Shown here: positions 1 through 64,000 of the stretch, piece by piece
Layout: each line of letters starts with the position of its first letter
How positions within the stretch are numbered: the first letter of the stretch is position 1
NCBI GenBank assembly: GCA_018389105.1
Contig: JACATO010000304.1
Location: forward strand, 2,294,001-2,358,000
Source: Nautilus pompilius
Lineage: Eukaryota; Mollusca; Cephalopoda; Nautilida; Nautilidae
Reading direction: 5' to 3'
DNA length: 64,000 nt
The notes under the pieces: model-generated
The model's database searches: none
Told to the model about the DNA's origin: nothing
The model's input: the letters and a program-made list of their open reading frames with translations, nothing else
Program-made: the position numbers and the translations under genes

Positions 1-779
1 TTTTGAACTGAATACCTCCAGTTTCCGAACTTTCCAAGTGCGTATCCTCTCCAGCCAGCAGAGCTGACACCCTTCTGGCTGACCCAGAGATATCAAGGAC
101 AGTTTCTGATAGAGAGTGAGAAAGAGCAGCCAAGGGATTGCAAAAAGTTCAAAGAAAGCAAAGGCTCAATTCCTTCATTCATTCTCTAGAAACTGATATC
201 TGTAGGTGCTTCATGTGGCAGTAAGTTTATAAATGTGCAGAACTCTTCTCCTCACATAGTTCTGACCTGATCTAATCAACAGTTGGGAAGAGAGGGGGTA
301 AAGCACCTTCAAACACAAGAATCCTTTCTCTTCTACAAATAACCACATTTAACTGATCTATCATTGTTTTCTTTCACTATTATTATTAAATCCAGTTGAT
401 GGATATTTTGATGCCATCCTCCAATTTATACTAAATAATGTATACAAGAACTAGGAAAGTGAAGGTGATGCTGACCCAGTAATTAAATAAATAATAGTTG
501 ATAGAACATCAGCTGGTACATTAAAAAGTTTGTTTTTCAAATTCTTTTCATAAAAAGAGTATTGAAGTTAGACAATTATTGCATCTTTTGGTGATTATTT
601 TGGTAACTAATTTTTTAAAATTCCTACTTGAAATCATTTAAGGCTACAAAGTTGGTTATTTTCCAAGTCTCTGTTTTTCTTTTTTTCAGTGTTAGCCGTA
701 AATGAAGCATATTGGGAGAAAAAAACAAACATATACATCAAATGCTATAGTACCTACATTGCTAATGAATCGCTCTTAC
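1..779. other. Left edge, inside a BUD23 intron
   Basis: AT-rich sequence downstream, in the minus-strand sense, of the seventh BUD23 coding exon. I looked for the next BUD23 exon here and did not find it, so the remaining C-terminal exons probably lie beyond the left edge. No other coding or structured signal was recognised. Confidence 0.5.
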
Positions 780-3700
780 CTGAGCACTGTTTTCTGGATA
801 TAGCTGAAACACAGCTCTTGAACCTCTGGCCTTGAAATGATATATAAATGATACACACAGGTTGTAATTGCAGACTATCAATGAAATATCTCAGGTCAGA
901 TATAATCCATTTATTAATGCATACAGTTGCATGTATTTAATTGTATAAACATCTATACATGTAAACAGTTTATTTTCAGACGTTTGCCACAAGAATTTTT
1001 AAAATCAAATATCCTAGTTTATTGCTTGATAAGCTTTTATTGGCTGGTCCATGATTATGGCTTCCAATGTACTTTTTATTTTGATTAAGTATGTTCACCA
1101 AACAATTAAAAAACAAGTAGTTCATCTCCATAATGGCATAGTACCCTTGCAACACAGAGACACAAGCATTCATTGGTACTGAAAAATGTTAAAATTTTTC
1201 CCAGAAGCCTTATGAAACCACAGATATTCACAATGTAGCTATTTTCTTTTATTTCAGAAAGTGTAAAATGAGGAAAATTCTACCAAGAATACACAAAGAA
1301 TTTGAAATTAAGACAATAAAATCAAACAAGGCATTAACAGTGAAAAGATTTATGCTTATTGTTCAAATGTGGTGCCTATACTATTTAACATTTTACTAAA
1401 TCCTCTTGGAAAAACAAACAAACTTCTAGGGACAACACTTAGAGATAAACGAGTTTTAGGTGAACTACAACACTCTCAATCTTAATATATAAAGCGGTTA
1501 TTTCCACCAAAACCACACAAAGATTCCTAGCAATGTTCAGTTTTACTAGCATATACATGGTAACAAAAAAATCATCTTAAATATTAATAAATTATTTTAT
1601 TTCATGTAAGACGTTGACCAAAGTAACCAAAAATCATTGTCTGTGGTAAATTTTAAACTTAGTGACAATTTTCATTCTTATTGCAGCTAGATGTTTGTGT
1701 GGAATCAGTGGAAATAACCACCTAATATATTAAAAATGAGGTTGCTATAGTTTTCCTGGAATTTATTTATTACTAAAATGTTCAGATTTAGACTTACCAT
1801 GGAGGAATACAAAGTGCTGAAAAACGTATACAGTCGCTTTGGAGGTTTGTGGGATGTCTTATCTGCATTACATAACCACTGGAGTGCAGATATACTTGGA
1901 AAAAAAAACAAAAACAAACAATTATTTATGTAGCTATTTGTTTCCTGCATTTAAAATAAGGTATTTGGTGTAACATTTTTCAGAGAGGTCAACATTAAGA
2001 ATAAGAGTGAGACGTAGGGGAGGTATTGGCTGGCACAGAAAGGGCTGTCTAAAGGTGGTGCTATGGAGGTTCATCCCACCTTAGAAATATTTTTAAATAA
2101 TCACTACAAATGGTGCACTGTTTATAGATTGTATTTAAAAATTTATAGAAATGAAACGTTACCTGTGGTTACCTATTTACAGCCAACACACTTTGATCGA
2201 CTGCCTATTTTTTCATAGGTTTTAGTTTAATGAAGCAGCAGCAGGTAGAGTTATGAACACTTTTTTAAGTGACCAGTCATAAGAAAGAATGCTGTAAAAA
2301 CAGGGGATGGAATGTGAGTAAACCAGTCACTACAGTAAAGATAAAGCTTCAAACCTGGAAACATCAAATGTATTGTTGGAAGATCCCACTAAACTGATGA
2401 ACAAAGGAGAAATAAATTTTTCACCAAATTTGCATTTGTACAAATTTTGAAAACTGAAAAAAATATATAAAGATACAGAAAAATAAAGCCACCGGTGTCT
2501 GGAGAAACTAGAAAAATAGATGGTTTCTACTGAAAAAAAAAACAAAATTACTTTTTTTCTTACCTGATAGCACCATCAAATGTTCCTGGCCGAAAGGGCA
2601 TTCCTGCTCCCATATCACCCAACAGTAAATCACCATCGACATCCCTTGCCAAAGCAACATCTAAAAAAGTTTTAAAAAAATATTCTATAAATCTTTTTTC
2701 TTTATATCAGACAAAAGTCCAGTTTTATATTATAATTACTAGCATACACTAAGAAGCGAGAAATTTTCTTCTCAATTTTCTAAAGTGGATAACATCAAAA
2801 CTTTGACCAGATCTTGTACTGTTAAAGATTCAAAACAGTAATCGAAGATCCAATTTGTTCTCACTCTCTATTTACCCCCCACCAATCACTAATTTGCTTA
2901 CTTTGCACTGTTTACACACAAACTGCATGCTCTGCACAACTGAGTGTGGTTCCCCAGCCAGATACAACTACAGCAATTCTATTTTCATCTACGTTTTGTT
3001 TGAATGTTCTTAGGAATTCCAAATTAAGATTATTAATCCTTTTCATGCACCTGCAAATTTACTTATCCAAATTTCCAAGCATCTACATTTATGTAGCATA
3101 TTTAATATCATGTGATTTATTTTTCAAATTTTTATGCTGTTTAACTAAAAATTACTGTATTGATTAATTTAAATTAATGCTGGCTATTATTAATATCAGC
3201 TATTAAGTTAAAGTGCAGTGGACTAATTATACTCTCATAAATGTACACACACACAACAATAGATTTTGGTACAAAAAAATGAAAATCAATCAAAATGTTT
3301 TTTTTTCTCAGTTATTATTTTTATTCAAATATTGTTCATTAAGCAAATTTCTAATTAAATTAAATATACTTTACCCAGCATATGATCACTGATGTCAATT
3401 CCAACCCACAGATGGCCGTCTTCTGTTAAGCATTCTCCGCTCAGCCCTGAACCACAGCTACAAAGGAAAACCAATTATGACACACAGTACTTAATCACAG
3501 ACACAACTAACAGGCCACACCGGGAAGCAGGGAAGATCCTATAGCCACTTATTCAATCACTGGAAAGAAAAGAAATATTTATCAATGCAATTTAAGAAAA
3601 AAAAAAACTTGCTGACATATTTAATCTTTGCAACTACTGTTGGTAGTCTATTTCAGTTATTAAAAATTCCTATTACCTCTAAAGTATCCATGAGATAAAC

Positions 3701-6700
3701 CAGCAAACTTACATTTAAATTTTATTCTGAACAATCTCAGTGTTCAAGATGATTTTTAAAATTCTGGACACCACATGGGGTACCCCACCCTAGAACAGAG
3801 CAAGGCACAGCAACATGTTGAAATTTTGAGAAAGCAATTTACATATCCATCATATAATTTACTTTTTTAAGAATGTTTGGTCCCAAAATACAGCTTCCCA
3901 ATGAAAAAGAATCCTTCAGATGAAAAGTCCACAGTAATAACCATTTGCCATTTATAATTGCCCCATAATTTAGTAGAAGATTCACTGAATCATGTTGTCA
4001 AGTTCTAGCCAATCAGAATAATTGATTTGCATAGCAACATGTGGTTTGGACACTTTCACTCATTTAGCTATGTTTACATTGTTCACATCCAATTGTTCGC
4101 AATGCCTTTAAAATGAAGATCTGTCATCAATACTCAATTTTGCAAGGAAAGTGTCTAGAATAGAAGGAAACCAATCTCCCAATGTTGGCCCAGCATTGAT
4201 TGATTCATCATCAGTGTCTGAATACACTCATCTGAATCTAGCTGAATCAAATTCAAAGCAAACAGCCACTCAAGGTCATGAGAAATATTTAAGTAAATGT
4301 ATGCATATTTATGCCACTAAGAATGCTATCATACTTTTTCAAGTCTGTCACCACTCCAAAAATTTTCTGCAGAAAATCCTGATAACTGTCTAGTCACTCA
4401 ACATTTATTTTGTTTTGTTTAATGAGATTCTACTCATGATGGGACCAAATTTAAGGTCTTATACAATGGTACCAAAGAGATACTTACTAGAAACACCTAC
4501 AAAACAATCAGATATGGTCCCCAAATTACAATATTTCTAATTACTTTGATATTGTTGTTGTCATACACCAATTTCAACAACAAAGATAATCTCCCTACAC
4601 AGGAGACAACTCTGATGAGTAGTGTCTTGGTTATCTGTTGGAGAGTGTGCATGCCTATCCTGTGCCACAAGAGGCCCAGCACTTGAAACCCAGACAAGGA
4701 AATCTCCACTAGAACTTTTTTTTTTTTGTAAACTTGCATGGCCAGCTGCTTAGGACAACTAAGAAGAAAGTCAGGGAGATATGCCAAATTGTACATACCC
4801 CAATTGTGATTCAAAATGGAGCCCTCGGGCAATGGCAGACCAATTGTCTAACTGCTGGTTGCCGCTGTGATGTTGACTAATTTCACATTAAAATGTTTTA
4901 AAATATGCATACAACATGCATATATAAGTAATATTTTAATGTCCATACTGGTATAAGTAAGGTTCTAAGAGTGAGAAAGTGTTATTTTGTTTGTCCATTA
5001 ATAAATTCATCTTAAAGTACCAAGGATGCTTGCAGATTTCAAAGCACGCTAATCTACTTAATGTATATCAAACAAACATCTCTATAATGCTATTGTTTAC
5101 TCTATGACCAAGTACAAATGTTGTATACAAAAAAGAAATCAAGTCAAATTCTAAGCTGCTTCTATATGAGATATGCACCACCGGATTATCTTCACTAGTA
5201 GTATGGTATGAGAGTAATGGAATATTTAGTTCATTTTTAATTTCATAAATTTAAATGCTAAAAATCTTGGATAGTTCACTATTAAGCACCTTTCTGTTAG
5301 GAAAATATTTTACCATTGCACTGATTCATTTTTTAGTGTTTAAAAAGTTAGATTTAAACCACATTTATTATCTCTGATCTTATCTTCTACTTCTAGTTGA
5401 CTTTACTATCAGTCAGTTGAAGTATACTCATATTTAAATTTTAGGAATATGTTTATGCAAAATATTAATAGGCATGCATGTAAAGTATCAAATTAAAATT
5501 AATATCACTGTAAAAATAGTTTTGAATAAAGCTATTACACTGTTAGTCTATCTATGGTGGTTTTATAGCTTGAGCCCAATGCATTTTTTGTACATAAAGT
5601 TTTTTGATGGTTTCACTATGAACAATTTTTCTGTGAAGTTAAAAAAAAATGAAGCAAATAAACAAAGCAGCAGCATATAACATACAAAACACACATACCC
5701 AATGTCTAATATATAATGACTCTGACCTTCTGGTAAAGCCAAGAGTTCTATGGCTCTCTCTGATAGCTTGCTCTGAATTTCAATCATTCGAGAACTACAA
5801 AAAGAAAACATGAGATGATAATTCTTTTTACATGCAATATATTACTAACATTTAGCAAATATCTGAGAGAAGACTCAGTAAATCATGGAAAAGTTTCTAT
5901 AGAACATTTAACCAAGACAAATAGTTGAAAAGTTGATTATCATATCAATTTTAAAAATATTCTTGTCTATCTAACTATTCACATTACATGCATTGTTATT
6001 TAAAAACAATAAAAAATTATTTTAAAAAAATTGTTTTTTGATAATTTTAAGAATCTAACAGCATTATTACTTGGCAAATAATGTAAAATTTATAAAAGAA
6101 TGAAATAAAATAACTAAAGAAAAAATTAAGTAAATTATATAAAAGTCCGTTTATATTTGTGCATTTTGGAGGATATGAGTATTGAATGTCACTGGGTTGA
6201 GTATCACTGATATTGGCAATGAAATGGGTAGAAACAGAACAAGATCATACTGAAACTCTGTGTAAAATTTAACCACAAAACAAAATCACAAGTAATATTT
6301 TTTTTCACAGTTTTATTGAAATTTGATGAAATTTATAAATATAATACAGGATAAGTAACATGCATTGATATGATGTACATCTAGATTAAAACCCATCAAA
6401 CTCATCCCCGGTCTTCCCTCCACTGCAAGAACTGTTCATCAGTCATGGTAGCAGTTGTGTTGTGGTTGATATCATTGTCATCGCCCTCTGATGCTTCTAC
6501 TGCCTCATCAGACCACAGTATATGATCTTTGGTTCTGTTCATGGCATTGGACAGGCAGGAGCTGAGGAAGCCCTTCTTGATGGTCTCAGGATCAACTTCT
6601 TCCCAGGCATCTATGGTGGGGTTGGAGGTGTGTTTGCCCTCCATCATCCATGTATTCCACCTCTGCTGGACCCCATGCTTGACTGGGCGGTTTTACAAGC

Positions 6701-9700
6701 CACGTCCATGACCTGCAGCATGGATGTCATACCCCCAGGTATGACGACGAGGTCTGTGCGAGTCTTCTTCAGGGCTGTCTTCATGGACTCCATGCAGTGG
6801 CATCTGAAGGCATCCACTGACAGGAGCTTGTGGAACAGCATACTGTCTGCCATCATGAGGGCTTCATCCATCCACTCCTAGGTATGGACCTGGATATGGA
6901 TACCACTGGGGAACTGGTCCTTTGGTGCGATCTTCCTCTTGATGATGATGTACGGTGGGAGTTTACTTCCGTTAGCCATACACCCAAGCATGACTGTGAA
7001 GCGGGTCTTCTCATGGGCAGTCGTCTTCAACCCGATGGGGGTCACTGTGCTGTTGTAGGGATGGTTGAACGTCATGGGCATCTGGTCAGCATTCCCTATG
7101 TAACTCAGGGGGTAGTCATGTTGTTTTCTCAGTTTAAGATGAACTGTTGGTACCTCAACAGCGCTGGTCTTCGTAATCATCAGGTAGCTTCTTGGCGATG
7201 GTGGTCCACCTGTGTATGCTCAGTTGGTTGTGGGCTATGAAGCATGCACACCATTTCTGAGATGCCTTAAGGTCAGGCATAGATTGAGTTTTGTAGACAG
7301 AAAGTGCATGCATGCATATCTCTGTGGTGGAAACCTCCACACCCAGCAAGTGCCTTTCAGTGACAAAGGAAAGTACCTCCTTCTCAAGCTTGGGATAGGC
7401 CACCCCCTTGCACCCGATCAGGACGTTTTGAACATGGCATGGTTTTAATTTTCTCCTGAGAACGTTGCCAGGACCTTTGAACACCATGACATAATACGCG
7501 AAGTATTCATGAAAACCCGATTTGTGCATTCCAGTGACCTGGTTCCCCTTCAGGTTGGCCCTATCTGACAGTGCCTGAAATATGAGTTAAATATGTCTGT
7601 TTTATAAGGAAATTATACGTTTTTGGGGTTTTTTTTATATGATAGTGTAAAATACATGGCACTTTACAGTATCATGTCCACATCAAAGAATTAAAAACCT
7701 TTCAAGTCCAAGAATATTATGAATATAAAAAGAGGCAGATCAAAGAAATTAAAAAAATGATGTGTGTGCTATAACCTAATAACTGTGCTCCATACTTTCA
7801 TCATGATCATATTAAATTATGAAAGATGTTATATGAAGCTGTATTATTATATGGACTGTAACCTTTACATGAATGCCCTTATGGCAGCCTAAAATCCAAA
7901 ATTTATAAACAAAATCAACTTAATGTTTTGCAGAAAGCCAGCAAACAGACTAAAATTATCTATATTGTTTTGTTGGAACACAGGTAACTTCCAAATACAT
8001 AGACATCAAACATGTTAAAGAAAATTTGTTGTTTGGCATGACAAAAGAGACACAAAGTGGCATCAGATTTTCTTATAGCTAAAAACTAAAAAAAATACTT
8101 GTTTTGTAATTCCTGTCATTTCATTACATCTCACACACACACGAAATCATCTTACAGAAAGCCAATGAAACTGCCTGTATGCAGTGACAAGTACTGATCA
8201 GGAAATTCAACAGCATTTATTATGTAGGACTATAAGTATGAAATTTTATAGAAGCTGTTAAATTTTCAATATTGTGCAAAAATTTACAAAACAATAGGAA
8301 ATACATGTCCACCGAAAAAAAAAATCCTTTTCATCACAAGAATTCTACATCTGTACAATTTTGCACACACACAAACACCATCCTATGGTAAAAAGGTTGC
8401 TTGATTGCCAGTTTCAGATGTTATAGCCAAGAGTATGACAGTCTTACTCTAACGTGGTGCGGTCTCAGATGTAGTTAGTACAGGCTACAGACAAATGCTG
8501 TCAACATGCAGTTACATTTGAAATTTCTTTCAGAAACCCTTTATTAGCAGTGGTAGGTAGGGTTTCCTCAAACTAGATATACTATAAATGAGCCACACCA
8601 TCAGCTAGTTGCACAAATCCAATTATACTGCAATGACTCACCATTTTTCAGGGAGTTTCTTATCAACATTAACTCACTCAAAACAACACCCCCCCTAACA
8701 AATGACTTGGAAAATAACTTGAAGATATATTCTGAGCCTAGAAAATCTGAACAAAGATTGGTTACAGGTATCTCTCAATTTACGAATGTTCGATTTATGA
8801 ATTTTTGCTATAACAAAAAAGAAAGATGGTTGCCTTACAAAAACGCAGACACAATGTGCCATATTGTGCTGTTGTTGTGAAATGTTTCTTTGTTTTTATC
8901 TTTCATAATTTATTTCATCCATCAAGATGTTTAAAAAAAGAAACTCTTTGAGCTCAAATGTGGTGGAATTGTTATTATTTCACGCTGAGAAGCTTACAAC
9001 TGAGGACCTGCTGGAGCTCGATCAAGAAAGGGCTATCTACCATGGAAGGCAGCAACACATCATCACTACCACTAAAACAACTGACTACGAAGAGGCTTGC
9101 AGACACATTTGGCCATATCAAACAAAGCATGACCATCTTCAAGGATAACGATCCAGACATGAAGTGTAGTATTAATTGTAGCTGCATAATGGTGAAGATG
9201 CCATATGTTGTTATAAGGAGCTATAATCAGAAGGAAAAACAAATCTGTCCAGATGTCTCTTGATGCATTCTTCAAACCTCAACCTTCAGCCAGTAAGAAA
9301 AAGACAGATCCTTTCAATTAAGTGAATAATAGTGAATAAATGCATTAATACAAATGTTGTTTTTTTTAGAATTTCATGTTCTTGTTAGTGTTACTTGGAA
9401 CAGTATTTTTCGTGCATTATAGTGAAAGAAAATAATACCTTAGAATGCCAAAAATTTGGGGTAAGGAACGAATTCCTCATATATTACATTAAAAATAACG
9501 GGAAAAGCGTGTTCGGTTTACGAATTGTCGTTTTGCGAAACGTTTACCTGGATACATCACCGAGGGACACACACACCTGTACTCTCTCCATACGTACGAA
9601 GTACCGAATGAATACTCACTTCAAGGTATACTTCTTTGCCTCTTTTTCACTATAGAACTGCAAAACAAACAAAAGTTCGCAGATCACTCATCTGCTACAA

Positions 9701-9806
9701 GTGGTCTCGATGGGTAAGAATCATTGTGACCGATTTCCAGATATATTCTGACAAAACTCACAATTTCGGGTGGAGCACGCCACTCGGGTCTTCCTGAGGT
9801 GGCCAT
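780..9806 (-). CDS. BUD23: BUD23, 18S rRNA (guanine-N7)-methyltransferase, 5' seven exons (C-terminus outside the window)
   Basis: BUD23 uses S-adenosylmethionine to make the single N7-methylguanosine in 18S rRNA during small-subunit maturation in the nucleus, with TRMT112 as its known partner. Coding exons in gene order are 9762-9806, 9620-9657, 5699-5794, 3375-3457, 2564-2660, 1798-1894 and 780-830. All have GT..AG borders and their phases join without a stop into 169 codons; human BUD23 has about 281 residues, so the rest lies left of position 1. The start is [15 protein letters not shown], matching the family N-terminus. Visible motifs are the SAM-binding DIGCGSG (residues 58-64), [16 protein letters not shown] and ISALQWLCN. 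The third and subsequent exons are separated by transposon-bearing introns; intron 2 (5795-9619) holds a pogo relic and a deleted Tigger. The gene is divergent from DNAJC30. Exon recognition was by eye from protein similarity, without RNA evidence. Confidence 0.94.
4151..4843. other. BUD23 intron 3 stretch with unexplained open frames
   Basis: This part of the 3458-5698 intron has a moderately long open frame on each strand (plus 4151-4393, minus 4497-4832). Neither shows a recognisable domain, and the minus frame runs through an A/T homopolymer near 4717. I regard them as repeat debris or chance. The rest of the intron is AT-rich without a recognised feature. Confidence 0.25.
6402..7529 (-). 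pseudogene. Pogo-family (CENP-B/DDE) transposase relic in BUD23 intron 2
   Basis: Four overlapping minus-strand frames (7155-7529, 6878-7180, 6644-6871, 6402-6647) read in order as one pogo-like transposase broken by small frameshifts. The N-terminal part has the CENP-B-type DNA-binding region ([14 protein letters not shown], then [13 protein letters not shown]). The catalytic part keeps all three acidic sites of a DDD triad: [18 protein letters not shown] and TSMLQVMDV. The C-terminal part ends in acidic sequence after [14 protein letters not shown]. Known pogo transposases cut and paste DNA at TA targets. It lies in the same orientation as the host gene. I could not fix its terminal inverted repeats. 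It is well conserved for a broken copy, so insertion may be fairly recent. It could be read as an intronic ORF of BUD23 by automated annotation, which would be wrong. Confidence 0.85.
8765..9550 (+). mobile_element. Internally deleted Tigger/pogo element with transposase C-terminus
   Basis: The ends are inverted copies beginning CAGGTA (left CAGGTATCTCTCAATTTACG; the right end reads inward from CAGGTAAACG), with TA on the left flank and GA on the right. Inside, at 8927-9321, is the plus-strand C-terminus of a Tigger transposase in shifting frames: [16 protein letters not shown], then [15 protein letters not shown], then a tail ending in QMSLDAFF at 9250-9273 and a TAA at 9319-9321. The DNA-binding and catalytic parts are missing, so this is a non-autonomous derivative about 790 bp long. 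It sits in BUD23 intron 2, antisense to the gene, and leaves the 38-bp exon at 9620-9657 untouched. Confidence 0.75.
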
Positions 9807-9965
9807 CTTTAATGACAATGCTGAGCTAGACGTTATTTATTCTTTAAACAACAAACCAATAATTTTAACGTAAAATAAATTTAAAATTAAAATAAGTTAA
9901 GATTTTATGATATACAGTTACACAATTTTTATAAATACGTAAAGTTTACTGTTAGTTTTGCAAAG
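9807..9965. promoter_or_regulatory. Bidirectional promoter interval between BUD23 and DNAJC30
   Basis: Only 159 bp separate the two divergent start codons, so both 5' UTRs and core promoters must lie here, or overlap the coding exons. The interval is AT-rich, with a CCAAT-like motif (accaat) near 9856 and a TATA-like tttataaata near 9929. No ETS or CpG-island signature is obvious within it, although the DNAJC30 coding sequence alongside is CpG-rich. Transcription starts cannot be placed from sequence alone. Confidence 0.6.
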
Positions 9966-10814
9966 ATGGCTCTGGTGTGCGTTTCACGTTGGAACTTCTT
10001 GCAGCCGGATCATTGTCGTCAGCTGTCAGTGGGAGGTTTGTTGAGGGTGCTGAGCCACCCCGCTGAAACTCATGAGCTGGGGTTCCTACGAAAATCGTCA
10101 AGTAGAATCGTTGAATGTTTTCCTGCGAAAAGCGACTCGGACAACGTGGAACCCGGAGGAGTCGGGGATCCCGTCAGGTGCTGCTGGAACCCCGCGGGTC
10201 GCGCCCTGGGGCGGCAGGGGACACGCTTCGTGGTGGCCGGCTTCCCGCCGAGGAGGTTCTGCTCCACTTCGAAGTCGAAGAGCACTGTCAAGAGATCCGC
10301 TACGTATTTCTACGACCTGCTCGGTGTCACCCAGAACGCGACAACGGTGCAGATCAAAGACGCCTTTTACCGGCTGTCGAAGCGATACCATCCCGACATC
10401 AACCACTCGACAGATGCTGCAGAAAAATTCAACGCGATTTCCGAAGCCTACGAAATCCTGGGGAATATCAGGCAACGACGATTATACGACCGCGGGCTCT
10501 CCAGGGATTCCAGATTTAATCCGCCTTCCTACTCATCCGATGGGCCTTTCACGTACACCGAAAAATTTAAGAAGAGGGCGAAAGCATACCCCACAGGTCA
10601 ATCTCGGATATATAACTTTGATGAATTCTACAGGAGGCATTATTCAGATAGTATTAACAAGTCTTCCGAAGTCAAGTTCTCGCAGAAAAAAGACATGGAG
10701 TCGGAAGTTGATATAAAACATCTGAGAAGGATAAATGGAGCTTTTGCTTTGGTTTCTGCAGTAGCATTTATTCTATGGAACTTGAGGTCTTGGAAAAGGA
10801 TGAATAGAAAATAA
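9966..10814 (+). CDS. DNAJC30: DNAJC30-like mitochondrial J-domain protein, intronless
   Basis: A single 282-codon frame. The J domain spans roughly residues 113-177 (YFYDLLGVTQNATTVQIKDA, HPD tripeptide at 142-144, DRGL at its end). It is followed by a linker and a C-terminal membrane segment (about 258-273, GAFALVSAVAFILWNL) with a basic tail. The first about 110 residues are rich in arginine and serine and poor in acids near the start, as expected for a mitochondrial targeting region. This order (presequence, J domain, one C-terminal transmembrane helix) and the lack of introns fit DNAJC30, an inner-membrane J-protein that in mammals associates with ATP synthase and supports complex I upkeep. 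The head-to-head position with BUD23 supports the assignment. The first ATG (aaagATGGCT) gives the best N-terminus. Codons are GC- and CpG-richer than the surroundings. Confidence 0.92.
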   Translation: MALVCVSRWNFLQPDHCRQLSVGGLLRVLSHPAETHELGFLRKSSSRIVECFPAKSDSDNVEPGGVGDPVRCCWNPAGRALGRQGTRFVVAGFPPRRFCSTSKSKSTVKRSATYFYDLLGVTQNATTVQIKDAFYRLSKRYHPDINHSTDAAEKFNAISEAYEILGNIRQRRLYDRGLSRDSRFNPPSYSSDGPFTYTEKFKKRAKAYPTGQSRIYNFDEFYRRHYSDSINKSSEVKFSQKKDMESEVDIKHLRRINGAFALVSAVAFILWNLRSWKRMNRK

Positions 10815-11666
10815 GATTAAACATGTCCATAGTTTTAGTTTTATTTATTTATTTAACTGTGAACCATTTGCAGTTTTTTTGTTGAAAATTATTTTAATAA
10901 TTGGGGATTTCTAACATAGTGATGCAAATAGAAGCTGAAAATCATTTATGGAAATTGAATTTGAGAAGCACTTTTTGTACTTGAGAAGTGTGCATCATTA
11001 ATGTGATATGAATATTTCTGGTCCTATAAATTCTGGAACTTGCCTTAATGTCAGATAAAGTGCAATAACAGCATGGAGTCTAACAACAACAAATGCACTG
11101 AGACCATCATACAGTAGCGGTATTTTTCATAGTTAAAAGTGTTACTATGAAATTTGATCATACTTTTTATTGTAAAATCATAGCATTACTTTCTATCAGT
11201 GTACAACATTGGGATTCTTTTTAGCTGTTTACATTGAGACCCAAAATGACAAAGTAATGCAAAACGATGTCACTACCACTGATATAAATATATAACCGAC
11301 ATGCATTTGTTATGTTCTTCATATGGAGCCATGGTTTTACAGAACACAGAGTGTCATTCTCCAGTGTTAAGTCAGTGTTTGTTACTGAGGTGTGTGTGAT
11401 TCAGGGTGAATGAGGAACCAGAATCACAGGTGTAACATGATTAATTTTTATTGATCTTATAGGAACAGCTAAAATGTAATTCATAAAAATGAATTGAAGT
11501 TGCAATAATTTATTTAGTATTGAACAGCCAGCTGCGTGAGTTTGCTCCAGTCTCTCCGTTTTCCTCCCATATCTAAAAAATGAGAAAGCGAGGAGTGATC
11601 TTCTGCAGTAGGCATATGGCTAATCTGACCCTTTTCTCTTCCACTTTGAAGAAAAATACCATTAAA
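10815..11666. other. DNAJC30 3' flank and intergenic sequence
   Basis: AT-rich sequence between the DNAJC30 stop and the left target-site duplication of the hAT element. It should contain the DNAJC30 3' UTR. I see no further gene. Confidence 0.5.
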
Positions 11667-11674
11667 AGATAAGT

Positions 11675-13878
11675 CAGGCATGGGCAACCTGCGGCCCACG
11701 GCGTGTTTTTGTGCGGCCCTCTATTCCATCTTAATATTTAAAATTCCTGTGCTTTTTGCTTATTAATATGCTTAATATAAATTTTTTAAATTTGTTTAGA
11801 ACCCAAAATGTCCAAGAAAAGAAAGTTAATTGACGAGTGTCGCGTGTTTCAGGACAAATGGACGGATAATTATTTCTTTGTACTACGAAATGGAAAAGCA
11901 CTTTGTCTCATTTGTTCAGAGACTGTTTCTGTTTTGAAAGAATATAATTTGAAAAGACATTACAGTACCAAACATTCTCAGTATGGCAGTCTTGTTGGTC
12001 GTCCAAGGGAAGAGAAAGTGGAAAAATTGAGAAAAGCTTTGATAGGACAGCAAACATTTTTCACCAAGAAACAGAACCAAAGTGATAATATTGTGCGAGC
12101 TAGTTACATCGTTTCTGAGAAAGTTGCTAAATATTCAAAGAACTACAGTGATGGAGAATTTGTGAAAGAATGTATACAAGCTGTATCTGAAATTATATGT
12201 CCAGATAAAAAAAAGACTTTGAAACTATCAGTTTGTCTCGCAGAACTGTGACAAGACGTATTGAAGAACTGGGAGCTGACATAGAATCAAGTCTAGTGGA
12301 GCGATGCTCAAAATTTGAAACTTTTTCACTGGCCATCGATGAAAGTATGGACGTGACAGATGTGGCTCAACTGGCTGTTTTTGTGCGTGGTGTTGACTCA
12401 GATTTTAATGTTACTGAAGAAGTACTAGGATTGCAAGCAATGAGAGGTACCACAAGAGGCGAGGATATTTTTCTGCAAGTGAAAAAGTTAATGAATGACT
12501 TCAATCTTCAAATAGAAAAGCTTCATAGTTTGGCAACAGATGGCGCTCCTGCCATGGTTGGAAGTAAAGTCGGATTCGTTTCTAAGATGAATAAAGAGCT
12601 TTCAATCTACAATGAAAAGAGAAGCATCATTGCATTTCACTGCATAATCCACCAACAGAATTTATGTGCTAAGTCTATTAAATTTTCACATGTAATGTCT
12701 ATTGTTGTGTCGTGTGTTAACTTTATAAAGTCAAGAGCCCTTAACCATCGTCAGTTCAAAGAATTTTTAGCAGATATTGATGCTGAATATGGCACCCTTG
12801 CTTATTATTGTGAAGTATGTTGGATAAGTAAAGGTAAAATGCTGAAGCAATTCTACGATCTCAGAGAAGAAATTTTTACATTTATGGATATGAAAGGAAG
12901 ATTCGTTTCAGAACTTCAAAATGAGGATTGGATTCGGGATTTGGCTTTCCTTGTGGACCTTACATCTTATTTAAATGAACTAAACGAAGTTGCAGGGTAG
13001 AGTTCAATTTGTTCATGATTTGTATAAGCATGTCAAAGTGTTCCAAAGTAAACTTCAGCTTTGGGAAAGGCAACTAAGAGATGGGAAAACTTCTCACTTT
13101 CCCAATTTGGCACAGCACAAACACTCTGATATTTCTTCGTTTGCATACGAGCTCCATTTACTCAACAAGGAGTTCTCTGAGAGATTTCAGGACTTCATCA
13201 GTCAAGATTTGTATTTCAGAATTGTTTCCTGTCCATTCCAAGTAGATGTTGACTCTGTTTTTGAAATTCTCCAGATGGAATTGCTTGAACTACAAGGAAG
13301 TGACGATCTTAGACAAAGATTCGAAGAAACAACTTTATTGGAGTTCTACAAGTCTCTACCGAAGAAAGATTATCCCGAGATCTTGAAACTAGCAAGAAGT
13401 TTCATCTCTATTTTTGCGAGCACTTATGTATGTGAACAATTATTTTCTAGAATGAAACATATTAAATCTAGAAATAAGTCGAAACTTACTGATGAACATT
13501 TGTTATGTAACCTGAGAGTAGCAACATCTCAAATCTCTCCTAATATTGATAAATTGTTAAAGAATATGATTGTACAAAAGTCTCATTGATGCATGTGTTG
13601 TCAAAAAAATAAAATGTCAGTGAATTTTTGTTTTCTTAACCATACAACATTACATACAATATACATCTGTACTAATAATTATCATTATGAAATAATGAGA
13701 TAGGAATAAAAATTTTCATCATAAGAATAATAAAAATTTTAATAATTATTTGACACGTTAATATAGCACACAGTATATATTTGTATATATATATATATAT
13801 AGAGAGCTTGTATACATATACCATCACTTGGAAATTATATAATGTGGCCCCCAGTTCACAAAAGGTTGCCCATGCCTG
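11675..13878 (+). mobile_element. Complete 2.2-kb hAT element with 8-bp target-site duplication
   Basis: The ends are inverted repeats starting CAGGCATGGGCAACCT; the right end is the reverse complement AGGTTGCCCATGCCTG. Identical 8-bp copies of agataagt lie immediately outside (11667-11674 and 13879-13886), the hallmark of hAT insertion. Their central TA fits the nnnTAnnn preference described for Buster-group hATs. One plus-strand transposase fills the interior. The insertion is intergenic, between DNAJC30 and CYB5D2, and leaves both genes intact. Perfect duplications and long intact reading frames point to a comparatively young insertion. Confidence 0.95.
11808..13589 (+). pseudogene. hAT transposase of the GTF2IRD2/CHARLIE8 type, two frameshifts
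   Basis: Three frames cover the whole protein: 11808-12251, 12233-13000 and 12990-13589. The start is MSKKRKLIDECRVF. A BED-type zinc finger follows at about residues 30-55 (CLIC, later H and H in KRHYSTKH). The RNase H-like core keeps LAIDESMD, ATDGAPAMVG and HCIIHQQNLC. The C-terminal dimerisation region keeps STYVCEQLFSRMKHIKSRNK. The first shift lies at an eight-A run (12207-12214), a typical slippage site; the second is consistent with one extra base near 12983. Apart from these the protein looks full length. In mammals a relative of this transposase was fused to form GTF2IRD2. No sign of host exonisation is visible here. Confidence 0.93.
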
Positions 13879-13886
13879 AGATAAGT

Positions 13887-14544
13887 CATCATTTGAGGCA
13901 CGAAGAAGTTTGGTAAAACTCTGTGTTCTTATGTTTTACCATTAAAATAAGTAATAACTAAGGGTATTTTAAATGAAGAGGTATTTACTAGAAAGTAAAA
14001 AGAAATTTGGTGCTGCAGAAAAAATATTAACATTGTATGTCATGGCCAGCTTGTGTCGTGTTGATGCTAATATTCTAGACGATGTAACAGTTATCTCCCT
14101 TCGATTGTTGACTGAAAAAATGTAAAAGAAGAAATTTTATTAAGCAATACCATTTTCCATCTCCCTCTACTCGGAGCTTTTTTTATCAGGTTTGATGAAA
14201 AGAGCAGGCTTCTGTTAATAAATTCAAGTTAAAAAAGTTATTTAGGTGATCGTGTCGGATAGAAGAGGACATCAGGTCAAATTATTTTAAGAATTTTTGA
14301 TAGTACCAACTACTTGAAGAGAAAAAAGGTAGTTAATTATTTTAAGGTAACAGCAGGTAAAGTGCTTGGAGCAAAAGAGGCGCCTGAGTACACAGGTGTG
14401 TAAATAAGTAACGAAATCCCGCCTTTTGCAATGCTAGAATATTCTGTAACCGAAGTCCGGCTAAACTCTACAAAATTGTATTTTAATCGTTTTCATATCC
14501 GCGCTCAAGTTCTCTTTTTAGCTACACGAGCCTCGTTTCCATAA
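13887..14544. other. Intergenic stretch upstream of CYB5D2
   Basis: AT-rich sequence that becomes CpG-richer from about 14400 towards CYB5D2. It should hold that gene's promoter. No gene is seen. Confidence 0.45.
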
Positions 14545-14552
14545 CCGGAAGT
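14545..14552 (+). promoter_or_regulatory. ETS-type site just upstream of the CYB5D2 start
   Basis: CCGGAAGT lies 13 bp before the CYB5D2 ATG, in a locally CpG-richer stretch without a TATA box. This is the consensus bound by ETS/GABP factors, common at TATA-less housekeeping promoters. Its use here is inferred. Confidence 0.5.
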
Positions 14553-14565
14553 TCTAAACTTTAAA

Positions 14566-17500
14566 ATGGTGTCTAAGATTTGTGTATTCGCCTTAGTAAT
14601 CGGGTTTATCGGTTTTATTTTAACTTTGGACGTTTTCCAGCCATACCGGGACTCGTTCTTTTCATCACTGGTCAGACTCTTGCCTCCGGAGGTAACTGCA
14701 AAACTCCAAGAAGTTAGTCGGAAAGCTGACGTATATTACTTTACCAAGGAGGAGCTGAGTAGATACAGTGGGGAGAACGAGGTTTATATCGCTCTGCTGG
14801 GAAACGTTTTCGATGTTTCCGAGGGGAAGAAGAATTATGGCCCAGAAGGTGGCTACCACTTTTTCGCAGGTACGTAGATGCTGCTGCTTAGTGATTTTAA
14901 AAATTCTCCGTGATGCGCATTCGTTTAGATAAACCAATTCAAGGGAAAGTTACAGAAGCTAAAACAAAAAGATCGAAAGTAATTAGAAGAACTCAGGTAC
15001 GAGCGGAATATGTTTGCTGCACAAAGTCACGTTAGAACTAAAATAAAATAATAACTATTGAAAAAAGAAAACTTACACTTCATACTTAGGTGGTAACTCA
15101 AATGAACTATGGAAGAGCATGAAATGTCGTAAATGAAAATTAAACCCAATGATTCCTAAGTAAACATGAATTACCGGTTTGTTTAATAAGAAACATCCAA
15201 AAAGCATCTACAAGAACGATCGTCAAATCTTTCAGAATTAAAAACAAACAAACTGCTGTTTATTTATTACCAGTTGGATATTTTTTCATCTTTATCTTTT
15301 GATTGAAAATATTTTTTAAAAAAATGAACCCAGAAATCTTGTTTTAAAAATTTCAGTTCAACTTATAGGATAGCAGATCTCGAAATTGCGAATTTATAAA
15401 TACATTAGATACCTAACTCTTGCATCACCGTTCCAGAATATTCCAGCATTTTTTCAATAATGGTTTTGACAAAACTGATTATTCTAGTGTTTGTTGCTCC
15501 TTTTTCTTTTCCTAAGGTATGAACTGAATATTCTTGTATATTTAAATGAGTTTGCTGTAATAAATTCTGTATTTTTGTTATTGAAAAAAATGGTTTTCAT
15601 TTCTCTTGTTTGAAGAATGAAGTATTGACAGAGAATGAAAGAAAGATGTACAAAGGATTGTTTGAATATTCAAAGAACATGAGCCAACATGAACTGACAG
15701 AAATACTCCATGAAGAATGGCTGTTTTTACAACAATTTCATTAGGGCACAAGAAAGTGCTGCACTCATGTACGTTAGTTCTTTGATAGTAAGTGGACATG
15801 AGTGAAAATATTTCACCATAATTTTACATGTTCAAGTTTGATGTCTGATCCTTTGCATCTAAGTTGGGAGATGATAAAAAGAAAACATTACATTGTGAAT
15901 ACTGACCATTAGCTGACTTCTTAGAAATGGATTTAGTTTAAATTGCTTCCTGTCATTGAATAATGATCATTTGTTCAAATGAATTACTTATGTGCTACAC
16001 ATTTTGCATTTGAAAACCATTTAATGACAAAAAAACAAGTGTGGTACTTAACTTTTATACAGGTGTATATTCTCATTTTCTGCTACTTTTCTCCTTTTGT
16101 TTTTGGGTGTATTAAATATCATCTTAAGTGAAAGCAAGCAATTTATTTTTTTTTTGGCAAGCCATGAGTAAAGTTATGATTGGTTGAAATTAGATTTTTC
16201 TTTTGCTTTTTTTTTTTTTTAAAGGAAAAGATGCTTCCAGAGCATATGTTACCGGAGACTTCAGTGAAAAGGGTTTAACAGACAATGTGGATGGTCTCAG
16301 CCACTCGCAGCTGTTAGATCTAGAAAAGTGGTTGGTGTTTTACCAACGAGACTACCCGTGCATTGGTGGGTTAAATGTGTCAGCTGATGACCACTGGTAT
16401 ACTGTTATTATACTGCTTTAAAAATAAACAATTTCTTTATTATATCTCTGAATGCCAAAAAATATCAACAAAACCTATTGGTTGTCTATTATCTATTAAT
16501 ATACAATCTTTTCGCTTTCTAGTTTATAGATTTCCTTTTTATTGTCAGCCAAACATTTTTTCTTCATTTACTGAACTTTGCATTGGTATTTAAAAAAAAA
16601 AATAAGTATTATCTCCCACCTTTTTCTATATACTGGTAATTTATTTTTGGTCATTTAAATTCTGTTTGCATGGGATAATGCACTTAAATCATAATTAAGA
16701 TTATTGAATGCATTTAGAAGTTTTCAGTTGGGTTGATGAACTATCAAAGTTTACTATTAAATCACACGCACTTTTTTTTGGAATTAATCATCTTCCTAAT
16801 GAATATAGCAGGTGTCTCCTGAAATAAACTTATTTGATTAACCTCATTACTGTTTTGAACAGTGTTTGGGAACTTCTATCACTACCTGAAATTTTTCTGG
16901 TTTTATTGATAATAAATGATCATTTTCAGATTTTAAGTTGTTGAATACAGTATAATAGTACCGCAAGTAAGACTGTCTGTATTTTATTAATAATGTTGTT
17001 TGTTTAGAAAAATGTGTTAATTCATAGCATATTTCTGGATGTTTGTGTAAATATCTGTCTATTTTGTCGTTTACTAAAGTATCTAAATTCTGGATAAACA
17101 ACTTAAATCAACATAGAAAACAGCAAGCCACAAGAAATGTTGTAATTAGAATGAAAAATAATTGTTTTAAAATTAAATGCAAGTAAATATTTTCATTGTT
17201 CTTTTCAGTTGTAGATACTAACCTGTTCTCTCTTTCTTTAAATATAACTGTAGGCAAACTGATTGGTCACTTCTATGATGAAAACAAGAAACCTACATCA
17301 GCCCTCAAAAGACTGGAAGCAGCATTGTCTGATGCTCATAAAATACAAAAAGATAATCAGGATGATGAAGCATTGTTTCCATCATGTAACTCTGAGTGGT
17401 CCCAGAATTTAGGTGGCAGAGTCTGGTGTACCTCAGGAAGGTAAGATGATAATCTATAAATATCAAATATATATATATATATATAAAATAATAAAACTTC

Positions 17501-18373
17501 ACAAAAAGGAAACTTTGCTTTTTGTTTCCTAGACAATTTTTATGAGCAGTTGATAAACCCTGTTATAGATAATTTGGTTGATGGGTTGGACTAGTATGAC
17601 AATCAGTATATGATGATATGTTGCTAGGATGTCTGGTAGGAAGCTAGTGAATGTTGGAGCAGAGTGGAGTAATTACTATGAATGCATAGTTTGAACCACA
17701 GTGGAGCTTACATATTGGTCAAATTATTACATCCAGAGATGTACCAACCAACAGATCACAGGTCTGAGACCAACTCAAGCAAATTGGGCATTTAAAAAAA
17801 ACTGCAGAAGTAACAATATTGCACACAGAAAAAGTTTTCAGGATTAAACCCTGATAAAGGTGACAGAGATAGATTTCAGAACAGGTTTATTAGTTACTAA
17901 TTATAAAGTGATGGGGAAAAACCCAAACTAATTCTCTAACTTCTGCAAGGAACACTAGCATCAATATCTTTCCACTTTCATTTTACTGCTTTGTCCAGTG
18001 AGACGAGTCTACAAGATAGCTATTGTTCTAACCAGAATAAAGGTTTTGTGCAGTTGTAAGTATAGCCACTTTTAAAATTAAACTATCACTGAAAATTATG
18101 TTGTATTTATTTGTTTAATTTTGTATGAAACCTTTTAAATACATTTTTATATTCTTTAGTGGTGGAATCCAGAGAGATTGGGTGGGAGTGCCACGCCTTT
18201 ATCATAGACCAGGAAAATCTATTACCAGGTGTGCTTGTGTAAGAACAACAGGTGCCCCCTCATCCAACTTAGAAGCCAGTGATCATGAGAACAGAGGAGA
18301 TTTAGACAATCCCAGCCTGAAGAAATACCCAAACTGTAATCCAAAGGCCATCTCTTGCAAAGTTCCAGATTAA
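14566..18373 (+). CDS. CYB5D2: CYB5D2 (neuferricin), four exons, complete
   Basis: Exons 14566-14869, 16225-16365, 17254-17440 and 18160-18373 join in phase with GT..AG introns to 282 codons (281 residues; human neuferricin is about 264). Residues about 4-22 form an N-terminal hydrophobic segment (signal peptide or anchor). A cytochrome b5-like domain of the membrane-associated progesterone-receptor type follows (about 58-115), including FTKEELSRYSGENEVYIAL, GNVFDVSEGKKNYGP and GGYHFFAG across the first junction, then GKDASRAYVTGDF. The C-terminal half carries the family signature GKLIGHFY, SEWSQNLGGRVWC and RDWVGVPRLYHRPG, with cysteines in CACV that may pair. Neuferricin binds haem and in mice promotes neurogenesis as a secreted protein. 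The first ATG is supported by the hydrophobic N-terminus. Introns 1 to 3 are AT-rich, with a TA microsatellite near 17469. Confidence 0.95.
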
Positions 18374-19883
18374 TTATTTTTTCTAAATTCTGATTTTAGC
18401 ATTACAGTTAAATGCAAAATACATCCATCCATTTTTTTAAAAAATACATGTGAATATCAGTATATAAAAATTTATTTTTTGTTACTTGATTTTAAAAAAT
18501 TAGTGGAAGCATCAGTCTATAACAGAAGAAACATTCAATAGTAATAGAAAAAGCCCACCAATAGACAAAGGGATTTCACTTTCTAGAACTTACGCAAACA
18601 TTATTCTGATAAGACAGCAATATTTAAAGAGTTATTTTGAAAATGTTTAAAATATAGCTACCTCAAAACTGATTAATTTTCCTGCCATTTTAAAGTAGAA
18701 ATGTGTTACTGTTATTTTTGTTGCATTTACGTAGATACTGGATAGCTATGATAACTTAGTTGTCCATAGATTGATGAATCCAATTTCATTAATTTAATTA
18801 TATGCTGCATATCATAATGAAATATAACAGAAAACTGCATATTGTGGAGTATGGGTACCAATATAATGGGGAAATGCTTTGTTATACAGTAATTTTTAGT
18901 ATTCATTCACTCAAAATAAAACAGCAAAAGTCAATATGTGTCAATGAAGCATTTCAAGTCATGATTGTCTTCATTATTAGTATTGTATCTGTAAATGAAA
19001 AAGATTGTCACTTGAGCATTGCAGTGAACAAAGAAAACAATTATTTGTAAATGGCACCATATTTTGACTAAAGAAACATTTACAGCATACTTCAAATATA
19101 TAAGTGCACAAATTACTAATATTATTATCTTTTTTATTTAAAAAAATTGTTGCATTGAACCGAACTTGAAGCCACATTTTGGGAATGAAACTAAAACAAA
19201 ATGTTTAGGTGAGTAGTTTTAAAACATCTATTCACTTTCTGCATCATTTAATGCAGTTACAAAATTAGGTCAGGCAGAAAAAAATAACTAAGTTATTATA
19301 AGATTTTATCTACTTTCAGTGAGATAAAAATCTATCCACTGTTTATTTCCTACTAGCACCACAGAGCATCATTATTTTGGACACTTGTTTTAGGTTACAG
19401 ACTTTTAAGTTTTCGACCAAACAAGTACAAATCAATAATGTTTGGAATTATAGTAATCATTTTCATGATTATATTAAAAGTTGCATTTTAAGATATTTTT
19501 CTATAATTCACACACCATTTAACTATTAAAAAAAAAAAGAAAAAAGAGTAAAACTCTGAGAAAAGGTTTTTAAAAAAGAATGCTTTTTTTTAAAAAATAT
19601 TTATGCTATAAGCTAGATTTTTAATTTAGGTTTTTCTTCCTCAGATCAAAACAATAGGCTGACCTGAACAAAAATGATTATGTATTGTGGTTTGCATTTG
19701 CTAATATGGCTCCTTACTATTAAAATAGAAATCATTTTGGTTCTGAGTGTATGATTTTTTTAGAATGAATTTGTTTTATTGTAAAATTGAAACTCTCTTT
19801 GGTATTTATTGCTATACTCTTCAAGCCAAATAGGTTTAATAAAACCAACAATTACTTAGGAAGTAATGTTACCTCTCTCTCAC
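18374..19883. other. CYB5D2 3' flank and AT-rich intergenic sequence
   Basis: AT-rich and CpG-poor, with only short open frames that show no domain. It should include the CYB5D2 3' UTR. I see no other gene or element. Confidence 0.5.
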
Positions 19884-19887
19884 TACC

Positions 19888-20897
19888 TTGGCCATTTTAA
19901 GTGTTTGATCCTTCAGTCCTTTGCCAACCTATGGCTTGAGTCATGTGACAATTCTTTTACTTAAACTGCTGCATTTGGCTCTTTGTTTCTGGGTGGGATA
20001 CCTGAAAACCTCATGCCACTGTTACACAACTCTCATTTACATAACAGTGGTCAAATTGAGTATAAAACCTGCAAATGTCCATATAATGAAGTTAACTAAC
20101 CAAATAGTGAGAGTTTGGTGCTTTGATGATAGCTTATTGATGAGCTAGCTATAACTCAGCTACAGACCAGAAGTAAACAGACATTTGTAGTGCCGAACTT
20201 GATATAACAATATTATCAACTGACTTTGGCAGATAGATAATGACTAGTTCAGATTGCTAGGACTTATTTTCATTGGACTTTGATGGATTGGAACCAAGTT
20301 CTCTTCTCTTTGGTGAGAGCTTTCACCTTGTTGATGATTGTTTACATTTGGTGGAAACCAAACTAATGTAGCGATAACTAATGTGTTAGTGATAGAGGCT
20401 GTTTTGGCAGTGGCATTGTTTTAGCCTGACTTGATGTATCTTATAACCATAAAAGTGAACCAATTCTCAATGATGCTGCCTAGATGAGATTATTAGATTT
20501 GTTGATTTACATTTGTACAAAGTCATGGCAGTCAATTCACAGTCATGGACAATAATGCAAGAGCCCATCATGCAAGAATAGTCATGAATTGTCTTCATGA
20601 GAAAAATACCCATCTTCCATGGCCTGCTTGTTTTCCCATTCTAAACCCCAACCATAGAACATGTCTGGGATAAGCTCACCAGGAACATTGGACGGTAATC
20701 ATGAGCTCCTGGCACCAGTTTTGAACTGCATCATACATCTGGTAAATAGTATGAGATTCAGGTGGAATGCTGTAGTGCAAGCTATACAAGGTACTAAAGG
20801 TCATGTGACTTTAGGTTGTTGGTAGTAACTATTTATTGTCATGATGATACTAAATGCATTGAATAAGTGAACTCTGCTTGTCAAACTTTATGGCCAA
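19888..20897 (+). mobile_element. Decayed Tc1/mariner-type element
   Basis: Weak inverted ends: TTGGCCAT at 19888 and its reverse complement ending near 20897. A transposase ruin lies near the right side. At 20545 the frame reads NARAHHARIVMNCLHEK, matching the Tc1 'DNARPH-A' block around the second catalytic aspartate. Just after comes WPACFPILNP, a corruption of the WPARSPDLNPIEH block, then frame-shifted sequence equivalent to 'WDKLTRNIG'. Many stops and shifts show great age. The exact ends are approximate. Confidence 0.6.
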
Positions 20898-22950
20898 TTT
20901 TGTATTGTGCAAATTTTTTGCCCTAATAAATTTTTACATTTCATATCACAATATCACTATATTGTTTAGATCAGTGTATATATGTTATTATCTCTAGCTA
21001 CATCTGGAAACTTAAGTAATCAGTTTATTACTATTCTGTTTTTTTTTTATAGTAAGTTAAATCAAAGTAAGGTTTACTAAAAGTTATTTAATGAGAAACC
21101 ATAAATTAAAATATGCTACAAATTTCAAAGCTTTGAATTGAATAAATAAAAAATTAATTATTTTAAGCTTGCAAATATTTCAAGCATCCACAACAATCTG
21201 ACATTTTAAATGTGACTAGCAAATTATTGTACAGATAAGAAATCTTTCATAAATTTTACATCAAACTAGAAACATCTGGATTAGACAGTAATCTGCTTGC
21301 TAATGTCTGAACACTAGGTAATTTTAAGTTCCTGATGTGAGTGCCAATGGTACAAAGAATGAAAACTGATACATACAATTTCTGCACTGCATCATGTGTT
21401 TAGGCAATTTTCTCTTATCATTAATGACAAAAATCTTTGCAATAGAAAAATTCTACTTAAAATTAAAAACCAGAAGGTAAATAAGCTTTTATAATCTCGA
21501 TGTATAATATAATTTTACATTTACTAATGTAAACTTTAAAATTTGTCATTTGTGTTGACCTGAGACTTTCTCTAACTTTTTAAATATTAAGACTTATTGT
21601 GACAGTGAAAATGATCTTGATTGATAATGTTGATTAAAATTTGTTTGCTGCATTCAGTTAAAGTCTGTTTTGTAAAGTTTTGCCATTTTTAATTTAGTGA
21701 TTTTTAAGTGAAAAAAGCAAGCAAGCAACAAGTATAAGAGCACCACAGTGACCATTTTCCCACCCATACCACTCATTTTACAGTTCTTTAAAAAAAATGG
21801 CAATGACAGTTTGGGAAAAACTATCTTTTCTACACACTGCTTAAATAATTGTAACAAAATCTGAAAAAAATGAAATAAATGTCAAGTAATTTCTTTAGTC
21901 AGAATTATCATAACAAGCAAGTAGGCGACGACAGCTTTTTGTGAATCAAAAAGAATCAATTAGTGTTTCTACCAGAGGGTTGGGAATCATCCAATGAAGG
22001 GTCTGTGGTATGTACGCCACCAGGTTATCTTCACTAATGTCATTTGCATAACGGCACTTTTCAATAATAATTAATTGCATAGATTGATTTTTTTATATGA
22101 ACCCATTTCTAAAAAAAAGTGTTTATTAATGAACGACCAAAATTACAGATAGAACTAAGTTATTTTTTTATTTAAAATATTGCCATTAATAATTGAGAAC
22201 TAGCATAATGTATTGTAGCTGAAAATAAAAATAAATTTACTTTAAAATACAAAATCAGGTAAATGAACTGAGCATCCTTTGAATGTTTTTTAAATTATGC
22301 TTATGTTTGAGGTACTTTTTTGGGGCTATTTTCACCATTTCTGTCATGAAATTATCTGTGTTTTTGGAAACATTTCTCGTTGCCATCATTGGGGAAAGTC
22401 ATGATGATTGGTAAATTTTGGGAGGTTTGTTAATGATTATAACCCCAACAAAATTGTGCTTAAAAGTTACCCTTGCAAAACCATTTATATGATTGTCCTA
22501 TGGACAGGAAAAGTTTTCTGAAATGTCGGTAATTTTATAACATAGACGGTGATAAAAGCCCAAAAGATACAGCAACATTTTGTAAATATCTTGGTAAGTA
22601 CAAAAAACTGTCCAAAGTAAATGGCTTAAAATCTTTTAAGTTTAATTTTATAAAGTAATTTCCTTGATATTATTAGCATAAAATAAGTTCAAAATTCAAA
22701 GATGTGTCAGGTCTGTTATTAGATATAATTTGTATTACATATATAAATTTATTTGTAAGTTATTTTAATAAGAGATTTTTAAAGAATGGAGCAATCGTGT
22801 AAGATGAATATCCAAAGTTTTATTTGGGTGTTTATGCAACCCTGTTATTAAAACAAAAAAACAAGAAGGACGAAAGAGAATATCCAAGCATGGAGCAAAG
22901 AACAAGTCAGAATGATTAGACCATGGGAGCTGCACAATACACGTACGAAC
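20898..22950. other. AT-rich intergenic sequence without a recognised gene
   Basis: Very AT-rich and CpG-poor. A short stretch near 22010-22040 resembles one at about 5172-5202 in a BUD23 intron (see findings). Nothing else was recognised. Confidence 0.5.
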
Positions 22951-22979
22951 TTTGTTTAGTAAATCTTACACTGTTTTGA

Positions 22980-23080
22980 CGCAGGACCCCTTACTGACGT
23001 TATTTCCGGTATATTCAGTCAATCTTTGCGTTTTGCATGTTAACACTTTGACAACAAGGTGCAAACGTCTTTAAAATGGC
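22980..23080 (+). promoter_or_regulatory. Possible orphan promoter with ETS-like site
   Basis: Composition changes here to CpG-rich. A TTTCCGGT motif (an ETS-like core on the minus strand) lies near 23005, and an ATG in good context occurs at 23076 (aaaATGGCAAC). The frame from that ATG closes after eleven codons and no donor site is evident, so any gene would be non-coding or broken. Weak evidence. Confidence 0.2.
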
Positions 23081-23454
23081 AACATACTTGGCAGAACCGA
23101 GGCTAAGCTGAAGACTGGAGTTGAAGGTCTTCTCAAAATCCCTGCCTAAGCCTGGACTCGTCGGAATTCACTGTATAGCCAGATCAGCTTAGATAACGAA
23201 TTGTTCTTTCGCATAGGGAGTCTTGGCTTACACCCTCTCCTCCCCCCCCCCACTACAGTCAGCTGGAAGAAAAAGAAAGCGAACAAATCCTCATTGGTCA
23301 CACGACAGCGTTTATTAAATATTAGGGTCTCCAGACACAGAAGGTCAAACCTCCATTTGCCTCACAAATGCTATCTGTACATTGAAACAGTTGGTGTGAC
23401 AGCGAATTTTTAGCTTATGAGTTGCTGCTGTCCCAAACTACTAAGGAGCTTTCA

Positions 23455-24150
23455 CGGTGGTAGTAGGGGTGGACATATTGGGCGACTGCCCAGGGCCACG
23501 CACTTAAGGGGGCTCCCTAACAAAAATGTTTTGTACCTATAAGATTTAATAATTTGTGAAATAGAAAATAAATATATTCCTGTTGTCTTGCATTATGGAT
23601 CGCACGGCCATATTTCAAAAATCAAATACCGATCCTTAATTCGAAATTCTTGCTGCTGATTGGCTAAGCTACACTTAACCTAACCCAGTTCAGGCAATCA
23701 GCGGCTCAGTTGTGAGATCCCCTTTGTCGGGCCAGGAACTTGGATGCAAGTATCGGCATCGCTCTACTACGATAACTTATACGTATTCGACGACACCATA
23801 CTCTCAGACTTTTTGTAGCTCTGGTTTTCATTTTACGATGTTACTATTCCATCGTATGTTGGCCTCTGGGTCGGGCACTCGACCGCCCCATCGCATCGTG
23901 CATGGCCGCGCATGCGCTCTCGATGCAAGTCTCATCGCTCTACTTAGTCTACTACGATAACTTAGAGGTATTTTACGATACCATACCTCTATCGTACTTC
24001 ATTTTTTCTGAGCTCGTTGTTAATAGCCATGCGTCATATACGTGTAAAGCGTTTTTCATTAGGGTCAGAAGTTCTCTGAAGATATTTGTTTTATCTATGG
24101 TAAAAAATATTTGCATTTTGACACTTATTATTGGCTACTATTAAAAGATA
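23455..24150. repeat. hAT-like left arm and imperfect direct repeats
   Basis: Near 23465 the sequence GGTGGACATATTGGGCGACT and the following CCCAGGGCC resemble ends of zf-MYM-type hAT elements. A comparable but not identical end, in reverse, lies near 30360-30415. The two could be the arms of one large hAT split by later insertions. Within this stretch two imperfect direct repeats of about 60 bp occur at 23743-23801 and 23922-23986 (both start GATGCAAGT and end ACCATAC). No intact gene is seen. Confidence 0.35.
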
Positions 24151-24152
24151 TA

Positions 24153-25740
24153 CAGGAATAGCTCGACTTACGTAAGGGTTACATCCCAGTCAGCTAGGTA
24201 GGTCGATTTTTACGTAAGTCGAACTCGCACGTACAGGAAGACCTTGAGTTACGTAATACGCGACTTACGTAAACAATTCTCGAAGCTCAAAATTTACGTT
24301 ACGTTAGCAGAGCGCTGCTGCTGTCGCTCAACTTACGCAGTGATCTCTCTCGCAAGCAGCGCGGACAGATTCTCTTGTTAGACACTACGCATAAAGCATC
24401 TTGTGCTCGAAAGTTTTCGTTTCCTCGTGATTTATTCGCCCTAACTATAACTGGAAAAAACGCACTAAAATAGACTTTGATAAAGAAATATGAAGAAGGA
24501 CCATCTTTATCAGCTATTGCACGTGAACTAGGTTTTTCGGTGTCGACACTGAAAACTATAGTTAGAGATGCTGTCCGCATTGAAGAACGTGAAAGGATCT
24601 GCACCTCTAAACTCTACAATAATAACGAAACAACGTGCTGGTGCTATCTATGAAATGGAAAAATTGCTTACCGTGTGGATGGAAGACCAGATACAAAGGC
24701 GTGTTCCATTAAGCCTTTATGCGACCAGGAAAGAGCACGAAGCCTTTACGCAGACATTAGTGAAAAGCACGCGAGTGGCTAGCAATGGTTGGTTTTGTAG
24801 ATTTAAAAAACGTGCTGGTTTTCATAATGTTAAAGTGAGTGGTGCGGCTGCTAGTGGCAATGTTAATGCAGCTGGAAAGTATCCCAATGTGTTGAAAGAA
24901 ATAATTGAAAAAGGTATACGGCACAACAAGTGTTCAATGTTGATGAAACATGGGTTATTTTGGAAAAAAGGGCCTAGCCGCATGTAAATTTCAGTGGAAG
25001 AGAAAACGATGCAAGGGTTCAAAGCAGCGAAGGATAGACTAACGCTTTTATTTGGGGGCAAATGCGGCTGGTGACTTTAGGTTTAAATCATTGCTTGTTT
25101 ACCATTCCGAGAACCCACGTGCGTTCAGAGGGATCAGTAAGGCAACGCTTCCCGTTCATTATCGTTCAAATCCAAAAACATGGATTTTTTGTAGTACGTG
25201 TGCTGTATATTTACACGTGTATGCTAGACGATTCCGACTTACGTAAGTCGAGGTCTTCCTGTGCACGGTATCTTACATAAGCAGAGAGGTAGGCAGTAAA
25301 CAATTTCTCCATTTCGGCGATCACTCCAGTAATTTGTTTCGTTATCACCATAGATTCCATGGGGGCAGATCCTTTTACGTGTTCTTTAATGCGGTCTTTT
25401 TTTTCACTGTCGTGTTGACCGTCGACACAGCCATGCCCAGACCACGCGCAATGGAAGGCAAAGTTTGCCCGTCTTCATATTTCTTTATTTTCTCAAGCAT
25501 AATCACCTTACGCTTCTTTGGAGAACCAGTCGCACTAGCATCACTTACACACTTTGGCACCATGGATTGCAATGGAAAAATTCACGTAAAAATGAAAAGA
25601 AGATTTAAGCACAACTAAACTCACTTGATGGATACTGACGCACAACCGACAGCACGGGAGAGGGATGCTAGCCGACTAACACACTCAGATCCCAGCACGC
25701 ATTACTCCGTGGCTTAAAGTAGTACCTACTCATAACCAGG
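24153..25740 (-). mobile_element. Tigger/pogo relative, inverted and split by a second Tigger
   Basis: Its 3' end, in minus sense, would be CAGGAATAGCTCGACTTACG at 24153 after TA. On the other side of the inner element the minus strand encodes a Tigger N-terminus between about 25270 and 25572: the helix-turn-helix IARGLGMAVSTVNTTVKKK, then HVKGSAPMESMVITKQ and EMEKLFTAYLSA. It stops exactly where the inner element begins. The 5' terminal repeat was not found, so the right limit is approximate. Confidence 0.5.
24234..25261 (+). mobile_element. Tigger/pogo element with broken transposase
   Basis: The ends are near-perfect inverted repeats: CAGGAAGACCTTGAGTTACG at 24234 and, reading inward from 25261, CAGGAAGACCTCGACTTACG. 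The left flank is TA; the right flank is TG. The plus-strand transposase begins with a helix-turn-helix (IARELGFSVSTLKTIVRDA, about 24505-24570). After a frameshift it runs in one frame from about 24590 to 24987 (VKGSAPLNSTIITKQ, SNGWFCRFKKRAGFH), ending near MLMKHGLFWKK, the equivalent of the 'DETGLFWK' catalytic block. Fragments of the core follow (LTLLFGGNAAGDF). It is shortened, with the distal catalytic part lost. Confidence 0.75.
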
Positions 25741-25870
25741 TATCCATACGTAGCGCTACGGAACATTTTTAACATATCTTGAATTTTGAGGCATTTATTT
25801 ATTTAGTTGTTTGTATAATTTTAATTTTTACTGTTATAACGGTCATGCTTGTTATATGCACCAGTATATT

Positions 25871-27441
25871 TACAAGTGCATATAAAAAAAATTAGAATAA
25901 TGTGGAAGACTTCATTTTTTTCCGTAATTTAATTAAAACTGAAACTTTCATATATTCTAGATTCATTACACATAAAGTGAAATATTTCAAGCCTTTTTTG
26001 TTTTAATTTTGATGATTACAGCTTACAGCTCATGAAAATCAAAAATCCACTATCTCAAAATATTAGAATATTTCATAAGATCAATAATAAAAAAAGGATT
26101 TATAATATAGAAATGTCGAACTTCTGAAAAGTATGTTCATTTATGCACTCAATACTTGGTCTGGGCTCCTTTGGCACGAATCACTGCATCAATGGGGCGT
26201 GGCATGGAGGCGATCAGCCTGTGGCACTGCTGAGTGTTATGGAAGCCCAGGTTGCCTTGATAGCGGTCTTCAGTTCGTCTGTATTGTTGGGTCTGGTGTC
26301 TCTCATCTCCCTCTTGACAATACCCCATAGATTCTCTATGGGGTTCAGGTCAGGCGAGTTGGCTGGCCAATCAAGCACAGTAATACCATGGTCAGAAAAC
26401 CAGTTACTAGTAGTTTTGGCACTGTGGGAAGGTGCCAAGTCCTGCTGGAAAAGGAAATCAGCATCTCCATAAAGCTTGTCAGCAGACGGAACATGAAGTG
26501 TTCTAAAATCTCTTGGTAGACGGCTGCGTTGACTTTGGACTTGATAAAACACAGTGGACCAACACCAGCAGATGACATGGTACCCCAAATCATCACTGAC
26601 TGTGGAAACTTCACAATGGACTTCAAGCAACTTGGATTCTGTGCCTCTCCACTCTTCCTCCGGACTGTGGGACCTTGATTTCCAAATGAAATGCAAAATT
26701 TACTTTCATCTGAAAAGAGGACTTTGGACCACTGAGCAACGGTCCAGTTATTTTTCTCCTTAGCCCAGGTAAGACTCTTCTGACGTTGTCTCTGGTTCAG
26801 GAGTGGCTTGACACTAGGAATGCGACACTTGTAGCCCATTTCCTGGACACGTCTGTTTGTGGTGGCTCTTGATGCACTGACTCCAGCCTCAGTCCACTCC
26901 TTGTGAAGCTCTCCAAGTTCTTGAATCGGCTTTGCTTGACAATCCTCTCAAGGTTGCGGTCATCCCTCTTGCTTGTGCACCTTTTTCCTACCACACTTTT
27001 CCCTTCCAGTCAACTTTCCATGAATATGCTTTGATACAACACTCTGCGAACAGCCAGCCTTTTCAGCAATGACCTTCTGTGGCTTACCCACCTTGTCGAG
27101 GGTGTCAATGAGTGTCTTCTGGACAACTGTCAAGTCAGCAGTCTTCCCCATGATTGTGGTTGTGTGTACTGAACCAGACTCAGAGATTCATGGTATTTAT
27201 ATTGCATAAACAGTGATTTACTCAAACTCGAAATGGAATATTCTAATATTTTGAGATACGTTTTTTTTCTATTTTTTTATCTGTAGGCCGTAATTATCAA
27301 AATTAAAATTTAAATATGTTCGAAACATTTTAGTTTACATGTAATGAGTGTAGAATATATGCAATTTTCACTTTCTGAAATAACTGACAAAAAATATTGA
27401 ACTCTTCCACGATATTCTAATTTTTTTTAGATGCACCTGTA
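25871..27441 (-). mobile_element. Fish-type Tc1 element with long inverted repeats
   Basis: The element is about 1.57 kb. Its ends are related inverted repeats (tacaagtgcatataaaaaaa on the left; the reverse of the right end starts tacaggtgcatctaaaaaaa), with TA at both borders. Inverted matches continue inward for about 200 bp: ATCTCAAAATATTAGAATAT at about 26053 and its complement at about 27238. This is the arrangement of Tc1 elements with IR/DR-type ends. One minus-strand transposase fills the middle. The terminal and internal sequences strongly resemble Tc1 elements that are abundant in teleosts. Confidence 0.88.
26130..27151 (-). pseudogene. Tc1 transposase, frameshifted but with all catalytic blocks
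   Basis: Reading from 27151 leftwards, successive frames (26960-27151, 26797-26994, 26345-26839, 26214-26696) give a full Tc1 transposase. The N-terminal paired-like DNA-binding domain starts MGKTADLTVVQKTLIDTL and has EKAGCSQSVVSKHIHGK. The catalytic domain has VLFSDESKFCISFG (first D), FQQDLAPSHSAK (second D) and SPDLNPIENLWGIVKREM (third acidic residue, E). The sense order is complete; a few small indels break the frame. All three catalytic acids are visible. It is not expected to be active as it stands. Confidence 0.92.
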
Positions 27442-27599
27442 TATGCTGACATTTGATATTTTAATTATCAAATGAATATATTTGTTCTATTATAGATGTA
27501 ATATGTTTTTATTATTTCTGATATGCTGCAATATCCTTTATTTATACTGCTTAGTGGAAAATATCCTATTTTGAGCAGTAAAACCCTCATTCTTTTTTT

Positions 27600-30155
27600 T
27601 CCATTTGTTTATAAAACCCAGATTGCATCACGTGATTATCGGTCTGGGGCAACAAAGAGAAAAGCTAAAGCAACAAGAGAATCAGAGGCAAAGAAGCAGC
27701 AAGGTGCCTTAGATAAATTAATTAATATCATTGGAAATCAAAAGAGGAAAAGTACAGCTCCTGACACAAGAATTCAAAGATGCAGATGCTGAGCTGTCTG
27801 GAGAACTTGCTCAGGCTGAGTGTAGTCCTGACCATGAGAATGAGAAGACAGCTGTGTGAAAAAGAACCTGATAAACACCAGTTAGATAGGGACCTAAAGG
27901 AAGAAGTACAGCTACATCAGTCTGGTGAAAGCTCACCTGACACTGAATCTGTTAAGACCATATTAACTCCAGATCCTGCAACTTGGCCAAAGCAACTGTC
28001 ACAACTGGACAGAGACTATTTGATTAAAACTGGTCCACTAACAAAAAAAAAAATTATGATGAAGATAATAAAATATATCCAGTACAGATGGCAGGAGGTT
28101 TACATCATCTAGCTGCTTCAAAATTCTCAGGAATAGGGAAAGGGTTGAGCGCACCTGGCTTGTATATTCAAGGATTAATGATCCTGTTTACTGTTTCTGC
28201 TGTAAATGTTTTAGTCAAAAATTGGGTCAGCTTTCTTCTGATGGGCTGCATGATTGGAAGCATTCAGGTGATAGTCTTAAAACTCATGAGTCATCGGATG
28301 GTCATGTGTATTGTATGAAACAGTGGTATGAGTTAAAAGGTAGATTAATTGCAAAAAACAACTATTGATGCATTAGCGCAGTCTCAATTGCAGCTAGAAA
28401 CTGACTACTGGAGAAAAATACTTTATCGTCTGCTATCGATTATTCAGTTCTTAGCTGAGTGAAATCTAGTTCTACGTGGAACTGGAGGTGTTGAAACACT
28501 TGGAGACGTTCATAGTGGTAATTTTGGGGGGCAAGTTGAGCTTATGGCAAAATATGACCAAGTTATGTCAGAGCACATCAGGCGTATCAAAAATAGAGAA
28601 GTTCGTGACCATTATCTAGGAAAAATATTCAAAATGAATTCATTTAATTGATCTCGAGTCATATATCGAAAAAAATCATGAGCTTAGTTTAAAAATCTGT
28701 ATACTACTCTATGATCCTTGACTGTACCCCAGAATTAAGTCACAAAGAACAGATGTCACTTATCCTTAGGATGGTCACTGTAGGAGAGATCGAACCTGTG
28801 GCTGAAGAGCATTTTGTAGGATACATAGATGTCAAAGACCCTAGTGGTGCTGGATTGACTGAGCCTCTTTTTGAAAAAGTTAAAGATCTGAATTTATCAT
28901 TAGTTAACTGTAGGGATCAGGGATATGATAATGGTTCAAATATGAAGAAAAGAGACTTATAGACCTAAAGCCATTTACATTCCCTGTGGATATCATAGTT
29001 TAAACTTGGTTTTATGTGATGCAGCTAAGTCATGCAGGACACCATCAACTTATTTTGGAAATTTACATCGAGTTTATGGTCTTTTTGCATCTTCAAGTAA
29101 AAGATGGAGTATACTGACTTCTGCAGTGAAAATTCCATCTGAAACTCGCTCGATGGGAGAGTCGCATTGCTAGTGTAAAAGTCGTACGTTTTGAAGCTTC
29201 TGCAGTTTGTAATGCGATTACTGCATATCCCCACCCTTGACAGAGTAACTTGTGCTGAGTTCTAATGGTTTTTTGGCTGAGCTACGGTTATTTACATTCC
29301 TTTCCTTCTTAGCACAGTTATCTGGTATGACATCCTCTCCTGTCACAAATAAATAGTAGGCTTATGCAAAGTATAGATATGCAGTTAGATGTTGCAGTGG
29401 AATTACTGAAAGTTAATCTGGAATTTATGACTGAGTATAGAGATCAAGGTTTGTAAAAGTTGCTGAAATCAATGCTGAGACGTTTGATGACCCTTCTGAG
29501 GTGATATTTCCAGAGCAACGTGTGGGAAAGAGGTGCAGGCTTTCTCTGGATGAGATATCAGATGAGCCTTTACTTGACCCAAAAGACAACTTAAGTTCTT
29601 TGATGTTATGGTGGATAAAACAATTGACCAACTAAATGAGAGATTTAAACAAATGGTGAGTTTAGGGACAATTATGGATTCATATTTGACATTAATTCAT
29701 TGGCCAAAATGAATGATGATAACATTGAAAAGGATGCAAAGCTGTATTTTTACACCTTGAGGAAGAAAGATTCTGCAAATATGATGAGTGATGACTGAAA
29801 TCAAGAGTTTTTTAGATTACATAATCAACCTCAAGAAAATTGCACAGCTTTGGAATTACTTAAGTTTATTTATAATTGTAATATTCAAGATGTATATCCA
29901 AATTTGTGTGTAGTACTTCGCATTCTTCTCGCTGTACCGGTAACAGTTGCGTCTGCTGAGAGGGCATTTTCAAAACTGAAAATTATGAAACGTTATCTGC
30001 GCTCTGCCACGCCACAAGTTCGCCTACTTGGATTAGCGATGATTTCAATTGAAAATAAAATTGGAAGAGAGTTAGATCATAGTGATCATATTGAGGACTT
30101 TGCATCCCAGGAGGCTCAAAGTTGTATTTCAATAGACTGTAAGCAATGTCTTTGA
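27600..30155 (+). pseudogene. zf-MYM/TTF-type hAT transposase (ZMYM1-like) relic
   Basis: Blocks in order on the plus strand: a basic N-terminus (RSGATKRKAKATRESEAKKQ, about 27640); a TTF/zf-MYM zinc-binding region near 28180-28310 (DPVYCFCCKCF then GLHDWKHSGDSLKTHE); a DUF4371-type core with GGVETLGDVHSGNFGG, ILDCTPELSHKEQMSLILRM and NCRDQGYDNGSNM; and the C-terminal dimerisation block VTVASAERAFSKLKIMKRYL near 29950. Several frameshifts and stops interrupt it, but about 850 residues' worth can be followed. Such hATs are the source family of ZMYM-like host proteins. The right end is probably near 30415. The left arm may lie beyond the Tc1 and Tigger insertions. Confidence 0.85.
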
Positions 30156-30479
30156 TTCGTCAGTGAACTGATTATCAGTTTGTTTTGTTATGATATCCTC
30201 GTGCACTGCACCATTTTCTTTTTTAAATTTGATTTTGTAAGAACAGAATTTAACTTTTTGTTATTTTCACAGCTACATCACGGGTTGAGAAAAATTAGAA
30301 TAAAATCAGTAATATCAGAACTGCTAAGTTGCTGATATGTTATAAAAATCTCATTTCCGAGGAGCGCCCCCAATGACTCTCTTGCCCAGTGCCCCAAGAA
30401 CTCTAAGGCCACCAGTGATGATAGTAATAAAAGTATGAATCACTGCTTATATCTGGATTTTTGGCTGTTATAATCATTA

Positions 30480-32060
30480 AAGGCAATGCGATTCTTGGAG
30501 CTGGATTACACGCTATGCCAAGTACACTATGACGTAGGGTCTCAAGACAAAGGGGCCCCAAAATATTTAAAACAATATTTCCGATGTTTATAAATAGTTA
30601 AGGCATCATGTCCAGTTACAGTCGCTACATGAGTAGGACTAAAAAACGGAAATTGCAACAAAAAAAAAGAGAGGAATCGGTGCAAAATTTATAGAGAATT
30701 GACAATTTTTTTTTCGGAAAAAGACCGAAGGTTAGCAAGGGCAAAAAGCAACATGATGGTGAGTTAGAGACAGTGGAAGAACCATCAGGTAAAAGTGCAT
30801 ATCTAAGAGAGGAAGAAACCAACACATTGTACCTGAAGATCTTCGACTGTGACCGAAAACTTTAACGTTCGCAGGTGATTTTCTGTTCAACAAAAGTCTC
30901 GCCCTGCTGCTACAATGTACATGGTCTCCTGGGAAATTTGCGCAGAGAACAAAGTAATCGCAATAAACACGACTTTAAAACATCTTATCAAAGAAGAGCA
31001 AACGGTAGCTGTACCACCGGAACTACTAATTCTCGGGAAACGCGTGCAAGCTGCTTTCACTCGGCAGTTCCGCTAGAGACGGTTTTTAGTGGTTGGAGTA
31101 ATTTTGTAAAAATGTTTGAATCATCGTGAAAGAAGTGAAGAACATCGCGAAGCTTAAGTGGCACCAGTGTCCTAAAAAAAAAAAGAAAAATATGGAAATT
31201 TTCTTGGAGTCTGGAAGTCTTAGCTCAGATCGGCCCTTTCTTGCTGAGCGCAGCGCAACGTACTGGCGGTGGAAAGACGAGCTACTTGTCCCCTGCAGCA
31301 TGTTTTTAGATACTTCAGCTTTGATGAAGTGCGGACAGCCGAGTAATTCTCGATTTCCGTGGATTTCGCTCAGTTCATCTGACTTTAAATGTAAGGTTTA
31401 TCGGTTTGAGCGGGAAATCCGCAGATCGATTTACGGGAAATTAAAATGGCCACATTCTACCATTGAAATCCTCGTCAACTGCCCGATGGCACTGATGTGC
31501 GGAGTCGACGTGAGCGCTGCGTTTGAATTATGAGCAGTATTACGACATGCCCGTTAACATGTCAGAAGATGAGGATGGAAATACTGAGACGGACACACGG
31601 CTCAGACTTGCAAACAAAAAGAGTAGTCTAAATGCTGAAGTCATGTGAATTCTGTGAGATAAAATGTTTTAAAGATCGAGCATAGACATTCTAAATGCAA
31701 CTGCACTGTTTTCTTTGTTGGAGAATTGCATCAAATAAATGAGAGATAATTTTGAAATAGAATCCGAGGCGAAAATTCTCATGTTTGATGTATCTGAGAC
31801 ACATTCAGAAAATTTTGAAAGGAAAAAACATCGTAAATGACATGCTGATGACAGGATATTCGAGAGTGTAAGTCTTAGTCTTTCTGAAATATTCCGAGTG
31901 TACACTTTTCTTGTAATCATTGACCAGGTGCTCACTCCTCTGCATCATTGCAAGACTGCATATCACCATATTTCAAAGAACTTTGGTTTTCTGTCATCTT
32001 TGGCTGCAAAGAACACCCATAAACTAAAGAGTAATGTTGGAAAACACATTTAAAAGTTAG
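30480..32060 (+). pseudogene. Second zf-MYM-type hAT relic, strongly decayed
   Basis: A basic N-terminus is seen near 30610-30690 (SRTKKRKLQQKKREESVQNL). A possible zinc-finger-associated block GWSNFVKMFESS lies near 31095. The C-terminal part occurs near 31690-32050: ALFSLLENCIK, later SLSEIFRVYTFLVIIDQVLT and HHISKNFGFLSSLAAKN, matching the region before the hAT dimerisation domain. The open frame at 31126-31533 inside it has no recognisable domain and may be mere decay. The family call rests on the ends and is an inference. Confidence 0.5.
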
Positions 32061-33899
32061 AACTGAAAGTAAAAAGCTCAATTTAATAATTTATAATATT
32101 AAGAGGCCACAGAAATCTGGTTGCTATAAAAGCCTTTTCGTAACTTAATCCGGCCATGGTGATTCATACTACTATAAAAGCTATTTTTTTTCAGCACTTT
32201 AATGTTTGCCTTTTTTATTACTATATTTATTTGTTAAGATATTATAAATTTATAACTAACTTTGTCCTTTCGCCACAACAAAATCTATTTTCAAAAAATC
32301 ATAATCATAGCTTCACACTGTACTTATGACGGCTTCTAAATGTTTTCTCTCAAATATTTCTGAGTCAAACTTGTTGTCCTCAGAATTCATGTATTTACGT
32401 GTTAAATTTTAAATAGTCTCATTTTCTACTTCCTTTAAGTATGTGGAAGACAAATCAGTACACGCTTAATACGTCAACGTGACATTATTATGAAAATTAA
32501 GCAAGTTTACTTCGACAGTATCAAGCAAAATTAGACAATTCTATGGCTATGAAAACTTTTGGCCTTGGCTGTAATCGCTGGCTGTGCATTTTCCTGATAT
32601 GCATTAACTTAAAAATTCGAATGTCTTCGAAAATGGCCGACTGCAGACAACGTTGTGCTTATAGGTGGCGTGGCGAACGTTACTTTCCAAAGCTTCGATC
32701 AGCCAGTTTGAAACCACGGTGTAAGACTGAATAAAAACATTAGTAAAATTCCATGGATTTAAAAGACGTCCAACAGAAGTCTCTAATCTTTTCTTCGCGG
32801 CACATATCGTATGGAGATATTTTTGAAAAGGTTTGATGGCTGAACTATGTCACGTATATATTTTTAAACCAGAAGCCCATCAACTTCAAAGAAGTTAATC
32901 GACGCTCGTTATGTTATTCGTTTAAAGCCATTTGTTGAGGATGTATACAATTTTCAAAGTATCCTATATCAAGCTGAATTCAACAAAAGCAACTAATAGT
33001 GTACTCAAATCTCAATTTCGTCAGTTATAATCAGTTAACAGTATGTTTTGATAACAATAGATCAATAAAAGAGTCCGAATATTTTGTAAGCCTTCTGACA
33101 TAATTTCTGTTTAATCTATATTTCTGCCTTGCTATTTTTTAAAGTTTCCTTCATTTGCGTTTAAGCTAATTTTCATTTTAATTTACTTTTGTTTTTATCT
33201 CGATTGCAGAGAGCACCAGGTTGTTATAAAATACTATATATCTAGAAAAGAGTCACAAGAAAATATCGATTTCCTTGTCACGTTCGATTTTGCCCGGATT
33301 AAGCAGAACACGACCACTAAATATACCGATATTATGTTTCTTTTGTGTCAAAAAGCATAACTTTAGAAATTTGATTTTAAAAATAAAGTAATCATGTGTT
33401 TCTATTAAATAAATGAAGTATTTCATTGTAGTTTTGAAAATAGAATTACTCACGAGAAACAAAATGTAAGGGAAGGTGCAATTAAAGAAAATGTGGAGAC
33501 GAGAAATATCCTGTTGAATGAATCTACGCCGAAGAAAGACGGTTGGAAGATGTGACGTCATTACTCCTGCGTCCCTCATCAGTATCGCTCTAAACCGCTT
33601 TCACTTACTAAAATTTTGATGACTTTGCTCTCTTAAAAATCCATGGCAACACGAAATATACCTTTTGGCTCTAGAAAACGGCGTGTTTACAAATAGCGAT
33701 TTGATTTGTTGACGGGTCCTCGGATCTGACTTTTTAAAGAGGACAGTCTCAGAAAAACGAGCTGAGCCATTTACCACACATCAGGGCTGGCTGCTGGATA
33801 ATCGCGAGACGCAGAAGTTGGAGAATGGCCAGATTCATCATACTCTTCAGTTTAATTTAAGACGTATGATTTCCCTTAACTGCCATCGCTGTGTATGAT
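32061..33899. other. Intergenic sequence, no gene recognised
   Basis: Moderately AT-rich with frequent CpG. Open frames are short and without domains. No terminal repeats were noticed. Confidence 0.4.
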
Positions 33900-34720
33900 A
33901 ACCGGGAAAAGAAGCAAAATGGTAGCTGGTCGGTGCTTCAGGCAGCTAAAATGAAGGGATGCAGGCTCACTTTGGGCACTGTGGATAAGCTTATCCGTAA
34001 AGGAAATAACAACAAATGAAAAAAACGTGAGACCAGTTCCTTATCGCTAAAAGAAAAGGGGGATGTGGACGAAAGCGAAAGACAGAGAACACTTCGTCCT
34101 TTGAAAACCAGTGACACGCTAAAAAAAACAAATGGCCGATGCTGGGTGGCGTTCACGTGGCATAGGAAAGAACTGCTGATGAGCGGTGTGGGCTGAAAGA
34201 AACCAGCCATGAACAGAGACTGGAGAAAGGAGCTTTTTTTCTGAAGAAAATGATTTCGGAGTTAACGAATTCGGTATTTTCGTCGGGCCAGCGGGAACGC
34301 ACCCACAGCTGTGGGTTCTGAGACAGTTTCTCTCTCCGTGGAACAGTGAGAGGCGTATTCACGTTCTAGAGAGAAGAGTGATTCCTGGAATGACCACGCA
34401 CGCGCTCTACCCAGATGATGACGTAATGTTTCAGCAGGGTCTTTCACCCTGCCACACATCAAGATCTGTTAAGAATATTTTCAGATAAAACAGAGGAGAA
34501 TGCTTAGACCGGCCCCAGGTCAGAGAATCTCTGGGCAAATTGCGAAGTGAGTCTGACAGAATTAGGTTTTACTAGAAAAGGAGAAAATATTTCCTGTTGT
34601 CGACCGTATTTGGTTGTGGGACCGTAAAATCAAAAGTATATGTGAAGATTCCGAAGACTCTGGGCCAAAATGTGTAGCCGAATTTATTAAGGCAAGGGGT
34701 GGACATATTCCGTATTAAAT
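33900..34720 (+). mobile_element. Decayed mariner/Tc1-type transposase relic
   Basis: Two blocks are convincing. DVMFQQGLSPCHTSRSV near 34415 equals the 'FQQDLAPCHTSRS' motif, with the catalytic D replaced by G. FIKARGGHIPY near 34680 equals the conserved 'ARGGHTKY' C-terminus before the stop. The intervening 'WPA-SPDLNPIEN' block is not readable. Upstream, GSWSVLQAAKMKGCRLTLGT near 33920 could be the DNA-binding part. Ends were not found. Confidence 0.45.
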
Positions 34721-34789
34721 CTTGTACGATGATAAGTATAGTTGAATAAACGTTACTTCAACAAAACAATTGTGTGTTCACATTAATTT

Positions 34790-36452
34790 TCATTGTAGTG
34801 TGGACAAGATTGGAAATCCTGCTTTGCGTAATTGCAGCCCTTGGCACAGGAAGAAGGTTTGTCGGGACATTTTTAGCACCGATCGTTCGAGAATCTGCTT
34901 AACAGGATTAGTGTCCGGCATTGGCCAAAATGGCAGAGTTTTTATGCTCTGACTTTATTTCAATCTTTGAGTTGCACAAGTGGTGTTAGCTGGAACACCA
35001 TCTTCCATAAAAATACCAAACTACCATGACTGAACAAATGACCATTGTCGTGGACGGGGAAAATAGTCCTGTTCGGGAGAATGTCGCTGTATGCAGGCCG
35101 CCATATTTAGCCATAGCTTACAGATAGTGGTCGGGGGTGACAGGTAATTTTGTTAAACTATCTGATAGCTAAACACCTGCACATTTCAAAGGGAAAGAGG
35201 GCATGAGAGCATCTGTGTTTCCCACTGCAGTCGACAACTGACATTGCGTAGACTGCGAGGTAACTTCCATTGCGCTACATGCTGCGGAGATAGGGTCTAA
35301 TGGCTCCCGTAGCCACATCTGCAGTCATTGTCGGGGTTAGATTTTCACAACACAAAGTGTCGACTGTATTGGCTTTGGAAATCTAAGACATGAAAGGAGT
35401 CTTACGGATGAACTGGACAGTCACTCTGCTGAAAGTCGACAGCGGAATATTCTGTGCCTTAGAGATTTCCCGTTGGCTCCTATTGGTTGGCTAACTATGC
35501 AACCCCTCTCAACGTGCATTTCCCTGGCCGTACAAACAACTTGCAATTACGCGATTATAATAGAACTGGAATGAAGTATTTAAGTCTCACAGTTCTCCTG
35601 TTTACTTTTGCCAAATGTCTGCATATAAGGGACACTATATACAACAAAATCAATGTTACTATGCAGTTAACTGGCCTTCGTCGAACTCTTGCAATATTTG
35701 ATGGAGAGAGAGGTATTTTGTTTGAACTAATATCTTTTTAAAGTGTATACGTTGCCAGGGATCATTAAAAGCGACAAAACCAACTCTCTGAAATATCGTG
35801 AATGCTGCTACATTTTATTTGCTGTGTAATGATATCGCCTCGCACGCGTTAAACTGCTATCAATACCACCACAAGTAGTTCTAGCACCTCAGCCATTGTT
35901 GCCACCCAACTACCAATTCTTCCATCTAAAGGGTGATTTGAACTTGCTAAATAAACCAGGGCACGTAACATGTACCTGATAATTTGACAGTAGAACCTCA
36001 CTGGAGTTTCCAGCCCTTTTTGTGAACCTTTCTTGTATTTTTCAATGAGTCTCTGTGCTTATTGACTTCTCTTTTCGGTAAAAAAAAAGTATGTTCTCGT
36101 AAATTGATACTTTAATCGAACTCAACTACAGTAGTCAGTAGCGATCTGCGTTTTTCTTAATATTGGTTAAGAAATAAATGTGACATTTAACTATCACACT
36201 GTACGTGTGAAATGGTATAGTTCATTTTAATTTCTGTTTTTTTTTTTAATGTTATTGTTGTGGTTACAACTGTTGTATATTGATTACCGTCGTTGAGCGT
36301 TCGCCTTATGAGGTTTCATTTTTTTACGAAAGATTCTCCATTATCATGAAATACTGCCAGCAGGGGAGGTAATCGTGGAATTCTTATTGGCGCTGTAGAT
36401 GGTATCTTTACTCATCGAGTTATTCTGGAAATTTGTTAGCGACGGCACTATA
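34790..36452. other. Intergenic sequence, no gene recognised
   Basis: CpG-rich relative to the window, with several short open frames (for example 35487-35741) that show no domain. Probably old repeat debris. Confidence 0.35.
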
Positions 36453-36460
36453 CGTATGAC

Positions 36461-36810
36461 CAGAGCCGGTCTTAGCTACAGACGTCATAGGCGGTCGCCT
36501 AGGGCGCCATCTGCTGGGGGGGGGCGCCTCTTTAGCAAGCCAAATTTATCTTTATTTTTGTTTCGATGATTAGCGTTAGTTTTAACACTTTATCATTGTT
36601 ATACTGTACGTTAATAGTATATTCGTGTGCACTTTGCATGTTACTTGATTTATTGCTGTAATTAAATGCCATCTGTTTCTTTACACCCTTTGTTTGCGCA
36701 ATTTTTTAAGGTAGGTGTGTGTGTGCTGGGGTGTTTTTTATTGTGTGGGTTTTAGGGGGCGCCAGTGATGAGGTTCGCCTAGGGCTCCACATTGGCTTCG
36801 ACCGGCTCTG
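36461..36810. mobile_element. hAT-type MITE, 350 bp
   Basis: The ends are inverted: CAGAGCCGGTC at 36461 and GACCGGCTCTG at 36810. A subterminal GTCGCCTAGGGCGCC on the left corresponds to an inverted TTCGCCTAGGGC on the right. The flanking 8-bp copies are cgtatgac (36453-36460) and cgtattac (36811-36818), seven of eight identical. No coding capacity. The 8-bp duplication indicates mobilisation by a hAT transposase. Confidence 0.8.
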
Positions 36811-36818
36811 CGTATTAC

Positions 36819-39758
36819 CAAAACAGAAAAGGCGTTTCTTTTTTTGGTCTGAATGTGACGCACGTGACTTTCTTTGCATACCACCTTAACTGATTCAGCG
36901 ATACTTGGAGATTTGGAAAAGTTAATTAACCCTCCATTGCCGTAACCGCCAGGTCACATCGGCAATCATAGTGCAGAACAGCTGGTCCAGTCGCCTCCCG
37001 GTTTACGCGGATTTCTCTGAAGAGGAGTTCGAGCGAAGCTATGGTTCAGCAGTTAAAGATGTAGCCCACTTCCGTGGATAGGCAGAAATAAGGGCGTTTG
37101 TTTGAAGAATGATGTCATTTACCGCTGAATCCGATCACTTGAAGGTGAATGCTTTCGTCAAAAGCAATGAACACGCTGTCACCTTTTTCAAAGCTTGCAG
37201 ACTCTACGATCTCAATAAAATCAAAACCTGACATCACATCACAAAATAAATCCGATCTGATTCTCAGGTTTGAAGAACTCTCGGCTAAAGCCGAATTTAT
37301 AAACTAAGTGCTTGAAGTTACATTTGGATGCGACTTAAAGGATCGCTTTTCCAATCTGGCTGAAGCTGCTTTAAATCGTCTATCCGTGCCTACTAACATC
37401 TTACAAAGATGTCCTGCTCAAATGTACCTGCTGTTTCAGAATTGGGGAAAACGCACATCTGTATTCATTCTAAAGTAACAGTTAAATTCGTCAGTAAACA
37501 ACTGTTCATATTATTGGTCTTAATGAGCTATTTAAAAGCTCTTATGCATGAATGTGTAATCAATCGCATTATTTGGTGCCCTCCGTGAATTTTATTAAAT
37601 ATTTACCGAAACAAAATCATAGTCATAATAACGGTGAAAGGGGGATCGTCTGGTGCGTCGTCGTTGTGGAAAATTATAGCATTTGTGTGAGTTCTCGTTT
37701 CACTACATATTTTATTTCTATGTCGAAAGAGTTATATACGTATAAAAAAGATGGCGGCGTTCGAATCATTTCTCGCATGTATTTGTGATTAGCTCTCGAG
37801 GTGAGCATGAATAGTGTTATGTTTTCTAAAGCCATGTTGGCTTCATTGACTAACAGTTCTGAAGTTGTTTTTGTTATTCTTTAAATAAAAAAAACCCAGT
37901 AAATTCTTTAAGTATGCGGGACTAATTTGTCTGTTTACGTTGATGCTGTTGAAGTGGGAAGGTATTTCATCTTTAAGTTGGCGGTAAATTTTCCTTAACT
38001 TTTTGGCTGTTTTCTTCATCTGTCTACCGTAAGGAACGGCGGTAAGGTGGCTATTTAGAATCGCCAACTCGACCTTTCGGCCGGGCTGACCAGAGCGCGA
38101 CCTTTGTCCTCTGTGTCATGCTACTACGCCAGAGTTACTTGTCATTCCCGGCAACTCTTCATGCAACCGCGGTATTGATTGGCAGTGTTCCGCAAAGGCC
38201 AAGGTCAGGCCATCGGCCAAGAACAGAATACCGACGTCAGGGAATTCGCTTTGTAAATTGTAGTCAGTTTTGCTGAAGATTTGATTTAATTGATGGCTTC
38301 CTGAAAACAGGAGCTCCTAACTACTTATTTTCGAACAATAAATAGCAGTCAGCCAAATATGCAGAGCTCCACGAACGGTGATTTGCATGAAGAAAAGCCA
38401 GAATTAGTTATTTTTAAATGGTTACAGGAAATGTATAGTTTCTTTCTTATTCTTCTTGGCTTTATTATCGGATTGAAATAAATAACCTGTTTATTATTGT
38501 ATCTTTACCAAAACTGAAAATTAAAGAGAGCCTTTTTATATAATACAAGAAACAAAATCACCATTCTTACAATGTTGCATCGAATAAATTAGTTTACCCG
38601 ACCAGTATATACAAAATAGCAAAACAAACAAAAAAAGTGTGTGGTTATCACGTGATATCATTTGTAAGAAAAGCAAAGTACGTCTGTCGCATGATTTGAA
38701 AATTTTTTTACAGCCTACGTCTAAGCTAACAATTTTGCCTCAAAGCTGTAAACTATATGCCTTTCTTTGATGATGTATCTGTCAGCGGGTTGATCATGAA
38801 AGCTTAGAAATAAACGTTCAGATTTCGCGAAGAAAGCACGTTTCGAAGCTCGCCACTGAACTTCAAGCAGCAGGTGTTGGTACTGTAGATGCTTGCTTAT
38901 CACCCTCAGGTCCCGTGGGATGGTAATACGTCTACCCAGCCAAAGATTAGGAGACCCACCACGCGAAACGCGATATGATGATGGGCTGTGAAACATTTTT
39001 TAAAAAGGAAATGGAATCTGCGCGTTTAATAGTGTTTCCCCGCATCCGATGAGGTGGCTGTTCTGCTAGACACTGACCAAGACTTCCTCTAACTTTTCTG
39101 TCATGCTTGTTTTTCTTCCTCCCGTTCACGGGTGGGAATCGACTCAGCGAAAAGGGAGAATCCTTTGTTTAGCGACAGAAGCTAATCAGCTCGGACTGAT
39201 CGTTTCCTAGGATATGATGTCTGCGTGAAGAGCAGTTACAAACAAAATTCGCCTGTAAAACTGTCTATAAGCCGGTGGCTATAAAATGGTTCACTAATTC
39301 TTAAATAAATTATGCAACAGGAAGAAGAATGGTTTGATGAATAGATATTGTGACATGTTTGAAAACAAAACCACATCGTACTGATTTTCACAGCCGTGTA
39401 TGCGAGAACAAATCGGTTTATGTATAAAGTATGGGACATTTCTTCTCGAGATTCCATAAGCAGGCGCCGTATCCGCACGCGCGTATTGTCCAGAAATACA
39501 TTTGTTTGAATATAGGTGCGCGCCCTTTTTACTTATTGATCAAATTAATCGAAGACGATCCCTAGATCGCCCGATTTAATTGGCTCTGAAGTTAGCCGTT
39601 CAATCGAACTTGCTTCACTGATATCTACTCAGATGAATGAGTAACTCGAATCAGGAGAAATTCCCAAAAGGTTGTTCCCAAGTACGTGTATAAATGGTTA
39701 GTTTTAAAAATAGATAAAATAAGAAAATCCGTGTGCTGTGTGTTAAATATATGATAGA
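36819..39758. other. Intergenic sequence with possible repeat debris
   Basis: Near 37255-37440 a plus-strand stretch can be read, with stops, as coding-like sequence (FEELSAKAEF then DRFSNLAEAALNRLSVPTNI); its family was not recognised. The rest shows nothing I can support. Confidence 0.3.
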
Positions 39759-40061
39759 ATGAGCGAAGATGGAGCCACGGAGGTGGCGCATGGCGAAAAC
39801 ATTCCCGTCCAGGTACCCAGCATAACTCTGTCGAGGCTAGAATGTCGGACCTTACCGCGAACATATTCTCACCGGAGAGTTCGTCGCTCCCCCACCATTC
39901 TGAAGCATCCTATCAAATCTAATATGGAATTAGACATGGAAATCCCGTGGGTCAAGGATACAACGAAGCTGCCAACACGTATGGTCAAAACCGCGGTGTT
40001 TGAGCACGTATACGCCGTGTACGCACATCGCCAAGGCCTCAATCTCAACTTGGCCATCTGA
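39759..40061 (+). CDS. Hypothetical 100-residue protein, single exon
   Basis: An uninterrupted 100-codon frame starting MSEDGATEVAHGENIPVQVP and ending HRQGLNLNLAI. Codon use looks protein-like: many GAA, GTC, CTG, AAG and ACC codons, CpG-containing codons present, and higher GC than its surroundings. It has an acidic start, a basic middle (YSHRRVRRSP) and no transmembrane segment or signal peptide. I do not recognise the family. A CAG|GTACCC inside (after codon 18) could be a splice donor, making this a first exon instead. It lies 140 bp upstream of the candidate exon at 40201. It may be a small gene, an exon or an old transposon fragment. Confidence 0.35.
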   Translation: MSEDGATEVAHGENIPVQVPSITLSRLECRTLPRTYSHRRVRRSPTILKHPIKSNMELDMEIPWVKDTTKLPTRMVKTAVFEHVYAVYAHRQGLNLNLAI

Positions 40062-40200
40062 GGAACATTCGTGCACGATCATCCCAATCCAGAATACCTA
40101 TGGTATCAATGGAAAATCTTGAGCTTCATCAAAATGTCACTGATGCATCTAAAAATTTAGGTAGATAAAGGCTCCGACACGTCTATAGCTGTCCGACAAG

Positions 40201-40283
40201 ATGGCTAACGTTCTGACAGTGACTTCCGGAAGTCATTCAGTGCCAGTGATGTCTCCTTTTTACTATTTGATACCCAGGCCTAT
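40201..40283 (+). CDS. Candidate first coding exon of an unrecognised gene
   Basis: ATGGCTAACG starts a 27-codon open frame (MANVLTVTSGSHSVPVMSPF and on to YLIPRP) that ends in a good donor (CCTAT|GTAAAG) in phase 2. It lies at the sharp end of the CpG-rich block, where an animal promoter or first exon would be expected, and it contains a palindromic ETS site. The candidate exon at 49469-49588 begins with one base before its first full codon, so it joins in frame. No family was recognised; the model is inferred. Confidence 0.4.
40222..40233. promoter_or_regulatory. Palindromic ETS site
   Basis: ACTTCCGGAAGT is a perfect 12-bp palindrome of two opposed ETS cores, 21 bp after the candidate ATG at 40201 and at the CpG-rich to CpG-poor border. 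Such sites are typical of TATA-less promoters near the start of transcription. Confidence 0.45.
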
Positions 40284-41609
40284 GTAAAGAATTTCCAAAA
40301 AGAAAACACTCTACAATAGTCTAGATATAACAATACACGTATAAGCTTTTGACACATTCAATTTCTCCTCATAATCTATCCTCATATGCTTCTAGATATT
40401 GAAAAATGAATTCTTTTTTTCAAATATTTTCCCTTAGGCTAACTTTTACTTTCACAGTCACCCTTCTCTGTGTGAGCCTAGAAACGAATTTAAAGATGAA
40501 TGTATGCCTTTTTGTAATTTTAAATTTTGAATAATTTGTATAAAATATACAACTAAAATTAATACAAAATAAATGAAAAACAAGTTATCGTTAAGAATAA
40601 TAGAGTAATACTAAAAGTTACTGTACATTTAGTGTGAGAAGTAATTTTTTTTACCTTCTCCCTCAGGAATAATAGGTGGTCTGGCTCTCTTTGGAAGTGA
40701 TATACAATCATGGTATAATTACTGCAGTTGAGGAATATGATTAAAGATTCAATTAAGAAAAACACATTAAAACCAGGTGAAGACCATGCTAATAAAGTTG
40801 AACAAATGTGTTATGATTTAAGATGTAAAGACTGCTTTCAGAAATAGACTAAGTTTTTTTGGATTCCACCAAATGTTACTGGTTCAGATAAAAAAAAAAA
40901 CAACAGCAAACCAAGATTTTCAGACACCAGTCTTTTAGTGAAGACTACATCTTCTCTGAAGAGTTATTTAAATCCGTTAGGGAAAGTTACCTGTTCATTC
41001 CATGATTGATATTTGGTCAGCAAATTTAGTTGATATGTGAACTTTTTCTAAATAGACTAAAGGTTATAAATGTATGCTAAATATAATAATAAATGTATTT
41101 TATAACGTGCATGGAATATTCCTTTTAAAAGATGCAACTGGAAAATTGCTAATAGAAGAACTGAAGTTTTTATTTAAGCCATTCACTAGAAAAATCTATA
41201 ACTTATTTGGTTGTCTTTGAGAGTGAATGAGGTAACAGAAATTTTTAAAACATTTTGGACAGAAAAACTCCAACAGCTCTTTGGGATTACAACTTCATCG
41301 TACATATAATGAAATGGAGCCGTAGTAGTCGAGGTTTCATAAAACGTTTAAAAACAATATGGAGAAAGTTTATAGAATGAAATAATGGGAAAGTGTTTTA
41401 AATAAATTAATGAGACTATAGATCTTTTTGCCTGTTAACAAAATAAGCAAATGAAAAGGAAAAAAAAGTGGACAATGATATAAACTGTGATTTAGTAGAA
41501 ATATATCATTATATACAACGTTTTGAAAAAATGGACTAAAATTGTACTGATGAAATACTGAAAACTGTAGAGACTTATAACAGTATTCCTTAGAGATATA
41601 AATTAGAGG
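40284..41609. other. AT-rich, CpG-poor sequence, possibly intronic
   Basis: From here CpG becomes rare. A short coding-like plus frame occurs near 40905-40998 (KPRFSDTSLLVKTTSSLKSY) but without convincing splice sites. A block reading FWTEKLQQLFGITTSS near 41255 faintly resembles retroelement integrase. Nothing is firm. Confidence 0.3.
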
Positions 41610-42205
41610 CTTTAGATCAGTGGTTCTCAACGTGGGCAATTCGATTTTCAAGGGGGGCAATTGAGTACGAATGAAGAGGTCTGGGTCCAAATTTTCGATT
41701 TTTATTTTTTGGATTTTCCATCACGTAAAGTTTATGTTTCAGATGCTATTTTAGGTAAATATTTTTTTTTAGTGAAAAAGGTCTTTATTGTATAGTTATT
41801 ACATAATCACTCTGCCATCGCTCTTCATGCACGTCACACAAAGTGCACGAGGTCATGGAAGAACCTTATTTATTGAATTTGATTTAGAAATGCGATTCAA
41901 AGGGCTTTTGCTAAGTTACCATTATAATAACTGTTTCCTCCGTTTTCTCTCAAAGGAGAGCATTTCCATTTTCTGAAAATTCAGAGCTCGTAAACAAAGA
42001 AGTTATTTTGGTGTTTTCACGCAAGGTAATTGATACATATTTCTTTGGTTGCTCGTGAATATATTTGATTGTTTAGTATTATGATGATACGAGAAGATAC
42101 CTAAAGTGTCAGAGATGAAAACTTAATACTCCAAATGCTAATATAATGCAACAGTCTTGCCAAATTCATTGTGTATGTGTTGTGCATATTTTTGTCAGAC
42201 GATTA

Positions 42206-44589
42206 CACTGGTCAACAAAATTAAATGTATTATACTCATTATGAATGCAAACCAACTTTTTCAGACTAATTTTTCATGCTGATTTCAAAATTTCACTCCA
42301 TTTGTATGCAACACGTATCAGTTTTTCAGTAGATACATGCAAATATTTACATATTTGTATATATGAAATCATTAACGTAATAAATAAGGACATATTATTT
42401 TTAGAAAGTAAATGAGTTTATTGAGTTAAAAATCATCACTATCATTCTACAAAGAGTGAATACACAAAAAATGGGTCAGACAAAACAGACAAAGTTAGAA
42501 CAACAGAGTTAGAAACATTGTGATTTGGATTTCCTGCGGTGTTCCTGATCTGGTTGATCACGGTAAAGTGTCCAGCAGTAGTCAGCCAGCATACTGTCAT
42601 TCCAGAAGCCTTGGTACTGTTTCTCCATAGCACTAATGTCCTGGTGAAATCTTTCACCATGTTCATCAGACACTGCTCCAAGGTTATATGCGAAGAAATC
42701 CAGATGGGAGTCCAAGAAGTGAACTTTCAGTGACATGCGACAACCCATTGCTGAGTAACATTTCAGAAGATTCTTGATGCCATCCTTGTAATCCATTGCC
42801 TTCTTGTTGCCCAAGAAATTCTCACAGATCCAATTGAAAGCATTCCAGGCAGGCAGTTCCAGTTCATCCAGTGTTGTCTTGAAGTTGACATCTTTGAGTA
42901 CTTCTCTAATTTGGGGTCCGACAAAGATACTCTCTTTCAACTTCGCCTGTGTGATTTTGAGAAACTTTTCTACAATATACTCAAACCCTCTGGCATTTCT
43001 CTTCCCTAGTGTCTTTACAAACTATTTCATCAGTCCAAGCTTTATGTGGAAAGGAGGCAATAGGACATTACATGGATCTACAAGAGATGTATTCTTGACG
43101 CTAGACAGTCCTGGCTGGTATGATGTTCTTGTCTGCCAGTTTGATTCCGAATAATGTCTGTCAGTTCCCCGACTATCCCATAGACACAAGAAACAACAGT
43201 ATTTTGTGAAACCTGACTGCATTCCCATTAACATTCCAATGACTTTTAAATCTCCACATATTTTCCATGAGTATCTTTCATAGGCAATGGCATGAAGTAA
43301 AAGTTCCATATTCTCATATGATTCATGAAGATGAACGGAGTGTGCAATATGAATGGAGGGCTTCAAATTACCATTATGGAGAAGTACAGCTTTAAAACTT
43401 CGTTTTGAAGAGTCAATAAACAAACGCCACTCTGCAGGATCATGATTTTGTGATAAACATTCGAAAAGTCCATCGATGTTACTGCAAAAGCAAAGCGGGC
43501 CTTCAACAGAAAAACACGTTTGTAGAACCACATTTCTCTGCCGAAAATAAGTTATACGAACACCGTGCTCTAGCAGATACTTCTCCTTCAGTCTTGATGC
43601 CAACAGTTCTGCTTTATCTTTTGAGAGGGATAGGTCTCTGACAAGGTCATTCAGTTCAGCTTGGGAAAATTTCTGAGGTTCAAAGCTATCATCATCAGCC
43701 ACGTAATCTTCCTCAGCAGCACTATCGTGACAGTCAGCATCATGATCTGATGTTTCAATACCATCATCTGGTGGAACTGGAATTGGCAGACTTCCATTGT
43801 GAGGCACAGGTCTCATTGCAGAATCCAAATTGGGATACACAATTTTGTGTTTATCCTTCATAGAAAATCCTGTGACATTTACTTTGCAAAAATAACAGTC
43901 ATTAAAATGGTCTTTCGGCTCCCTCCATATCATTGGAATGGCAAAAGGCATGGACTTCTTCCTCTTATTGAACCAGTCACGTAAGCCATTTGAGCAAGCT
44001 GAGCAGATAAAATGTGGTGCCCATAACTTGTCCTGATCTCCAAGAGGACAGTCAAAGTATAGCTTATAAATCATCTTGATCTCTGGTGTTATTGTACGTT
44101 TTTGAGCTTTCACAATAAATTGTCCACAGACACAACAAAACGCATCAGGAGGATTTCTACACTGTCTTGACATTGCTAACACTGTAAAACAAGTAAGGAA
44201 ATAGATACAAACGGTTATACTTATATTGAATTTGAGATGATGAAATATTTCATCAGACCAATTATGACTGGACAATTTGCGATGTTGAAATACCTATTTC
44301 ATCAGACAAAACTTGATTGGTTAATTTAAGATGATGAAATATTGCATCTGAACTATGCAGCAATGAATAATGTAGTTTAAAGGTATGTTTCCATGATGTA
44401 AATGAAATACATGCATACACGTCATTAATTGGAATTTCTATATAATGCATGAGCTAAAACCAAAAAACTTTCTCATCTTGAAAACTGTACGTGATGTCAA
44501 AAAACTCATTGTATATTTGAAATCAGCACTAAAAACTACACCAAGTACACCTTGACATATGCTTGATGAAAAATACTTGTTGATCAGTG
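42206..44589 (-). mobile_element. CMC-like (Chapaev3-type?) DNA transposon nested in the hAT
   Basis: The ends are inverted repeats: CACTGGTCAACAA at 42206 and, inward from 44589, CACTGATCAACAA (12 of 13). A second inverted pair, TGCTGATTTCAAA, lies at 42277-42289 and 44516-44528. TTA flanks both sides (42203-42205 and 44590-44592), a 3-bp duplication. Termini starting CACTG, a 3-bp duplication and a cysteine-rich transposase together suggest the CMC (CACTA/Mirage/Chapaev) superfamily, perhaps Chapaev3; that placement is inferred. The 2384-bp unit carries one gene on the minus strand. Because it interrupts the hAT, it arrived later. Confidence 0.85.
42509..44173 (-). pseudogene. Transposase-like protein of the nested element: 554 codons with one in-frame stop
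   Basis: From MSRQCRNPPDAFCCVCGQF (ATG at 44173) one frame runs to TAA at 42509, broken only by a TAG at 43022-43024 (after KLGLMK), followed in frame by FVKTLGKRNARG. The N-terminal about 120 residues are cysteine-rich (CCVCG, FICSAC, DCYFCKV), likely zinc-binding. An acidic linker follows. The core has RLFIDSSKRSFKAVLLHNG, ICGDLKVIGMLMG, then GFTKYCCFLCLWDSRG, and later KVHFLDSHLDFFAYNLG and DEHGERFHQDI. Read as an RNase H-like nuclease, the acidic residues in FIDSS, GDLK and GERFH are the candidate triad, with the CxxC pair between the second and third as in CMC transposases. Proteins of this kind are common in invertebrate genomes and usually annotated as uncharacterised. The catalytic assignment is my inference. 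Confidence 0.8.
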
Positions 44590-44808
44590 TTATCGTCAAT
44601 ACATTCGTGTGTGATACAAATTTCTCACACATTCGTAAAAATCTGGTATACCGCACTGTCTGTCCTTATATGCTGTATAAAACGAATCGACATTGTTTTA
44701 TTAATTATGTGTTAACTTCATTTCATTTATGTGTTTACTTGAACGTCTTAAATTCTGAAAGTGCATTTCACTTCTTAAGATTACTCATTTATCTCAGTCA
44801 CAGCCCCT

Positions 44809-46575
44809 ATGCATAAAATGAGTAGTGCAAGCAAAAAGAAAGTTAGTCAGTATTCAGAGGAATGTTTGAAATTTGGTTTCATACCCGCTCCTCATGATGA
44901 AAGGTCACCTTTCTGTCTCTTATGCCAACAATGCTTGACCAACGAATCAATGAAACGAGGTCGTCTTGAGGCACATTTGAAGGCGAAACATAGTGCGTAT
45001 GTAAATTCAGATTTGAATTACTTCAAATCTTTAAAGAATAAGTTTGAAAAAAGATCAACAATAAAGTCTCTGTTCACTGCACAAACTGTTACTATCAGTC
45101 GTACTCTTGAGGCAAGTTATGAAATTTCTTTACTCATTGCTAAATCTGGAAAAAATCATACTATAGGGGAGGATTTAATTAAACCATCAATATCTGCATT
45201 TCTTAAAACAGTTCTGGAAAAAGATGACAAAGATGTTAAAGCCATGCCACTCAGTAACGACACTGTTAGGAGAAGAATAGATGAAATGAGTGAAGATATT
45301 GAAACACAACTTGTTGAAAAGCTGAAATCAAGAAAATTCTCAGTACAAATGGATGAATCAACTGTGAGAGGCAGAGGCCTTATTGCTAACTTATGTAAGA
45401 TATATTGATGAAGGTGAATTTGTTGAAGAAATGTTATTCTGCAAATCTTTAGATACCACCACTACCACCGCTGATATATATATATAATAAACTAAAATAC
45501 TACTTAGATATAAATAATATACCAATGGAAAACATAACATCTTGTGCAGCTGATGGTGTTCCTGTTATGATGGGCAAGAAAAATGGCTGCTTAAAATTGA
45601 TGAAAGATGAGAATCCGGAGATGCTTCTTGTGCACTGTGTTATTCATAGAGAGAACTTAGTGTCGAAAAATATTTCTCTTGTACTTAATGAGGTACTGAA
45701 ATCAGTTATAAAATTTATCAATGCTATCAAAACTAATGACAAATGTGAGCGTCTTTTCGAGAAATTTTGTGAAGATAACAATTCAGACTATGTGAAACTT
45801 TTACTTCACATTGAGGTACGGTGGCTTTCAAAAGGGAATTGTTTGAAAAGATTCATGGAACTGTTTGATGAACTTAGTGGGGCTTTCTAAGTGACAAGCC
45901 TGAAATGAAGCACCTGCTAACTGTTGCTGGAAAAGCGTTTTTGAGTTATTTAGCAGATATTTTCGAAAAACTGAATGTGTTGAATAAACAACTTCAAGGA
46001 ACAAATAAAACACTTGTTGATGCAAAGGCAAAGATATTTGGCTTTATTTCATTTATCAAGTTATGCCAAAAAATATTTCTGACAAAAATTTTGACCAATT
46101 TCATTGGCTAAAAAAATGTGAGCTGACTGAGGCTGCTGTGCTTGTCATTGTGGATCATCTGAAAATATTGGCCTCTGATTTTAAAGAAAAATTTTCTGAT
46201 TTAAAACAGATTAATTTTCCATCGTGGGTGATGCAGCCAGTGCTTGTGGATTTATCTGATGTTTCAGTGCAGTACCAAGAAGAACTCTCGGAAATAAAAA
46301 ATGATGAGTCAGTTAAAACTTTATTCAACATAAAAGGAGCAATGGCATGGCTTTGTGATGAGACAGAAACTAAATACCCAAATTCAACTAGCTTTGCAAG
46401 GAAACTGTTGTTACCATTTCCATCTTCATATTTAGTGTTGTAAATGATTTGCTACTGAAGAAAAGAAATTCACTGGATATCAGTAAACGAGGAGATTTGA
46501 GACTAAAGCTGACTAAATTAGTGCCTAATATAAAATCTCTTTGCAGCAGGCATGAAGCACAAGGGTCTCACTAAC
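44809..46575 (+). pseudogene. Buster/ZBED5-type hAT transposase, several frameshifts
   Basis: Frames 44809-45408, 45525-45890, 45905-46111, 46063-46443 and a tail to about 46575 give a nearly complete protein. The N-terminus has a BED-type finger (FCLLCQQC, then EAHLKAKHSAY). The core has FSVQMDEST (first D), SCAADGVPVMMGKKNG (second D region), VHCVIHRENL and EVRWLSKGNCLKRF. The C-terminus has SSYLV, then VVNDLLLKKRNSLDISKRGD in another frame, matching the dimerisation region. Decay is concentrated near 45409-45520 (with a short TA repeat) and 45890-46110. This family gave rise to ZBED5-like host genes in vertebrates. It is the cognate transposase of the CAGTGGTTCTCAAC ends. Confidence 0.9.
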
Positions 46576-47092
46576 TTTATTCCTCTTTTCTTGAGGTGTG
46601 CTCAAATGGCATTTTGCATTTGATAGGAACCTATACTTTATTGTACAGTAATTAAAATGATCAAATAAGCTTCCATTCAAATTAGTTTGTGTTCATAGTA
46701 CAGTTCAGTTTTCTATTACGTGTTTTGAATTTTTATTTGCTGTTTTTGTATGAGACAATCCACAAATATTTTCATAAATATAGAAATTTTCTCTCTCTTT
46801 ATTACCTGTGAATTCTCTCTTATTATCATATGTATCATTATTAAAATCTAATACCACTTAATATTTTTTCCTAAAATTTTTTTCAGTAATTTCTTGCTCA
46901 AAACTTTAACTGTCTTTTGTTTATTTCATTTTTCATGGATGCCATGTTCTTTTGAAGCTTGTTTAAACCAGGTATTGGCGTTTTAAGCTTCTTCAGCTGA
47001 AACGGAGTTAACTTTTTAAATGATAAGAATTATATATCACCACATGGGGGCGGGGCATGGCCCAAAAAAGGTTGAGAACCACTGCTTTAGAT

Positions 47093-48903
<1,811 letters not shown>

Positions 48904-49468
48904 GTTATTGTTAATAGAAACCAAACTAAAATACAAAATTATACATTTTTATATTTATTTGTGGAAAATTACACTCATTACAAAACTATACATAAAACTA
49001 TTTGAAATATGTAAATGTGCATATTCTGAATTATTTGCTTATAGTTTCCACATTTAAAAATAAATAAGTGGTATTACTCAAATCTTTCTGACTACTATGA
49101 TAATGGAATTCTACAATTTTTAAAAACAAACTTCCTATTCCTACCCAGCTCATTACTTGAACCTATATATAATTTTAACCTAAAATATTCTTTCCATATA
49201 TTTTTGATCATGGTGAGGGACACTGTGGGATAAATGCTAACGAAAACTTTATATTGCTTGCACTGTTGTTTGAAATGTCTAAAAAAATGGCATTTCATGT
49301 TCTGCTGAACAAGAAGCATTTGTCTTTTATGCAGGCTAGTAAGTTGTGCCATTCATAGCAAAAATCTTTCACATTTTAGAAAAAAATAGTGTGCAAGCTA
49401 AAGTTAGAACATTCAGTTTTCATAATTAAGTTTTATTGTTTTGATACCAGTTTTGCTTTTCTTTCAAG
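48904..49468. other. AT-rich sequence before candidate exon
   Basis: No gene or element recognised; CpG-poor, compatible with intron. Confidence 0.4.
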
Positions 49469-49588
49469 AGAATTTCTCTTTAATTTAGACCATGCAACCC
49501 TACATTGGCCCGCAGAGATTAATGTAAAAAAATTCCCCAACAATGAGATTCTGCACACACTTCTCTTAGAACAGTTACGAACAAACAG
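49469..49588 (+). CDS. Candidate internal coding exon of an unrecognised gene
   Basis: Between an acceptor (tttctttcaag) and a donor (AACAG|GTATTG) lies a 120-bp frame reading EFLFNLDHATLHWPAEINVK then KFPNNEILHTLLLEQLRTNR. It is clearly richer in GC than the adjacent sequence and has protein-like codons. It starts with one base of a split codon and ends with two. The incoming phase matches the candidate first exon at 40201-40283. No family was recognised. Confidence 0.45.
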
Positions 49589-52479
49589 GTATTGAAAGGA
49601 ATGATTACAATCATTACCATGAATATTTTTTAGTCAAAAGTGATTGCTTTTTATTTTATTTTGTGAACTGATATGGAAAAATAAGGATTTACGAGCATGC
49701 ATGAAATTGAGGAGCAACCAAGATAAGGAAAATTGTATCTGCCTTTTCCAAAAGTCTGAGGGAAAAAAACAAAATTATATAGCCAGAACCAATGCTGCAG
49801 ATATTCGGCACACACCTTTTGTTATCTGTATCAGAAAGCAATCTCCACTTATATTTTTAAAATCTCATGACTGATTTTATATTGGCACAAGATCAGCCAG
49901 ATTAATATCTGCAGCTATTTCTAATTTATATTTATCTTTCTGCAAAACCTTTACATTTTTTGTTTTCGTAAAATGTGAGAAAAAAGTCTTCAAGACAATT
50001 TCAGAAACTGAACGGTTTATACTGCAAGAAATAAGAGGGAATAATCAACCATGAAAAGTCAATAATTGTAAATCTTAAGAGGAAATAGATCAGCTTACGT
50101 TAGAATGACTTTTCTACTTTAGACTTTTTAATAAAATAAATCCAATTAATTTTTCCTCTCACATTTTAGGTAGGCCAAAACAGCAAAACCAATGAATATA
50201 ATTAATTCTCTAATTTTCAAAGAAAATAAAATAAAATCTTAAATGATTTAAAAAAAAAAATAATGCACATTTCTGATAAAAGAAAAGAAAAACAATCAAT
50301 CATTTTTTTCATAAGTTTCTCATAGAGTCCCCAAAAGTGTTTTGTAGATACTCTGTAGACGAAAAGAATCAGACAGAAGAAAATACTTATTTCAATAGTG
50401 CAAAATTCCAAAAAGACTGTTCAATTTTTAAATTAAATTTATTTTAGTATGACACTTTTGAATATAAACTTTTTGTGAGACCAAAAGACAAATGTATTTT
50501 TTATATCAAGGACTGATAAAATAATTAATAATAATTCTTCAAATTAATCTTTATAAAATAGCTTATAAATATATTTGTATCAGTACAAACAACTAAACCT
50601 TTTGAGTAGATCTTTGTACATTAGGACCTTTAGTTTTGGGTCTTTTTGGTGTCCAAGGGTCTTAAACTTGTGAAACTGGATTCTTGGCTTCTAGATGTAT
50701 TTATTTGATCAGTGCTTTACTCACTGCAAATAAAGGTTACATTTTCAAGATATTTAACCTTCCCTATAGTTAACAGAGGTACCAAGATACTGATGCAGAG
50801 CTATGTGAATTCTTATACTTTTCATTTATAGTCATACTACTCGTGATGACTTTTCTCTTCAAATGTTGGTCACATAACCAAATTATTCTGCTTTTGGTAG
50901 GCTATTTTCTTTCACTACAAACACAAGAGATGAAGTAAGTTGTATCCTTAAGTAATAAAGAGTCTTTCTTTTTGAGGGGAATACTGATTGGTTTTTAAAT
51001 GCTTTAGGGATCTTGTGGATGACATGATTGCCGAAGTCCTTTGAGGCCAGGGAATCAAAATTACCTCTCAAACAGAATTACAAACTGTTTTTCTTCTGTT
51101 TATTTTTAAAAAAAATTACTTTGTTTCAAATGAATTGCACTAAGAAGCCATTTTTCACACAGTCAGATAGTGAATGTTGTTTTTAGAGTTTCCATCCTAC
51201 ACCAGGACCTTCTTTCTGCTCTTGATGAATGGCATTTAACTATTCTTTAATAGTGATTTGAGTTAAAGCAGAGGTAAGTGCAGTGTTTTCATTCTGTTTA
51301 CACTTGTATTTGGTTAGTCTTCTTTGCTAAAAACCACAACATCCATCACCATCTGCCCTGGGTAGTTGTTGTTCAGAAATATTCTACCGAAAGGCAAGAT
51401 AAGGAAGTTATTATCAGTGTATCTTAGCCAGTTCTTATTTATAAGTAGATGTTACTGCTGATTACTTAAATACTTCATACAAATGCTTACAAAATTGGGA
51501 GAGAGAGTGACTATGGCCTTTCCTTTGTTTGTTCATGGATGATTTCCTGTAACTGTCAACATGTTGCTGGTATACAAAAGTTGTTAATTCCAGGATTCTT
51601 CTCGCTGCTTAGACTGGTTCTACTCTTCAAGTCAGTCTTCTGTTGAAGTTTTGTCTCTTGTGATAAATATGACAATAGTTGAACATTGATGAACAGACTT
51701 TCTACATCAAAGCTGACTAGCAAGACCCAGGTTGAACAGTAAAGTTCCTAATGACTACAAAATGCATTTTGAAATATCAGTCACTATATCTAGTTAGGTA
51801 TTTCAGAATCTTCTGACGATTGCATGGCAACCAAATGCAACTTACTACACATCTCAGTGGATTATTATCTTTGTGAGACTGAGATGTATGCAATGATATT
51901 TCGGATGTTATAAATATGCAAAGCTTCATCGAAGTCTTTAGTCTGGCACATTGTGTTGAATGACAGCTTTTAATGCTAACCCAGTAACTTTTGTAGATAC
52001 ACATAAGAAATACCTTTCTAAGCTTTTACAAATTATTAAAGAAAAATGAAGTCAATAAATTATTTTGTTATCATAGAAAAATAAAGTGCAAATTAATTAA
52101 ATAAGGAAAGCATCTGACTTTTTAAATAAGATGTAAATCCAAATCATCTTCTTTAAAGATCTGTAGACCAAGTTAGCTGTAAAAAGCAATCTTCCAAAAT
52201 TGTATAAAATACTACAGATTCAAAAACCCATTAATAATGAAAGAAATAGCATCTTTAGAACAAATTTATGATTATAAATCCATTATATAAGCCTGCAACT
52301 TTCTTTCAAAAAGCAAACAGAGAATGTAACTAAGAAAATCAAACTTTCAAAGACTTTACAACCAATCTTATTTTAAAAAAAGTCACCATGCATCTTTTAA
52401 CTTACCTGACACTAATGGCTGGACATAGTAACTAAGGTGTCAAGATCACTTTTAATTTCATAGAGAAAATAAGAAACTG
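49589..52479. other. Long AT-rich stretch without a recognised gene
   Basis: CpG-poor sequence compatible with intron. The minus frame at 50883-51071 (HVIHKIPKAFKNQSVFPSKR) looks mildly protein-like but has no recognised domain. A stretch at about 51192-51250 reads VSILHQDLLSALDEWHLTIL before a stop. Both may be repeat debris. Confidence 0.35.
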
Positions 52480-53420
52480 CACTGTTCAACTTTGTTATAT
52501 GCTACTTAATTTTGATGTAGAATGTCTGTTCACCAGTGATCCAACTGATGAGGTGGTATGCATCAAAAGCAATAGATTTCAACAAGATACTGACTTGTAG
52601 AAAAGAACAGGGCAAACATTATGATCAACTGAAATTAATCTGAGTAAAAACAAAATTTCAGTCTCAGGATGCCTTCTACAAACAAATTGAGAGGCAATGA
52701 CTATCTGCTCATTTATCTCTATCTTTGTCTCTCCCTTCCTCCATGATAGGACAGATGTAGACAAGTTTATAGAGCATTTGAACATTCATCCAACCATGAA
52801 GTTTACAATGGAAATATAAATTAGTAACTGACTACCTTTCCTGGATGTACATGTTTTCCAGCAAATAAGGCAAACTAACTACTAGTGCATTCAGGAAAAG
52901 AAGATAGTGAATGTGTGACTCCAATCATCACAAGGAAGTCAAGAAAGAGTAGTTAAATGCCTTTCAGAAAGCACAAAAAGAATGTATCTTGATGCATAAC
53001 TAAAACTTGAAAAATAATAATATATTCTGCTTTATGAAGAATGGTGGTCCAGTACAATTTATCTAAAAGACAATAGAGTCAAGCAAATCAACAAACAAAA
53101 CAGCAACAGATTGCAGTTTCATATTTGAAGCATAGGTTTGATTGTCTGGCTCTGATTCTGCAAGAATATAAACATCAATGACATCCACACATAAGTTATA
53201 ACACATGGCCCCAAAGAAAGAAGAAACTGCCAACCAAGGATGTGGCTGTGGTAAGGAATACATTTGTGAGATAAAAAGACATCAAAACCTGAACAGAAAA
53301 ATACAAATTACCCAGAAAAATTAATCATTAGTATGATCACATAATCATCACATCAAGTGTCCTGTATGTTCCATTGTAGATCATCAGCAAAAAATACTAT
53401 AATAGAAAAATGAAAGTAAT
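52480..53420 (+). pseudogene. Penelope-like retroelement relic: reverse transcriptase and GIY-YIG traces
   Basis: In order on the plus strand: LLNFDVECLFTSDPTDEVV at 52502 (reverse-transcriptase block A with its aspartate); KFIEHLNIHPTMKFTMEI near 52754; LPFLDVHVFQ near 52832; RVVKCLSESTKRMYLDA near 52948; and GCGCGKEYICEIKRH near 53238, matching the C-terminal GIY-YIG endonuclease ('C-CG-YIGET-R'). Reverse transcriptase followed by GIY-YIG is the defining order of Penelope-like elements. Many stops and shifts show it is dead, and the catalytic YxDD block was not found. It may sit in an intron of the candidate 40.2-59.8 kb gene. Confidence 0.6.
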
Positions 53421-54540
53421 GCACATAGTTGGTTCTGGAACCCAACACGCTAAACTACTGTGGTGGTCAGCAGTTTATAAACAGCAGTAACTGAATATCT
53501 CACATTTGTGTATTTATCACACTAGAATGCATAAGATTTGTGAAAAAATAGCTACACTAACAAAAGATGAGAGGAGGGCATAATGTATGTGACTTTTGTT
53601 TGATGTAAACTAAATGCTTATAAACATTGTCAAGCTTTCATGGCTGCTCTCAGTCTAATGATAATGAAAATTTTAAATGCTTCATCCATACTAACTATTT
53701 CTCTCTCTTTTTTTTTTAAGATAGAAAGTAACCTGAATTTGCAATGTTTTATCTAAAACTGAATTTTGGAAACAAAAATATTCCTCATCATATATTATAT
53801 ATTTCTCTATATTTCACTTGTTCATTCTAAGGACAATAAGTGCCACACTGTTTTGTAGTTTCCTTGCTAAAATAAAATTTAATTACTTGCAAAGGCTTGA
53901 AATTTTTTTTTATATGATAATTTTTTTTCTAATTTTCCTCGGAAACTAATATCACAGCCAAAATAAACAACATAGTCGTGAACAACAGATTTTCAGTTAA
54001 TTCTATGGAAGTCATTACTAACGTCAATTTGTGTAGTTTTATTTCCAACCTTATTTTTACAAACAATGCAAAGTTAGTGAACTATTCACAGCTACACTCC
54101 TCGTATCAAACCAGAATTATGTATAGTTTTCCTAGATCACATTATAAATAAGTGAATAAACTAAAGTTTGAGTTTCAAGTACGGTCAGATCCCTGCTATA
54201 ATAATTTTAATACCATTCCTCCCCCCATGTTTATTCATGATTTACAGATCTGACCATTGTGACTAATATAAAATGGATGACTTTGGTAGGCAAATTCATT
54301 TTCCTAGAAATTTTGATGCTGTGAATGTGTTGTATGGCTAGAAAGAAGTCTGTATAAGCACAAACTTATTGATATTAAAACTTATAAGGTGAAACAGCCA
54401 AGGTTTGAACTGCACTTTCCCACAATAAAGTTAGTAAATTTTGCAGGCAGCTCTTTGCTCTGTTGGCACATCTTAGAGTGGGACTATCACTAGTATAGTA
54501 GTAGCAACAGTCCGATGTTTTGGATCGCTGAGTAATCTAG
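53421..54540. other. AT-rich sequence without a recognised gene
   Basis: CpG-poor, with short open frames only. No element ends were recognised. Confidence 0.4.
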
Positions 54541-55074
54541 TACTTGGACTTGAACTCTGGTTTGGCATTTATCACAGGCTCAGTATTGTTGGCAGGTGGT
54601 GATTCTAGAGTCTTTCTTAAGCATGCTTGATTGCACTTCTATATTGCACCTTTTTCTGCCTTGGCTTCATATTCAGTTTGTTGCATCCAATAATTCATCT
54701 GTTTGGAGAGGAAGATGTAAACATTGCCAAAAATCTCTTTAATGAGTTTTGCGCAATCTATATTTTACACAATCTTTCTCCAGTAGTTACTCGATCCCAT
54801 GCATGATTCCAAATCTGAAAGTCCACTTATGATATTTAAAAATTTGTCACGTAACAAATAAATGATAAAATAGTAACTGAAATTGTTTAATTTATTTAAT
54901 AGTATCATTTATTAATTAATATTCATTTATTGCTAATCTTACCTCACAATAAACTCCACACATAAGTAATATTCTCTTCTCATGTCTTTCTTTTGGTGTC
55001 ATTTGTAGAATGCTGGCATTTGAGTAGCCACTGTACTTTGTTAGATCAAAGCAGATGAGTGGTGGACTAACCAT
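54541..55074 (-). CDS. Candidate small minus-strand gene, unrecognised
   Basis: A first coding exon (55074 to 54943) reads MVSPPLICFDLTKYSGYSNA then SILQMTPKERHEKRILLMCG and VYCE, ends at GAG|GTAAGA, and is preceded by an acceptor-like tttatcag. A second exon from 54814 (acceptor ggactttcag) continues in phase as IWNHAWDRVTTGERLCKI and then meets TAG. Further down, after another good acceptor (cctctccaaacag), a frame at about 54693-54541 reads MNYWMQQTEYEAKAEKGAI, an in-frame TAG, then KCNQACLRKTLESPPANN and ends EPVINAKPEFKSKY. The last part cannot be joined cleanly to the second exon, so this is either a gene with a splice I cannot resolve or a decaying pseudogene. No domain was recognised. 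Confidence 0.4.
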
Positions 55075-55639
55075 TCTGATAAACATTGGGGCAGATATAG
55101 TAAATGTGAACAGCGGAAATCTAGTAAGTGTAATTATTAAATTTATTTGGAGAATTCTCTCTCACACACTTGCTTGTGTAAATAGATAGATTCTAAGCCT
55201 AACATGTTTCAAAGTGGCAATAGTGTGACTGGTACTTTTTTTTGTAGATATTTACAAAATATTTTAAGTATTTTTCTTTCATTCTACCTAAATCTACTGC
55301 ACAAATTTTAAATTTCAGCTTTACTGTAAGTTAAATGTTATTGGACATTGTCTGGTCAATATTGAGAATTTAGCATTTTGGCCAGCCTATTATAATAAAT
55401 CTGCATCATCACAGAGAAACTTTTTTTGATAGATTACTCCAATGTTTAATAAAACTCTAGGATTTATGGGTGGATAAGTATTGTTATCTATTTTCTGAAG
55501 AGGGAATTCTAAAATTCTGATCTGCCAACAGCAATAATGATATTTTTAAGATTTTTTTTCAAAAACTGTGACCTGGTTGTTCATCATTTTGATAGCTTAT
55601 ATACAAACTAATGTCTCAGGTATGAAGCTCAAAGTTAAA

Positions 55640-57040
55640 CTCAGATAATTCAAGCAGCATGTCACACATCAATGCAAGATCTGAAATGAATTTAACATGC
55701 ATTATTTTCTTAAGAAGACCTGCATATATGCTTCTTTCTTTTGCATCTAGGTTTTTGGTCATCTTTAATTTTTTCAAAATGTCTTTCCTCACTGCTGAAA
55801 CTGGCCTGAAGCTTGAAGTATCCTATCATGCACTCAAAATCCTTTCAATTTCTAGCAGTTTGAACTTCAAAAAGACTTGCATAGATTTGTAGTTTCCTTG
55901 AAAATTTTGGGGACTGATGGTACAACACAAAGTTTATCTATGAAAGATTTAAATCAATTTATTTGTGAAACAGCTTTTATGGCATCTGCAATGAAAAGCT
56001 CTAAACTATGGTTGACACAGCGCCATACAAGAATTAATGAAAACATCTTTTTAATGATGTTAGTGCACCATCATGTTTACTGAACATTACTGCTGCACTG
56101 TCACAAGCCACATAAACTGAATTCTCATTTAAATATTTTTTTTGCAAATTCCAGCAATTTACAGTTATCATTCAGCAATTTAAACATTCCTTTTGCAGAA
56201 ATAACATTTAGTTCAATCAAGTCAATAAACTTGGGATTTGTCATTTTGGTTCCTGGCAGAAAAACACAAATGTAGAGAATTAAAGAGGACACTTGACTGA
56301 GTGTGGTGCTTTCATCAGTTGGCATGGTAATTTCAGATTTGTATTCAATAATTTTTTCAGCGATGACTTCCTGTGAATTAATCTCTGATACAAAATCACT
56401 GAATGATTGATTTTTCTTGACTATTTTGTAGGCTGTTCAAAATATCTTGGCAGTTATATGACTGTCATGAGCCCCAGATTTTATACATAAATTTAGTAGT
56501 CTTCTTTTATTCTTCTGGAGCCACTCTCACTGCAGCTTTATGCGAAAAACTTTCTTTACGTTCATATGTAAAGATTAATTGTTGTTTACTTGTTTCTCCG
56601 TAGTCAGTAATTTCAATTTTGGCCAATTCCTTTGAGATTTTCAGCCTCATTTTCTTATCAAATCCAACCATTCCACCACTTTTACATGCTGCTCACTCTC
56701 CCTTTTTATGATCAGCTATTCATACTTTGAACAAATTTCCTTTTTCTTCTCTATATTCAAACAGTCAGGCAGTTCACCATCATTGAAATCTACAGGTGAT
56801 AAAATGTTTGTGACCCGTGAACCACATTCAGCAGTCTCTTCGTGCTTTCTCGGGCTACTTGAAGTCAGATTTGGCATCTGATCTTCTTTACCAACAATAA
56901 CGGGATTAGGTTCATCTGGTTTGCTTTTCTTTGGTACAGAAGAAAAGAAATAACTTGTTATTTTTCTGCTCATTTCAAAACAAACTAAAATGTAAGAAAA
57001 GGGTTCAGAATAGAAAATTAAAACCTTGTGTAGTGACACT
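55640..57040 (-). pseudogene. hAT transposase relic of the KIAA1586 type
   Basis: Reading leftwards from 57021: MSRKITSYFFSSVPKKSKPD and an acidic-polar N-terminus to about 56716; an unreadable central part; then NSQEVIAEKIIEYKSEI and MPTDESTTLSQVSSLILYI with FIDLIELNVISAKGMF (56325-56180), equal to the 'M-DEST ... LIEL' core with the first catalytic D; then CDSAAVMFSKHDGAL near 56110, equal to 'SDGA-VM-G--NGV'. The C-terminal part fades out near 55640. KIAA1586 is a vertebrate gene domesticated from this family. Terminal repeats were not found. Confidence 0.6.
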
Positions 57041-57094
57041 CAAAACAGCACTACACAAAAGAACCTGCTTGTTTGTTTAAAACAGTTTAACTAT

Positions 57095-57360
57095 AGAACC
57101 AGTAGCTGAATACTGACAGTTTATGCCTGCAATGGGTGGGGTTGTTGCCTTTTGAAATCAGTGACTGTAAATCCAAGGTAATTTATCATCATAACATGAA
57201 AGCAATGACAATTGGTTCACATAATGCAAAGCATTATAAATTATTAGAAATTTTATTGCTATTATTTTAATATATAAATTTGTGAAATTGTTAAAGGCAG
57301 AAAGGAAAAGGATGCAGGCATTTTTTAAATGCATCAACAAAATATTCAGCTACTGGTTCT
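57095..57360. repeat. Inverted repeat, 18 bp arms
   Basis: agaaccagtagctgaata at 57095-57112 and its exact reverse complement at 57343-57360, about 230 bp apart. A looser match of ggttgttgcc to an inverted ttgttggcaac lies farther in or out. It could be the ends of a small MITE or belong to the neighbouring hAT relic. Confidence 0.6.
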
Positions 57361-57461
57361 GCTGTACTGGGGTTGGTGCTCTGCATTCCTATTGTTGGCA
57401 ACAAAAGCCAATGATAATCAAGTGCAAGCAAAGTTTAATAGCTCTGAAGTATTACAATTTA

Positions 57462-58995
57462 CTGTATTTTTTGGGTTATAAGTCGATGTGGAGTAAAAGT
57501 TGAATAGGTCGATTTTTCCATTTTCCAAAAGCCTTCATTTACACATAAGTCAAAGTGGTGTGTAAGTCGATAGTATGATCATACTTTTGTACAGTAATAA
57601 CAGTATAAAATTTCTGTCAGGGTTATAAAACAGCAGTGATGGATAACATCAAAGGGGGAGATTTGGGGAAGGGAAGACTTTTAGAAAAAGAAAGAGAATG
57701 AAGCATGTTGTGTCAAAACAAAGTCTTCAAGCTTGGTTTTCGACATTGGTCCATCCGGCTTTTGCAACCACGGTTTGCTTTTTTCAGTCTTTTGTAATGA
57801 ATCCTTTGCTTTTCGCCAATCACAAACACATTTTTCACTAACGCCATACTGCCACCAATGTTTTCAGCAAAATTAACCACTGCCAATTTAAAGCTGCAGG
57901 ATATGCTTTCCTATTCTTTATAATAGGTATTTTCAAGTAAGGGTTGATGTTTTTATTCAATTTTGGCAAATTGAAGCTCCCCTAATACAATATCTGTGCC
58001 TTTTATGCATCTAATTAAAAGGGAGGTAACTGGATCTGATTCAGCATGCACCCACACATGCACATACAATCATACATAAATTTCCCCAAGGTACTTAAGG
58101 TTCCTGTGTTCCAGGTACCATGATTTCATCCATATATAAATTGGAGTGGAGTTTAAGTTGATGGTTAGGCCAGAGGTGTAGCAAGGGTTCTCAGCACCTA
58201 GGGGCAAAGACTCTTTTGGCACCCCAACCTCTGAAATGTTTTGATTATTTGTTTGTGACTCATTACCCACTTAATGACAATCACAAAGAATTAATCACTG
58301 CCTTATAAAGAGTTAATTTAAAGTCACAATATAACATCTCACAATATCACAACTGTAAACCTGGAACTAATGAGATATCGCCTACTAGGTTTACTTACAT
58401 AATTTGTTAAATTGTAAACCATTTTGATATTTATTTCATTCAGCATCGTTCAAAGTCACACAGCTAGAGTAATCTTTCAAGCAGTCACTTGTGGTGTACA
58501 TGTATTATGAAACAGATTGATGAAATACTACTTATGTTTACAAATAAATGTTATTAGTTTACAAAACTGTGCAAATACTTAACTAGATCTTGTACAGGTA
58601 ACATTCTGGTATTCATTGTTACATTATATATGAACCTTTCGTGCTTTTGCTGCTGCAAATGAATCAATTAAACTATCAAAATTTAAGGTATTGAGTATGT
58701 CTTTTTCAATACTTAATATTGCCAAGTTATTCAGTTGTTCTTGAGTTAGTGAAGTTCTCAAGTATGTCATAATTAATTTCAGCTTGCTGAAAGACCTTTC
58801 ACAACTACTGTGGAAATTCCATGGGTGGAGGTGGCCAGTTATTAAATGACATTATAATTTATAGGCCAGAGGAAATTTTGCGCCCCTTCAGACCTGCACC
58901 CTGGGGGCGACTATCCCCCCATTGCCCCTCCCTTGCTACGCCTCTGAGTTAGGTCCTTGCAGAGAGAAGTATTGACTTATACGCCAAAAATATGG
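57462..58995 (-). mobile_element. Tigger/pogo element, decayed, split by a hAT derivative
   Basis: The ends are inverted repeats: CTGTATTTTTTGGGTTATAA at 57462 and, inward from 58995, CCATATTTTTGGCGTATAAG. TA lies on each side. On the minus strand between about 57960 and 57740 a transposase N-terminus is readable: AYPAALKLAVVNFAENIGGS, then a helix-turn-helix-like stretch, then KKANRGCKSRMDQC, equal to the 'RANRG-KARWPEL' block of pogo-type proteins. The 776-bp hAT derivative at 58171-58946 lies inside, close to the right end. Confidence 0.7.
58171..58946 (-). mobile_element. Internally deleted zf-MYM-type hAT derivative
   Basis: The ends are inverted: CAGAGGTGTAGCAAGGG at 58171 and, inward from 58946, CAGAGGCGTAGCAAGGG (16 of 17). 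The 8-bp flanks ggttaggc and agttaggt share their six central bases. On the minus strand at about 58800-58630 the C-terminal dimerisation block survives: SCERSFSKLKLIMTYLRTSL, then QEQLNNLAILSIEKDIL. Everything upstream of it in the transposase is gone. It is inserted in the Tigger element 57462-58995 and so is younger than it. Confidence 0.85.
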
Positions 58996-59289
58996 TACAG
59001 GTTACACTTTAGAAAACAATGCAAAAGCACTGTTATTAGTAATGGACTTGTAGTCCTCGAACTTAAGATTTTAAAATAAAATATTTTCATTAAAATGGTG
59101 CTTTCACTATAAATGCTAAAAAAATCTTTGGCAGAGAAAGATGAATGGATATTTATGCTAATGAATGAGAATAATGGTAGTCTTTGAAAAGAAAAAGCAA
59201 TAATAAAAACATCCCATTTTACTGCTTGTGTCCAATGTTTGTTTTCATCATCATGACTGATGTTTGTGATCACTGCAAAGGTTGTCAAG

Positions 59290-59345
59290 CAGAAGTGGAC
59301 AAATGTTTTATCCTGCAGGCCACATAGAATTTCAAAGCCTGAATA
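59290..59345 (+). repeat. Possible lone hAT end
   Basis: CAGAAGTGGACAAATGTTTT followed by ATCCTGCAGGCCACATAGAA resembles the 'CAGGGGTGGGCAAACTTTTT ... GGGCCACAT' ends of GTF2IRD2-type hATs. I could not find a matching right end or an 8-bp duplication, so this may be a truncated end. Confidence 0.35.
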
Positions 59346-59597
59346 GCCATAAAGCTTTTTTTTCATAGCAAAGAAAGCCATATTTAACATAAAAAGATGG
59401 ATTATATAAAAATAATTTATTTTAACAATTAAATTTTAAAGAGCAATAATAAACAATTATTGGTGTAATCTGGGGCATAAAAACAGAAGTACGAGGGTTT
59501 GTTCTTTATCTTTCTTTTTAAGTAAAAAAAAAAAAAGAATAAACAAAATTTAGTATATCATTATTTCATGGGACACATGCCTAAAATTCTTTTTTAG

Positions 59598-59770
59598 CGG
59601 TTCTTCTTGAAAACTGCCCAAACGAATCAAGGATGGATTTTGCACCTACTTCTGAGAAATACTTCATCATCCAGTCCTTACTGACCATTCTTCATTCATT
59701 GCCCACTATTCTCTTTCTGGGAGCACTCATCTTTTACAAAAGATACAAATCCAAATCACCAACTTGGTAA
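59598..59770 (+). CDS. Candidate terminal exon with a membrane-spanning segment
   Basis: After an acceptor (attcttttttag) a 57-codon frame runs VLLENCPNESRMDFAPTSEK then YFIIQSLLTILHSLPTILFL and GALIFYKRYKSKSPTW to a TAA. The hydrophobic stretch (about IIQSLLTILHSLPTILFLGALIF) followed by a short basic tail is typical of a single-pass membrane protein C-terminus. An internal ATG could instead start a 45-residue small membrane protein. The exon begins with two bases of a split codon, so it cannot join the 49469-49588 exon directly; at least one exon between them would be missing. No family was recognised. Confidence 0.4.
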
Positions 59771-61606
59771 TTGTAATATTTTAAATAAATTACTGGATTC
59801 CAAATGCTTAATACCTGGAAACATTCCATTACATTTATGCTGAACCCATTCTAATTGTGTCCTTTCTCAAGTAAGGACCCCCCACATATACACAGCATTT
59901 TCAGAATGGGGAAAAATCAAGAAATTTCCTACATTCCATCTACTTTGTTTCTAGTGGAAATACACTGCTTTTCACATGTGTAATTTTGGTTGAGAATTAT
60001 TCCTAAATCCTTTTCAAAATTACAATTGCTTCCACCAATATAACAATTGTAATTGTTTCTTTAGTCTGTTGTTTGGACAAAATTCTATTTTTGTCTCAAC
60101 TTGACAGGTAAAAATGTATTTAGTGTAGGAATGCTGCATAAAGCTTGTTAGAAAAAAATATATCTTGTAGGTTGTATATTGAACTGAAGCTGAAAATTAA
60201 AGATGTCTGGTTATTTTTAAAAGAAAGCATATAACTTATGTAATTCAAAGAAAAGTTTTTCTTATGTTCATTGTTATTCACAAAATAATAAATTAGGTAC
60301 AGTATTTAGTATTTTTTATCTAAACTCAGCTTGTACTTAGTTTTGTGTGGAGTTACTGTTATTTTAAAACATTCACAGTAAACCAGGAGGTTTTAGTATA
60401 TTATTTGACAATAAGATGAAACAGTCAACTTACAGCTCTGGATAATAAATAAATATATACATAGATTTTTAAAATTGAATATATTAAGATCTAAATCATC
60501 GGTTGTAGTCTTCAACATTTTCAGCGGGCATGTTGCAGCAGTGACATTGAAAAGAAGCAGTTCTTGCCATGTAAGGTTTTGATCCAACAGATTCAGCCAT
60601 TTAAAAAAAAAATATTTTGCTTAAGTTATCTTCAACATCATTCTGCTGTTGGCTAATTAAATCTTTCATCTCTGCTATCATATTAACAGCAACAAAAATG
60701 TAGGTGGTTTTCTGTGCAGTTTTGTTGTAATGCCTGCCATAGGGCTTGACAGAAACGAAAATGCTTGAGATTTGCTGCCAGGATCCTATTTTACTCTTTC
60801 TGTTCCTTATGCTGACTGTCTTGCAGGAATGAACCAGAACCAGGTTGAAAGAATGCTGTAAAGTGGACATGCACAGGTAATGGAGTCTAAATTCATCCAC
60901 TTGCTGCTAGGCATGCAGTTTGCACCATCATATTCTTAGCCTCTACACTGGGAAATATCCAATCTAAACTCTCTGCTTTAAAAAATGCATGTAAAATATG
61001 TTCTCCAGTATTACTTGCAAGGTGGATGAACTCCGAAAATTCTTAACAAATGTTGGAAATGGAATCTGCAAACCAAATGCAAAGATCAGGACAACAGACT
61101 AAATCCTTATGCTTCAGTTTTGGATTCTTAGAGCTTTCTCAGGAAATGGGCTGGCACGGGCTTTCTGTGTTATCTCTGACTTACTCTTTTCCAGGAGCAA
61201 TGACAAGAAACTGTTGCATATTATTTCCCCCTTTTTGCCATACCTCATTTAAAAGATAAGCAGATAATATAGCTTTTTATGCAGAATGTACATTAAAGCA
61301 GAGGATGAAATCAGAAATATATCTACCTGTTGATAATTAAGGAAAAATGGCTGAAGATGCTTTCATGTCTTGTTATTGTTGTTTTGATTTAAAATTTCAT
61401 TATAGGAACATTTCGTTAATTATCACCAAAATAAACTGGTTTCTAATTTCATTCTCACCAGCTTTCAGTAGAACCTCTTCAATAATTATTTCTTAATTAA
61501 AAGATATCAAACACCATCTTTTGCTTGTAATTCCAAGGTAACTGAAACAAGAATAAAAAATTTCAAAATTAATAAACATAAAATATTTTCCTCCTGTAAT
61601 TTTAGG
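59771..61606. other. AT-rich sequence without a firm gene
   Basis: CpG-poor. A minus frame from 60600 reads MAESVGSKPYMARTASFQCH then CCNMPAENVEDYNR before a stop, and another lies at 60601-60900. Neither has a domain or convincing splice sites. Confidence 0.3.
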
Positions 61607-61608
61607 TA

Positions 61609-62141
61609 CAGTACAACCTCACGTATCCAAACCTCACTTATCCGAATTTTTGCGTATCCGAACAATCGACATGTCCCCCGAACAAAATCTCACGTAACCG
61701 ATCTTTCACACTTTTTTGTTCGGTTGTCAACGTTCTATTGTAATTTCTCTTAGATCTTAACCGAACAAAACATGGCCTTTTTTAAAGTGAACAGTGGGGG
61801 TGGGGGGGGGCATGGCTATATAAGTGATTCATATAGTTTAACGAGGTCTGACTGTGGAGGTTAACAAAGACGCACACGCAAACATTTTCACTCAAATTAC
61901 ATTGAAAATCTACAGTAATTAAGTAATACAGTACTTCACTTTGGGTTAGAAAGGCATTGTTTCGAAACAGTTTACACAAGTGACAATTAACATGCATAGC
62001 GTCTATTGTTCGGATAGGTTGTCAATTGGATGTTCGAATTTGACCCTCGGCATGCTCACGGCAACACCTGCATTCGGTTTTTTCACGTATCCGAACAAAT
62101 AGCTTGTCTCCGGGCTTGTTCAGATATGTGAGGTTGCACTG
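61609..62141. mobile_element. Tigger/pogo-type MITE, 533 bp
   Basis: The ends are inverted repeats: CAGTACAACCTCACGTATCC at 61609 and, inward from 62141, CAGTGCAACCTCACATATCT. TA lies on both sides (61607-61608 and 62142-62143). Motifs of the type 'TATCCGAAC' recur inside both arms. No coding capacity. The CpG-containing interior contrasts with the flanks and suggests a young insertion. Confidence 0.85.
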
Positions 62142-63470
62142 TATCTGCAACAAAGTATAACATAAATAGATAATAATAATAATAATAATAGTATATTATA
62201 AAGAGATCTATATCTAAGTTACTATCATCATAAGAGAAATTCATACAGGATTAATTAATGCTGAAGAATATTAATTAATTAAAGTTTAACTGTTGCAAGT
62301 TTAACGTTTACTATGTCTTTCTTTTTGGTAAAATGTTGCCTGTTCTAAGTTGGCTATTGTCCACGTATATCAGTCATATGCCTTTATATATTAATACTAT
62401 TAATGCTTTGTTTGTACAACTTTCTTGAATATTTTTCTATCCTGGCCAATTTTTAAAATAAAATGCAAGTATAGAATTTATTCCACCATAAGCAGATGAT
62501 AAACTGCCAACTTCAAGTGTGAAATACCTTAGAAAATGTAAGTAATAAACGAGTCTCTTAAATATATTCCTTTTCTAGCCAGTTGGTGAGAAATGCTCAA
62601 AATGAAACATCAGTATCTACAAGTCTTTTTGTTCTTTAAAAAGCGAGTAAAATTGGCAAGATGACTACTGTAAATAATGTAAATAAATCCTATTTTCCTG
62701 CAGTGTAACTAGAAATAACATTCCTATTATGAACTAAGATGGACCAAAATCACAATTAAGGCTCTGTAACAAAATTAAAAATAAAAGGGCCTGAAAAAAG
62801 TAAATGTCTAATAATGTATTTTTTATTTTTCTAATATTTTGTCCATGCAGTTATAAGGACACATAATCTAAAAAGACAATGCCAACTGCTATCTAATATA
62901 AAATAGACTGAAAACAGTTTGCAATATTTTCATCCATTGACAAATTTCTCTCTATAAAAAATGTATGTAGAGAGCAGTTTCTTATTTGCCTCTGTTCTTA
63001 GTGGGGCATCATCCCAGAGCATGTAGCACACAGACAGGTCTGCTCACACACACCTAACATTTGAGGATGGGTAAAGGTTTAGTCAGTGGATTTCTGAAAC
63101 AGCCACTGTTGTGTGCATGTGCTTAGCATCATTTACTGATAATGAAAAACAGATTTTCTTTAACTTGCACAAACCAATAAAGACAGACAAGTACTGATAA
63201 CATCAGAACCATGAGGCTAAAGACCATATCATATGCAATCTTTTATAGTTAATAAAAAACAAACCTATTTTCTTAAAAGTTTGATGAGCATATCAGCAAA
63301 TAGTGAATTGAAATTAGGTGCCGCTGAGGCAAATACAGTTTTTTGGTAGACTGCTCTGAGAAATTGGACATTCAAGTTTATCAGCAGTGAAGAAAATGTT
63401 TACTTTTAAGGGGTAATCATAGCTCAGAAACATGTAGTGATAGAAATAGAAGAAAGACGATTAAACAGGA
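62142..63470. other. AT-rich sequence without a recognised gene
   Basis: Contains a short AAT repeat near 62172-62190. Nothing else was recognised. Confidence 0.4.
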
Positions 63471-63479
63471 TAGTAATCA

Positions 63480-63881
63480 AACAATAGACAAACTGAAAGA
63501 GTCATTCAATGCAGAGCAATCCACACCCATCTCTACTCATATCTTGTGTCGAACAATGCAATGAATGGTCTCTGATAGTGGGAGATCAATGTATAAACCA
63601 TTAATCACATGAAAGATGCCTCATGGTGAAAGAACACAGCTGTTGCAATATGAAGAACAAGATAAAAGATGAGGAATCTCTCATGGCCAGCAGAATCTCT
63701 AGATCTCAAACAAATTGAGCATCTGTGGGACAGTATTAATGACTAAATGAAGAAGTATCTCTTGGGACATCTTCCAGTATTTCAAGGATTCTATGCCACC
63801 TTGTGTCATGGCTGCTCCCAAGACAAAAGATGGCCAACCTGTTACTATGAATTGGTCCTAATAAAATGGTCAGCCAGTGTA
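63480..63881 (+). mobile_element. 3' end of a decayed Tc1-type element
   Basis: Near 63680-63740 the sequence reads as the block 'WPARSLDLNPIEHLWD' with changes (tggccagcagaatctctaga, then caaattgagcatctgtggga). It ends at GGTCCTAATAAAATGGTCAG and CCAGTGTA, the expected form of a Tc1 right terminal repeat. The left part is too decayed to trace. Confidence 0.5.
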
Positions 63882-64000
63882 CCTTTTGCATTAAATAATT
63901 ATTTTCAAACACGTTGTTTTCCATAAAAGTAATTCATATGTAGCTAAGTACAAAAAATAACATTTTTGCTTATTAAATTTAGCATTTAATAATATGCAAA

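Follow-up and report, generated by a model that had tools for sequence, protein, structure and literature searches.

A young, high-copy DNA transposon, very probably of the Chapaev3 type, and its decayed copy in a stretch of the Nautilus pompilius genome

The window, a 64,000-nt stretch of Nautilus pompilius DNA, contains a 2384-bp transposable element at 42206–44589 on the minus strand; no second copy was found in the rest of the window. The termini of the element read CACTGGTCAACAA from 42206 and, inverted, CACTGATCAACAA from 44589. These 13-bp terminal inverted repeats, which lie at 42206–42218 on the gene 3´ side and at 44577–44589 on the gene 5´ side and differ by one mismatch, have the form CACTGRTCAACAA, that is CACTG...CAGTG, and are flanked by a target site duplication of TTA (42203–42205 and 44590–44592). 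The two arms of a subterminal 51-bp imperfect inverted repeat (42267–42317 and 44488–44538, 71% complementary) are located 61 and 51 bp inward of the two ends. A tandem array of ~49-bp units is situated between the 5´ end and the gene (44229–44348); among the 39 aligned copies described below, about two units are left in L012, L028 and L030, and one in L009, L017 and L040.

The transposase gene occupies 42509–44173 on the minus strand and comprises 554 codons and a terminal stop, interrupted by one internal TAG at codon 384 (43022–43024). The first-pass annotation had correctly placed this frame in a 2.38-kb element, and the motifs that it quoted (N-terminal cysteine pairs, an acidic linker, FIDSS, GDLK, CCFLC, paired histidines and GERFH) are all present. 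The plus strand across the gene is stop-rich, and the remaining five frames of the region contain 24 to 49 stops. In 2000 first-order Markov randomisations of these 1665 bases, the stops numbered 33.8 on average and at least 16, and an open frame by chance is excluded.

The N-terminal region (residues 13–96; 43886–44137) is rich in Cys and His, with CxxC pairs at residues 13–16, 57–60 and 93–96, and is followed by an acidic linker at about residues 135–165 (43679–43771). Three acids are proposed as catalytic: D254 in FIDSS (43412–43414), D308 in GDLK (43250–43252) and E507 in GERFH (42653–42655). Between the second and the third lie the C(2)C motif (C327-C330 in CCFLC; 43184–43195), the position of the LH motif (residues 375–376; 43046–43051) and the H(4)H motif (H485-H490 in HFLDSH; 42704–42721). 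Judged from these motifs and from the family, the protein would fold around an RNase H core whose catalytic residues are D254, D308 and E507, and would have sites for zinc. Single-sequence structure predictions of the whole window protein and of residues 170–554 gave pLDDT values of 35.0 and 34.9.

An alignment for coding state was made from 39 copies of the gene, the window copy and 38 others. C327, C330 and H490 are kept in 39 of 39 copies and H485 in 38 of 39, a sameness that mostly mirrors the youth of the copies and gives no evidence of selection. L375 is present in all 38 other copies and H376 in 37 of the 39 rows, while the window copy carries F375; the LH motif characteristic of Chapaev3 is thus present in the family and lost in the window copy. 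The internal TAG is likewise private to the window copy, being absent from 38 of 38 others. Since it carries both this TAG and the loss of the LH leucine, the window copy is damaged at two points at least.

The sole Pfam score of the protein is a weak one to zf-AD (E 0.7) in the N-terminal Cys/His region, and the Pfam DDE and transposase families gave no match. No relatives were found in scans of viral_contigs and genome_contigs or in phages (tblastn, up to E 10), and PHROGs gave E 1.3 only. In the PDB the window protein has no match, and an intact copy matched only FtsA (E 1.7–1.8). A literature search with the terminal sequence as text gave 288 matches, and the 10 of these that were listed concern, by title, other subjects.

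The ends of the element were established from empty target sites. Both flanks were joined at one TTA to give a 300-base query, of which the best 40 scored of 229 genomic candidates are 96–98% identical. At 10 of 10 loci whose junctions were examined, the sequence is uninterrupted and contains a single TTA, which proves the ends and the 3-bp duplication and bears out the exact boundaries that had been read from the window alone. The target repeat begins with CAGTGGTTCTCAA at 41618, extends rightward beyond 46204 and is split by 42206–44589. It is taken to be a high-copy hAT-like repeat, by eye, from the end CAGTGGTTCTCAA and from the zinc-finger-like start of a 199-aa frame (44809–45408); this hAT identity is our assumption, and the frame has no Pfam match. 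A possible 8-bp target of this repeat, CTTTAGAT, is located at 41610–41617. Because copies of the repeat are uninterrupted elsewhere, the element was nested in a hAT-like repeat that was already present.

Other frames and repeats occur in the window. Two frames at 12233–13589 on the plus strand, with a DUF4371 match below the cut-off and a hAT dimerisation domain, are the remains of another hAT transposase. A 160-aa frame at 26214–26696 on the minus strand matches DDE_3 and is, we presume, a remnant of a mariner/Tc1-like transposase. A 282-aa frame with a DnaJ domain lies at 9966–10814 on the plus strand, and an ATT microsatellite of ~71 units at 48703–48913.

To describe the family, the gene DNA was searched against the assembly from which the window comes (727.6 Mb in 2558 contigs). 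The best 40 scored of 1330 candidates, the window copy included, are 96–100% identical; as the best-scoring ones, they are biased to complete copies. A search for gene copies lacking the terminal repeats found both ends in 39 of these 40 (the window copy and 39 fetched with flanks). In the exception, L019, which was left out of the coding-state alignment, the match ends at element position 2367, 17 bp before the end downstream of the gene. The flanking 3-mers are identical in 28 of the 39 two-ended copies (16 TAA, 11 TTA and 1 TCA), and 27 of the 28 conform to TWA. Shuffled pairings (10,000) gave a mean of 14.4 identical 3-mers and a maximum of 24, compared with the 28 observed. Among the copies with identical 3-mers, the duplication is preceded by A and followed by T in 26 of 28. 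The unlike 3-mers of the other 11 copies may reflect decay after insertion, exchange between copies or assembly faults. When the joined flanks of the 39 copies were compared with the fetched loci and the window, 35 matches and one across the junction were obtained; the latter (L039 against window 20543–20677, 69%) was rejected as too weak.

The aligned copies diverge little, with a median K2P distance of 1.5% to the majority and 3.0% pairwise. The earlier suggestion to look for intact frames with the same ends was fruitful, in that 6 of the 38 other aligned copies retain an intact frame of 553–554 aa. Differences from the majority are spread evenly over codon positions 1, 2 and 3 (352/344/325), as expected for selection-free decay after a burst. 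A separate subfamily, represented by eight copies with 76–85% protein identity, was considered and rejected: their DNA is 96.4–97.8% identical to the window gene, and at this identity the apparent outliers, which carry stops and frame breaks, form no subfamily apart.

The copy number was estimated from short patterns. Allowing up to 2 mismatches, there are 953 sites genome-wide for the left end, on the gene 5´ side (474 + 479), and 984 for the GERFH region (492 + 492), while the reversed end and GERFH patterns used as controls gave 0 sites each. These counts bear on the notion that a host (domesticated) gene sits by chance between repeats, a notion to which the long frame, the zinc-like motifs and the lack of a transposase model match would lend some colour. 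A host gene is at odds with 953 ends and 984 GERFH sites and with the neutral decay over codon positions, and for the window copy it is refuted by the empty target sites; we give it practically no credence. The ends, the duplication and the empty sites, together with the published diagnostic features discussed below, uphold the mobile-element identity first proposed for this protein. It should be annotated as a transposase that Pfam leaves unlabelled, and be excluded from host gene counts.

Internally deleted derivatives recur in the family. When 70 exact left ends were paired with 98 exact GERFH sites, 56 were paired: 14 at near-full distances (1834–1931; 1922 in the window copy), 18 at 1200–1300, 16 at 880–920 and 8 at others. 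The 14 unpaired left ends are no evidence of anything further, because only exact matches were entered. Fifteen left ends were fetched with ~620 bases of interior each. Four are joined at one deletion junction, from element positions ~339 to 1356, and four at a second, from 532 to 1197, where extra bases are present. A ninth has a junction of its own (463 to 1286), and the remaining six are free of any junction within the ~620 bases. The nine deleted derivatives finish in the same termini at their other end, two of them with one mismatch, and the flanking 3-mers are identical in six and unlike in three. Since one deletion junction is common to copies at different places, the deleted forms have multiplied, presumably by means of transposase from intact copies. 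Of four short (~1.35-kb) derivatives (L064/L079 and L073/L081), two lack a matching duplication and are flanked by TTA at the left and GTA at the right, which may be chance or a trait of that class.

Harbinger elements also prefer TWA targets, and the Pfam model for the PIF/Harbinger transposase is DDE_Tnp_4. No DDE family appears among the Pfam matches, DDE_Tnp_4-like ones included, and the ends of the element are CACTG...CAGTG. Canonical Harbinger elements make 3-bp duplications as well (PMC12730594), but C(2)C together with H(3-4)H in the interval from the second acid to the glutamate, the arrangement found here with H(4)H, is described as a mark of the CMC group (PMC12730594; PMC4079192), from motifs of Yuan and Wessler (2011) as cited in both sources. 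Membership of PIF/Harbinger, or of any other DDE superfamily that duplicates 3 bp of target, is therefore very improbable.

Within the CMC group, Chapaev elements are recognised by the motifs C(2)C, LH and H(4)H, by CAC...GTG termini and by a duplication of 3 to 4 bp, which in Chapaev3 is TWA and lies between A and T (PMC4079192). The element has inverted repeats with CAC...GTG termini at both ends, a TWA duplication in the A/T context, C(2)C and H(4)H. A zinc-binding Chapa domain is reported in Chapaev3 (PMC4411706), and the Cys/His-rich N terminus fits the position of that domain, of which it is a candidate. DUF1280 (PF06918) has been tied to Chapaev transposases (PMC3985635); no match to it was listed as far as E 10 in a Pfam search whose filters discard most matches above ~0.1, and this model is not among the published Chapaev3 marks. 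A different CMC/CMCT branch (EnSpm/CACTA, Mirage, other Chapaev, Transib or Plavaka) would share C(2)C, H(3-4)H, mostly CA...TG ends and duplications of 2 to 5 bp (PMC12730594), and the missing match to a Pfam transposase model favours no branch either. Against it, published Chapaev3 elements agree with this one in the 3-bp TWA duplication flanked by A and T, in protein size and in H(4)H, so such a branch is very improbable. We conclude, with a probability of about 0.94, that the window element is a decayed member of a young Chapaev3 family (CMC group) of cut-and-paste DNA transposons present in high copy number, an assignment made by published features and not by a homology score. The first-pass annotation had placed the protein with CMC (Chapaev-3), which this agreement supports; its description of an under-described type was overstated, as Chapaev3 has been covered by PMC4079192 and by a Repbase report of 2008 referenced in PMC4411706.

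A mechanism can be proposed from these features. Intact copies would encode a single-exon transposase of ~554 aa, whose N-terminal zinc region may bind the CACTG inverted ends and the subterminal repeats. An RNase H-like core formed by D254, D308 and E507, in which the C(2)C/H(4)H zinc insertion separates the second acid from the glutamate, would excise the element, which would then be joined to target DNA cut with a 3-bp stagger at A|TWA|T. The deleted derivatives would be mobilised in trans.

The element belongs to an already-known Chapaev3 type and as such is not surprising; its value lies in annotation and possibly in biochemistry. As of 2014, Chapaev transposons were described as largely uncharacterised in their biology (PMC4079192), and a young family whose copies are nearly identical, with intact frames and precise empty sites in a single genome, is good test material for DNA cutting and targeting. 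Given intact copies with ends and recurrent deletion derivatives presumably driven in trans, it is conceivable, with the odds somewhat against it, that this is an unnamed single-exon Chapaev3 family that is perhaps still mobile. If so, the family would be a practical source for the biochemistry of the Chapaev3 transposase.

Target duplications are 4 bp in other Chapaevs and 5 bp in Transib, and it is in the length of the duplication that the window element departs from these relatives. The Chapaev3 branch is regarded as a distant relative of Transib and RAG1 (PMC4411706), and other Chapaev and Transib/RAG1 proteins likewise carry C(2)C and H(3-4)H after the second acid and before the glutamate (PMC12730594); for Chapaev in general, 3–4 bp is the duplication length given (PMC4079192). 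Conan, a Chapaev3 element, agrees in group and in target rule. In contrast, its consensus is 1865 bp with a 461-aa exon in tenrec, and the window element is longer (PMC4079192). The closest likeness, compared by description, is to Merrow and Garfield, which share with it the CAC...GTG ends, the TWA duplication with its A and T neighbours, both C(2)C and H(4)H and, at the family level, LH. Where both of their exons are complete, these elements measure 2092–2455 bp and encode transposases of 554–562 aa (556 aa in Garfield), a range that includes the values found here, and Garfield also has internally deleted non-autonomous relatives (PMC4079192). Unlike the two-exon genes of Merrow and Garfield, the window frame consists of one exon, as do most other Chapaev3 genes in the same account (PMC4079192).
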